64,000 bases of DNA from Syncephalis fuscata (taxonomy: Eukaryota; Zoopagomycota; Zoopagomycetes; Zoopagales; Piptocephalidaceae), in assembly GCA_025786725.1 (NCBI GenBank), contig JAHLTZ010000055.1, positions 1-64,000 of the forward strand, written 5' to 3'. The position numbers and the translations under genes were made by a program. Below the pieces are notes generated by a model. The model did not search any database. It was not told the origin of the DNA and saw only the letters and a list, made by a program, of their open reading frames with translations. Below, one piece after another: positions 1-64,000 of the stretch (positions are counted from its first letter, which is position 1; each line of letters starts with the position of its first letter).

Positions 1-412
1 AAAAAAATAGACAAAGTGCCTGTTGTGCTCTAATTATTCTTTTTTTGAATGCTTGAAATTCTTGTTACCACATTCGCTCTAATTTATCAACGTAGCAAAT
101 CAACCACCAGTTTAAATATACAATATTTAAATCTAGAACAGTAACTTCAATTTAGTATGCACAGTGTTAGTTCCATTGAGTTGTCGCTTAATCAGTTGAT
201 TTTACTTCTATGCTGGCCAACACCAAAATACATTTTGAACAATAAATCCTGCATTGATTGCTATGTACTGCAATTTGCAATAAATAATCAAATAATTTGT
301 TACTTTTTATGTCTTTACCTACATCATTTACTTCAAATCACTTGTTCTTATTGCTGCAACTGCAATATTTTATAAGATCACAAATATATAGACTTTAAAT
401 AAGAACATAACG
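1..412. other. No gene seen; AT-rich flank
   Basis: This is AT-rich sequence ahead of the broken secreted-protein copy. A 72-codon open stretch on the plus strand at 157-375 has no recognisable domain. The first bases are probably an upstream or intergenic region. I see no RNA gene or repeat. Confidence 0.5.
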
Positions 413-1050
413 ATGCTATTTGAGATCAGGTATCTTTTACCACTATTAGTACTACTATCAGTTGGCCAAAGTGTACTTTTAAAATTTACAAACTGCAAGT
501 ACATATTAGTTGCAACAATATTTTACTAACTGTCAATTGAATAGTGGTCAAAGACATGAAAGTAAAGGATGGTCGATTAGTAATGCTATTGAAATTGTAA
601 GTTACATATTTAACTGTTTATACTTGTCAATATGCTTATATAATCATCAGATGGTTGCATTGAGAATGATCGCATAACATTTGTTTCCATTAATGCTATA
701 CGTCCTATAGAGTCTTTTGATATTCTGCTGATGGACGGGTACACGATGATGAAATTACAATAGCAAATAATAGACTATGGCGTTTGCTATCTAATTTATA
801 TTGTAAAACTGAACCTTGTTTGAGTCCCAACGATGCATTAAAATACATTAAAAATAAATACAGAGATTTGGCAATGCCGACTATTAATCTACCTTCTTAT
901 CAACATCCATGACAATACGGCCAACATTATAATGATCCTTTGTTGATAGGACAATCGATGTTGATAATCAGGATAATACATTACGGAACAGCGATGATGA
1001 AAAGTTTTACCGCCTTATCTCAAAGTCCAAGTAATAGTCCTACTAACTAA
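413..1050 (+). pseudogene. Broken copy of the secreted-protein family found at 38-41 kb
   Basis: The copy starts with a signal-peptide-like stretch (MLFEIRYLL...) close to the starts of the genes at 39286 and 41487. The signal exon is joined directly to the LLKFTNCK segment that in the 41 kb copy lies two exons further on, so the middle of the protein is missing. A family intron follows (donor near 503, acceptor near 543), then a match to the VVKDMK/WSISNAIE segment, a second intron ending near 652, and a C-terminal region matching GCI..DRITF, NNRLW and YRDLA.PTI. Frames are broken several times in the last part. The breakpoint lies at a shared TTAAA/LLK string, which suggests a microhomology deletion. 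I do not recognise the family. It is probably non-functional. Confidence 0.7.
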
Positions 1051-1382
1051 ATAGTGTATATTTAAATATACTCAGTCAATAGACTTATTTTTTACTATTT
1101 CATATAGCTATACACGCAATAATAGCTATAATAAATTAACAAACTGCGATATTATTATAGTGCATTCTTGTTCAAAATGCCAATTTATTCAATAAATTGT
1201 TTTATTTGATCGTAACAATATGTATGTATTATGAAGCCACTATACAAGTAAAAACAGCATTGTTCTAAATGATTTATTTATGTATTAAAATAACATACAT
1301 AATCCAGATAATAATACTGAACAAAAATAGTATTTTTTGATAATAAAATAGCTATACAAGTATCGAGTTTCCATTTTTCTAT
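1051..1382. other. Intergenic, AT-rich
   Basis: This is the 3' flank shared by the broken copy and the minus-strand histidine kinase. I see no gene, only low-complexity AT-rich sequence. Confidence 0.6.
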
Positions 1383-4300
1383 TTATATAGCCGAATCTTT
1401 AGACAAGTAACTAGAGTGATGATAGGTAAAGTAATCACCATTACTTTGATTACTACTGCTATTTGAAATAGGTGGCTGTGTGGCCGTCAATGAAGTATTG
1501 ATTGGATCAGTGGCGGCGGCAGCAGCAGCAGCAGTACTCGTTGCTACTAGTTCATTAACGACTATTTGTCGTTCCATAGCACTGGTATTCTCGTCTCTAT
1601 CCAGACAAAGAGCTGGTGAACTGGCTGAATTACGTATTGAAATGGATCTACCAAGTAGATCGGCGCTATTTTTAGACATTGTCTCTTCAAGGGTCAAACA
1701 AGCTGTACTGGGCGATGTTATCATTGTGGCCACCGTACTTGCCGTATTGCCTAAACTACCCAGCGTATTGCCATGTCGTTGCCAAGATGGGTTACTGTAT
1801 TTATCAAGCATATGACGTAGATCATCTAATTTCAATGGCTTTGAAAGGAAATCATCCATACCTATATATATATCATATTAATTACCACCAAATATAGACA
1901 CTAGTTAAACTTACCCGCTTCATAACAACGTGTTTTCCAACTATCAAATGTTGATGCGGTTAAAGCAATAATAGGTGTACGGCTAACGGTAACGCCCGTG
2001 GAGGTAAAGGCACCTGCCACGGCCACTGTTGATCCACCTGGTGTTGTTACTCGATCCGGTGTATGTGTAATGGCTGTATCCATCGATGCTCGCATCGGTG
2101 TTGATCTATTATGTTGCAATGAACTAACCCAATGACTTGCTTCGTGTTTACGAATAAGCCGTGTCGCTTCAAATCCATCCATAATAGGCATTTGGCAATC
2201 CATTAAAATAAGATCGTGTTTAACACTTGATGTTTCCGTTACTTTACGCACTGCTTCCTGTCCATCTGCGGCCAATTCAACTCGATAGCCCAGTTTTTTC
2301 AAAAATAATGCCCCTAACTTTTGATTAATGGCATTATCTTCAACATAGAGCACTAATCCACGCGATGTCTCGGCAGATAAAGTGATAGCCGAGTTTACAG
2401 ATGGTATTTGCATGAATGGTAATGATTTTGGATTATCCGAGCTTTTTAACTGGCTCTTATTTACTTGACTGTCACCACCATTATCATTAATTTTATCATC
2501 TTCAGTTGATATATAGTACCCGATACAATAATAGGCGATGGCGCACTAGAAATGGTTGATTGTGGTGTTGATGGATAGGATGGCATTGGTATATGAGCTG
2601 GTTGGTTATGACGTGTATTTAATACATTAGGCAGTGGTGCTAGTGTATCATCCTTAGGCGTAGACATCAATGAGTTAGATGCCCATAAATGCATTGGAAT
2701 ATCCTCCATAGTATCATCGGCATCTAATGCTATACCACTCTGATCAGCAAAGTTAAATGGCTGTATTTGTTTCCCTTATTACGTGACCGTTTATCATTAT
2801 CACTGTGACGTGGTGTTAATAGATCCCGCATCGTTGAAAAGTTGGGCGAGCTCAATCCTTTAATGGATCCAGATGAGGTGGATTGCGATTTAGTAACTGG
2901 AAGTGGATCCATTGGTGCACCGGTATTAGAGGTAAGTATAGCTCGTTTCAAATTACGCGCTATATCGTCGAGTAATTGATTTAATCCTTCTAATGACGTG
3001 GCCATCGATGTACGTAACTGTGTCTGATATAAATCATCAATAGCATGGCTCATTTCCTGCATAGACGCCACTATTTGATCATGTCCTAATACATGAGCAC
3101 ACTTTTCATACAATCTGCCACATGACAGTGGACGGGGTAGTATATTGGCATGGGTGGGTACGCGTATATCATCAGGTGCATCTAATGGCACAAATACAAT
3201 GGTCGGTGGCAATTGAACTGATCCATGTTCACTACTATTACTAGATGCTGTACTTGTTGGCCAATTAAAGTGAGTCAGTGGATTGTCGATATCAAATAGA
3301 TTTGATTTCATAGAATCACTATTTGATTTAGATGGTGATAACAATTCAACATCAACTAATATCAAATCAACAGATAGACGACATGATCGTTGACACGTAT
3401 TGTTGTTACGCGACTGGCGTTTCTTTTGCCGTTTCTTAGCCAGTGATGATGATGCTATCGGCGGTGGACACTTTAATGTTGGCGACAGTGAATGGACAGC
3501 CGATGGAATAGATGAAATGGAGTTAAGTGAATTAATCGTGGTGTCGGCAGCATCATCGCCATAATGACTGAATCGACATTGACATTCAAGTACTTCGAAT
3601 TGCCAGTATTCAGTAAGCATTTGTACTAATACACGTTGGGTTTGTGGATTACGTAAAGCAATACCACACCGTCTATTACGGAATATTCGAGGTGCCAGTT
3701 CAGTCAGCATGCCAAATGGCGATACATGGCCTAATTCAAAGGGAATTCTAACGCGGAAGGCACTACCTGTACCATTCTCGCTTTTAACGGTAATACGGCC
3801 ACCCATAAGACGGGCCAGCTGTTGACATATAACCAGGCCTAAACCAGTACCGCCATATCGACGCGTTACACTACTATCGGCTTGCATAAATGGTTCAAAA
3901 ATAGCCGCTCTTTTCTCCTCGGGAATACCGATACCCGTATCCGCCACTTCAACGACTAGCCATATAAGCTGATCGGCCTCTTCATCGTCCTGTTCATCAC
4001 CGGCTGCCTCGGCAATATCATCAGCTGGCTCGGTCCATACTTTCATATGGACATAGCCACGAGCCGTAAACTTTAAAGCATTACTAATAATATTCATAAG
4101 TATTTCTTGGAATCGATGAGCATCGCCCATAACAACAATGGGTACATCGAGTGCCATATTCAACAGATAATCGACATCGGGTGCAGCAATTGACGAAGTC
4201 ATTTTGAATACATTCTCAATTACAACTCGAGGTGAAAATGCTCTACACTCGAGTTCAAGTCGATTCGATTCAAGTTTAGAAAAGTCGAGGATATTATTGA

Positions 4301-6322
4301 TAATACCATGAAGTACGTGAGATGACTTTTCAATAGTGGCTACATAGTCCGACTGTTCTCCTGATAATTGGGTACGGCGAAGCAGTTCAGTGAATCCAAT
4401 AATAGCATTCATTGGTGTGCGTATTTCCTATATTTATATAAATATATTGTATGATACATGGTCGAAATGACTTACATGACTCATAGTGGCGACAAATGCT
4501 GTTTTAGTATGGTTTGCTCGTTCAGCTGCTTCTTTTTCGAGTATCAGTTGTTCAAATTGCTTATTAACAATCATTGTTTGTTCTAATCGATCGCGTGAAT
4601 TGGCCGTGGCTGATCCAACCAGTCCGGAGAATAGAAATGAAGTGGCCATGACAAGTACCACGGCAATAAGCGATACATTCTTTTGTTCTTTTTGACAATC
4701 AAGCAGACCAGTTTGTGCTGATTGATTAGACGTAGTGTCATCAAAGGAAAAGTTCATAGCCGACATGCCTATATATTAGCTATTAGCTACTATCTATATA
4801 GCTATATTTCTATCTATTACCTGTATAGTGCATGGCACATACGCCAAGACCGAGTACTAGAGCACCGATAAATTGCTTACTCATATCCTTTAAATTACCG
4901 GCTAATACTAAAGCCATCGTCGCCACTACCCAAGCAATAATAAAGGATGCTGCCACAATCCATGGTGTATAGCTAACGGTGACTCGTACTTGTTGTAGTG
5001 AACAAGTTGTCGGATTCATAGCAATAATACCGGTATAATGCATACCACAAATGCCAGTGGCTAGAAAAAATCCACTAGCGATAGTACGAGGCAACGACGA
5101 CACAACCAGTGTAAATCGACCGGGCCCATCTATTTCATAAACTCTGAAACGGGCATCTGATCCATTAGACATAGGTACTGATGTCATCATACGTGGTTTA
5201 GTGTGAGAGAGTTGTTTTGTTGACAAAGTGTATTAAAAGGAGACACTCGTTTTTCGTCATAGCAAGTTGTATCGTCGCTATTGTTTTTTTGGTTGTGATG
5301 ATTTGAGTGGAGTGGTGAACGAGATAGACGATCCGGTGATTGTGTAAGTGATGTACGGGCTGTATTCATTGACGCCTTACAAGTATCGTTTCTATCCAAT
5401 GCAGGCGGTACCGTTAATGGTGTGGCCAATGCCGATCCAGTATGATGACCGTAAACTGACGATATGGGAATAATTCACTGGTGGATGTGTAAGGACCAGA
5501 TGGTGGATGAGTGCGTAAGGAACGATGGCCCGAATTGGAACGACTTCTCATAGCAACTGAAGTGGCATCGGATGATATATAACCGTGGTTATTATTGGCA
5601 CTAGCGGTGAGGCGTGTATCCTTGCTACGACGATTACGTAAATCGCCAATAATACTATTAGAACTAGTATGTTCTTCTGCATATTGATTAGATATTGTAG
5701 CATTTTGTTGTGGTTGTTGATTATTTAAATGTATTTCATTTGGTTGATTAGAGTGATGCGAATGATTAACAATAGCACTTGTATTGTTACTGTGATGTAT
5801 AGGATGTGCATAGATTCCTTCTTCACTATTGCGTGCATTATTATTGTCAAGTGCTACATAATTGACTCCAAAGTGATTAATACGATGAAAGTTATTGATC
5901 TAATAAATGGTGTAAATGTGATTAATACTATAACTAGCTAATTGTTAAACCTGTTACCTGAAAAGCAATACGGGCCGCAATAATTGGAATTAGAAATGAA
6001 AGTACAGTCAAACCTGGATCGTATTTCATACTAATATCTATTTCAAGTGCCAACATACCTACAGTCATTCATACGTATAACATTAATACTTTTAGACTGT
6101 AACCAATAAGTGCTTACCAACAAAATGCATGCCCCAAATCGCACATCCGCCGAGTGCCACAGCAGCTAATGCCAGCCATGCGTTCTTGCGTGCGTTCCCA
6201 CGCGTCTTATGCACCTGGTACAGCACTTGACAGGTTGTCCAGGCCCCCTGGACTGAGACAAGGTAGGATAGGAATATAATGGCGTAATCCCACTTGACAT
6301 TTGGAATTTTATTTTGCTCCAT
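1383..6322 (-). CDS. MHYT-domain hybrid histidine kinase with receiver domain
   Basis: This is a membrane sensor kinase that autophosphorylates on His and passes phosphate to its own Asp. Exons seen are 6322-6118, 6058-5958, 5899-4821, 4768-4476, 4427-1915 and 1861-1383, about 1,550 residues. The N-terminus is an MHYT sensor with motifs GMHFVG, GMHYTG and AMHYTG between membrane helices. It is split by an Asn/Ser-rich insert of about 200 residues. A further membrane helix (about 4690-4600) and a coiled segment lead to the phosphoacceptor motif SHEIRTPMNA across the 4476/4427 intron. The ATPase part shows the N box (NIISNALKF), G1 (DTGIGIP), F box (FEPFMQ) and G2 (GGTGLGL). The receiver domain (2360-1861) has acidic VEDN, phospho-Asp in LILMDCQMP and the switch region IIALTA. 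Four places (about 5460, 5230, 2775, 2500) need one extra base to stay in frame. An unseen intron could explain the first two. The ATG was chosen because it precedes the first MHYT helix. Confidence 0.9.
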
Positions 6323-7975
6323 ATTATACTCAGTATAGCGTGGCGTGGACCAGCAAGTTTATAGTTTGTTATGCACTTGCGAGTGGCCGGTGTGCAGCGG
6401 AAAGTAGTAACAATAATAAAGTGCTTAAACAGTTGATAAATTGACAAATCAACGAGAAGCGGAGTTGGTAACAGTGGTAACACTATGCTTACAATGGTTA
6501 ATATGATGAATAAAAAACTCCGCTACAATAAAGTTGTTTTCGTTTAATCTACGATAATTCACTGCGATGAGCGACTAAACTTTATCACTGGTAATAAATG
6601 TCACGATAATGTATGACATAGGTGAGTAGTGGGATGGACTGTAATAATAACAGTAACAAGGATATCAACGAATAGAAGAAGGAAATGTAGTCCAATGTTA
6701 TGGAAAGGGAAGTGGCTGGTGAGGTACCGTGAATTCACGCACGTTTCTATTAACAAACACACGTACACACTTGAAGGGTTTCTATTGGCACTGCCGCTAC
6801 CGCTACAGCCACCACCACCACCACTATATACTGGAGTAGCAACAAGTCAGGGATATGGTAATTACAAAGATATCAAAAGAGGCTATTACAGTTTGATTCG
6901 TATAAGATAGCAATGACTTTTGCTGCTATTACGGCTATTAATACTATTGATACTACTACGGATACTACTACTGATAGTACTGATAATGATGTTGTGTTTG
7001 TTGCGTTTGTGTTGTTGTTGTTACCAATAGTACCACTAAGCGTTTAAAGCTAAAAGGAGAAGGGGATAAAGTACGCGTAGCAGTGGTTTACAACATAACA
7101 TACGGAATAAGAGAAATGGACAATGTTGAATGAACAAGATGACCACACGACCTAGTTTATCGCTTTCTATTCTTATGCTCAATAGGCTACACTTTCTTTT
7201 TCCGGGTGCTGGTCAAGCGCCTTTGGAAGCACGGCAAAAAGAAAGGGCATGCTGTACGACTTTAGCCCGACTTGTCTATTCTGGGTATTACTCCCTGATA
7301 CGGTAGTTCCTAGAGACTTGACTCAATGTAGATTGTATGCTTGACTCGATGCTCTTTTAATTCTAGTCTATTAATATTGAGATGCAGCTATAAGCTATTC
7401 GTATAGTATATTTATTCTTTAATCATTATAGTATAACTAATATTTATATTATGAATAGATAAATGTGTATTTTAGTGAAAAGGATAGTATATATATATAT
7501 ATATAGGTGCGTGCATTTGTACGCGTAGATCTTTGATAATACACGGAAGTTCTAATATACATTTACCGACACTTGTGCAACTATTATTACTATAACGGTT
7601 TATTCTTGATTATAGTTGTTCAAGGCCAGATACTAAATAGTCAAGTTGTTGTTTATTGGATAGACGATAGTAGGACATAGGCAATCATGTTGGATCTTTA
7701 TAGATAACAATGTATTAATTAAATAGATATACTACAAATACTATATTAATTATATAGTTGTATATGCAAATATAATAAAGTGATTTATTTAAGCTATTTT
7801 AAGCTATTATAGTCAGTTATTATTGTCTAGTTATTATTAATTGTAAATCAGTTACATTAAATCATAAGTATTTTTAACACCTTTTAATAAAAATAATAGT
7901 AAAGATAGTATTAGAATATACACACGCATAAGCAAAGGTCTTAATCAGTTAGATATGTCTATGCCAGTGTTATAA
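6323..7975. other. Intergenic between histidine kinase and TRAPPC1; GC-richer patch at 7180-7330
   Basis: I see no convincing gene. An (AT)n tract lies near 7488-7505. The stretch 7180-7330 has a base composition unlike its surroundings and holds a 44-codon plus-strand open frame from 7178. I could not identify it, and an organelle-derived insertion is only a guess. A plus-strand open frame at 6629-6910 has no domain and is probably chance. Confidence 0.4.
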
Positions 7976-8803
7976 TTAGGATGCATACAATGCTAGACTG
8001 CGAATGTATTTGTTTAGTATATAGCGGAACTTTTCACATTCCACTTCATACTCATCGGGGAAGGCAGAGTCATCAACGATAATAGCGCCTGTCTCATCGA
8101 CAACGCTGCCTCGTACACGGGCCAGTGGGTTCTTAATGACATATTCAACATAGCATTGGGAATAAATACGGTGGAGTAATTCGCTTTGTTGTTCGGCGTT
8201 AGGATCAGTTAATAGAATGAATCGCAGTCCCGACAATGTACGATAGTGGTGCAACTTGTAATGACTTGTACGATAAGCTAGAAAATTAGATGTTCTATTA
8301 TAAAGTAATTTATTGATTTATTAATTGATTAGTTAGTTAACCAGCTATTATGATAAATTATGGTGTGTGTGTGCTTACCCTTTGTTCTTTGAAAGCTTGC
8401 CACAGAGATTACGTAGAGAGTAGACTACGCCGTAGACTAGCTTGGCTTCTTCCTCGGAAGGTAGACGTCCATTGGCTGCAATACTGGTGGTTGACGTGAC
8501 AGAATCTGTGCCAACTGTGCCACTTTGCGAGCCAAGTGGATATTGTTGCGAGAGGACCGACGATGGCTGGTGCGACGACGTCACTGAACCAGTGGCTTGC
8601 TGGCCCGTCTGACTGTTCGTACCAACAGTTGAGTTGCCCACTGGTGGTATAGTGGTGCCGGCGCTATTAAGAGCCGACAACGGAAACTGAAAGGTGCTTG
8701 AACGAGGAGTACGCGGGGTCAATGGGCCCGACTGTTTACGCTGACAATCGTGCTGGTAGACACAGCGACAATGCCGGTCAAAGATGTAAAGACTATAGAT
8801 CAT
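7976..8803 (-). CDS. TRAPPC1: TRAPP subunit 1 (Bet5/TRAPPC1), longin fold, with a long insert
   Basis: TRAPPC1/Bet5 is a small longin-fold core subunit of the TRAPP tethering complexes, which activate the Rab Ypt1/Rab1 in ER-Golgi traffic. Exon 1 is 8803-8379 and exon 2 is 8294-7976, with a GTAAGC donor and an ATAATAG acceptor. Phase 2 across this intron restores the conserved string NFLAYRTSHYKLHHYR. The protein starts IYSLYIFDRHCRCVYQHDC, typical of the family. It resumes with EEEAKLVYGVVYSLRNLCGKLSK and ends with the conserved VEYVIKNPL and KYIRSLALYAS. Between these an insert of about 90-100 Ser/Thr/Gln/Gly/Pro-rich residues (about 8740-8470) sits after the first two strands, giving about 247 residues against roughly 145 usually. 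The insert is in frame with no splice sites that I could place, so it is probably translated as a disordered loop. Confidence 0.9.
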
Positions 8804-9302
8804 TGTAAAGAAGCACCAGTGTCGACAGACTGAATAAAGTTACTACGGGGCAAGAGTAAAGATGACGCGGACAAGATGGGAAATAGTTTTATTACAATTT
8901 GTAGAGAGGCGCTGTTGTATTTGTTATTTTATCAGTTGGGGCCCGCCACTACCATCTGAACAACCATACTAATTCACGCTTTTCCGTTGTTGTCATCCGC
9001 GTTGCTACACTTTGGTTTATTGCTCGTTGTAGCTTTTGTACTTTTTGACGCTGTAGGCGTATTTGTATGCGTGTGCGTGTGTACGCTATTGTAATATTGA
9101 CAGTGAGACGATAGGACCACTGGGCAGTTTAAAGGCGCGGCATTTCTTGTTCAGCTATTATTTACTTAATACTTTTATTAACTGCCATCTACCCACGTAT
9201 TGGCAATCTATATAATAGTAGTAATAATAGCTATTTCTAAATATTCTATAGTGTATCCTAGTTGCTAGTTTGCGATATCCACCTATCTATATCTATATTA
9301 CT
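8804..9302. promoter_or_regulatory. Divergent promoter region between TRAPPC1 and the Nem1-type phosphatase
   Basis: About 500 bases separate the two divergent start codons, so both promoters must lie here or in the leaders. I see no clear TATA box that I would assign. The region includes a GT-rich patch near 9065-9095. No other gene is visible. Confidence 0.45.
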
Positions 9303-10744
9303 ATGGCGATACATGATACAGAAGAAGGGTCGGTCAAGCGACCTTTCATTGCGGCGACTTCACACTACTCGTCAAAACAAATGACCATCGACTCTACTCA
9401 GAAAACTACTCATTTTAGCGTTTTTAAATGGATATTACTGGCCTGGACAACACTAACCAATTGGCTATATCATTTAATATTTACTAGTTATACAAATATC
9501 GGTACTACTCGTTCAACACGGATTGTCAAGTTGTCACATGACCGTACATCAATTTGTACTGAAAATAATAAGCTGATTGCTAATAATTATGATAGTGACA
9601 GTGATACTATACTCGAATCAACTAGAAAAGTGGCCGATTCACCATTACCTGCACGGAGTGGTCGAGCACGTCGACAGGCTAACAATACGTCGTTGTCGTT
9701 GTCGTCGTCGTCGTCGTCGTCAGCGGCTGCAACATCATCGACAGTCGAACAACAGAAGCATCATTCTGCGGACCGAGCATCTGCGCGTGCCGTTAACGCA
9801 GCTAAAGGTGGCAGTGCAGGTAAGTAAGGCGTTAGGCTTATTACGGCAAAGCAGCTGATACTGACACCTAACTAGCTAGCACGAATACGCGTCCTACAAC
9901 GAGAATTATACAGTTACCGGCCCGTAAAACACTCGTACTTGATCTTGATGAGACACTTGTGCACGCCGATCAACATGGTGGGTCTCGAGTCGATCATGTA
10001 GTTGAGGTAGTTATGGATGGGTATGCCCAGCTTTACTTTATTGGTAAGCGGCCGCATACAGACTATTTTCTACGCAAGGTAATCTATCACAAAGTGCGCC
10101 ATAAAACGTTTAACTATAATGATAATAGGTTAGTCAATGGTATGAATTGGTGGTTTTTACGGCATCACTACCCGAATACGCCGATCCCGTTATCGACTGG
10201 CTTGATCCAGATGCGTGCTATTTCAAACGACGTCTATTTCGTAGTGACTGTACACCACGTGGATTTAGCTTTGCTAAAGATTTGTCGCTCATTCAAGCTG
10301 ATTTATCGCGCGTTATTCTGGTCGATAACTCTCCTGCATGCTTTGCACTGCATAAAGGTAAATGAAGCGAATAAGCATTGGCGACATGACGAGGCTTTGC
10401 GCTTATCTAGTTGCATTCTACTGATGCACACGCTTTTTTTTATCTATCTACTATCGCTATGCACAATAGAAAATGGATTGCCTATCTCCGGCTGGTATGA
10501 CGATCAGCGAGATGAGGCGCTTCTTGAACTGCTGCCGGTACTTGATGCGTTGCGTTTCGTCGACGACGTGCGATCAATACTACGTCTTCGTTTATGCAGC
10601 CATCGACGACCGACAGGCGCAGTATTTACCGAACGAATGTCTTCCTTGCTATCAACGGCTCAAACCGATACAAGTAACTATACAGTGATGCCTAGACGCT
10701 CGGCGATAACTGTTCAACATTCAGCAACGACACATCGTTCCTAG
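9303..10744 (+). CDS. Nem1/CTDNEP1-like HAD phosphatase of the nuclear envelope/ER
   Basis: Nem1-type phosphatases dephosphorylate lipin (Pah1) at the ER/nuclear envelope with the regulator Spo7/CNEP1R1. Four exons, 9303-9819, 9876-10078, 10129-10357 and 10470-10744, give 407 residues in a continuous frame (phases 1, 0, 1). Near residue 45-65 a hydrophobic segment (WILLAWTTLTNWLYHLIF) fits the membrane anchor. A Ser-rich linker contains a homopolymeric Ser run coded by TCG repeats. The catalytic domain opens with KTLVLDLDETLVHA, the DxDxT nucleophile motif. It continues with WYELVVFTASLPEYADPVIDWLD and the DLS.VILVDNSP motif that carries the distal Asp. The C-terminus, with WYDD and ELLPVLDAL, follows the Dullard pattern. 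The last 60 residues are basic and low in conservation. Scp-type CTD phosphatases share the fold, but the N-terminal anchor favours Nem1. Confidence 0.9.
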
Positions 10745-13700
10745 GCAGTTGAATATAACTTAAAATGCAAATCATTAAATTTTATATATTTTATTAATTA
10801 ATTAAATAGTAATAACAATAATAATAGTAATAGTGATGGTAGTACAGTATTTACCAAATTGATCATGTTTATTCTTTAATTCTCTTTTAGTTGATGGTCA
10901 TTGCACTGTTACTATAATAACGCTTATAACCAATGAGTATTCCTTAAAGCTGCTCAATGATTTGTGCCCTTGTGTGTACAATAATTATGAGTGTTTTTTG
11001 CTATTCATTTTCACATGTCTTTGCATTAACTTGTGTATGAAAATGATCATTTATTTGGCTGTGCTTTAATTCATTATTACTATGCGTATTATTGCTATAG
11101 CAGTATTATTACAGTATTATTCCGGTCGATTAAATCAAATTAGTTTATTATTTGTTGATAAGTTACTTTATAGGATATACACGCTATATTTATAGATATG
11201 ACTTGCTGTCTATTATGTACACATTTGGCCCCTTTACATAGTAATTTATTAAATAGCATTAAAGTATAATAGATAATTGATATAACAATGTTAATAATAC
11301 AGAATGACATTAATATATTATTGCAATAATTATTCTTACTATTATTAGTGATAATAAATGGCTGATAAAAACCATAGTAATGCATGCCTGTTTAAATGTC
11401 ATAGCAAATGTACGGCAAAGCTATGTATGATTAAAAAGGAAACAGGTAGACACAAAGCATTGCAGATACAGGGAGAGCTGCAGTGACATGTGCAAATTAT
11501 ATAGTATCCGGTTTCGATAGCGGTCACCACAACTAATTCGTTTTTTGCAGCAAAAAAGAAAAGGACAAACATAGTCCCATCGTGCTTTGAATTAATCCAA
11601 GGCTTGACAGCGATGGAAGTCGTAGATAATTACTAAAATAAAAATGTAAAATGCACAATGTAAAGCGTAAAAGTTTAGTTTAATGCTCAGATTTGTATTA
11701 TCAATCTGCGTATCCTAAATAATAAAGTATATACGATGCTTTGACCAACACGCCTCCGTCTCCTTTTACTTTCTACTTTGCTATACTGCAGTTTGTAGAT
11801 AAGTAGATTGCCATGTGCATCGACCATGGCCTTTTCATAGTTTAGCAACACGTCGTTTCTCCGATTCGTTGACTACTTTTCGAGTAATAATTATTTAACA
11901 TGCTTACTCTTCTGTGTTCACCTGCACCGACACGCGCTTACCCGCCATACTGCCCCATCCATGCGATGCGGATAACGATGGTAGCAACACTGGCCTTGTT
12001 ATTGTTAGTGCGGTAATCGCCATTACTACTACAACTACTACAACAGCAAATGCTATCATTTCATCCATGTGCTTTTGCGTTAATTCAAACGATAGCCATT
12101 GAGCGATAGCCATCGCCACAACAACAAAAACTTGTAATTTCGCGTGTCATCATACTTTCCGTTTCATCTCGGTCTCTTCTCCTCCTTCTATTCACGTTTT
12201 TACTTGATATTGCTTTTATTGATCCGGTCGAGATTCCTTTTTGTTCTTGGCTCTTTTTCTTTTCTTTCTCTTATTTCTCTATCTGTTTATTTCCACTCAC
12301 CTCCACTGAATAGTTCGCCTGTACCGACAGTCGTCACGCTTTATTTGACTGTACATCCTACGTGTACAACGCGTGTACTAGCACTTGTCTAAATAACCTT
12401 TCGTTATTCATAGTCAACGGCCTATTCATCCTTACTATCATCGGCTTGCTCTTCCATAGTTGCCTGTTCCGTGATTCGTGTCACCATCTTTTGAAATTTT
12501 GGTGCCACGTTTAGTATTTCCCTACTTTTTTTCTATCATTTGAAAACATTTTCCGTTTACTGCTTTTCTCCTAACAACGGCAGCCATTACCATCATCACA
12601 TAAAAAATAACAAATAACAGATAACAGCTACAACAATAGCAGTGACAGTACATCAATAACCATAACAACACCCTTTTAGCCGTCCAGACAAAGTGATCTA
12701 TTAACACCTTTACATAACTATATTGACTGTGTGATTTTACTAAAACTATTGCACTTGTTACCAAGTTATTATTTTGTTCACTTTGTGCCGCATCGCTTAT
12801 CCGCGGCTATTCTTAGCACCGTACTAGCTAACTTTTGCAGTTTGGTTTCACCGTGTCTTCAGCCTTTTTTCCTTCATTATCTACAGGTATTCCTTAGCTT
12901 GCGTGCGTTCGTGCATCCGTACTTGTGTATCCTTCCTCTCTTTCGCTCCCATTATCTATCACTTCTGTGTTTGTTTCTTGCTTACTTATCAGTACCTTTG
13001 CTTTTTCTCCTTCCTCTCTCTCTCTCTGCACCTCGACTTGCCACGTTTTCTTAGCGGTTTCCTTTTTGTATAAAAGGACTGAAATATTAGCGTTGGCCGT
13101 TTGTCCACGTTTAACCTATTCGCCATTACCATTGACCGACCTTTCACGTACGCATTGTTCACTGCTAACCATAGTGTTATTTGTTTGAGTAACCATTGCT
13201 GACGCGTACATTGCTTCATTTATCCGTTTTTTATCATTTCTATCTTAATACGTTTTCTTGTTACGTACAATCTTTGGCATTTTATTTTCAGCTTTATTCA
13301 AACGTCATCACACGTGAAATTCATTATAATAATTTCTACTAAAAACCGGCCAACAATTTGCATTCTGATCCCCTCATTTGGCACAGAAAGCAACGAAAAC
13401 GACGGACGATCTGACCACGCGGAGAATTTGATTTGAACACACACAGCACACAGCACCAATAACAACACCATCAACAACATCCTTTGCTGGCGATCATTGA
13501 GTTACCGAAACAAGACTTGTTCACCTCCTTTGCTTTCCATCTTCACCTTACCTTGAACTCTGGTACTGTCATTATTCCTATACAACGCCGAGCCTCCTTT
13601 TCCATTCTATTAAGGCTACTTTCAACTATCTGTGCTGTTGTTATTGTCACCACCACCACATCATCCTTCTCTACTCTGGTTATTATTATTACTATTATAA

Positions 13701-14254
13701 TATTTAATCTAGTCGTGCTACAACATCCGCATCGATTTGATACGCTTTATTTCTACAAAGTTGCCGCACCGTTTTTTCAGCTTCTATCACGTGCTGTTGG
13801 TGCGTGGTGCGCAGGCGTACATCTGGCTAAGTTGTATTTGACGCTTTATTGGATTAATTTCCTAATAGCACGCTTGCTTGGCCTGGTGCTATCAATTTGA
13901 ACTTTGCTTAGTTTGCCTTTATTTCTATCGGTATCAGTATATTTACACTAGCAAATAAGCCCACCTCTTTGTAATTTGGCAAGCATTCTTCATTCTTTAA
14001 ACCTTAATAGCTCGCCACCGTAATTCTATTGGTGTGTACGTGCACTTGCGCGCGTGCCTGTGTTGGTCGTTGTTAGTTCATAACACGCTTGCTTCCCCCT
14101 TGACAGCGGCTCATATTGTTTCTACTTCTTGTCGTTCTTTTTCATCTCAAACGACGGCATTCCTTTTCGTTAAAACTTACTCATTGGTCGCAACTTGCAT
14201 TGCATATTCACCTATCTACACCTAATTTTAAAGTTATATCGAATAGTTTGTACA
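10745..14254. other. Long region without a recognisable gene
   Basis: From 10745 to about 11900 the sequence is AT-rich with no coding signal that I trust. From about 11900 to 14250 it becomes pyrimidine-rich on the plus strand (CTT/TTC-rich, with a TCTC run at 13015-13030). Overlapping open frames occur there on both strands, but they have hydrophobic or low-complexity content and no domains. This could be a long leader or promoter of the small membrane protein starting at 14255, or an unidentified non-coding transcript. I found no tRNA, rRNA or mobile element. Confidence 0.4.
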
Positions 14255-14842
14255 ATGTCGCTCTTTGGCCACCTACGACGCTACATAGTGCCAGCTTTGC
14301 GGTTAACACGGTTCATGGTTGTTTGGGGCTCTATCACAGTGACACTTTGGATACTCGCCTTGCCTGTTATTGCTCGCGAAGTATTCAAAGGTTTATTACG
14401 TCGAAATGCTGCTCGTAATACACAGCCGTCTTCTACACATCAGCAGCAGCAGCAGCAACAACAACAACGACAGCAGCAGCAATCACCACCGTCACAACAA
14501 CAGCAACAGCAGCGACGATCATCAACATCACCAAATCGTCGTTATGCTACTGCAGAAAATCGCTCAGCAGCACGACAGTCCTATAATGATAATACAGGTG
14601 CATCTTGGTCACGTTCCAGCTCTAATGACTCTACCAATAGTCATTATTATCGAACATCCACCTCATTTACTAACGAAAATCTAGCTAATGGCCGTACTCA
14701 TACTACTACTGCTAGTCATCGATCGGGCCGTCGTACACCGCCCAAATATACACGCACCCAAGTACCACCTTCTCCTCCGCGTAGTACATCGCCTCCTCAG
14801 CCACGAGTTCATAATGTCTCGCCTAGTGGATGGCATATGTAA
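14255..14842 (+). CDS. Small single-pass membrane protein with Gln-rich, disordered tail
   Basis: I do not recognise the family. The reading frame is 195 codons without introns. Residues 1-50 are the structured part. A basic start (MSLFGHLRRYIV) precedes one membrane helix at about residues 18-42 (FMVVWGSITVTLWILALPVI), followed by a basic stop-transfer segment (REVFKGLLRR). The remainder is disordered. It has a long Gln stretch at about 63-90 (14438-14515) coded by CAG/CAA repeats, then Ser/Thr/Arg-rich sequence and a Pro-rich end. The frame is also open for 20 codons upstream. I chose the ATG at 14255 because it stands directly before the basic membrane-protein start. Positive-inside charges suggest the tail is cytosolic. 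Confidence 0.55.
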   Translation: MSLFGHLRRYIVPALRLTRFMVVWGSITVTLWILALPVIAREVFKGLLRRNAARNTQPSSTHQQQQQQQQQRQQQQSPPSQQQQQQRRSSTSPNRRYATAENRSAARQSYNDNTGASWSRSSSNDSTNSHYYRTSTSFTNENLANGRTHTTTASHRSGRRTPPKYTRTQVPPSPPRSTSPPQPRVHNVSPSGWHM

Positions 14843-16779
14843 TTAAGGAGTAATTATAGCAACATTTATATACTTATACATGTTTGCAGATATGAATATG
14901 TCATTTGCATATGAAATGGATTTTTCCATTTTTAAATTTAATGGAACTTTACTGTTTGTCTTAAATCTTGCTTAAAATATTATTAGTGCTATGCTCAATT
15001 GATTATCGGAGTAGATAGGATGCGCGGATATATGTGCAACGATGCAATCCAGAATGGTAAAAATATATCTTAGCGCTCAATAAATACTACTTTTATCCAG
15101 ACTTACGAAATAATCAAAATACTTTTATTATGTTAATTGTTACTGAATATATGTTCTATGATAATGAGTAGTTTTGGTGTTAAATGACTTTTATTCTTAG
15201 TGCATTTATTCATTTACTATTAATCTGCTCTATGATGTACCAACATGTTGGGTAGATTGACTTTTATTATTTACACTTCATTTATTAATGAATTAAACTT
15301 TTTTGTTTATAAATATTGACTGACAGGCTCACATCTCACAATCTACGTCATCACATTTCCTTTCTCTTTCTTTACACTTGACAACATATATCCATTGCAT
15401 ATACTTGTACACTCTATATATACCATCTAAATAGTGTTAGTAGTTGAATGACTACTAGTTATGTACAAACACCTTTTACACTATGTCCTTGTATTGCTCT
15501 TTTGTAATCTGACCTCTTTTTATAAATCACCATTACTCTGATCATTATTACTGATACCTTTATTAACACGGTAAGTGCATTTTTTTTGGTTATAGTATGT
15601 TATGTCGCGTATATTCCACTACAGTAATTGTATAAAAAAGCTGTACATACGCACAGTAGCAATATCAGCAATAATACTAGTATAATTTCTGAATAAGCCT
15701 TCAGTACCAGTTTAACAATATGATCTGCTACTGTTCTTACTACTGTACGTGTACAGTTGCTAGCGCAATTGCTGTGTTAATTATATGTGCTGTTATTTCT
15801 TGGCCGATTGCCTTTTTTGCTCTATTCCAGTATTTGAATAATTTCATTTATCAGTATTTCTTGTTAAGCAGCAATATTTGTATGGCGTTGTGTTAAACTT
15901 TTTATTTCTGTATTGCTTTTCCTGATCTAGTACTGTAATTGGCGTTAGTTTTTATGAAGAATTATTGCAGTATATTTTTTATAGTACATTCTACTGGCCC
16001 ATATATAAGACGCGTTATTTTTAACTATTAAGCAGATATTACTATATTTTATTCAATAAAGTATATTCGCAATAAAAGCATAGAAAAAATTACACAAATT
16101 GCAGCGTGTTTATAGTGTGCATTTCAAAAAATTACTTTTATTATTAAATAAATCACTATATTTTCTTATTCAATTGCTTGATAATAACATTCGCAGTTAA
16201 TAACAATCCACCACGCCTAAAATTATCAGATAATAAACTTTAACTTTTTTGGTTAAATTATTTGGCATTTGCTTAGCTACCACTTTTACGGCTATTATGT
16301 CGCGTAGATTTAAAGATATTAGTACAGCTGCCTGTACTCATATTGCTGTATTTGATTTAAATAATAAAGGCTTTTTTAAAAAATCAATCTTAATACACAC
16401 TAACAATATTGTCGTAAGTCTAAAAATAAGAATATGTCTTAGATTGCTTTGCATAGATATATTAAGATACTTGTGTAGTACACGCTCACTGTAAATACAT
16501 ACATGATTTACCCATCTTATAATAAAGTATTGGTCTTCACTCTATTTTATTTTATTAATTAATTGGTTGTCTTTTCATGACAACGTATTTGATTTGTTTA
16601 TTTATTTATTTTTATAATATTCTATGCTTTATTGCTATGTTTTATTAAAAAGTGCCTTTATTCTAATTTCAGTATGACATTATTTGGCTATATAATAATA
16701 ATAGCTTTGCTAATATCCATACCAATCTATGTTTATAGCTTACATTATGTAATTATAGATATAGCAATTTGATTGTATA
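14843..16779. other. Intergenic; one half of a dispersed repeat at 16418-16530
   Basis: This is AT-rich sequence with no convincing gene. The piece 16418-16530 is repeated in the same orientation at 22969-23082. An 81-codon open frame at 16249-16494 overlaps this repeat and is probably not a gene. Confidence 0.45.
16418..16530 (+). repeat. Dispersed repeat, copy 1
   Basis: About 113 bases beginning GTCTAAAAATAAGAATATG match 22969-23082 with scattered substitutions. They share the string CTTGTGTAGTACACGCT and a TAATAAA-type end. The copies lie on either side of array gene A. I cannot say whether it is a mobile element or a duplicated gene end. Confidence 0.6.
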
Positions 16780-17035
16780 TAGTTAAGATGGAACCATAAG
16801 TTTATTACTATAAGCTTGCACAGTTGAATAGAAACAACTAGATGCAAAGTTGTTGGCAAAATAATGATTCCATTGATTAAAGACTGGATAAACCAAAGCA
16901 TTGGCCAATACTTGATATAAATAGACTGGACGGTGTAGTTGTCAAATGGCCTTGCTTTTCACCGAATATATACCTATAGTGTATTGGAATAGTGATTTGA
17001 TTGCACTACTAATGCTGATGTCTTGAAACCATCAA
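16780..17035 (-). promoter_or_regulatory. Conserved 3' UTR and poly(A) signal of gene A
   Basis: Downstream of the stop the minus strand carries TTTCAAGACATCAGCATT, GGTATATATTC and further blocks. These reappear in the same order after the stop of gene B (45908-46142). An AATAAA lies at 16801-16806 and its counterpart in B at 45908-45913. The 3' end is better conserved between the two genes than their mature coding parts, so it may carry an RNA signal. Confidence 0.65.
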
Positions 17036-20000
17036 TTATACTGTATTTACAAATAAATATATTATATGCCATATAATTAATGCATAGCCAGTCAATATAT
17101 AATGCTACTTACAGCCTATTATTATTAAGTTGTTGATACACATGGTGCATAACATGCAATTAGTGAGTAATCAATTAGTATACAATACAACTCACAATAT
17201 TCTAATGTTGAGTTGTTTATGGATAAAATACATAGTATATAATTAGTGCATAATCAATTAATACACAGTACAACTTACGCTCTATTAATATTAATTTGTT
17301 GATATACATAATATAAGATATAAAATTAATGTATAATCAATTAATACGCAACACAACTTACTGCCTATTATATTAAGTTGTTAATGCATAAAGTAAATGG
17401 CACATAATTAATGTATATTTAGTTACCATATAATAATACTTACAAGCTATTAGTATTAAGTTATTGATACACACAATACATAGCATGTGATTAGTGAGTA
17501 ATCAATTAATATAAAATGCAATTTACAATACTCTAATATTAAGTTGTTGATACGCAATACATAATATATGATTAGTGAGTAACCAGCTAATATACAATAT
17601 CACTTACCCCCTATTAATATTGAATTATTGATGCACATAGTAAATAGCATGTGATTAGTGCATAGTCAGTCAATATGCAATACAACTTACTGCCTATTTA
17701 TATTAAGTTATTGGTACATACAGTACATGACACATAATTAATGTATAATCAATTAATATACAATGCCACTTACAATCTATTGTATTAAGCGATTATTACA
17801 ATCAATAAATAGCATAGTCAATATATAGTTAATTAGTATACAATACAACTTACTAGCTATTGTATTGGGCAATAGATACAGTTAATAAATAGCATAATTA
17901 ATGTATAGTTAGTTAATATACAATAAAACTTACAAACTATTAATATTAAATAATTGATACAATTATTAAATAGTATAGTTAGTATATATTCAGTTAATAC
18001 ACAAGACTACTTACCAGCTATTAATATTAAATAATTAGTATAATCAGTAAATAACATATAATTAGTGAATAGTCAGCTAGTATACAATAAAACCTACATT
18101 CTATGAACATTAAATAATTAGCACAATTAGTAAATAGTATAGTTAATATATAGTCAGTTACTATACAATAATACTTACTAGCTATTAATATTAAACAATT
18201 ATTACAGTCAATAAATAGCATAGTTAATATATAGACAGTTAATATACAATATTACTTACGATCTATTAATATTAGATAATGAGTATAGCCGATAAATAAC
18301 ATAGTTAATGTATAGTCAGTTAATATACAATATCACTTACCCCCTATTAATATTAAATAATTGGCACAATCAGTAAATAGCATAATTAATATATAGTTAG
18401 TTAATACACAATACCGCTTACCCCCTATTAGTATTAAATAATTGGTATAATCAGTAAATATTATAGTTAATGTATAGTCACAGCTAATATACAATATTAC
18501 TTACTAACTATTAATATTAAATAATTGGCACAATCAGTAAATAGCATAATTAATATATAGTCAGTTAATATACAATACCACTTACCCCCTATTAACATTA
18601 AATAATTGGTAAGATTAGTAAATAGTATAGTTAATGCATAGTTAATTAATATACAATACAACTTACGATCTATTAATATTAAATAATTGATATCAGCAAT
18701 AAATAGCATAATTAATGTATAATCAAATAATATCCAATACAACTTACGAACTATTAATATTAAATAATTGATATCAGCAATAAATAGCATGATTAATGTA
18801 TAGTTAGTTAATACACAATACCACTTACGGGCTATTAATATTAAATAATTGGTAAAATCAGTAAATAGTATAGTTGATGTATAGTCAGTTAATATACAAT
18901 ACAACTTACCGCCTATTATATTAAACAATTGATACGCACAATAAACAATATACAATTAGCCAATGATCAATTGATATGCAATATAACTTACAATCTATGG
19001 CATTAAGTTGTTGATATACACGGTGCATAGTATATAATTAATACATAGTCAGTTAATATACAAAACAACCTACTGTCTATTATATTAAGTTATTGATACA
19101 CACAATACACGATATATAATTAGTCAGTAGTCAATTAATATACAATACAACGGGGGGACGTTGCTAGCCCAGTTGGTAAGGCAGCGTCTCCCGAGCTGAA
19201 GGCTCCGGGTTCAAACTGAGGTTTGAACCAATCCTTAAGTGGAAAATCCCCCCCCCAGTTTTCTCTAGTTAACAAATTGCAAACCAGAACCCAATAAGTA
19301 GGTCCGGAAACAAGACCTTGGCCAGAATAGCCGAGGAAAACCCAATTGGGACCAACTTCAAGAGAATAGTGCTGTGTAGCACCATTTAAAGGAAGATGGC
19401 CTCCGTATAAAATCTATATGGACCAGATTTTACGCAAAAATGTGACAGTCCACCCGTTAAAAGTTTGGAAAAGTCCAAATATAGTGGGAAGCAGCGCAAA
19501 TTCTTTAATTATGCGCAGCGGGGGCTCACAAGCTCTTCAAAATAAAATAAAATAAATAATATACAATACAACTTACCATCTATGGCATTAATTTATCGAT
19601 GTACGCAATACATGGTATATAGTTAATTTGTAAGCCAGCAACATACAATACAACTTACAACCTATTAGTATTAAGTTATTGATATACACAATACACGATA
19701 TATAATTAGTCAATGTTCAATTAATATATAATATAACTTACATTCTATTAGTATTAAGTTATTGATATACATGATGCATGATATAAATTAGTTTATAGTC
19801 AGTTAATACAAAATACACCTTACCCTCTATGGCATTAAGTTGTTGATACACACAATACATGGTATGATTAGTATATGACCTATTGATATACAATATTACT
19901 TACTGCCTATTATTATTAGGTCATTGATGCACAGTGTATAACATGCAATTAGTGAATAATCAATCAATATAAATACAACTTACATTGCTCTAATATTAAG

Positions 20001-21127
20001 TTATCGATGGATGCAGTACATGATACATAATTAGTGTATGTTCTATTAATATGTAATGCAACCTACCAGCTATTGATATTTATTTGTTAATGCACACAGT
20101 GTATAGTTAGTTAATATATAATAATACCGCCAACCGAAATGAATAAGGAATATTGGAGACGACGAGTGATTGAGAAGAAAAGATGCTGTTAAAAGACGAA
20201 CGAGCAATGTCAATAGAAGAAAAGAAAGACGTAGAGATATCAAGGCAACAAAAAACAGAAGGTAGTGACGAGAGTGATATGGCAATGGAGAACGTGGAAA
20301 TAACAGTCACAAAATATTAACCAAAACAAAATAGAAAGGTGCAGACAAGTATAAGCGCGTTTGAAATCAGCAATCCAAAAAGTAAGGTAATGGGTGCAGC
20401 GCAGAGTAAATGGAGTCAGATAGAAAAGCCCGGTCAAAGACAATAATAGTATTAAGAAAAAAAAAGAAAATAAAATAAGATAATAACAATTATATAGTCA
20501 ATAATAGGCAATAAGAACAAGTACAATGATTCCAAATGGCCAACCCATACCGGATGCAGTAGAAAGAAGCGAAAATACGAAGCAGATACTGAGAAATGAA
20601 CAAAACAAGCACAGCAAGAAGGAAAGTCATGAAGAAAGTGAAACAGCAATAGCCAGCAATTAGATATTACCGAGTGTAAAAAGGTCCTGTAACAAAGGTC
20701 AAAGCCAGTAGAGTCATAGACAAACAATACATTCGGGGCCATATTAAATGGAGCACTGGCAGAGTGTCAATTAATATAGCGGCTTTAGTGTGAAATTGAT
20801 AGGACTCGGCTTCATACGAAAATATGGCGGTTCACTCGGTTTCAAAAACGTTACGTTATTTAGTAAGAACTGAGAGACAGTGCAAATTTGTAATTATGTG
20901 TAGCAAAAATACACAAGCTCTCCAAAATGAAAATAAAAATAATATACAATATCACTTACGATCTATTATAATTATTGGTTAAAAATACTGTTAGTAAACA
21001 AATACTGTTATATTTATTGTTATTGCAACATACCACGGCGAACTAAGGCTGGTTTAGCGTCCACCATGGCTGTACTAGCTACAATAGCCACGACAATGGT
21101 GCAAACGACGGCAATGGAAAGCTTCAT
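17036..21127 (-). CDS. Array gene A: secreted six-cysteine peptide encoded by 33 micro-exons of 3-6 nt
   Basis: Exon 1 (21127-21034) codes a 31-residue leader: signal peptide (MKLSIAVVCTIVVAIVAS...) ending LVRR, then one base of the next codon. Micro-exons, all flanked by AG and GT, have low-coordinate ends at 20960, 20067, 19984 (6 nt), 19904, 19824, 19742, 19659, 19577, 19074, 18992, 18910, 18829, 18748, 18667, 18586, 18505, 18422, 18341, 18260, 18179, 18098, 18015, 17934, 17854, 17774, 17691, 17608, 17527 (6 nt), 17444, 17362, 17279, 17196 (6 nt) and 17113. The last exon begins at 17040 and gives two bases plus TAA (17036-17038). Joined, they encode 37 residues without a stop. Cysteines fall at mature positions 5, 8, 12, 27, 32 and 36. 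Donors are GTATGT in exon 1, then mostly GTAAGT. The two CX3C motifs could fit a helical hairpin. The function is unknown: effector, antimicrobial peptide, toxin-like peptide and signal are all possible. Confidence 0.88.
19136..19572 (+). mobile_element. tRNA-derived SINE with perfect 16-bp target-site duplication
   Basis: The element is 19152-19556 (405 bp). Its head carries pol III promoter boxes: A box TAGCCCAGTTGG at 19163-19174 and a B-box-like GGTTCAAACTG near 19208. The body is unrelated to the array, and the tail is (AAAAT)n. The 16 bases TAATATACAATACAAC are present on both sides (19136-19151 and 19557-19572), as expected from target-primed reverse transcription. It sits in intron 9 of gene A in antisense orientation. 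The cloverleaf is not intact, so it is not a working tRNA gene. Confidence 0.85.
20112..20955 (+). mobile_element. Probable truncated LINE-like element sharing its 3' end with the SINE
   Basis: An insert of about 812 bp (20128-20939) splits intron 2 of gene A. Its last about 100 bases (GCAAATTTGTAATTATG, then ACACAAGCTCTCCAAAAT and an AAAAT-rich tail) match the 3' end of the SINE at 19495-19556. That is the usual relation between a SINE and its partner LINE. The flanks carry a diverged 16-bp duplication (20112-20127 against 20940-20955, 13 of 16 identical). The remaining sequence has no open frame that I recognise, so it is old and 5'-truncated, or a longer relative of the SINE. Confidence 0.55.
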
Positions 21128-21261
21128 GGTGATATTAACTTGTTAAGACAAACAAATAAAAGAGATAGTAGAGTGTGGTTGGTATAGAGTGGTAGGTAGT
21201 GGGTGTATAGCAAGAAGTAAAGTGTGATGATGATATTGCAGTTGGTTGTGTGTATTTTGCA

Positions 21262-21272
21262 GGCTATTTAAA
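21262..21272 (-). promoter_or_regulatory. TATA-like element of gene A
   Basis: The minus strand reads TTTAAATAGCC about 140 bases ahead of the start codon. The same string stands about 120 bases ahead of the start of gene B (53728-53738), in flanking sequence that is otherwise only partly conserved. This marks it as the likely core promoter of both genes. Confidence 0.6.
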
Positions 21273-21448
21273 CTTACGGCTATGCTGAGGTACTACTATA
21301 CTGTTGTATACGATATATACCATTGATGTGTAGCATGAACCAATAAAGCAATTCAGGTGATGATCTGAAATGCGCATGCACCAATGAATTCATGGCGTGA
21401 CAGCATGCTTCCCAGTTTTGATTTCAACCTAACCAGTTTTGATTTTAA

Positions 21449-21916
21449 CCTGTCCAGTCTTTACTTCAATCTGTTAATCATTTGCACGAGTACTGTAACG
21501 GTATTCATAATACAGTACGTGTGCGATAAAAATAGATATATTGATTTGTATTTTGTTACACGGTCTATTTGGTAAAAACAAGTATATTGTTTGGCTTTGT
21601 AAAAACGATGGTGGTGCTTTTGCTGTTATTTCTACCGATTCGGCCCTCAATATCTGCATGCATACAAAATAGCGCACAACCTGCCCGGTCTTTACTTCAG
21701 TTTGCCAGTCATTTGCACAAATGGCATAACAATATTAATAATTTAGTAATATGGGATAAAAATAAACATACTAGCCTGTATTTTTTGTTACACGGTTTAA
21801 CTATTTGGTAAAAACAAGTATATTGTTTGGTTTTGTAAAAACGATAGCGGTGCTTTTGCTGCCATTTCTACCGATTTGGTCCTCAATATCTGCATGCATA
21901 CTAAACAACGCACAAC
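21449..21916 (-). repeat. Two direct repeats of about 232 bp upstream of gene A
   Basis: The blocks 21449-21679 and 21680-21916 are tandem copies. Both contain GTCTTTACTTCA, TTTGTTACACGGT, GGTAAAAACAAGTATATTG and CTCAATATCTGCATGCATAC. The duplication starts about 180 bases upstream of the TATA-like element and could be a duplicated upstream regulatory module. Open frames at 21384-21811 on either strand are by-products of this repeat. Confidence 0.7.
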
Positions 21917-23338
21917 GCTGATACAAAAACAAGTTTAATGTATAAAATTAGTATTTTATACAAGTTTTTTACTGCTATACATAGGTAAGTTGTTATTTTT
22001 AAATTATAAAGTGTGTTGATTGGTATATGCATGCATTTTATTCGACACTATGCCCATTGTTATGGGGTAATAATTGTTTTGGATTTACAAATATATCGTA
22101 TCCAAGCATATCATGCTACATGCTGTGCAACTACCATCATTCAAATGGCGGCTAATCTAAATCACCTGAAATCGACTATACAATAAGTACTGTTTGTAAC
22201 ATGATACATCACAGAATTTTGAGCAATGAAGCATTCTAACAAGTCATTTTATCAGTTTCAGTTGTAAACTAAATTGTATCGGCTAAATTATACGCAATAC
22301 AATATGCAAACACTAGTTAAACACAATATAAAGTTTTAACCAAATATCAGCAATTTCAAATGCATAGTGACTGTGAATCGTATATCAATTGGTAATCATT
22401 CAAGGCCTAAGTTCTGTTTGCATTTCTGAACCACTTCTAACAAGTTAAGCAAGTTGGAATATAGAAGCCCAAGCCAAAGCAGAAATCAATGAAAAAACAA
22501 CTGGCAACTTAAAGGCTTACTGATTTAACCTGTAGCAAATTATTATAGTTATGTTAAACTGGACTGTGTTCATCAAAAGTCGACTGTTGCTGATGCGACT
22601 ATAACAGCAGCAATGTTAAACCGAGATAACTCACAGAAAATAGAGAGATGTAAATATAATTGAATCACCAAGTTTAGTAGGTAAATAACTGATTATTGTC
22701 ACTATAACTTATAATTCTGGCTCTTTGTATGGATAAATATTTACAATCACATTGTAACATCTTATATACTCACATGTACACGACCACCAACTAAGCCAAC
22801 TATTATAAGGCTTAATCTAATTATTTATCAGAATAAGTAACTAATATTATACATTATTGCAATAATAGAAAGACATATTAATTTATTTATTGACCATTAA
22901 TAAAAGTTGTATAGCTATATATTAAAATAAAACATCAGATTGAGTGTGTAATATTTATATTGTCATGAGTCTAAAGATAAAAATATGTTTTAGGTTACTT
23001 GGCACAGATATAATAAGGCACTTGTGTAGTACACGCTTACTATAAATACATACAAAATTTGCCCATTTTATAATAAAATATATTAGCTTTTTAGTTTTGT
23101 CTTCTAATTAGTGCCATACAGTTTATTCAGTTTATTATATTTAAACTATGCTAATGATAAGCAATAAGGAATAAGTTTACTTTTAGACCAATGTTAACTA
23201 ATTGACACTTTGTATTTTAAAAGTTAGGTTTAGTAAATATTGAATATCAGCATTATACAATAGCATCAGAATAATTTGTCGTTTAATCATTTAAGCTACA
23301 TAGCTATAATCAGAGCTATAACAATATAAAAATAGTCT
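21917..23338. other. Intergenic; holds copy 2 of the dispersed repeat
   Basis: This is AT-rich, with no gene that I can support. It contains the second copy of the dispersed repeat at 22969-23082. Confidence 0.5.
22969..23082 (+). repeat. Dispersed repeat, copy 2
   Basis: This matches 16418-16530 in the same orientation, with conserved CTTGTGTAGTACACGCT and AATACATACA strings. It lies between gene A and the first of the two-TM genes. Confidence 0.6.
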
Positions 23339-24070
23339 TTATATTTGACCGGATAAACTAAGCGATTCAATAACTATAATAGCAATAAGAAGCGATACAA
23401 CGCCTACAACATTGACAATTCCCCATCGTTTGCTTTCCTTATGCTTTGAGAATGTCCAAAAAGCGCCAATGACCCATAGTGGAGGTACTAAAAATCCAAA
23501 CATAAATGTGAACATTGGGAATGGGTGTCGTCGCCAAAAAGACTTCTTATGAGCAATTGCTACTTGTATATCTTGAAAGTCGCTTGGCGTTTCTTGCTGA
23601 TACATTTCCTTGTGGTACATTTCTCGTCTGTTTAAATTTGAGAAATTATTAGAATAGCTTTCTGAATATGGATCGGCTATGTCACCATAGAAGTAACGGC
23701 CTTGCACGTGCTGTGCTGGAACAGCAGGAGCTGGCAACTCTGGCGCATAAGGCGGCGGCGGTGGTGGCGGCTTAAAATGGGTATTCTCTGCGTACTTGGG
23801 TGTCTCCATCTTGCGCGTCTTGTCGTATGCGTTGATCCCGAGGCCTATATTCGCGGATGACGGCTCAGCAACTACTTGCGAATAGAGTCGTTTTCGATAT
23901 GTATCATGGCTTGGCGTGCTACCTTCCCTACCACGACCATTATGTTCCTCGCCATCAATTCCTTTTGGTGTTGTTCGTCGCTTCTTTTCTGTGCCTTCAA
24001 ACGTACTCATGTCGGCGATATGAGCTTTAGGCGTTGTGTAAGTATTACCTTTATCGAATGTAGATGTCAT
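23339..24070 (-). CDS. Proline-rich two-TM membrane protein, family member 1
   Basis: I do not recognise the family by name. It is intronless with 243 residues. Residues 1-180 are polar and disordered, with a PPPPPPPYAPELPAP block at about 101-118. Two membrane helices close the protein, about 187-208 (PMFTFMFGFLVPPLWVIGAFW) and about 219-240 (WGIVNVVGVVSLLIAIIVI), with a short basic loop (SKHKESKRW) between. The same helix-loop-helix end, including the PLW.(I/F)G.(F/Y)W motif, recurs in the two genes upstream on the same strand, so this is a tandem family. A long N-terminal tail with Pro motifs could recruit SH3, WW or trafficking proteins, but this is inference. Confidence 0.75.
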   Translation of the reverse strand: MTSTFDKGNTYTTPKAHIADMSTFEGTEKKRRTTPKGIDGEEHNGRGREGSTPSHDTYRKRLYSQVVAEPSSANIGLGINAYDKTRKMETPKYAENTHFKPPPPPPPYAPELPAPAVPAQHVQGRYFYGDIADPYSESYSNNFSNLNRREMYHKEMYQQETPSDFQDIQVAIAHKKSFWRRHPFPMFTFMFGFLVPPLWVIGAFWTFSKHKESKRWGIVNVVGVVSLLIAIIVIESLSLSGQI

Positions 24071-24818
24071 GCTTTTATGGACTAATTAATATTATTGTAA
24101 TAAGAAATAAACAAGGAGAGATGACATCGTTTATAATAAATCTCTGACATTTTGGAAATTTGTAGCTGATGTTTCAAATTTATGATGCACGACAAATTTT
24201 TGAATACAATGCCCGATACTACTAAAGTAATATATATATAATTAAGATGGCTGTACTTAGGTTGCTTTTAGGCAAAAAATACTATATGACAATATTTTCA
24301 AAAAAATAATACTTAATTCTTGAAAGAGATACAAAAAGATTATAATTAGTTTTATGAAAATGGGGCGAACAATTAACTTTATGTTTAAACCAATGCGTTT
24401 ATTATCATTACCTTAATTGTAATAAATGATAAATTATTATGGAAATAAATTAACAATTACATCATGCAGTCGCGCATAATATGCGATTAAAAGTTTTAGC
24501 TATTTTTTATTGCTAAAATTATTTATTAAAATCCAATTATTTTTACGTAACTAAAAAAACACCTAAAGTATGGTAAAATGCATCTAATTCTTGAACGTAA
24601 AAAGAATTAAATAATTTATAATTACCGCATTTAATAATATTAATTACTACATTATCTAAAATGGTAATGTAGTATTTGGAATGGAATTGAGTAATAAACA
24701 AATTTTCATCACATTTTATTATACTTCAGGTGTTTATAATGACTTCAGTATAATAAATCACCTAGTCGACACTAAACAATATTGCTGGTTATTAATTGTA
24801 GAATTGGTTAGCATTGAC
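24071..24818. other. Spacer between two-TM genes 1 and 2
   Basis: AT-rich sequence with no gene seen. It serves as the 5' flank of gene 1 and 3' flank of gene 2. Confidence 0.6.
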
Positions 24819-25986
24819 TTACATTGCCGCAATTATTATAGCCAAAAGTATAACGGTTAGAATGTTAATGGCACACATATATGACCAGTATCTTTCTCGG
24901 GGGATTTTGGAGCGTATCCAAAACAAACCAAATACCCAAAGCAATGGAAAGAGCCACCCAAAAAGCCAGAATACCATAACAAGAGGAATTGTTGTATTGT
25001 TTGAAATTGAAACTGTATCTCCTTGTCGTCTCCAGCGGCTATCACGGAGCGCCTCTTCATCTACTGGATCCTCCACTATGGTAAACCTTCCATGAGAAGC
25101 CACTGTGTATGTGCCCGGAGGCAAGCTTGTGTACACGGGACTTGGAGTGTAGCCAGGCGGTGGTAGCTCGGGGCTATACGGCCGATTAGTAGTTTTTGGT
25201 GGCGACAAGTGATAATGATACTCAGGAGGTGGAAACATAGTGGCTTCTAAGCCTGTGTTGCTATTCATAGCATGTGCTGGAACCGAAGCATCAGGTTTTC
25301 TGATGTGGCTATGTCGGTGAGGAATAGCAGGAGGTGAACTTGCATGACTATTCACGTTATTTAAGTCTGTATGTTGCATTGAAGTGCCAATGTTTGCCGT
25401 ATGACCTATGGAGTCACCGCAGCCATTCTGACGCTGTGGACTTGTAATCATATACGCCGGTGGTGGCGACCCACTACGTGAAATTTCACTTATATTGGTA
25501 TTGGATTGGCGAGCAGAAGTATGTTCATTAAGTGATCCAGTGTCTGTTGTTGGCTGTCTTGTTCTTATAGCTACATTACGAGTTGTTTGCTATCCAATGA
25601 AATTAAATTTAAAATATATAGTTAACATTTTACTGCTGTCTAATTATAACAAATTGCTTTTAGCTTAATATATTTACTTCGGGTTGACCGTGTACTACTT
25701 GAGGGACATTATCGATGGAATTGTCATGTTTACTGCTTTTATCGGATGGCGATTGTTCTGAAGAGGCCCTTGATATTATATCAAACTGGCTCGAATCGCT
25801 GCTATGTGATATAGCTGAATTCTCGATTTCTGCCACAGCCTGACTATTAACAACTCTTGGCTCGGGAACCTCCAAGTTAACATTGAGAAATCCATTTTTG
25901 GCTTGAGACAATATAGAGGAACTTGATAATGTAGAATCTTCTTCCTGCTCATCAGGCGACCTCTTGTCTTCACTGTTGTTATCCAT
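24819..25986 (-). CDS. Proline-rich two-TM membrane protein, family member 2
   Basis: Two exons fit one frame: 25986-25678 (103 codons, acidic and Ser-rich) and 25589-24819. The donor is GTAAAT, the acceptor GGATAG, and the phase is 0. The second exon is open well upstream of its first ATG (25451), which is why I joined the exons. The product has about 359 residues. It has a Ser/Asp-rich start, Pro-Tyr motifs (SPPPAY, YSPELPPPGY, FPPPEY) and two C-terminal helices. The first contains FWLFGWLFPLLWVFGLFW and the second INILTVILLAIIIAAM, separated by RSKIPRERYW. PPxY-type motifs are candidate WW-domain ligands. The stop TAA overlaps a possible donor (GTAAGT at 24822), so a further 3' exon is possible. 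Confidence 0.72.
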
Positions 25987-26066
25987 TGCGTATCAAAGAC
26001 TAAATAAAAAAATACAAAGTAAAAGCAAATAAAGTTAAACAATGTCTTGTTACATTTTTGCTTCAT

Positions 26067-26691
26067 CTACCGTCACACCTTTGTTTCACTTATTGTCGCA
26101 TAACTTACTAGAAAGCCTTAAATTGCTTGCTCAAATGTAAATACTAAATGTTTAGATAGGTACCATAAGAAAAATATAGTGCTTATTTGCTCAATAAAAT
26201 AACAACAGACTATATAATAAAATAAGTTGCGAGTTTAAAATGTTTGAGAAATAAAATAATATTGCGATAATTACAAATACTTTTGTCATGAAACATGTCT
26301 CACGTACAGCTATCTAAGGCTAAAGTTTACGTATTTATTCTTGATGTTGGGTTTGTTTAATTATCAACAAATAACAAACTAGATTATACATTAAAATCAG
26401 GAAGGAATTATTTTATTAGCATTTGCTAATAAAACTTTCAGATAAAATTGCCATTATATCGTGTTATAATCATACTGCTTCTTTGTCATTAAAAATTGAA
26501 TAGCCATAGCAAAAAACTATATAAATAATTTGGTTAATTTGTTTTAAAAAACAACATTAGTTTAAAACTTACCTTCAATACCATGGCAATAGATGGCTAA
26601 AATTCTTACTAGTCAGCCTTCAAAACTACTTTGATTAACTGCCATATCTTTAAAAAACATTAGCCAAATTAATTGGAAGCCATTTACTAGC
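26067..26691. other. Spacer between two-TM genes 2 and 3
   Basis: AT-rich sequence with no coding feature that I can support. Confidence 0.55.
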
Positions 26692-27309
26692 CTACCTGAT
26701 GCCGACGACTATTGAGACGATAAGCGATGACAACGCAAAACAAAAGTTGATCCAGGCCCAAAAGCGCACACGCGAATGGCGAGAAGTTAGCCAGTAACTG
26801 CCGATAAACCATAGGATAGGAAAGCAGAAACCAAAGATAAACAGCCAAAAGGTTACCGGCAAGCCGCAGCAGCCGGGAGCTGATCCTCTTGCGCCTGGAT
26901 TTTCATCTGGATCAAAACCACGCGCTTGCTCCAAATTATTGGGCGTGTTTTCTAACACTACCATCGGCGGTGCCACATGTCCCTTTTCCTTTATATGAAC
27001 GCCTTGTTCTTTGCTAGCGACAACTGGCATTGTGAATGGATGTGTATCTTTTTCTTCGTGTACTTTATCTGGATACAAAGGTGCAGTATATGTATAGTTT
27101 TCTGAGGTGGCTGCATGCTCATTGTCCTTGGATGACAGTTTACTACCATGATCTTCGGCTAGACTGACTTCATCCCAAGGCAAGTGCTTTGTATCCGATT
27201 CCAGTGGTTCTGTTTTATTGATTGCCAAGTATTCATCAACAATCTCCTTTCCCTTAGCAGATTTATTGCTTGGCGCACCAGACGATAATGGGACCATAGG
27301 AATTGACAT
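26692..27309 (-). CDS. Two-TM membrane protein, family member 3
   Basis: It is intronless with 205 residues. The polar N-terminal part (about 1-140) is rich in Lys, Glu and Pro and lacks the long Pro run of member 1. The C-terminal pair of helices is the family signature: PVTFWLFIFGFCFPILWFIGSYW at about 148-170 and INFCFALSSLIVSIVVGI at about 185-203, with a loop TSRHSRVRFWA. It lies on the same strand as members 1 and 2, with spacers of about 0.7 kb, so all three likely arose by tandem duplication. The function is unknown. Confidence 0.75.
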   Translation of the reverse strand: MSIPMVPLSSGAPSNKSAKGKEIVDEYLAINKTEPLESDTKHLPWDEVSLAEDHGSKLSSKDNEHAATSENYTYTAPLYPDKVHEEKDTHPFTMPVVASKEQGVHIKEKGHVAPPMVVLENTPNNLEQARGFDPDENPGARGSAPGCCGLPVTFWLFIFGFCFPILWFIGSYWLTSRHSRVRFWAWINFCFALSSLIVSIVVGIR

Positions 27310-28703
27310 TTCACGCCAAGGCTATAGCTACTGCTGCTAGTTGAATATTTTTATGAATGATCAAAATAGCTGCTAAAATAGAGGTGTTTTTTTGTATATA
27401 TTATATCTGGATATTATGAATAGCAGCTGATTTAATGTTGCTTTAGTGATAACTGACTTGCAGCTATACGAATTTAATCCATAGAAAATGTGATATTGGG
27501 AGAGTGACAGTAAACAAAGATTGTACAAGTCAATTATAAAAGCTATTTGACGCCACCAGTGCGCAAATACAACAATAACAAAGATCTTGGTTTAAAAGCG
27601 ACAAAAGAAAATAGCAAAAGCAGAATATACTAATCCAGCGTTTAAATAATTGTCGACAAGTAATTACTGACTGCCATGCCATTTATGAATATTTTGGCGT
27701 GGCGTCTTTAGTTTGTGACGCACTAGATCGTTGCATTGCGTCATTTTCGAGTATATTTTGTATATTAAATTATCAATTATACAACGAAAAAATAAAGGTT
27801 GTGAAATATTTATGATGTTGTAGTTGCTATGGTTTTCAATTTAGTAGAGATTTTACATGTTTATATTATTTTATTTACAAGTCTATTGATATAAGCGCAT
27901 TTACTTCATTTAGAATTGCTTCTATAAAACTTAATTTTACTAGTACTAACTTTTTAATACTGGAAATACTAATCAACTGCTATTTCAATAAATAGTGGCG
28001 ATAAAAGCTTGAAACTATTGTGAATGTATATTGTGTTTGTAGTAGTATTTTTGCAGCTATTTTAAAAATGACAACGTATGGCAATAACACACCAGTTGAT
28101 CGTATAATAAAATATGCATAACATTATTCTGTAGCAACAAAGGCACTAAAGCTATTGTGCAAATGGCTTGTATAGCTGAATAAGAACAATAGCGGCAGCA
28201 TGGCCATTGATGGCCAATAAGTGCAGCAGTGGCAACACTTGGCTGCCATCAAATGTTATTGGTGCCCATCAATATCTAGCTAATTCTAATTTAGTTGACG
28301 AATACCAGCAAGCGGAATAAGAAGCAACAAATTATTTGACGTCTTCCTATCGTGTTGGACAGTTTGCCACATCTTGACATTCACTATACCATTTACTCGC
28401 TTGTTGCCAATATTCCTACTTTATATAAGCTTGCACATGTGTGTATTTATTATTGCCAACATTATTAGTATTCTCCAACTGTAACGACAGCACTCATTGC
28501 TATTAGTGTTATTTAAACAGCATTTTAAATTTGGAATAGGCGGCGCTGTCGTATTTATGCCGACGCAACTTTACACAGCTCCTTATCTCTTTTTCCTCCT
28601 CTATCTACTTCATCTTGCAGTCATCAAACGTAGCAAAGTGCAGTACACTTGTTTTTTGGTACAAGATATTGTAATTCCATTCAATTCAGCGTGATATTCA
28701 ACG
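27310..28703. promoter_or_regulatory. Divergent intergenic region between two-TM gene 3 and the RING ligase
   Basis: About 1.4 kb separates two divergent starts, so both promoters lie here. Sequence is AT-rich up to about 28150 and more balanced after. I see no gene or repeat. Confidence 0.45.
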
Positions 28704-30711
28704 ATGCGATTTGCCTGGAGCTTGATAGGCATCGTTTTCCTTATCATAGGCAATATTGTATACATACAAGGCGAGGTGACTCTACTGGTAAGTATAACAA
28801 CGATAGTTTGTATACTGGCTTACCAACAATGATTTTATGATGTAGGATTCAAAACAACGATATACAGTAAGTGACCATAATCAACTGAATTATCAGTTAA
28901 CGAATATTTGTATGAAATTAGTCGTGTAGTGCTCGATTTGGAGGAAGATTGGTGGCATCTTATGCACCACGCGATGTCACTCAAGACAGTGGCTGGGTGT
29001 GGTCCTTTTGGAACAACTACTAAATTACCACACCAAAGGCATTTTATTAAGTAGAAAGCTGGTACGACAGCTAGAATACCAGATAGAAAAAGCCATAACA
29101 GTAGCTTTTACTTCGCGTCTAATATTTATGAAAATACCACAACCGGAAAAGATATAAAAGAAACAACTGCAGTTGATAATCAGTTTCAACAAGAGGACGA
29201 TACCACCTCATCAGACCATTCGGCTACTTCATTTCCACCCCCCAGTCCAATTCGTCTATTTACTAGTGTTACAGGCCCGATTGTTCCATTTGAACTTGTT
29301 CAGCGAGGCAATCGGCGTGGCTGTCATCCAGTTACGCCATCAGAAGTTGATAAAATGCTAATGGAAAACAATATATCTATCGAAACTCGCTTTTCAGCGA
29401 TGAAGCGATAAAAACCAATACGTTTAGCGCTGGCTATTTATCAACTACATCAAGTGATAATAATAGCGAGCCTATCGACAAAATACCTTCATGTTGGATA
29501 CTCATGGATGGATAGCATTAATAGAACGTGGTAACTGTGGTTTATAGAAAAAATACGTCACGCACAAACTGCTGGTGCTTCAGCCGTTATTATCGGCAAC
29601 CATGAAGGCATTGGACTGATATCTATGATTGCTGATGGTAAGCCCAATTAAATATTTGATTCAATAGCGTAAAATAACATTCAATAGAGGATGCATCGGA
29701 TATACGTATTCCAGCCGTATTTCTACGACGTCATTGTTATCGTGATTTATTACATAAAGCAACCGAGAATGCTACATTACCAAATGTAAAAATTACGGGT
29801 GACACACTTTCTTCATGGTAAAAATATGATAATAATATTAATTAATTAATTAAATGTAATGTTTTTACTTAAATTTAATGTTTTTAGGTTCTCTTTGGAC
29901 TCATTTCCAGCCACTTGGCTATTCTATACAATGCTAATCTACATTGCCATGTCCGTCTTATGGGCTGGATGGCATGTATTCTATGGTCCTATTCGATTAC
30001 CCATCTTTAGAGATGCTTATTCGATCCGATTCGTGGCCATTGCCGCGCCGATAGACGATGACGCAGCCGATCCAGCTAGCCGCGTTGAACACGCACGCCG
30101 TACACTACGCCAATTAACAATAAATCTGCAGAATATATGGCGTCGACACAATAGCTGGCGAGCCGCCGAAGAACAAGTACGCCAAATCCCCATGGTACTA
30201 CACTCCTCCGCCGAGGCACAAACCATTGAAGATTTCCCTACTCGCTGTCCCGTCTGCTTAGAAGACTTTGTCGACGATGAACGGCTACGCCTATTACCAT
30301 GCCGACACCGCTTTCATGTTGACTGCGTTGATCGATGGCTTGTTACCCAACGCCGTTTGGTAAGTATTAGATCTACATGTATCATCGCCACTATGCCTTA
30401 CTAATATCGTGGATGTCAAACAGTGCCCAGTATGTAAACAAGATGCTGTAACACCTAACAATGAAACTAGGCCCCCACGTGAGTCCACCTCGGCCACGAG
30501 CCAGGTTCACTTGGCCACACCGCCATCTTCAAACATTACATCAACTAGCGAGTCTAATGACGATCAACTGCCAAGCCCACCTGTTTCAAATGGTGACATA
30601 CAGCAGAGCGCTACTGTTACAGGTGATCCAGTAACTACACGGCCAGTTAGTGAATCCTCTACTCACCTGTTAGAAGATAATCAACTGCCAGCTAATTACT
30701 GGTCCCTTTGA
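28704..30711 (+). CDS. PA-TM-RING E3 ubiquitin ligase (RNF13/RNF167-like)
   Basis: These are endosomal or vacuolar membrane ubiquitin ligases with a lumenal protease-associated (PA) domain and a cytosolic RING-H2. Exons seen are 28704-28787 (signal peptide MRFAWSLIGIVFLIIG), 28846-28866 (only 21 nt), about 28922-29637, 29688-29817, 29888-30359 and 30424-30711. The PA signature is IERGNCGFIEKIRHAQTAGASAVIIGNHEG, followed by SDIRIPAVFLRR. The membrane helix is WLFYTMLIYIAMSVLWAGW. The RING is CPVCLEDF...CRHRFHVDC...CPVC, split by an intron just before the last pair of cysteines. A Ser/Thr/Pro-rich tail follows. The third exon needs several single-base corrections (near 29015, 29400 and 29530) to keep the PA frame. 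A Pro/Ser-rich insert lies inside the PA region. Confidence 0.85.
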
Positions 30712-32238
30712 TAATCTGTTATCATACTAGCTTGTTTTACCATTCCATTTCCACTCCTCGTGTACTGTTTCATCTATCAATTTAAGCTAATTTGAATTGC
30801 CGTATTCATAGCCATAAAAATAAAAAAATACCCTTTTTAATACTAAAACGTTTAGTTCATCTTTTTATAGCACTGATGATCATCATAAATGGTACATTTT
30901 ATTATAACGTGATGCTAGTAGCTGTCTATACATAGATTGATGGATAAAGAGAGCATGAGCCTACACGTGCAATTCAGTGCCTCTCGTTTCGTTTTTTGCT
31001 TCTCCTTTTTAGTTTACTTGTTATGTCCTTTTTCTTTCTCCGCACTGATAATAATAATAATAATAATAATAATAACTATTATCTACATCCATTGTTGTTT
31101 TCTTACCTCGTGACGTGTACCGGTTTTGGGTACACAGCCACATGGATCAACTGGCCAACCAGCATTGGACCAGGTGCTTAACATTTGACTACACACATCA
31201 CATCGATATTGAATGTATGTATGTATGTATGTATGTATGTATGCTGAGTGGTAAGGCGGATGAGCGTATGCGTACATATCTACGCATGTATCGGTCACAG
31301 CGCACAGATATGGCCTTGAAAGTCAATTTAACCATATATGCTTGAATAAACCGCTACTGCTATTACATCTACTATTATAACAAGTATTGCTGCCAACCAT
31401 TTTCCTTGCTTTTTTTCCTACGTCTATTCTCCTTAATGGTCGGTCTATTTGTCGGTCATTTGTTGGTCAATCAATCTATTTGACTACTATTGCTACTACT
31501 AATACTACCATTGCTACTGTCTCCTCGGTGTGGTCCCAATTCACACGGCCGTAGTTACTTGTCCGCCTTGTGACATTTGGTCATTTGGGCCCCTTTTTCC
31601 ATCCTCATCTCGTAAGTACGACACATACCCACACACTGTTATCTATTACAAACACACATACACGCACGAATCTATTGCCTTTTTTCCATCACCTCCTTTC
31701 TCTCTTACAAACACACACACACAATCTCCCTTTATTTTATAACTCTCAAGTATAGTCGTTGCTGTTATTGTTGCCATTGTTATTGTTATTGTTGCTGTTG
31801 TTGCTTTTACTCTACTGGTAGTGAGTGGTGCCCGTACCATCTTTTTTACTTCTTTGTATTCTCTTACTCTCTCTCCTTCATTCTCATAGCTTCTCTTTCT
31901 TTCCCTATACTCGTACTCTTTCTTTCTTTCTTCGAAACCTGACCACCACTGGACACTATTGTCATTGTTGTCACCGACTTGCAAACTGTATTATTCGTTG
32001 ACAACTATTTCTCACTTAAACTTGCACGATTGACTGTCGCTACAGCCAACAACTTTTACTATAACTACTGACCGCACTTACTACCTATTACCTACTTACT
32101 ACTACTACTACTACTACTACAATACTATTATTTTCATCATCAGTGTCAAGTAACGCTTGCAACGCTGGTTCATCTTCTAATCTAGTCCTCGCATCTGTCT
32201 CTTGCTTTTTCATTTTTGCTTGTGTTTGCTTTCTCAAT
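30712..32238. other. Intergenic with simple repeats
   Basis: I see no gene. Simple repeats include (TAA)n at about 31049-31073, (ATGT)n at about 31214-31241 and (CTA)n at about 32097-32120, plus CA-rich and CTT-rich tracts at 31640-31930. The part from 31400 to 32238 is pyrimidine-rich on the plus strand and is likely the promoter and leader of the CYRI gene. Confidence 0.5.
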
Positions 32239-33659
32239 ATGGGTGGCCTTTCTTCAAAGAACCAGGCAGATGGTCCTGATCTTAATATTGACCTTGAGAG
32301 TAAGTGGCACATCTATTGCTTGACTATATGTGTGATGACAGGCCAGCACGTGGTTGGTCATGCCTGATTGTCGGACCAAATGACTGGACGACTAAATGTC
32401 GGTCAGTTGGTTAGCTAGTTTGTTGTCTGAGTTATTTGATCGGTCGTACAAAACTGGAGAGCCAAGGACTTTGTGTATAAATAGTTTTGATTATTACATA
32501 ACGTTTTAATTATGGATCCATGGATATCTCATTATGGGTATATTGATAACTAACCATTGATTTCAATTTTGATGATATAGATGCAAAGCCAACACCCGAT
32601 GAGGCTGGCACTTACGCACACGTTCTTAATCTACTTCGTCCGACTGTGCGTATTCTAGCTACGCTACGGGAATATCAAGGCTGCAACGAATATATTCGCC
32701 AAGCCATTTCCAATCCTTGTCCTGAAACGGAAGAAGCAGCTTGGGATGCCGTCTGCCCAGCTGTTGAAAGATTACGTGAATTTTACGAATATGCGGCTGC
32801 ACTAGAAGACGCAGTTCCGCTACTTTTAACCGAGTTGGTCAAGACGGGCGGTGACAACTCGGAACAAGATGTCCATCCGGATTCAGAGAGTGCTGCAGTA
32901 TATCGTTCTCTTGAACGCCAACCAGCACTAACTCGTCTTTTCGCCGATATTATGGACTTTATCTTTGAATTTGACGATCTTAAGGTAGGCGTGTTATTAG
33001 TAGATGGTGTGCATTGTACTTATGCTATTTATCTAGATGGCCAATCCTGCTATTCAAAACGACTTTTCCTATTATCGTCGTACTTTGAATCGTCTTAAGA
33101 TGAGCAGCCAGGTAAGTTTTAAATAATATGTTGTGTATAACATACTCTATAGGGCAGTGTTGCCATTATAGGTTATGCTTTTATACCCCTATCTAATACA
33201 ATATCGATTTATTTATAGATGGCAATGCGTACTCCGGTCGTTAATGACGAATTGGCCAACCGAATGTCGCTCTTCTACGCGCACCATACACCGATGGTCA
33301 AGACGGTTATTGATGTGACTTCAAACTTTGTATCAAGCCGTCCGGATGGTTTCCGTGTAGCCGATGTTTTGGCAGGATTAGCCGGCGTTTGCTACCATAC
33401 AGTTGCTAAACAACGTCTTACGCATCCAGATGCCGTCTGCTTCTGTTTACGCGTTCAAGTTGCATGCACAGTACTTTACGATCATATTCACCCAGCCGGT
33501 GCATTTGTTCGTACAGCACCGGTTAATATTCGCAATATCGTTCGGGTCTGCAATGAACACGCACCACAACAACCAAGTTTAGTTAACGCGCTCCGCTACA
33601 ATACACGACACTTGAACGATGAAACGACGCCAAAAGCACTTCGACAACTATTAGCTTAG
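32239..33659 (+). CDS. CYRI (FAM49/CYFIP-related Rac1 interactor)
   Basis: CYRI proteins bind active Rac1 through a DUF1394 fold like that of CYFIP and restrain the SCAR/WAVE-Arp2/3 pathway at the leading edge. Exons 32239-32299, 32581-32984, 33037-33111 and 33219-33659 join without frame breaks to 326 residues, almost the length of animal CYRI-B. The N-terminus MGGLSSKN has Gly2 and Ser for N-myristoylation, as in the family. Conserved segments include MANPAIQNDFSYYRRTLNRLK (split exactly at exon 3), NELANRMSLFYA, VSFCLRV-like VCFCLRVQVA, LYDHIHPAGAF and NALRYNTRHLNDETT. The basic Rac-binding residues lie in the NDFSYYRRTL(N)R region. Its presence implies a SCAR/WAVE-type actin system in this organism. 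Confidence 0.95.
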
Positions 33660-35872
33660 AAAGAATATTCTATACACAAGTTGGATAATACTAATATCCG
33701 CACTACTACTTGCTGTTTTAGTTATTATTATTATTATTATTACTATTATTATTAATCTGTGTTGGCTACCTTTTGTTCAAGAATGTGAGCTACCAGATAG
33801 TACTTCGTTGTCGTTGCCGTTGTTGTTGTTGCCGTTGTTGTAATCTTGAATGTTCGATCATTCAACTGTTCTCATCTATTTCCCGCTCTTGCCTTTTCGT
33901 CTTTCCATTTCTCTCACTTGGTTTAATGCGACGATTATCATTCGATGACGGTTTGTCCCTGTGGTTCAGACTGTCGGCGTCCATTATTCCGTCGTACTTT
34001 CATGCGCGATTGGTTTACATTCATTGACATGTTATGTAAACGATATTTCATCTCGTCATCTCATCTCATTGTCTTATTTTATCATATTCATTCACACATA
34101 CAAGTACGGAATTAATTGCATTACCAGTATCTAATCTATATTAAAATTACGAGCTAAAAAACAATCAATATTAAACAATTCATGTAATAAATGTTAAGGA
34201 AACTATTTTAGTTGAAATTTATTAATAATAAAGTCGGAGCAAAAATAGTTTTGGATAGAGTAAGACTGGACGAGTATAAATGATATATAATGTGATAAAT
34301 GTATAGCGATAAGATGTATGAAATGATGTTGAAGTTATAGTGTATATAACGTAATGAGTAGAGTGAGTGGAATATATAGGAACATATAAACAGTAGAATG
34401 GTGATGATATAGGTAGATTGAGAATGATGAATCGATGATGAATAGTTAAACTTTGATGTCATTCACCATCCATCATGATGTTCAATAGATTAAATTTTAT
34501 TAAATTTAATCATTTGACCACCAAAGCAATTGAATAACTAGTAAATTGAAGTAGCGATGAAAGAGTTGTTCAAGTGGTGGAATAAAACAAAAATAGAAAC
34601 CAATCGCATAAAATCAAGTATAATTATACTAAATGCTACAAGTTCTTTCGATCGGCTACTATTTTATTGTAAAACTATGCTTGAATCATTTTTAATAAAA
34701 GTTCAACACCGCATAAATGTAATATAGATATTGAATTGCGTCATATGAGCGATTTTAGTCGTCGCAATCCAAATCTCTTGTTATTTTTGACTGTATTACC
34801 GACTAGCACGTTCTAAGTCGCGATAACTTGTCGTGTGAGTGGCACACGACCATGTTCATTGTCTCATTTCCCGATTTCATGTAGCAGTTTGAAAATACCG
34901 AGAAAAGGGCTGATTCAAGTTGGGCGATTCGGAAATAAATAATACCATGGTGGCGGGATAAACAACTAATAAATAGTAAAAAACTTGTTTCGTAAATGAG
35001 GCCTTACTATTGTGCCACCTAATAATCAATGTAAAGCAGATCAGTTGTCTCTGATATCAAAAGCATCTCATTTTATATCAGGCTTGTGCACAATGTTTAG
35101 AGTAGTTGGCCATTTGATACCTGTTAAAACATGTGCAAAGGAAATGTGCTGACGACAAAACCCCACAGTTCCGCTTTTGTATTGTGCTAACATATGATGA
35201 AATGTCAATAGTGGGCAGGATCATAACGTGTAAATGTATCCTAAAATACTCAATAAACAAGACTATACATTGGTAACTATCCTGTTTAATGCAAGCAGAT
35301 CACATGGTGATACTTTTCTTACACTAACTGGTCGGGTCGGCGTTGAAGTTTATATTGATTTAATTAGCAATGCTTAGCAATGATATTGGTGTATTCACGT
35401 ATAATGAAAATAAAAATAAAAATAAAAATAAAAATAGCACAGTAGCAAACATGAGCAAAATTAACTGGACAATGGTCTTGCAATACAAGTATAGTTGAAA
35501 CAAAGAGTCGGGAGTGCGGAGCTCAATACTGCGTCGTGGTGTCATTATCTAGACCATTGGCGTCAGGCCAATCGTGATTGCAGCTATGACCGGTTTAGGC
35601 GAATGAGAGAGTGGGAATGTGTGCATACTTACCTGTCCATTTTTGATTAACTATACGAGTCCTTGTTTTATTTGTATGTCGCCTTGCAGGCTACAGGTTA
35701 TTATCCAATGCTGGGTGGACCGACATTGTGGATCATAGACTATAAAAGACGTGCCGTTTCTTGGCTGCTAAATGATTTTGAACAACCGTTTTTCTCCCCT
35801 GTAATTCGTTTGCTTTTAAGCAATTATTCTATTCTATTTAACGTATCGTTATCTTGCACACACACACACATT
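33660..35872. other. Intergenic between CYRI and the MFS carrier
   Basis: It contains a (TTA)n tract near 33722-33752 and an (AAAAT)n tract at about 35406-35437, which could be the tail of an old retroposed element. I saw no head or duplicated target site for it. Open frames on the minus strand here are AT-rich and have no domains. Confidence 0.45.
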
Positions 35873-37843
35873 ATGGTATCCCTTGAAAAAACACCTACAC
35901 AAGAGGTGTCGCCGAGAAAATCGAATAATCCATTTACTCGTTTCGTTCTTTGGCATTATGGGTAAGTAGAGGGCATAGCTTACCAATATTATGTATTAAT
36001 TAGTCAATGGTGTTTTATCTTTATATAGTAATACAAAATCCGAACGCACTGAAGCTCAAATTATTGCAGAGCGTCGAATCTTATGCTTTCAGTTTCAACG
36101 TTGGATGTTATTGCCAGCAGCCTTCTTAATTCAATTTGCACTTGGATCTATTCATGCCTGGAGCGTGTTTAATAGGCCAGTCGATGAATACATCTACGGC
36201 GATGGTCAACGAGGTATGTTTTATTGTCTTTATGTGTAGTTAGTTCGTGTGGACTAATAAGTTAATTGTAATTGCTATAACTATAAATATAGGCATGGCA
36301 CCCACCACCTATTCGATTCTTATTCTATTCAATGGTATAGCCGCATCACTTATGGGCCCATGGCTGGAACGACATGGACCACGACCAAGTCTGATTATTG
36401 GTGCTTCGCTCTTTGCTCTTGGACATCTTATTGCTGCTCTAGGCGTTTATGTGCGTCAAATATCCGTCGTCTACATAGGCTACGGTGTTGTCACCGGCTA
36501 TGGTCTTGGTCTATCGTATATCTCACCTGTATCCACGCTGCAGAAATGGTTCCCTGATCGTCGTGGTTTTGCCGCTGGTTTTGCCGTTTGTGGATTTGGT
36601 GCAGGCAGTATGGTGTTTGCTAAGGTGCCACTTCCTGTAATGCACGTCGTGGGTCTCCCATTGACATTTGTCATTTTGGCTGCTATCTATTTTACCATTA
36701 TAATTGTTTCGTCGCGAGTGATGCGTACTCCACCGCCTGGATTCGTTGTAAATGGCATGAGTTCCGACGGTGTTGCCATGGAACTTGATAGCAATGGTCA
36801 ATATGTGCCGGTTAAGAAGTCTGAAGACAACAAAGAGGCTGGACCAACACGTATTCAATACACGCTTATCGAATCGCTAGCCAGTCGTGAATACCGCCTA
36901 TTGTATCCGGCATTCTTGGCCACTTGTCTACTAGGTCTCGTTTCCATTGCTCGTCTCTCGGACATTGCATCCAATCTCTTCCATGTCGATAGTGACATGG
37001 CTTCAACTGTCGTTTCTGGTAAATATCCAATTTATTTACAAAATGAATTATATTAACATTTTATTATTTCTAGGTGATGGTGCGTTTAGCATTATTGGTC
37101 GTATTCTATTTGCTTGGTCATCCGATGCTATTGGTCGCAAGTTTACACTCGTCACCATGTTGGTCATCCAAATTATTTGCCTTATTCTTATGATTATCTT
37201 TGCCAATACCGGTGCCTTCTGGCCGTTTACCATTGCTATCTGGGTGGTTACTGCATGCTTTGGTGGTGGCTTTAGCGTCATTCCCGCCACACTTACCGAT
37301 CTCTTTGGCAGCAAGAACGTCGGCGCCTGCCACGGGTAAGTTACAGTCTATTATTTTACAAAATATGGGCTATTACAACAAGTGTGATACATATACTAAT
37401 CATATCCGCTATTCTACAGTGTCATTCTTACCGCTTGGGCCATTGCTGGTGTAGGTGGTGGTTTCTTGTTCACCGGTGTTTACAATCACCTACGAGCAAA
37501 CGGCTACACTCCGGCCGATCCATATATTTATAATGCCAACTTTTACTGGGTATTGGCCATTTGCATTGTGGGCGTTATTATCGAACTTTGCATGCGTATG
37601 AGTGTTCGTGATCGTCTATTCCCGCCTGTGGCCGGTCAAATTACGCGGTTCCGCTTTGGCTCACGAATGGTACGCATCAGTACTACTCGCGGCATTGAGA
37701 TGTTGACAAAGGAGACCGAAGATAACGAATGGAATGCCTTCTGGACCGCTTACCAACCTCCTCTTGAGTCAGAGATTGTACCGGCATCCACAGTTAAAGA
37801 AATCGCTTGTAGCGCAAAAAAGACTAACACCGTGCCTGTTTAG
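35873..37843 (+). CDS. MFS transporter of the oxalate/formate antiporter (OFA) type
   Basis: It is a plasma-membrane or organellar carrier for small organic anions, by family. Exons 35873-35961, 36029-36213, 36293-37018, 37074-37335 and 37420-37843 join to 561 residues with no frame breaks. The first helix and loop show the OFA signature (FALGSIHAWSVFNRP). The MFS loop 2-3 region reads GPWLERHGPRPSLIIGASLF, and helix 4-5 has the YGVVTGYGLGLSYISPVSTLQKWFPDRRGFAAG motif typical of oxalate/formate and monocarboxylate carriers. The second half repeats the pattern with GRILFAWSSDAIGRKFTL and TDLFGSKNVGACHG. A cytosolic central loop (about residues 215-255) is charged. The C-terminal tail is hydrophilic. 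The substrate cannot be fixed from sequence. Confidence 0.9.
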
Positions 37844-38171
37844 TTACGAAAGCTAATTATAAAACAGAGCAGGTGTTATTCGTTAGCAATTTTGTTTAAA
37901 TAATAAAGTACATAATCTTCCCTCTATTGAAAGCTACTAAAATGATGATATATACATTTCTCATTATAAAATTTAATTGTTAGGATAAATTGCGATTTAT
38001 TGATTTAGCAATGCTATTAAACTTTGTATAAAGTAAAAGTTACTAAACTAAACACACATTTGTATAACTGCAGTATATTCAGATATACGTTGTTTAGCTA
38101 GTATTAACACGCTATAATTACGAATGATAAGTCTATGGAATACGATCATTATTACCCCTTAGTAAGCTTGC
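37844..38171. other. Convergent spacer
   Basis: This short AT-rich spacer lies between the 3' ends of the MFS gene and secreted-family gene D. Only terminators or poly(A) signals are expected (AATAAA at 37901-37906). Confidence 0.55.
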
Positions 38172-39286
38172 TTAATTGCCATTATTTCTTGAAGAACTCG
38201 CTTGACGATTGGTAGAAGGTGTCCAATAGTTTATAGGATCCCTAAAACTCTGGTCATTTTCTGACGAATATCGATAATAAAAAGGCGGGTGAATTGTCGG
38301 TATCGCTAAATCTTTGTATTCCTTTCTAACATGTTTTACTGCATCTTTGAACTGCAAAGACGGTTCAATTTTCCGATAAAAAATGGCTAGACAATACCAT
38401 AGTCGATTATTCATTTTCTCAATTTCAATATCATACACTCGTCCATTAGAAAAACGCCCAACCATATCTAAAGGACGCACACGATCAACGGAAGTAAATG
38501 TTATGCGATCACCATCGATGCATCCATCTAATAGTCGTATAAGCATATTGGCAAGTACAGACAATCGGATATTCAACTCACTGTGCTTAATGGCGTCAAT
38601 GATCGACCACCCCTTTGTCTCCATGTCTTTTATAACTATTTAGTTGATAGTTAGCATAAGGTTATTGTAATTGGTATATACTTACAACCTACAAGGTTTG
38701 AAAATCTAGATTTTGCTACTTGTGGCGTAACAGATTCAGAAATACTATAGGTATAAATGGATTCCTTGCATTGTGGATTCACAGCCATATAGCAAAGATA
38801 GCCATCATTTAAAGTAAATTTTTTAACAATAGAATAAAAGGAGCTTGGCGGAGAATTTGATTCAAATACGTTGAAATCTCCAGAATACATATCCTATCAA
38901 TAAAGCATTATGATTAGTGCTTAAAATAATAATGTATATACTTACGTTGTATAGGTTAAAGGCCCAGTAATTTGTTTGTTTATTTCTGCATATAACTCTG
39001 GATTGGGCTGATAGGATTGTTTACATAATATTTTCCTTCCATAACATAAGCGCCATTCCTTTCCACTGCATTATTATTAAGGGTAAGACCTTTAATATCA
39101 AATGCGCCAGATCGGCCTAATTGATACCCAAAAACAGGATCTATGTTTATAATATAATATTACTATTGCAGTACAAGTTTACTATACTGTTACCATTTTC
39201 ACCGAATATCAGTTTAAGCATTGCCATACTTTGCCCAGCTGACAGCAGCACTATTAATGGTAAAAATATTTCGCTCCAGATAGCAT
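38172..39286 (-). CDS. Secreted protein family, copy D (38-39 kb)
   Basis: I do not recognise the family. The start at 39286 opens a signal peptide (MLSGAKYF, then LPLIVLLSAGQSMA after a one-base loss in a T run). It is followed by the hallmark LKLIFGENGNSIVNLYCNSN, shared exactly with copy E. Later exons, separated by short introns with GTAAGT donors near 38945 and 38685, read MYSGDFNVFESNSPPSSFYS, a Cys-containing YLCYMAVNPQCKESI, and METKGWSIIDAIK. The last long exon contains LLDGCIDGDRITF, GRVYDIEIEKMNNRLWY and KYRDLA-like KEYKDLAIPTIHPPFYY. The total is about 300 residues with paired cysteines. Frame losses near 39250 and 39160 make it uncertain whether it is intact. It is likely extracellular and a candidate effector, by signal peptide and family expansion only. 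Confidence 0.65.
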
Positions 39287-39449
39287 TATAAAATTTTTGT
39301 TTAATATTTATATCTCTGTGATTTTGTAAATATTGTAGTTGTGACAATAAAAATAATAGACATAAAATAAGTTGTGAGAGATAAAGAAATAAAAAATGGC
39401 AAATTACTCGGCTATTTATAGCAAATAGTAGTATATAGTAATAGTGCAC

Positions 39450-40203
39450 GCTTTGTGTTTAAACAAAAAAATGTATTTTAACAATGGGCAGCATGGAAAT
39501 AAAACAATCTAATTAAACGACAGCTTAAAATGGAAATTAGTAATTATTTATGTTAATTAAAATGTCGTCTTTTATAAAATTAGCTATTGATTTGCCACGT
39601 TAATGGCATAGAATAAATATGGCAACAGTGATATGGTGTAGTTGGAATAGAATAATCAAGGCAACAGTAAACAACATATTCCTTTGTTCAGATTTTATCA
39701 TAAAATATAGTGTATAGTGTAATCTTACATGTAACATTGCCATGGCTTTCTTGACTCAATGGTTTTATTACCAAACTTATACAATATAACTATTTATTAA
39801 TCTTATAAATTTAATCATAAAATTAATTATGTAGCAAATAGTAATATTGAAATGTTTTGTTTATTGCTGTATATATAAGCGCAGATTGCATTTATCAACT
39901 CGCAACATTGCCAAGGTTTTGTAAATTAGCAAGATTAGCGGACATATAAGTGTAGTCGAAACGCACATATAACATTTCTTCCTGGACAGTACAATAGTTG
40001 CGCCAGTATGCTGATTTACAATCAAACAAAATGCCATTGTGATGGAAATCATGACATGCATTAAAATGTTTATTCTGTATGAACTGAGACATGAAATTCA
40101 ATATAATAAGAAAAGTTTGTAATAACTAATTTACGATTAATTTTCAGTTTTTCAGTATAAATAAAAAAGTATAATTGAAATAGTACCAAACACATAGTTT
40201 ATA
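39450..40203. other. Spacer between secreted-family copies D and E
   Basis: AT-rich spacer with no gene that I can support. Minus-strand open frames at 39861-40101 have no domain. Confidence 0.5.
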
Positions 40204-41487
40204 CTATGTTAAATCTCTAATAGCGCTTACATCAAATTGTAATAAATTCAATCTTAGTTTATTGGTTAAGCAACGAAAAGAATTAAGACAAATTATATGC
40301 ATAGCATATTTAGATATACGCTTTTCGCCCAATGTAATCATACTATGATCGCGGATATAAAGCGGTAGAGGCTCTTCGTCCTCACTACTTGATGGACTAG
40401 ATTGATGTCTAATAACAGGTGTACTATCGAGCAAAGGATCGTTGTAATGTTGGCCGTATTGCTGTGGATGTTGATAAGGAGGTGCATTAATTGTCGGTAT
40501 TGCTAAATCCTTGTATTTATTTTAACATATTTTAATGCATCCTTGTGATTCAAACGAAGTTCAGTTTTACGATAGAAATAAGCTAGCCAATACCATAGTC
40601 TATCATTTGCTATTGTAATTTCATCATCGTATACCCGTCCATCAGCAGAATAGGAGAGAGACTCTATAGGACGTATAGTATCAATGGAAAAAATGTTATG
40701 CGATCATTCTCAATGCAACCATCTGATATCATATAAGCATACTAACAATTATAAACAGTCAAATATGTAACTTACAATTTTCAATAGCATTACTAATCGA
40801 CCATCCTTTTGCTTTCATGTCTTTGACCACTATTCAATTGACAGTTAGCAAAATAGTATTGCAACAATATGTACTTGCAGTTTGTAAATTTTAAAAGTCT
40901 AAATTCTGCTACTTGTGAAGTAACATATCTATAATTGATATACTGAGAAATAGTTTCTCTGCATTGTGGATCAACAACCATGTAACAAAGATAGCCGCCA
41001 TCGTAAGTAAATTTCTTAATAACGGAGTAAAAGGGACGCGGAAAAGAATTTGATTCAAACATGTTAAAATCTTCAGAATATATATCCTACAAACAAAATT
41101 ACTATAACTGAAGTTTATAATAATAATAAATATGCATACCTGGTAGAATTTAAATGATAAATACTTTGTCGGCCTATTTCTGCATATAACTCTAGCATCA
41201 AGTTGATAAGTAATGTTTACATAATATTCCCCTTCCGTAACATATGCATTATTATTTTCCACTGCATTGTTATTAATAATAAGATTTTTGATACCAAATG
41301 CGCCAGGTCGGCCTAATTGATACCCAAAAACAGGATCTATGTTTATAATATAAATATTACTATTGCAGTACAAGTTTACTATACTGTTACCATTTTCACC
41401 GAATATCAGTTTAAGCATTGCCATACTTTGGTTAACCAATAGCAGCACCAGTAACAATAAAAGATAGTTAGTTCTAAATAGCATCAT
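40204..41487 (-). CDS. Secreted protein family, copy E (40-41 kb)
   Basis: This is the best-preserved copy. Exon 1 opens at 41487 with a signal peptide (MMLFRTNYLLLLLVLLLVNQSMA) and the shared LKLIFGENGNSIVNLYCNSN. It continues with FGYQLGRPGAFGIKNL, YYVNITYQLDARVICRNRPT and ends at a GTATGC donor near 41140. Exon 2 (about 41087-40880) has MFESNSFPRPFYSVIKKF, YLCYMVVDPQCRETI and VTSQVAEFRLLKFTNC. Then come VVKDMKAKGWSISNAIEN and a large last exon with YDDEITIANDRLWYW, YRKTEL, and a Ser/Glu-rich tail (HQSSPSSSEDEEPLPLYIRDH) ending at 40204. Conserved cysteines recur at matching places in copy D. Single-base losses occur near 40680 and 40510. The function is unknown; secretion is inferred from the leader. 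Confidence 0.65.
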
Positions 41488-41599
41488 TGAATTCTTATTA
41501 ATGTGTATGTCTTTGTAACTTTGCAAATTATTATATTTGCAATAATAAAAATAAAAAACGTAAAATAAGTCGTGTGAAAACAAAGAAATAAACAAGGTG

Positions 41600-43169
41600 G
41601 GCTGTTCAATTGCTTATAGCAAATGGTAATATATAGTAATTATGCACGCTTTATTGTTTAAGCGAAAAAAAACGTGTATTTTGATGGCTGCTAGCATAAA
41701 AGTAGAGCATTCTAATTGAATGAAAGCTCAAAATGGAATTTATAATCGTGCATGCTAGTTGAAAATGCCGCTTTAGGTTTGAATACATTTTTATTCAAAT
41801 TGGTAGTTGACTTGCTATATTAATGCTTTAGCAAAAATATAATAGCAGCAATTTGAAGCTATTTAAAAGAGATAAATGGACAATAGCATACAGCTCAGTC
41901 ATCAATTTGGTTTTTTATTTTATCAATTAAGTTATAAAATATAGTATTAATTGTGATTACTTTACTAATGATATAAATAAAATAGAATGTAACATACCAT
42001 TTGGTTTTTTTGAAACATTTGAGGTTGACTACTATTATTATTGCTGGCCATGCATAAAAAAATTGACTGAATATTAATAGAAGCCATATAATTACGATTT
42101 CGTATCGCTCCGCAGTCGTTGTTATTGTTGCGTCTGAATGGTCTCTTCTATTTTTCAATCTTCTATTGTTGCATTTTGGGCATATTTGCAATGTAAAATA
42201 CTCGTCTATGGTGACAAAAAGGTAGAAAGACTAGCATTTCTGATGTTCACCATTCTCTTAAGCATTCTTAGTATTAACTTGGTAGGCACAGTTTATTTGC
42301 CAACCATTGATGAAGCAAATGGTCTCCACCATATGCAATAATGATAGATTGAGTGTCTTCATCAGAAACATCTTGTGGCGACGGCTGTAGCCAGAATATG
42401 CGGCATGCCGTTGAGGTTACTTGAACAGATGTTAATGTAAAATAAGAGAAGTAAAAACTAGAGATTAAATAATGTTATTTATTGCTGTACAAATACACAT
42501 GTTATTTGTATTGTCATATTCAACATTATTGTATAATATATTACTGCATAAAACAATACGATAGCGATAGGAAAAGAAGAGTGAAATAAGTAAATAAAAA
42601 TGTGGAAGTCAAAGTAAAATAATTTCCATATTAATTAATAAGTAAATTCATATGATTTAGTGTCAAAAAACCAAGATTGACATCCTTTACTTGATTGAAA
42701 TATACATTTGTTGCTCTACTAAACATGGAATTGGATGGTGAGTGACATTAAGTATCAAACTATAATGCTTTGAATACTTTACAGCAATAACAATACGGAT
42801 TAACATTTGTTTGTTTATTATATTTTATTGTAAGTAACATGAAATACTATTTAATATTTATTTTAATAATGAAAACAATGCAGACTGGTTCAATTTCAGC
42901 TAATTCAATCGGAGTTGAGGTGGCACTGCTTCAACAAACAATAATTTTCAGTATTAAAGACTGGTCGATGGTTTATTATTCAAATTATGGATCTTTTTGT
43001 TCCCATTTAACCTAGGGGGCACAAATTACAATAAACCCCCTTTTTGTAACAAAATCTCATGCACCACCCTGCCATATCATATAGTGGGACTACTGTAAAG
43101 TCTAGGTGGGAACGATACAATATGTCGTTTATATAATTAATCTAAATAGCCTAACTATAGTAATCTATA
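41600..43169. other. Intergenic; one doubtful minus-strand two-TM frame at 41895-42240
   Basis: A minus-strand frame (about 42240-41895) encodes a CPKC motif, a basic stretch and two hydrophobic segments (IVIIWLLLIFSQFFYAWPAIIIVV and VTFYFIYIISKVI). It lacks an ATG at its head and would need an upstream exon (an acceptor-like GCTAG lies near 42230). The plus strand of the same region is also open (42138-42341). I cannot decide whether either is a gene. The remainder holds no feature. Confidence 0.3.
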
Positions 43170-45715
43170 ATGGCAACGACAAACATTAATGGACGACGAC
43201 GCGTACCTTTAAGGAATCTAGTGCAGAATGCGCTTGAATCTATAAATTTGTCAAGTAATTGTAATGAAATTAAAGCATACGAATCTCTTATGCAACATGA
43301 AAAGCGACTGTTGCAACTACTTGAAATGTGGCGTGACAATAAGTCACTATGTTTGTCTATTGATTGGGAAGATAATGACGTGTTAAAGTCGTTTGAATGG
43401 AAGCAGCGCGGAACCATCGCCTTCCGAGAACAGCGATATACTGACGCTCTTGTCTGTTATCAAGAGGTAGGTACTATACCTGATACAACTAGTTGTTGCG
43501 ATTGACCATGGCTAGTGTGTACGCTATGCAGTAGAATCAAATATGGCAGATAAACAAAGTAACGAGCATGTTCCGTTATGTATTGCTTACGCCAATCGTT
43601 CTGCCGCGCTAATTGAGGTGGCAAGCGAATTATCCAACAAATATGATAAACACAACATATTGCAGCCAGTATCCATACAGCAAAAAGAGTTATTGCTTGC
43701 TGCAAAGCATGATGTTATTCGCGCTCTATCACTCAATTACCCAAATCAGCGTGCTTCCAAGCTTTATTTACGATATATCTATTGTTTACAAAAAGAGCTA
43801 ATTGCTCAAAATACTACGCATGAACTATGCTCAGTTTATATAAACGAAATTGAAAAAACATTTAATACTGCATTAGAATGTGCAAAGAACGCAGCCACAC
43901 TAGAAGAACGCAAACAATTTACATCCAAAATAATCAAACAGCAAAGTATATGGCAACAGATGATTGAAGACTTACCAAGTTGTTTAAGTACCAAGCGTGA
44001 TTCTATAAACAAATTCATATCACAAAAATCACCGCAAATTAAATTGGATCGACAAGATGATCAAGGTCGATGATTACTGCATCGTCTAATATATCTATTG
44101 GTACTTCATTACTAACGGAATTACCAGCTATTGCTTGCATCGATCCTAGTGTATATCGCAGTGTTTGCGAATATTGTCTATGTAAACTACCATTCGATTA
44201 TATCTCGTAAGTTTAAATAAGTTGCTGTATTAAAGCTGTTTAATATACTAACAACTATTAGTTGCAAAGTTTGTCCCGACGCATTTTATTGTTCCATTAG
44301 TTGTCGAGATGCTGGATGGACTGCCTATCACAAATACGAGTGTAAAAAGGCGTGGTCGTTGATTTGGCACCTGAAATTCTACTGGCTGTCCGATTAATGT
44401 TTAAGCTAAATGATGAACAGATATCACAGCGAACAATAAAACATGGCGATTCAATAGATGATGGATGGCCACGTAAGTATTTATTGGTATATGATACGTT
44501 GGATTAATGTTTTGTAGAAATAATACAGCTAGAGGATCATAAAAAGGAATTACCACCATTGATACAAGCCACCGACCAATGCATAGCTCTATTGTTAACA
44601 CAAACAATTGGTCTTAATCAACAACAACAGCAGTTGCTGCTACGCTGCCAAGCCTTAGTACGTTATAACGCGATGGCCATACGACAGCTGCAAACTACAT
44701 CGCTTCCATCCGTTTTGCTGCCCGTTGAATCGTCAAATAACGAAGTAATTGCAGTACAAACAGAAGTTGTAGTCGGCCATGCGCTTTATCGCTATGCTGC
44801 TATGCTAAATCATAGCTGCCAACCCAATGCTTTTCTTTTTTTAATAGCGTTAACGGCAATAGTAGAGAGAATAGGCAATGGTTAAACTCGCCAGTGATAG
44901 ATAAAGGTGTTATACCAGGCATATGGCTATCACTAAGACCTACAGCGCCAATTAATAATGGCGAGCCGATATATATTAGCTATGGTCCACTAGCTGCAGC
45001 AGAACAAATAGATAAACGAAAAGCATTTTTGGAAACTCGCTATTTGTTTTCATGTCACTGCTTTGCATGCAGGTAAATAATAGATAATACAAGTTAATTA
45101 CTATCAATAATAGAAAGATTAACAAAATTAATGTAATTGTAGATCGACTGATAATACAATTGGGCTTTGCTATAAAAAGGACATTGATTCTTGCGAACAA
45201 CTTAAAGTAATAAGCGTAATATCAGCATTAGTCAATTGGCTAATATATTGTATAGATTTTAAAACAAATCGAAGAGCTTGAAGCACGTATTGCTGGTGCA
45301 TTGGATATTGAATCCATTAAAAAACTTCTACAGCTACAACAAAAATATATAACCGCTACAGTATCAATGTAGGAAAGACGCTAGATTGTCTAGCATTGGC
45401 ATATGCTACACTTGGTAATATGGAGATGGCCGTCAAATACAGCAAAGACTCCTTAGAAGTTGTAAAAACAACTATGGCAAGATTAGCGTTGAGGCAGCAA
45501 GAGAGACTGTTAAATTGCTTGATATTTTAAAGCATTGGTAAATATTAATATTTTAACTATACTATTTGATTATTTTTATTAATGATATATTTAGCAATTA
45601 TCATGAATTCAATGCACTATGGAAGGAAGCAATTGAATTGCATAGCCAGTTATTCGGTGCTATGCATCCGGAAACACAGCATCTTTACGAACTTAATCAT
45701 TTAAATATAAAATAA
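43170..45715 (+). CDS. SMYD4-like protein: TPR, MYND zinc finger and SET domain
   Basis: SMYD proteins are SET-domain lysine methyltransferases with a MYND zinc finger. Exons start 43170-43470 and 43532-44206 and continue 44262-44472, 44518-45072, about 45140-45207, about 45265-45540 and about 45595-45715. The N-terminal part has TPR-like helices (WKQRGTIAFREQRYTDALVCYQE and CIAYANRSAALIEV). The MYND finger is CEYCLCKLPF...CKVCPDAFYCSISCRDAGWTAYHKYEC. The SET core shows YRYAAMLNHSCQPNAF (the NHS.PN cofactor site), GEPIYISYG and the post-SET CHCFAC. C-terminal TPR-like helices (GNMEMAVKYSKDSLEVV) close it, as in SMYD4. At least four single-base losses (near 44070, 44350, 44845 and 45370), mostly in homopolymers, interrupt the frame. 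These are more likely assembly errors than decay, since the protein stays conserved after each. Confidence 0.8.
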
Positions 45716-45907
45716 GCAATGATTTATTAACAAATCTTGTGCTAATTATACATTGACTTGTTATATTTCTATTTGCCGTTTAATTTATTAATGGTAGAAC
45801 AAATATTATAATGTTCTGTTTGGTTAACACTTGTTGAGCGCTGAATGAGAATTAAACATGGTCATAACTATAGCAATTTGATCGAGTATTTATAATAAAA
45901 CCATGTG

Positions 45908-46142
45908 TTTATTACTACAGACGTGCATAGCTGAATAGACACAGCTGAATACATGCTTATTAGTAAGATAATGGTACCACCGATTAGAATATGAATAAAC
46001 TGGACATTGGCTGCAACTTGATATATAAATAGGCTGAGTGGCAGCTATCAAATGGTCTTGTTCTTTATTGAATATATACCTAAAGTGCGTTGGGCTAGCA
46101 AATGTGGCTACAATATCAATGCTGATGTCTTGAAAGCAGCGG
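45908..46142 (-). promoter_or_regulatory. Conserved 3' UTR of gene B
   Basis: The minus strand reads TTTCAAGACATCAGCATT right after the stop region, then GGTATATATTC, an ATTTGATAGCTGCCA block and ATTTATATATCAAG, ending in AATAAA at 45908-45913. The order and much of the sequence match the 3' end of gene A. Confidence 0.65.
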
Positions 46143-47263
46143 TTAAGCTATATTATAAATATATGCAATACATGTCATATAGTTAGTGTATAAACTAAGC
46201 ATATAATATCAAGTACGCTTCATTATATCATACTAAACACGCACGATGAATAATATATGTTTAACGTATTGGCAATCAATATACAATGTCACTTACAGCC
46301 TGTTAACACATATTATTCAATAAACATGGCGTATAGTAATTGCTTAGCGTATATTTGATTACTGTACAGTGTCACTTACTAACTATCAATATAAATTATT
46401 GACCACACGCAGTGCATGGTATATATTTAGCGTATAATTGATTAGTATTCAATAGTACTTACCGGCTATTCATACAAGTTATTAAACATGCATATTGTAT
46501 AACATATATTTAATGTATTATTAATTGGTCTACCATGACACCTACCCCCTATCAATAAAAGTTATTAAACGCGCATAGTACATAGAATATACTTGGTATA
46601 TTACTAATTAATATACAATGACACTTACAATCTATCAACAGAAATTATTAAGCATGCAAAGTGTACAACGTATGTTTAACCTATAGCTGATTAACATAAA
46701 ATATAACCTATCAACTATCAATGCAAGTCATTAAGCGCGCATATCACGTGGTTAACGCACATTGACTAATATAAATGCTACTTACAACCTATTAATATAA
46801 GTTGTTAAATAAGCACAGCGTACAACATATGTTAACATATAGTTTATCAATGTGCAATTCCACATACCAGCTATTGATGTCAGATTATCAAACAGACATA
46901 GTGTATCACATAAGTTTAGTGTATATTCAATTGCTATACAATGCCACCTACCATCTATTAATGCAAATCATTAAATATCCAAAATGTATAAAATATGCTT
47001 AGTTCATAGTTAATTAATGTATAACGTCACCTACTAACTATCGATGTCAGATTATCAAACATACAAATTGTATCACATATATTTGGTGTATATTCAATTG
47101 CTATACAATACTACTTGCTATCTATTAGTGTTATTTTATTAAACACACATGAAGGACATATACTTAGTGTATAGTTAGCTGCCATACAATGCCACTTAAA
47201 TCCTATCAACAAAATTATTCAACATACACGGTATATGGATATGCTTAGTGTATGGTCAAATGG

Positions 47264-47456
47264 TGTCGTATTACTATTATGAAGGGGGACTGAGTAATAC
47301 GGCAAGGTAGATAAAACACTAGGATCTTGTAATAAAAGGTTTTTCTTAGGATTGAACTACTTTATTAATAAATGTAAATATTCCAGCTTTTATAGCTGGC
47401 TTGACACATCGATTACGTGGTACCCGTGTACCACGTGTTCTGAATATGTCGCCACA
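47264..47456 (-). repeat. 3' LTR
   Basis: This is the downstream LTR on the coding strand, and it appears identical to 52568-52760. A polypurine tract (GTGAGGGAGTGA, 47457-47468) stands directly ahead of it, as needed for plus-strand priming. Confidence 0.95.
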
Positions 47457-50400
47457 TCACTCCCTCACTAAGTGTCGAACGTCCCGTTGACACATTAAGT
47501 GAATTAGTGGAAAGGTTAGATAATGATATTTGGTTAATTGATATGTTGGGTAATAATAAATGGGCAGGTCGTGTGTGAAGTGGAATTATTCGATCAGCGT
47601 GTTCTGAAAACATTCTTTGTGTTTCCAAATCCTTGAGTCTGTAGTTGACAGCTGACGTTTGTTCTATCACTTTAAAAGGACCTTTCATTCTTTCTTTCAT
47701 CTTTCTCAACTTCGTACCTTTTAGTAGTTGTTCTTCTATCCACACTAAGTCACCTTCTTTAAATGGTTCTTTTCTTCTTCCTTTATTATACCTAGCCGAC
47801 TGCCGACGTTGGGCCGCTTCAATCATTAACTTGGCTCTTTCCCTGACATCATTGAGTCGGAGTTGCAGATCGGTGACGTATTCCTCATATTCTTCTACTC
47901 TCTTATGGAACCGAACTGGAGCCGTTGAAACAGGGCCAACTGCTACTTCTAATGGCTGAGTCGCCTCTCGGCCGAATAGTAACTGAAATGGTGAGTGGCC
48001 AGCGGATGACTGTTTCGTTGTTCTGTATGCAAACAATAGCAGGGGTAGATATTTATCCCAATCTTTTTCGAAATCACTAGTGAACTTAGCGATCATCGAT
48101 GCAAGTGTATGATTAAAACGCTCAACTAGTCCGTCAGTCTGTGGACGTCGTGCGGAGGTAATCCGTCGCTGTATGCCAAGTCGTTTCGCAATACCGGCAG
48201 TTAATCCAGATGTAAAGTTAGTACCACCATCAGTAAGTAGTACACTAGGCATGCCGTGTCTAGCAATAACGTTATTCATCAGGAACTGTACTGTAGTTTC
48301 TGCAGTTGCATCTGGGATAGCAGCGGCTTCAATCCAACGCGTGGTGTAATCACAGCATACAGCTACGTACTTATTACCATGTTCAGACTCAGTAAATGGA
48401 CCCATAAGGTCGATGGCAATAAAGTCGAATGGCTTTTCTGGCACTGGTAGTGATTGTAATAATCCAGATCGTTGGTGTATTCGTCGTATCTTCTGACATA
48501 CTGTGCACGATGTCACATAGTCGCATACATCACTATGCATATTCTGCCACCAGTAGCTCTGACGTAGTCGTTGGTAAGTACGAGTAATACCCAAATGACC
48601 AGCTAATTCTTTATCATGACAATGATATAGAACTATAGGTCGATATTGATTAGGCACAACATCCAACAACTCTGTCATCACATCGCCTTTCATAACCTTC
48701 CTCTTCAACCGACCAGTCACTAGCTCAAAGCGTTTAGCACGTTTTCGTAAAGCACGCCGACTAGCATCGGACATTAGCGTCATATACTCAGCACCTTGTT
48801 GTAAATAAGCATATACATCAGCAGTAGTTAACTCTGTTTGTTGTGCATATACCCATTCTTCTTCAGTTGGTAGCAACGGTGTTGTATTTTCAGCTATGTG
48901 CATTACTTCTTCTACTTTGTCTTGTTCAGCTAGTTCAACTAGTTCGTGCCATGGCAACGGATCTCGTGACAAGGCATCTGCATTGGCATTGGCAGTACCA
49001 CGCCTATATTCGATAGTCGGACGGTATTCCTGTAACTTCAATGCCCAACGGCCAAGTCGACCAGTTGGATTGGGTCGTGACATTAACCAACGTAGAGCTG
49101 AGTGATCAGTGACTACTGTAAATTCACTACCGTATATATAAGGTCGGAACTTCTCTATGGCCCATACAATAGCCATACATTCGCATTCGGTAGCTGAATA
49201 GTTCTTTTGTGCATCATTCAACGCTCTACTGGCATAAGCAATCGGTCGCCATCCATCGTCGATTTGTTGCGATAATACTGCGCCCAAACCGTAAGTAGAA
49301 GCATCAGTTTCAATTCGAAACGGCTTAGATAGTGTTGGATAAGCTAACACAGTATCACTAGTCAATGTAGTGCGTAAATCATCGAAGGCGGTTTGTTGTT
49401 CGTCTGACCACACGAAGGGTGTACCTTTCTTCTCAAGGCGACGAATGGGCTCGGCTCGTTCGGCAAAACGGCTAATAAAGCGTCGATAATAGGATGCAAG
49501 ACCAAGGAAACTTTTACAGCCACGTATATCAGTAGGGCGAGGGAAATTATGCACAGCAGCGACTTTATCTGGGTCTGGTTTAACACCATTAGCATTCACG
49601 ACATGGCCAAGATAGGCTATTTGTTGTTGGCCAAAGTGACATTTGCTACGTTTAAGGCGAAGTCCAGCATCGCGTAGACGATTAAAAACTGTTCGTAGAC
49701 GTTGTAGGTGTTCATCAAACGTCCTACCAAATACAATAATATCGTCTAAGTAAACAATACATGAATGCCACTTCAGACCAGCCAATACTTCGTCCATTAA
49801 TCGTTGAAAGGTCGCTGGCGCGTTGCATAAGCCAAATGGCATGACACGGAATTGATATAGGCCAGCATGTGTAACAAAGGCTGTCTTTTCCTTGTCTGCT
49901 TCGTTCATTTGGATTTGCCAATAGCCAGAGGCAAGGTCCAAAGTAGTAAACCAACAGGCACCAGATAACATATCTAGTGCATCATCAATGCGAGTCGTAG
50001 GATATGAATCCTTCTTAGTGGCGTCGTTCAATTTACGATAATCGACACAAAAACGTTCACCACCATCTTTCTTACCAACAAGGACAACTGGAGATGACCA
50101 AGGACTGCGAGATGGTTCAATAATGCCATTCTCAAGCATATCGTTAATGGCTTCAGTTATCTTTTCACGTTGACGGTAAGCAGAACGGTACGGAGGAGTA
50201 TTAATGGGTTTAGAGTCACCAGTACTAATGGTATGGCGAACTCTAGTAGCTGCTTGTGGATTATTCGGATTTACCGCGAATAGATCCGTATATTCCAGTA
50301 ACAGTTTGTTGAGTCGGGCTAGTCGGATGGACTCAGACAGATCTACTCGAGGTAGTTGGGATAGTGCCAATGATACCACGGCATTATCAACTTGCTCGGT

Positions 50401-50940
50401 AGGTCGGATATCCCGTCTTACTAAGTGCTGTTGTAACTTAGAAAGTATCCGGCCATTACGGACTTTTCCAGCCACGGCAACTACATGTATACCGTGCGAT
50501 GGAGTGTTGGACAATTTCATGTCAATGGATTGGCCATCAATAAACAATTTGCCAGCTGCGCAATCAATGCTGGCACCAGCGGCGGATAACCAATCCATGC
50601 CTAATAATACTGGATACGGGGAAGTATCTAATACTATTGCTTTAACCTTCCGAACAACGCTAGCTATTTCGATATCCACCAAGGAGTGGCCACGAGTGTT
50701 AGCGTGTCGGCCATCAGCTAATCTAACGAATGAATCAGTGAACGGGCCTAAGACAAGGCCAATATTTCTACATATAGCGCTAGAAATAACCGTTCGTTCA
50801 GCACCCGTATCAATTAACATCGATACCATATGTCCATTAATCGTTCCATCCTGCAATAATGTGGTAGCGGAAGCAACATTAATTGCGGATATGGTCGATA
50901 AGGGATTTACTTGGGGTGGGACGTCGTTACCCTTACACAT
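47413..50940 (-). CDS. pol: Pol polyprotein of the gypsy element
   Basis: It has 1,175 residues and is intact. The aspartic protease motif LIDTGAERT lies at about 43-50. Reverse transcriptase has VDYRKLN, FRVMPFGLCNAPATFQ and the catalytic YLDD at about 395. RNase H begins at ETDASTYGLGAVLSQ (about 543). The integrase HHCC zinc finger (HLGITRTY... CTVCQ) starts near 770. The DDE core follows, with IAIDLMGP, LLTDGGTNF and TDGLVERFNHTL at about 838, 900 and 937. I see no chromodomain at the C-terminus. The C-terminal end runs about 44 nt into the 3' LTR, so the stop lies inside the LTR. Confidence 0.97.
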   Translation of the reverse strand: MCKGNDVPPQVNPLSTISAINVASATTLLQDGTINGHMVSMLIDTGAERTVISSAICRNIGLVLGPFTDSFVRLADGRHANTRGHSLVDIEIASVVRKVKAIVLDTSPYPVLLGMDWLSAAGASIDCAAGKLFIDGQSIDMKLSNTPSHGIHVVAVAGKVRNGRILSKLQQHLVRRDIRPTEQVDNAVVSLALSQLPRVDLSESIRLARLNKLLLEYTDLFAVNPNNPQAATRVRHTISTGDSKPINTPPYRSAYRQREKITEAINDMLENGIIEPSRSPWSSPVVLVGKKDGGERFCVDYRKLNDATKKDSYPTTRIDDALDMLSGACWFTTLDLASGYWQIQMNEADKEKTAFVTHAGLYQFRVMPFGLCNAPATFQRLMDEVLAGLKWHSCIVYLDDIIVFGRTFDEHLQRLRTVFNRLRDAGLRLKRSKCHFGQQQIAYLGHVVNANGVKPDPDKVAAVHNFPRPTDIRGCKSFLGLASYYRRFISRFAERAEPIRRLEKKGTPFVWSDEQQTAFDDLRTTLTSDTVLAYPTLSKPFRIETDASTYGLGAVLSQQIDDGWRPIAYASRALNDAQKNYSATECECMAIVWAIEKFRPYIYGSEFTVVTDHSALRWLMSRPNPTGRLGRWALKLQEYRPTIEYRRGTANANADALSRDPLPWHELVELAEQDKVEEVMHIAENTTPLLPTEEEWVYAQQTELTTADVYAYLQQGAEYMTLMSDASRRALRKRAKRFELVTGRLKRKVMKGDVMTELLDVVPNQYRPIVLYHCHDKELAGHLGITRTYQRLRQSYWWQNMHSDVCDYVTSCTVCQKIRRIHQRSGLLQSLPVPEKPFDFIAIDLMGPFTESEHGNKYVAVCCDYTTRWIEAAAIPDATAETTVQFLMNNVIARHGMPSVLLTDGGTNFTSGLTAGIAKRLGIQRRITSARRPQTDGLVERFNHTLASMIAKFTSDFEKDWDKYLPLLLFAYRTTKQSSAGHSPFQLLFGREATQPLEVAVGPVSTAPVRFHKRVEEYEEYVTDLQLRLNDVRERAKLMIEAAQRRQSARYNKGRRKEPFKEGDLVWIEEQLLKGTKLRKMKERMKGPFKVIEQTSAVNYRLKDLETQRMFSEHADRIIPLHTRPAHLLLPNISINQISLSNLSTNSLNVSTGRSTLSEGVMWRHIQNTWYTGTT

Positions 50941-50951
50941 CGACGTCCCAT

Positions 50952-52400
50952 TTAGTTTTCCGCCTGTTTGGCATCACCAGCAGGTAGTTTACTGGTTATC
51001 GATGCACGGGCAGTGGCTAAATTTGGACATTGATGCGTGTAGTGATTCGTATCATCACAGAGGGTACAAGGGAAGCGACGTGTAGCTGGCTGTTGTTTGG
51101 GGCGACGGTTATTGCCGGAACGGGTACCTACTTGCATTGCATTGGGTGCCGTCTTGGACACGGACAGAGATTGGTCATTAGTAACAACGTTTATGCTGGC
51201 CTTAGCCGCATGCAGTAACTTATGGGTGTATCTTCCTAATTCAATACTATGACCAACAGATCGAAAGTCATCGATAGAACGGATTCGTAACGAGCGGACA
51301 TTGCTGCGGACGTAGTCGTTAGAACCGATTTTGATCTGTTTCCAAATTTGTCTAGGCGTCCTTTTGGCATTGGTACCAGCTCTTTCAACTCTATCGGCGT
51401 ATTCGAATAATGTTTCTTTGTCGTTTAAGCGAAGTAAGTAAAATTTGTTTTTCAACGCTTCTTTTGGATCACCAGCACACCATTTAATCTCTAACTCCTT
51501 TACTAACGTCGCGAATAGGCCAGGCTGGTACGATTGGACACGCGGCATATTGAGTAGGCACCATGCATTCTCGCGGTCACGCAGACCGTACATCAATCGA
51601 CTGCATTTCGTGGGTTCATCCCATCCTGACAAACCAGCAATCAAGTGGAAGCTACGCAGCCATTCAAAAGGATCCGCTTTAAAATCTAGTTTGTCAATAT
51701 CCATTTTTGGTAGTTTAGTCATCACTTGAGGGACACTCAAGTCGGGTGGCTGTGTGACCACAGGTGGTACAACAGCAACAGGTTCAGGCTGACTATCTGC
51801 AATGGAAGGGAAAGATGAGGTGATGGATGTGGTGTCAGAGTCGTCCGAATCTATGGACGAAATGGACACTCGTCTGTTGATGCGTGTGGGTGTGGTGTTG
51901 TTGTCAGGTGGACCAAGTTCTGCAATTGGGGCAGTGCCAGGCGTTTCTACAGTGAACTGTGGAGCTGGTGTGTAGGTAGGAATTGGAGGATTTGGGTCTC
52001 CTGGGTTGAGTTGTCGAAAAGCGTGTACCAGCGACATTGTCAATTGAGCTGTTTGGTGAACAGTGAGTCCGTTGGTAGGATTTAGAATGGTGCGTAATAA
52101 GTTATCTACTAATGCTTGACTAGCGACGGGTACAGCTACCGTTAAGTTATTAGTATCAGTAGGTGTATCGATTGGAGTAGCGAATGTCACCGGACGAGTA
52201 CTAGTAATATTTTCTTGTTGTTGAACCGTAGCTATTGGTTGGTCAACTTGGACGACTTCATCAACGGTTTCTTCTGTTTCAGTTGATGCTACTTCATCAG
52301 TACCGCTTACTTCGGACATATTGTCGGGTACCGGCTCGTCAGTAGCCATTGCGGCTGCTGAGTTACGCGTACTACGACCAGAACGGGTTATACTAGACAT
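50952..52400 (-). CDS. gag: Gag polyprotein of the gypsy element
   Basis: It has 482 residues from the ATG at 52400. A Thr/Ser/Pro-rich acidic N-terminal half (residues 1-220) precedes the capsid-like part (FDLKADPFEWLRSF-type, here DKLDFKADPFEWLRSFHLIAG). The C-terminus has a zinc knuckle, CTLCDDTNHYTHQC, matching CX2CX4HX4C, for RNA packaging. The stop lies 9 bases before the pol ATG, and the pol frame is in the -1 register and open upstream of that ATG. Pol may therefore be made by frameshifting or reinitiation near GGAAAACTAA. Confidence 0.95.
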   Translation of the reverse strand: MSSITRSGRSTRNSAAAMATDEPVPDNMSEVSGTDEVASTETEETVDEVVQVDQPIATVQQQENITSTRPVTFATPIDTPTDTNNLTVAVPVASQALVDNLLRTILNPTNGLTVHQTAQLTMSLVHAFRQLNPGDPNPPIPTYTPAPQFTVETPGTAPIAELGPPDNNTTPTRINRRVSISSIDSDDSDTTSITSSFPSIADSQPEPVAVVPPVVTQPPDLSVPQVMTKLPKMDIDKLDFKADPFEWLRSFHLIAGLSGWDEPTKCSRLMYGLRDRENAWCLLNMPRVQSYQPGLFATLVKELEIKWCAGDPKEALKNKFYLLRLNDKETLFEYADRVERAGTNAKRTPRQIWKQIKIGSNDYVRSNVRSLRIRSIDDFRSVGHSIELGRYTHKLLHAAKASINVVTNDQSLSVSKTAPNAMQVGTRSGNNRRPKQQPATRRFPCTLCDDTNHYTHQCPNLATARASITSKLPAGDAKQAEN

Positions 52401-52547
52401 GGTTATTAACAATGAACAATGAACAATGAGATGATTTGATGGAAGTGAGGTACGAGAATGAATATGAATGTTACGATGGTAGAGACTATCAAATAGTGTT
52501 ATATCTGTAGTATTGGGACTACGCGAACGGGCAGTTTATGGGCAAAC

Positions 52548-52566
52548 TGCCCAGGTCCTCCACCAA
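52548..52566 (-). promoter_or_regulatory. tRNA primer-binding site of the gypsy element
   Basis: Just inside the 5' LTR the coding strand reads TGGTGGAGGACCTGG. It starts with TGG, the complement of the tRNA CCA end, so it would pair with a tRNA ending GGTCCTCCACCA. I cannot name the tRNA without a tRNA set. Confidence 0.65.
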
Positions 52567-52567
52567 T

Positions 52568-52760
52568 TGTCGTATTACTATTATGAAGGGGGACTGAGTA
52601 ATACGGCAAGGTAGATAAAACACTAGGATCTTGTAATAAAAGGTTTTTCTTAGGATTGAACTACTTTATTAATAAATGTAAATATTCCAGCTTTTATAGC
52701 TGGCTTGACACATCGATTACGTGGTACCCGTGTACCACGTGTTCTGAATATGTCGCCACA
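52568..52760 (-). repeat. 5' LTR
   Basis: This is the upstream LTR and contains the element's promoter. An inverted palindromic stretch (GGTACACGGGTACC type) lies near 52720-52740. The primer-binding site follows at 52567 and below. Confidence 0.95.
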
Positions 52761-53613
52761 AATGGTATACAATACTACTTACCAACTACCCATGCATGTT
52801 TAATAACAGGCACCATAAATGATACATATATATATGTTTAGTGTATAGCCAAATGGTCTAAAATGTGCCACTCACAATCTATTAATACAAGCCAACAAAC
52901 AAACACAATGATAAAATATGTTTAGCATTGAATTAATCAATATACAATACAACTTACCATCTATTGACGTTAATTTAGTAAACATACACAATATACGGCA
53001 TGTGTTAGCATATTGTTAATTAATATACAATGTTGCCTACAATCTATTAACACAAGATGTTAAATATAAACGATACATAACATATTTAGTGTATTTCTAC
53101 TTGATATAAAATGTAACTTACTCCCTATTAATACAGGTTAATGAACATGCACGATGCATAATATATAGCTAGATTGTAGTCGATTAATATACAATTCACT
53201 TACAATCTATTAATGCAAGTTATTAAAAGCACATAGCATATGGCACATGTTTAGTGAATGGCTATTGCTATGTAATGGCACTTACAATCTATTAATAAAA
53301 ATCATCAACCACACACAATGCATAGTATATGGTTAGAATATATTTAGTTAATATGCAATGCTACTCAACACCCTCTAATAGAAATTATTAAAAACACAAT
53401 GTATAGAATATGTTTAGCTTATAATTGATTGGTTACAGTGCTAATTACCATCTATCAAAGTTAATTTAGCAAATAACAGCTTTTAGCTAAATGAATACTT
53501 GATTGGTTTAATTGCAACATACCACGACGAACTAGAACCGGTTTAGCGTCCACTATGGCTGTATTGACCATAGTTACGAGGACGGTGCAGACAACAGCAA
53601 TAGAAAACCTCAT

Positions 53614-54410
53614 AGTAATATTGAATTGCTAAAACAAACAAGTAAAATACACAGCAGAGTGTAAATGCTAGAGAGCAGAGAGTAGAATGCGATGTTGATA
53701 TTGCTAGTTAGTTGTATATACTGTGTGGGCTATTTAAATCTTTATTTATGCCGAGATGTCAATATGCTGCACTTTATGGCCTATACCATTGCTGTGCAAT
53801 AAAGCACACTCATATGATAGCTTAAAGCATTTGTATACCAGCATATCGATGATGCAGTATTCTGCAGCTAAACCTTTGCTGTAATCTGCTCGGCATTTAC
53901 ACAGATTACACAGCAAGATCAATGACCTAGTATATATTTGGTAGAAGTACACCTATCAGCTATCCTATATTGCTACACAGCCCATTCGATTATAGAATGC
54001 AAATAAGATCTATTGGTTCTAGAAATAGCAACAATGCATTACTATACCTTTGCTGTTGCTTTCACCGACAATTTCAATGCTCGATATCTGCATGGAATTG
54101 AACAATGTTTGACACCGATGCAACATTAATCCATTGACATTGTACTCCTTTACAATTCCATTGATTAATCATTCAATATAGGTAGATTCAATAATAGAGT
54201 ATTGTAGCCAGTATGGATTTAGTTGACTATTCAGTCTTAAAGCAATTACCGATTAAGCAAATTGTGTATAGAGCAATTGACAAATATCGCGCTACACTTA
54301 TAAGAAATGTTAGCAAATATAGTTAGTTATTTGGTGTTATATATATATCTAGAAACACAGTATCCTACAGGCTCAATCGTTCAAATAACGAATAAACAAC
54401 ATAATGAATT
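53614..54410. promoter_or_regulatory. Promoter region of gene B and spacer to Aquarius
   Basis: The TATA-like TTTAAATAGCC of gene B is at 53728-53738 on the minus strand. Its flank (TTAGTTGTATATACTG...) resembles the flank of gene A near 21240. The rest is AT-rich with no gene. Confidence 0.55.
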
Positions 54411-57400
54411 TTATTCTTTTGTAGAGGAATCAACTTCCATCGCTTCAATTTCAACTTGAGCAGCAAGTTGCAATGCTTCAATCACTTCGACCGTCTGCTC
54501 CTTTCTCGAATCATTACTGCCTAATTGACTTTGAATCATGTTATGAACACGTTGTCCCATGTCGGCTATATCGGCCACCGCTCAGCATGTTTATGATCCG
54601 CCATCTAACGGCCATAATAATCATAATTAGCCTCTATACCATATCAATATGCAAGTGCATCTTACCTTGCGCTCACTATTAAACGTTTCCTTTGTATGTA
54701 GGCTTAGTTGTAGTGGTCGTGCCCGCAATTGATCAAACATTGGCTTTAGTTCAACGCACGAAGCGAATAGTCGCATACGACCAAAGATGTAAAGACCAAG
54801 ACGGGCTCGCGACATAGCAACGGTTAAACGACGAATATCACGCAGATAGCCTATATGATTGGTGCGCACCAAAGAAAGTAGTATATCTATAAACGACATA
54901 TTAATTAGACGATGCTATTAATTAAATAAATTATTGCTTACAGTCATTTTGCTGTCCTTGGTATTTATCGACAGTTGTCACTTTGGATGGCATACCAAAG
55001 TAGGAATGCCAGCCACATCGTCGTTGCAACACATCCATCAACAAGGCGCGTTGACCATTATACGTTGTCAATAAAGTAATCTTATCGGCGGGATATCCAA
55101 GTAGACGCATGTACTGATAGACAGCCACTACATATTCAGCTTCACCAAGATTCTATAGAATAAAAATAGATAAACTAACAAGTACAGTATATTTATCTAT
55201 ACTAATTATTACCTGATAATAGTGTGGTCGAGGCGAACTTTCACCTTTGCCTTCATAATCGCCTACATCAATAAACTGATACTCAAAGCTAAATCTATTC
55301 ACATAATAAGCGTTAACTAGCTAGTTCTTGTGTATTCTATTAATTTACCCTGGATTGGCCAAATGGAATATATGCGAATCAGTTACTGATGGTAGATCAC
55401 CTAGTCGTTCATAGCGCCAATTATACAATTGAGCAATTGAAGGACGTGCTCGGCCCTAACGAATGTATATAGAGTTAGCTATTTAATATTATACAAATCC
55501 TTGAACCTACTTGTCTATCCAACTCAATAGTAGGCACACCTAAACGAACAAATCGTCCAAACATACTCTGTTCCATATTACAATACTTTTCAAATGCTGG
55601 ATTCTGCACAACCGGTGGCAATTGATGATGATCGCCAATAAGTACAACACGTTTAAGTCGACTCTGACCATCTTTTGGTTCTTGTAGCAGTAGTGGAATA
55701 AACGTTTCACCCTCAAGTACTTGACCCGCCTCTTCCATAACAACATTATCATATTCAAATCCTAATGAGACTAATTCGCGTCGCTACAATCATTCAATAA
55801 TAAGTCGTCGAATTAATGCTGTAGTTATTATTATTATTAAGTTACCTTGAGAGCAGCGTGCATTGTGGTCATGGCAATCACTTTTGCTTCTTTGGTCAAT
55901 AAATAGTTGGCACGATCTTTTGAAGTACGCAATAACTCAAAAGCACGAATCTGCTCCAACTCTTCAAATATATGTTTAATATGCCGGAAACAACCATGGG
56001 CCACCTCCATTGCTTCTTCCGATGAACTATTAATGGCAAATAGTGGCTGAGGTGCATCAGCAAAATAAGCAACTATATCAATAATATTAATACCAAAAAC
56101 AACAACAACAACAACAACAATAGTACTTACTGAATGGAAACTTTAAAGCAATTTGGCTTGAATCCCAGTGTTGTTGCGTCATATCAGCTTCAAAGAGTTC
56201 CCAGCGCGATAATACATGATAAAGGAAAAAGTAACCAGCCGTCTCACAAGTATAACCATGATCACCCGATTCACCAAGTGATACGGCTAGTCGTGATACT
56301 TGTTGCAGTAATACAATACGCCGTTCCTAATTGAATATAGTTAATGAATTAATGAACTAGTATTACTGTACTAATTCGATCTACTTACTAAAAATGATGA
56401 AACACGTCCCGCCTTATTAAAGCTTTCTTCTGTGTCCAATTCTTCTTCTCCATGTCCCAATCGAAGTAAATGGCGATCATCAATATCTAGTGCCACAATC
56501 TTTTCAAATAATTGATTCAACGCTTGATTACTACGAGCAATAAGTAGTGTGCGTTGTTGTGGGAAATTATGATAGATATTGGAAATAATCTGTACTGCAA
56601 CATCAGTTTTACCAGTGCCTGGTGGTCCAACAATTAAAGTAAGACCTGGACTTGTACCAGCTCTAATCGCTTCAACTAAATTCATTCAATTATTAATATT
56701 TATCTTTTATATACCCACCAATACTTACTCTGTGTTGGTGTAAATGGCACAGTATTTTTACGAATTAAATCTGATGCATATGGACCCATATTTAAAAGTT
56801 GATATGACTTGACAAGTAAATGTTCTTGTTGTTCTGATGAATCTTCAGCCTCTTCAAGTACAAAAGGTGGCTCGTCCGGTAATACATCTCCTTCAACCGG
56901 GGTCAGTTTCTAATTATTTGTTAATATAATAAACCATATAGATAGTTATCAAACTTACAGCTTGAGGAAAACTTGATTTCAAATGATCAGCATCTAAAAA
57001 TGTATCTCTAAAATCAATTGATTGTGGCTTATTAGGCATTTGTTTATAATAAACACTACGGGATCCCCATAGCCTATAAATAAATAGATAAATAAACAAA
57101 TATGTAAATAGATAAATAAATAGATAATAAATAGATAAATAGATAAATAAATAAATATGTAAATAAATAAATAAAATTTACCTAAAAATACGTTTTGTAA
57201 CCAATCAGGCACAAGTAATTCGGATTGCATTAAATCACGAATAGTTTCTAAAACACCTTTAAAATTATTTTCCTATTATCATTACTATTAGTCTATTATC
57301 GTTTTAATATTATTCTCTTATTGTTATTACTTTGGCATTTCTACGTAATAATACGTTTAATGTTGAATAAACATCCTTTGTAGATTTACGATTTACATCT

Positions 57401-58714
57401 TCATAGTATTGATTAGGATCCAGTAATACACGTATTAATCGCTCATCTGTATCCATCTTTGGTAATTTGCCTCCCATTTCCACACTTAATCCTTTGCCTA
57501 TTTAATTATATTAACCATTAATATTTATATGCATATTCTATATAACTGACCAGCAATAATCTCCACAATCTGTGCACCTCGAGCATAATCTAATCCAAAT
57601 GCTCTCTAATATACCATGTAAACCATTATACTATTCTAGTATACTCTAGCTATACATCCTGCTTACCTAAATGGTCTTTGTTGATCCCATGCTTGATGTG
57701 TCCAATCTTGAGCACTTATAGACAATAAATATATAATATCTCCTGGTCGAAGTATATCCCAATCTCGTCGAATTGAATCAGAAAAAAATCCCAATTTAAT
57801 TCGTATTTCAGCTATCACTTTCTGTGGTCGCTCTTCTCCCAATGCAGGCTGACCAATATCAATAACATTAAACGTATCTATCTTAGTGGCCATACGTGAC
57901 CATCCATTAAATACAGTAACACCATCGGGAATGCCCGTTGTGGAGACAGTCTCTCGACTGCATCTTCAATATCTTGACGGATTTCATAAGCAGATTCCAA
58001 TTGAAACAACGTAAATGATCGACGTAGATAGTCGTAGAGGGTTAGAAACTGTAAATTTAAACGAGGTAATGGTAAAACAGCATCCGTTGTATATTGACTT
58101 GTTCGATTAAGTATATCATCAAATAATGCCATCTATAAAGTCAACATAATATATTGATTAGTTTATGAAGTAATACAAATCTATCCATCTAATCAATTAC
58201 CTCATTCGGATAAAGAGATGTTTCATTAATACGATCCAATTGACTTGTCCGTTGATGATACCGTTGAATAAAGGCATCAATAAGAAATTCTGGCGTATAA
58301 TCTTCACTTGGTATATCTGGTCTACTTGGTTGAGTGCGTCTTAACTGTACGGCATCACATAATCGATTCAAATCAACCGTGCTTAGCTGATTCAAATGTT
58401 CACGTAATACAGACGGTTGTTCAATGGCCGATAAATGAGAAAGAGCCAAGTCGGTTAATTGATCTTTGAATTCAGCATAGGCTATACTCTATTATATACA
58501 TTCATTACTATTAATACACTATTATATACTTATATTATATGGACTGTACCTGAAATGCCAGTAATCGATCATGATGACGAGCTACTCGTTCCTCTACCGT
58601 TAATGAACGTCCTGTATGATCATCTACTTCAAAATCTACATAAGACTCAAGTATATCCAATAATTGACTCAATGATTGTCTATTGTGTACTATCTATTAG
58701 TTATCTATACCATA

Positions 58715-58745
<31 letters not shown>

Positions 58746-60147
58746 GTATCTTACCCTTCAGGCATCTGCTGAACAATGGCTGTTTGTTTACATAGTAGAA
58801 CAACATGATGATCATCCAATAATGTATTAACAAATCGACGTGTAGGTAATTGTGCTATTAACCCAATAATCAGTTCAAAGAACCGTTCACAATAATGAAT
58901 AGCCATATCATCTACTAATACAATCATTAGTAATTAGTAATTAGTAATTAGTAATTAACTAGCATATTAACATATTAACTAACCCGATTCAGTTTCTGTA
59001 ATAGATGCCATAATTTGTGTAGCATCCATAATTAACCATGACAACCAATGCCATTCTAATTTCATATTCTTTTGTCCATCAACATCTGTCATTTAATTAG
59101 TTAGTTAATACTTTTTAATGTATATTAATACTTACCGGCTACTTTATATCTTTTATCCAGTGCTTTCCATAACTTTTTAACCATAGGTGGTACACTGGCC
59201 AGCGCACTTTCTTGTCTAGTCTTTGTACAAAGCGTATGCCAAATACCAACTGAGAACAATCTATATAATAACATTAATATAATCTATATAGAATAGCTAT
59301 AATATATACTCACCGCATTGTTTCCACACGAGTTAATGGATTCTCAAGACTTTGCGTGGCATGGCTCATAAATGTAAGTAAACGCTCTCTTTCCCATAGA
59401 TCTCGACCACTATTCACTAAGGACAACTCCATTACTTTATGGAATAAAGCACTGAATCGAGTAGTATCCTCGTTAAAAACCTCTAAATATAGTTATCATA
59501 TTAGTTCAAATCCATGATTAATTACTAAATAGATTATATTACCCCATACTGGTACTCTTAATCGACGCTTTTCATTAACCAATACCGCAATACTAATAAT
59601 ATGTTCTTCGGTAGCAGTTGCTGGATCATAATTAGACCATAAATACTAAATATAGTTTACATAGTTATTTACTTTGTATTAGCAATACTATACTAGTAAC
59701 AACAGTAGGCTTAATAATTACCCGTTCTAGATACTGTGTACTTTCGAGTTGAGCAATACACTGTGCTGCTGTTACAGCTGCTGTCTCAGTAGATAGTGCA
59801 TCACCATGAATATATCCTTTATAGATATGTGTTACTAGAGTGCTATCAAACGGCTTTGTATAGGCGTTAATAGACGTGGTTATCGTGGTGGTTACGTCGT
59901 TAGATTCAGGTTCAGTAGCTTGATCAGTCTCCAAATCACGCCAATAGACACGCGATAAACGATGAATATCTGTATGTTGTAGTATCGTAGTTATATCATC
60001 GCTACTCTGTTCTATGGCTGCCTCAGAATGATGTTGAGTAGTAGCACGATTATTGCTACGACTACCACTACCACTAGTAGTAGTACTACTAGTACTGGCC
60101 TGTTGGCCGCGACTTGATGCCGCTCCTTTACGGCGTGCCACTGGCAT
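54411..60147 (-). CDS. AQR: Aquarius / intron-binding spliceosomal helicase (AQR, Cwf11, EMB-4)
   Basis: AQR is a superfamily 1 RNA helicase of the intron-binding complex. It contacts the intron upstream of the branch point in the catalytic spliceosome and links splicing to snoRNP assembly and RNA export. The gene is cut into about 20 short exons. The N-terminal ATG at 60147 is followed by a low-complexity head, then AQR armadillo-like sequence ([19 protein letters not shown] at about 58850-58795). The stalk or beta-barrel part includes [18 protein letters not shown]. The helicase part has Walker [36 protein letters not shown] (56650-56550), motif [52 protein letters not shown] and [17 protein letters not shown]. 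The C-terminal exon ends at 54411 with an acidic tail. One frame break is visible near 57895. Confidence 0.92.
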
Positions 60148-60293
60148 CAATTAAAATAGTCAATCGCCAATCAGTAACCGTAAACAACACGAAATAGAGA
60201 AAAGTAAACGATACACGAGATTCAGTTCCAACTAGATTAAATATAAAGAGAATATTCAAATTTACTCGTATTTATTTACTTTTTATTTCTATA
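60148..60293. promoter_or_regulatory. Short divergent promoter between AQR and the RPP14-like gene
   Basis: Only 146 bases separate the two start codons, so the promoters overlap. I see no further elements that can be named. Confidence 0.55.
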
Positions 60294-60809
60294 ATGACAC
60301 CAACAGACTCACTAACAACATCCACTCGATTAGTGGTTACTGATCAGCCATGGCACTATTTGGACGTTAAACTGTAGGTATAGTCTTGATATTGCGTATA
60401 CTACTTTATTTATAGTGTCTATTAGCTGTTTTGACGGTTCTTCAATCGATGGTCCCTTGATTGAGCTTGTTCGATTCCGTACATTAATTGCACAACAGTG
60501 CCAACAACTTTATGGTCTTGCTGGTTCAGGTATGCAATAGATGTACTTCGCTATGACCGTGATACAGGTAAAGGTATACTTCGGGTAGCTACAAGGTAAA
60601 TAGGTGTAGTAGTTGATAGGGATACTAAATACGAGTCGTCTATTGATCATAGTGATGTATCAGCTATTTGGAGTGCACTGGCTATAGCAACCCCACAAAA
60701 GATCGGTAATCGTCAATGTAGTCTACGTATTTATGGTGCATCAGCCAGTCTAATGGCGCTGGCTTGTCCCTCTCGATCATGGCATCATTCATTGTTAGAT
60801 GAACCATAG
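60294..60809 (+). CDS. RNase P/MRP protein subunit of the RPP14/POP5 fold
   Basis: RPP14 and POP5 are small RNA-binding subunits of RNase P and MRP, which process tRNA and rRNA precursors. Exon 1 is about 60294-60373 (...PWHYLDVKL), exon 2 starts at about 60426 (CFDGSSIDGPLIELVRFRTLIAQQCQQLYGLAG), and the last part gives IDVLRYDRDTGKGILRVATR, IWSALAIA and CSLRIYGASASLMALACPS. The pattern (HYLDVKL, TGKGILRV, CSLRIYGAS) fits RPP14 slightly better than POP5. One extra base is needed near 60535. The stretch 60596-60621 contains stops and could be a very short intron (about 24 nt) or an error. The protein is about 140 residues, the family's usual size. It converges with the helicase gene, with only 24 bases between stops. 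Confidence 0.6.
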
Positions 60810-60833
60810 TAGTAGCATATTCTATTTATTTAC

Positions 60834-63800
60834 TTATAAATCATTGAAAATGGATTGTAAATCGGCAATACGTGTTTCTCGTCTCTCTTCCGTTGGTTGT
60901 CCTTCGTGTTGTATTCCGGAAAATGCTTTGGCAACCAAGGCCCGCTTCTTGGCCTGAATATCCATCACCTTTTCCTCTATAGAGCCCTATAGCACATATT
61001 AATAATAAATAGAAAACCAATGATGAGTGTAGCCTACTTCAATGACAAATTGAAATACATTCACGGGTCGCGTTTGACCAAGTCGATAAACCTAGTAATC
61101 ATCTATATTAGCGGTCTATAGCCTGTTAACCTGTTAACCGGTCATCATTACTCTATCAATGGCTTGATCTTGTATACTTGCATTCCACCATGGATCAAGT
61201 AGAAACACTTGACTGGCTGCAGTTAGATTAAGACCCAAGGCACCACTATGACCAACAATCATTTGTATTTAATAGTTGTTATATAATCATTTACCTACCA
61301 TTTCAATGATATAAGCATGACTATTGGTATATCTGTATGACTATCGTGTATATCAGACTGTGAACGGTGTCTTTTATGATTTGATTCATCAACTGGTATA
61401 CTAAATCGTTCAATGATGGTATCTCGCTTTTTACGAGACATGGTACCATCAAATCGAACAAATGGAATACCGACACTTTCTAGATGTGGTTCAATCTATT
61501 ATAGATTAATATAATTACTAATAAATTACTATTATTAATTACTTTATCTAACATAGATGTCCATTGAGAGAATACAACTGATTTGATGCCTACTGGTGTG
61601 GCATGTAGGAATGTTAATAATGCATTGATCTTGGCACTTGGTTCAAGAGTAGGTCTATCTGTATTTGATACATGTTCTTCTTTCTTTTCTTTCTCCCCTT
61701 TCTCTTCTTCTTCTATTTCTTGAGTATTTTCTACAAGTGGTGGTGTGGGTGGTAATTCTAATAATTGATTAGATTTAATTCGTTTCCTACACATTGGACA
61801 AGTAGGTTTAGTAGCAATGACTCTTTCAATACACATCTAATAATAAATATTAATATATTAGTACATTAATTTATCAATTGTAATGATGCAGGTTAACTTA
61901 CTCGACAGAAGAAATGAGCACATGGTGTAATACAGCCTTGAACTAATGCTTCTAAACAGATACAGCAATCTTCACCATTCTCAATGGCATCTCTTAATAG
62001 CTCGACTAATCGTTGCACTAAAGGATCATCCCAGTTTATTGGTGCTTCTTCATTATGTATAGCAGCTGGTATATTTTGAATACTTAATTCATGATTTGCG
62101 ACTGCAGTTCGTAGTCTCTCTAAATAAGATTCAGGACATAGTGATGGATGGTCACATAATTGACGCATACGCATTAACATTTCAAGTAATTCGGCGTAAT
62201 TATTCATCTAAATAACATTAATATACTAATAACTATTATCATAATAGTTACTTACTAATTCATTATCGTGCATGGCGTGTCTAAATAGACGTTGATTTTG
62301 TTGTTTAACCAATGCGTATAATTCACGTTCACGATCACTAATCCATTTTACTTTATGTAGATACACGTTACAGGGTGGCATTTGTATTAAGGGTCGACCC
62401 TGCAATTTCATGGCTTTTGTACGTCGAATACATAAACTTTGCATTAATACTTTAAGTCGATCCAGTCCTTGGGCATCTCCACGTCTTATTGGTCTTTTAA
62501 ATACCATATTATACCATTCCATATTATCAAATGGTTTATAATTTAAAAACCTATTATTATAATTATTATTAAATAAATAAATAATATATATATAGAATAT
62601 AAATAAATACTTACTTGATTAAACTGTATAAATCATTCAACTTTATCATACATTATTATTAAATAGATATACTTTATTGCTACTTACATCATTGGTGACA
62701 GGGGTACCTATTGGTTATATACAGCGATAAATAGTTAAATCTATTTATATAGTAATTATACTTACCACTAATAATCCATCTTCTTTCGGCTTTAATTCGG
62801 CATGCTGCCAGACTCATTTGTGTTTTAGGATTTTTAATTAAATGTCCCTAATAGACGTATTTAATTAACTATTTAATTAATATATTAAATAACTTACCTC
62901 ATCTAATACTACTCTTAGCCATGGAATAGAGAATAAAGGTGATGAATCTGCATCAGCTGCCATAGTCTATATAATATAATATAATATAATATATTATTAC
63001 AGTGATTATTATACAATGCTTATATCTACCTGATAGGTTGTCAATATAATGGAGTGCTGTTTTAAAAACTCAACATTTTTATACGTTGTGCTCCATGATA
63101 GACATACCAAGTGAGACGGTCAGGCATAACATGGGTCTAATTATTGCATATTGATATGTATCAATGATATAGTCACCAGATTAGAAGGTAATAAACTTAC
63201 CGTCAATTGCGTCTCCCAATTACCAATGACTGAGAGTGGACACACCACTAAAGTAGTATTACAGTAATCTTTACTAGTACCAGTGTTTCTATCCATTGTA
63301 TCTTTATTTGGTGTAATTATAGGATATCCACTAGGATCTGTTAATAAAAGAGCAATTGTTTGTAGTGTTTTGCCCAATCCCATCTATAAAGTAAATGTTA
63401 ATAATATAGGTATTATTATAATAAAAACTTACATCATCGGCTAGAATACCACCTCTCATTAATGCTGGTGTTTCACGTTGTAGTGAATTAGTGGCCACAT
63501 TACAGTAAATAATACTCTATTATTGTTATTGTTAATAATTAATCAATACTATTTAATACTCAAGTAACTATTTTACTTACATCTTTCTCTTTTCTAGTAG
63601 CCCAGAATTGTGTATGATGTTTATCAAGCTTTTTAGTTGATGGTGCTGCTAATCTCGGATGTTCTGCTTGTACCATCCAGGCCAACCCTTGTAATTGATA
63701 ATGGAGTAGCTGAACTTTAAGTGAGCCTTCTTGTGGACCAGGTGGCGATGGATGTACAGGTAATTTGGCCAAATCTTTAACCGATGATGCCAATTCAGTC

Positions 63801-64000
63801 TATTGTTTCATAGTTATATTAAGATGATTCATCTATCATTTGTTCATTACCATAATTTGTTGTGAAGAAAGGCGTGTTACACGACTGCCTTCTACTAAAC
63901 GCTCCGCTGTATTATCCCCCATACGTGGACGTGTTAGATTAATAGCAAATCGTCGAAGTGCCTCTAATACGTCTGTCTTTAAATCGCTTGGCCCATAAAT
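60834..64000 (-). CDS. HLTF/Rad5-type SNF2 helicase with internal RING (5' end outside window)
   Basis: These are DNA-damage-tolerance ATPases that remodel stalled forks and poly-ubiquitinate PCNA. The visible part, in many short exons, opens inside the N-terminal region ([25 protein letters not shown]). It contains [36 protein letters not shown] (motif I) and [16 protein letters not shown] (motif Ia). It continues with [16 protein letters not shown] and the [25 protein letters not shown]...CPMCRKRI across the 61893/61836 intron. The helicase C-lobe follows with [30 protein letters not shown] and [12 protein letters not shown]-like elements near 61075. The end ([15 protein letters not shown]...) at 60834 is the usual HLTF/Rad5 C-terminus. 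The RING between the two ATPase halves separates it from ordinary SNF2 remodellers. Any HIRAN domain would lie outside the window. Confidence 0.88.

Follow-up and report, generated by a model that had tools for sequence, protein, structure and literature searches.

The locus described here raises the question of whether DNA with the appearance of a satellite can be the coding part of a gene. It lies on the minus strand of what we call the window, the whole stretch of 64,000 nt that was analysed (contig JAHLTZ010000055.1, positions 1 to 64,000; assembly total, 28.95 Mb). The DNA comes from Syncephalis fuscata, a fungus of the Zoopagales which, from general knowledge of the genus, we take to be a mycoparasite. 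The apparent satellite consists of tandem units of about 81 bp with higher-order periods and is very AT-rich. A preliminary description had read it as a gene whose mature product would be built up from codon-sized exons. We consider it very probable that this is a protein-coding gene of the ordinary sort whose intron-exon structure is extreme, and in which the mature peptide would be encoded by codon-sized phase-1 exons.

Both direct reading and script reassembly place an ATG at 21127 and a TAA that ends at 17036. The features are as follows, from script reassembly unless stated.

21128 to 21680, minus strand: upstream/promoter stretch, conserved in micro-exon and intronless paralogs (alignment to paralogs)
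21034 to 21127, minus strand: exon 1, encoding a 31-codon signal peptide and a dibasic RR and ending one base into a codon (direct reading, reassembly, exon-1 search)
20960 to 20962, minus strand: micro-exon 1, ATC
20070 to 20959, minus strand: intron 2, long (890 nt), carrying inserted sequence (direct reading, reassembly)
20067 to 20069, minus strand: micro-exon 2, CTG
19984 to 19989, minus strand: micro-exon 3, AGCAAT (6 nt)
19904 to 19906, minus strand: micro-exon 4, GCA
19824 to 19826, minus strand: micro-exon 5, AGG
19742 to 19744, minus strand: micro-exon 6, AAT
19659 to 19661, minus strand: micro-exon 7, GTT
19577 to 19579, minus strand: micro-exon 8, ATG
19077 to 19576, minus strand: intron 9, long (500 nt), carrying inserted sequence that includes a tRNA-like stretch seen by eye (direct reading, reassembly)
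19074 to 19076, minus strand: micro-exon 9, ACA
18992 to 18994, minus strand: micro-exon 10, ATT
18910 to 18912, minus strand: micro-exon 11, GCG
18829 to 18831, minus strand: micro-exon 12, CCC
18748 to 18750, minus strand: micro-exon 13, TTC
18667 to 18669, minus strand: micro-exon 14, ATC
18586 to 18588, minus strand: micro-exon 15, GGG
18505 to 18507, minus strand: micro-exon 16, TTA
18422 to 18424, minus strand: micro-exon 17, GGG
18341 to 18343, minus strand: micro-exon 18, GGG
18260 to 18262, minus strand: micro-exon 19, ATC
18179 to 18181, minus strand: micro-exon 20, CTA
18098 to 18100, minus strand: micro-exon 21, AAT
18015 to 18017, minus strand: micro-exon 22, CTG
17934 to 17936, minus strand: micro-exon 23, TTT
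17854 to 17856, minus strand: micro-exon 24, CTA
17774 to 17776, minus strand: micro-exon 25, ATT
17691 to 17693, minus strand: micro-exon 26, GCA
17608 to 17610, minus strand: micro-exon 27, GGG
17527 to 17532, minus strand: micro-exon 28, AGTATT (6 nt; weak donor GTAAAT; not recovered by the parser)
17444 to 17446, minus strand: micro-exon 29, CTT
17362 to 17364, minus strand: micro-exon 30, GCA
17279 to 17281, minus strand: micro-exon 31, AGC
17196 to 17201, minus strand: micro-exon 32, AATATT (6 nt; weak; not recovered by the parser)
17113 to 17115, minus strand: micro-exon 33, GCT
17036 to 17040, minus strand: terminal exon, coding part, two bases plus TAA stop (direct reading, reassembly)
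16752 to 17043, minus strand: 3'UTR region that includes the stop and the sequence beyond it, conserved across paralogs of both kinds, micro-exon and intronless (alignment to paralogs)

Exon 1 (94 nt) ends in phase 1 and is followed, between 20962 and 17113, by 33 micro-exons, 30 of 3 nt and three of 6 nt, which sum to 108 nt; AG precedes and GT follows each of them (33/33). This confirmed the micro-exons as they had first been described, and the same is true of the open frame: joined to the 31-codon exon, they lead to a TAA at 17038 to 17036, in a terminal exon that starts at 17040. The predicted coding sequence is 207 nt long. Its spliced product has 68 residues and no internal stop, and consists of the signal peptide and RR, then DPEQCKECYDNCALHRVRGDPKSVSNCREYSCKQYCL, then the stop. 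The junctions had been reported to recur every 80 to 83 nt; as a correction, 32 of the 34 introns measure 71 to 80 nt, and the remaining two 890 and 500 nt. A tRNA search of the window called none, the stretch in intron 9 included, and an RNA family search of 16500 to 21800 gave no match. It had also been claimed that no choice beyond the splice consensus was needed. This was slightly too strong, as a splice-signal parser that makes no use of frame recovered 31 of the 33 micro-exons and missed the two weak 6-nt ones (donors GTAAAT and GTGAGT). The open frame by itself is weak evidence, because 5.3% of 100,000 random orders of the 33 exons are also open. The six-cysteine framework described below is present in the spliced product and in none of 100,000 exon-order shuffles.

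At the level of the genome, a chance origin of the micro-exon pattern is excluded, because TTAATAG-NNN-GTAAGT occurs 1992 times and a reversed-pattern control once. Exon length behind the TTAATAG acceptor motif is three, within chance, because allowing a gap of 1 to 12 nt raises the count only to 2053, which is 61 above the 3-nt set and compares with 49 in the control. A search with the exon-1 peptide returned 150 scored hits among 345 candidates (E ≤ 3.1e-8), none with internal stops, so we give the family size as at least 150 signal-peptide exons in the genome. Four further arrays were sampled on another contig (C2), where a divergent signal-peptide exon lies in the fetched stretch for L047 and L050 and none in those for L048 and L049. 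A protein search with one intronless member found only five annotated proteins, all from Syncephalis fuscata.

We parsed 26 micro-exon loci, the window gene and 25 that were fetched, from splice signals alone, with lengths of 1 to 12 nt allowed, AG required, and frame unused. Among the resulting 769 exons, 731 measure 3 nt, 30 measure 6 nt, one measures 9 nt, and one measures 12 nt, so that 763 of the 769 internal exons fall within the general definition of micro-exon genes (exons of at most 36 nt, symmetric in phase, that make up most of the coding sequence beyond exon 1); the other six break the frame (four of 2 nt, one of 4 nt, and one of 7 nt). The 720 introns of up to 100 nt range from 57 to 98 nt, with remainders on division by three of 266, 183, and 271. 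As exon lengths are nearly always multiples of three and intron lengths are not, the frame is kept by the exons and not by the repeat unit. Donors are GT in 750 cases and GC in 19, and the introns are of the U2 type, GT-AG or GC-AG with a GTAAGT-like donor, the AG having been imposed by the parser.

The question of whether the triplets are read can be put to the order in which they stand. In phase 1, each codon takes its first base from the end of one exon and its other two from the start of the next, and the null was obtained by shuffling exon order inside chains 2000 times, which keeps composition. The stop test covered 613 of the 769 exons, with odd-length chains left out and chains broken at introns longer than 130 nt. 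Phase-1 stops numbered 3 in 600 in the 26 loci, against a shuffle mean of 30.8, and no shuffle was as low; phase-1 cysteine codons numbered 97 against 49.4, and no shuffle was as high. There was no stop depletion in phases 0 and 2 (6 against 6.0 and 52 against 54.6 in shuffles), and readings in these phases were rejected. Removal of six similar loci left the result standing, with 2 in 435 against 22.5. Genome-wide, among adjacent perfect units, the next exon begins with AA or AG, which would complete TAA or TAG, in 4 of 761 cases after T and in 339 of 1886 after other bases. The Fisher p of 8e-48 is too extreme, since the count includes near-copies, but there is no doubt about the ratio of 0.5% to 18%. 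As judged from these sequence tests, the order of the exon triplets is constrained in phase 1 and there only.

These results bear on the reading of the arrays as non-coding satellite, in which AG-NNN-GTAAGT would be a box for a DNA- or RNA-binding protein and its likeness to splice sites incidental. The tandem units, the higher-order periods, and the base composition would all suit such a satellite. A binding box, however, does not explain stop depletion confined to phase 1 or the enrichment of cysteine. The array also has a signal-peptide exon upstream on the same strand and sits between the signal peptide and the stop codon of a gene with intronless paralogs, and GC replaces GT at 19 of the 769 donors, as it does in real introns. 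The phase-specific stop depletion led us to reject a non-coding satellite, which we regard as extremely unlikely.

The intronless paralogs, of which 13 were fetched, show what such a gene looks like when the peptide is continuous. Their uninterrupted mature peptide sits between the same upstream stretch and signal peptide and the same 3'UTR. The window gene is 78% identical to the intronless L024 over 672 nt of the upstream stretch and exon 1, 83% identical to L037 over 592 nt of the upstream stretch, and 88% identical to L024 over 292 nt of the 3'UTR from the stop codon on. A six-cysteine framework, C-x2,3-C-x3,4-C ... C ... C-x3-C, fits 12 of the 13 intronless peptides, and the six cysteines are invariant across the 11 that were aligned. 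Only 4 of the 26 automatic parses contain the full pattern, and the window gene joins them after the addition of its two weak exons. We built a profile from 11 of the 13 intronless peptides (L041 and L045 left out) and applied it to 22 of the 26 spliced loci (L011, L023, L027, and L029 left out). The summed score was 99.6 bits, whereas 100 shuffles had a mean of -16.4 and a maximum of 27.1; 13 of the 22 loci outscored at least 95 of their own 100 shuffles, and 9 failed to do so, among them L010, L019, L028, L033, and L035. The joined exons are predicted to give mini-proteins of the kind that the uninterrupted paralogs encode, secreted and in most cases cysteine-rich. The proposal that codon-sized exons spell the mature product is supported by the depletion of stops across junctions in the predicted phase only, by short exons that are 3 nt up to chance level behind TTAATAG, by exon and not intron lengths in multiples of three, and by intronless paralogs that encode a like cysteine-framework peptide flanked by the same signal peptide and the same stop and 3'UTR.

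Among uninterrupted relatives, the best match to the full window product shares 62% identity with it over residues 1 to 67, much of which is signal peptide. Searches for uninterrupted copies with the mature parts alone gave no match for the two products used, where an empty answer proves nothing, and for these two no near-identical processed copy of a micro-exon gene was found. A known peptide family or fold for the mature peptide was rejected, with no significant Pfam, PDB, or fold match: the 11 intronless members searched in Pfam matched six families, each with a single member at E values of 0.01 to 0.98 (the first member matched none), the PDB sequence search gave one match at E 0.8, and the fold search for an intronless peptide gave none at E 0.001. 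For the L024 peptide, short helices are predicted, with a mean pLDDT of 88.6.

Not every locus is intact. In-frame stops occur in 3 of the 26 loci (L009, L011, and L020), and 4 of the 14 loci with a recognized terminal exon arrive at it out of phase. Two of the four genome-wide TAA/TAG exceptions sit in the near-copies L009 and L011, both with an early stop. Together with the six frame-breaking exons, this indicates that some loci are dead or misparsed. Insertions are present as well, both in the two long introns of the window gene and in a second family member, gene B.

46140 to 53613, minus strand: gene B, signal-peptide exon from 53613, 3'UTR motif at 46140
53288 to 52876 and 47121 to 46297, minus strand: gene B micro-exons, in two groups
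47413 to 52412: ORFs of a Ty3-like element between the two micro-exon groups, with the flanks taken separately

Stops, frame breaks, and insertions could be taken to mean that the exons were once real and that the arrays are now mostly relics, with the intronless paralogs doing the work. Relics would accumulate stops, which are nearly absent at junctions across the genome, and their splice sites would not be expected to be kept while intron interiors drift. In all seven paralog pairs compared, splice sites change less than the intron interior (donors 0 to 2.7%, acceptors 0 to 7.1%, interiors 1.2 to 19.6%). We consider it quite improbable that the arrays are mostly relics, although less so than a satellite. 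The interruptions might also be removed from the DNA by programmed elimination, as in ciliates, or by non-spliceosomal RNA processing. Many very short segments do recall the scrambled genes of ciliates, but the boundaries are GT or GC...AG, the donor fits the usual GTAAGT consensus, and nothing observed points to DNA elimination in Syncephalis fuscata, so that we give this possibility hardly any weight.

We infer that the micro-exons of the window gene are spliced, and the following course of events would be consistent with their structure. Exon 1 would encode the signal peptide and the RR site, the mature peptide would come from tandem units that each pair a codon-sized phase-1 exon with about 78 nt of intron, and the terminal exon would complete the final codon and carry the stop and the 3'UTR. 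U2-type spliceosomes would take the introns out singly, by intron definition, because an exon of 3 nt leaves no room for definition across the exon; as 3 nt cannot hold U2AF and U1 together, each intron would be recognized across itself and removed in turn, and every step would add one codon to the growing 5' exon. The strong GTAAGT donor and the conserved TTAATATTAATAG acceptor would serve such ordered removal. Since every unit is symmetric, exon skipping, if there is any, would delete residues but keep the frame. Ordered splicing through closely apposed 3' and 5' sites is also seen at recursive splice sites and in stwintrons; these add no residue at the internal step, whereas each step in Syncephalis would add a codon. 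The RR ahead of the mature part suggests a kexin-like cut. The peptides may then be used against or towards the host mould, and our guess, from the signal peptide, the cysteines, the size of the family, and its fast change, is a role as secreted effectors or antifungal peptides. A passage of one paper describes Syncephalis species as mycoparasites of moulds (PMC6784888).

The arrays change in an unusual way. Introns inside an array are about 74% alike when they are neighbours and 69% alike when far apart, with 70% between loci, and the higher value for neighbours fits growth of the arrays by local duplication. We matched 155 paralog units with at most 12 flank differences, although a unit may sometimes have been paired with one that is not its true counterpart. 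Differences were present at 107 of 465 exon positions and at 3.3% of flank positions, about seven times more in micro-exons than in flanking introns. The changes fall on codon position 1 in 43, position 2 in 39, and position 3 in 25 of the 155 units; as the wobble position also exceeds the flanks, selection on residues is not the whole cause. The pair L009/L011 has no exon change (0/39) against 1.2% in introns, L014/L027 only 5.7% against 3.3%, and units with fewer than four flank differences 13 in 231 positions. Because L009/L011 is unchanged and most unit pairs come from few paralog pairs, the rate is an average over few events.

Gene structures are all-or-none among the fetched loci, and intronless and micro-exon genes are intermixed on a quick tree of 38 upstream and exon-1 rows. 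This tree, which has many open forks, holds six changes between the two labels, two of them forced by well-supported branches. Repeated interconversion of the two forms is likely, with its direction undecided; intermixing is the expected outcome of either recombination of reverse-transcribed mRNA back into the gene or gain of arrays. It is possible, though we hold it only tentatively, that the array is a diversity engine. Satellite-like recombination would add, drop, and shuffle codons, the triplets would evolve about seven times faster than the flanking introns (codon positions 1 and 2 most of all, but position 3 as well), skipping in frame could let one gene yield many peptides, and reverse-transcribed mRNA would repeatedly fix intronless genes.

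Several known systems come close to this structure. The micro-exon genes of schistosomes have up to 75% of the gene in exons of 3 to 36 bp and are alternatively spliced, according to a passage of PMC10399815. Both are secreted, variable, small proteins of parasites with much of their coding sequence in tiny exons. The Syncephalis family is set apart by its architecture, a satellite-like tandem array in which nearly every internal exon is a single codon and the introns are near-uniform, and by its cysteine-rich peptides, its intronless paralogs, and its occurrence in a fungus. A relation in sequence is not expected, and the protein search with one intronless member yielded Syncephalis fuscata proteins alone. 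The bicycle genes of aphids have about 17 exons on average, and the megacycle genes more than 100 microexons (part of PMC9168663). They are described there as a large, fast-evolving effector family with many small internal exons, almost all of which share a phase, but these exons are larger and in phase 2, whereas those of Syncephalis measure 3 nt, the constraint on them is in phase 1 only, and their products are cysteine-rich peptides of 40 residues. Isolated exons of 3 nt or 1 nt are given for NCAM, Drosophila troponin T, and plant APC11 and VPS55, and two of 3 nt for Dactylellina lipS, in passages of PMC8042270, PMC5639578, and PMC8831610. As presented in those passages, exons of 1 to 3 nt can be spliced or predicted, but they stand between larger exons, while the Syncephalis arrays run to more than 20 in a row. 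Searches of open-licence PMC papers turned up neither a description of codon-sized exons in runs nor any mention of micro-exons in Syncephalis, and in the parts of Zoopagomycota genome papers reached by a term search there was no passage with intron or exon. The initial claim that nothing similar is known has to be qualified, as isolated 3-nt exons and genes with many exons of 3 to 36 bp are on record. Splicing of dozens of consecutive 3-nt exons would be without precedent in the open-licence literature searched, at the far end of the micro-exon-gene kind.

If transcripts confirm it, this family would be the limiting case of a split gene, with more than 20 to 40 consecutive one-codon exons and thousands of them in one genome. 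Such extreme splitting would challenge ideas on minimum exon size. With exon definition impossible on 3 nt, the fungus would offer a test, set up by nature, of splicing that is ordered and relies on intron definition alone, and of how faithful such splicing is. The family also suggests that gene finders can overlook coding sequence in DNA that looks like a satellite, with five annotated proteins found for at least 150 signal-peptide exons. Finally, intron structure would be tied to how fast secreted peptides evolve in a fungus that parasitizes moulds and, should the arrays indeed work as a diversity engine, this fungus would evolve its secreted peptides residue by residue via splicing.

Near the array ends of two paralogous loci, L016 and L017, matching exon triplets differ by two to three bases (GCA/ACC, TCA/ACG), whereas the flanks show one difference or none over about 140 bases. 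On contigs C1 and C2 of the assembly, near-identical arrays occur in pairs (475-478 kb with 531-534 kb on C1; 225-229 kb with 244-248 kb on C2), some of them in opposite orientation, and this suggests that whole micro-exon genes were copied by recent segmental duplication.

Besides the gene at 17036..21127, the window holds the following features:

23339-27309, minus strand: three tandem ORFs with similar hydrophobic C-terminal ends
46140-53613, minus strand: gene B, a second family member, its array interrupted by a Ty3-like retroelement
47413-50940 and 50952-52412: ORFs of this retroelement, inside the gene B array

The inserts in the two long introns of the window gene (19160-19560 and about 20100-20960) are, by eye, partly alike and share the pieces GAGCTTGTG...ATAATTA...AATTTGC. 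A tRNA-like stretch in the 19160-19560 insert, also seen by eye, suggests a SINE. ARAGORN called no tRNA in the window.

Two arrays on C2 (L048 and L049) have no recognisable signal-peptide exon within the fetched stretch. The products of the micro-exon members L033 and L035 lack the six-cysteine framework and are proline-rich or carry several dibasic sites, so peptides of more than one type are built with the micro-exon architecture.
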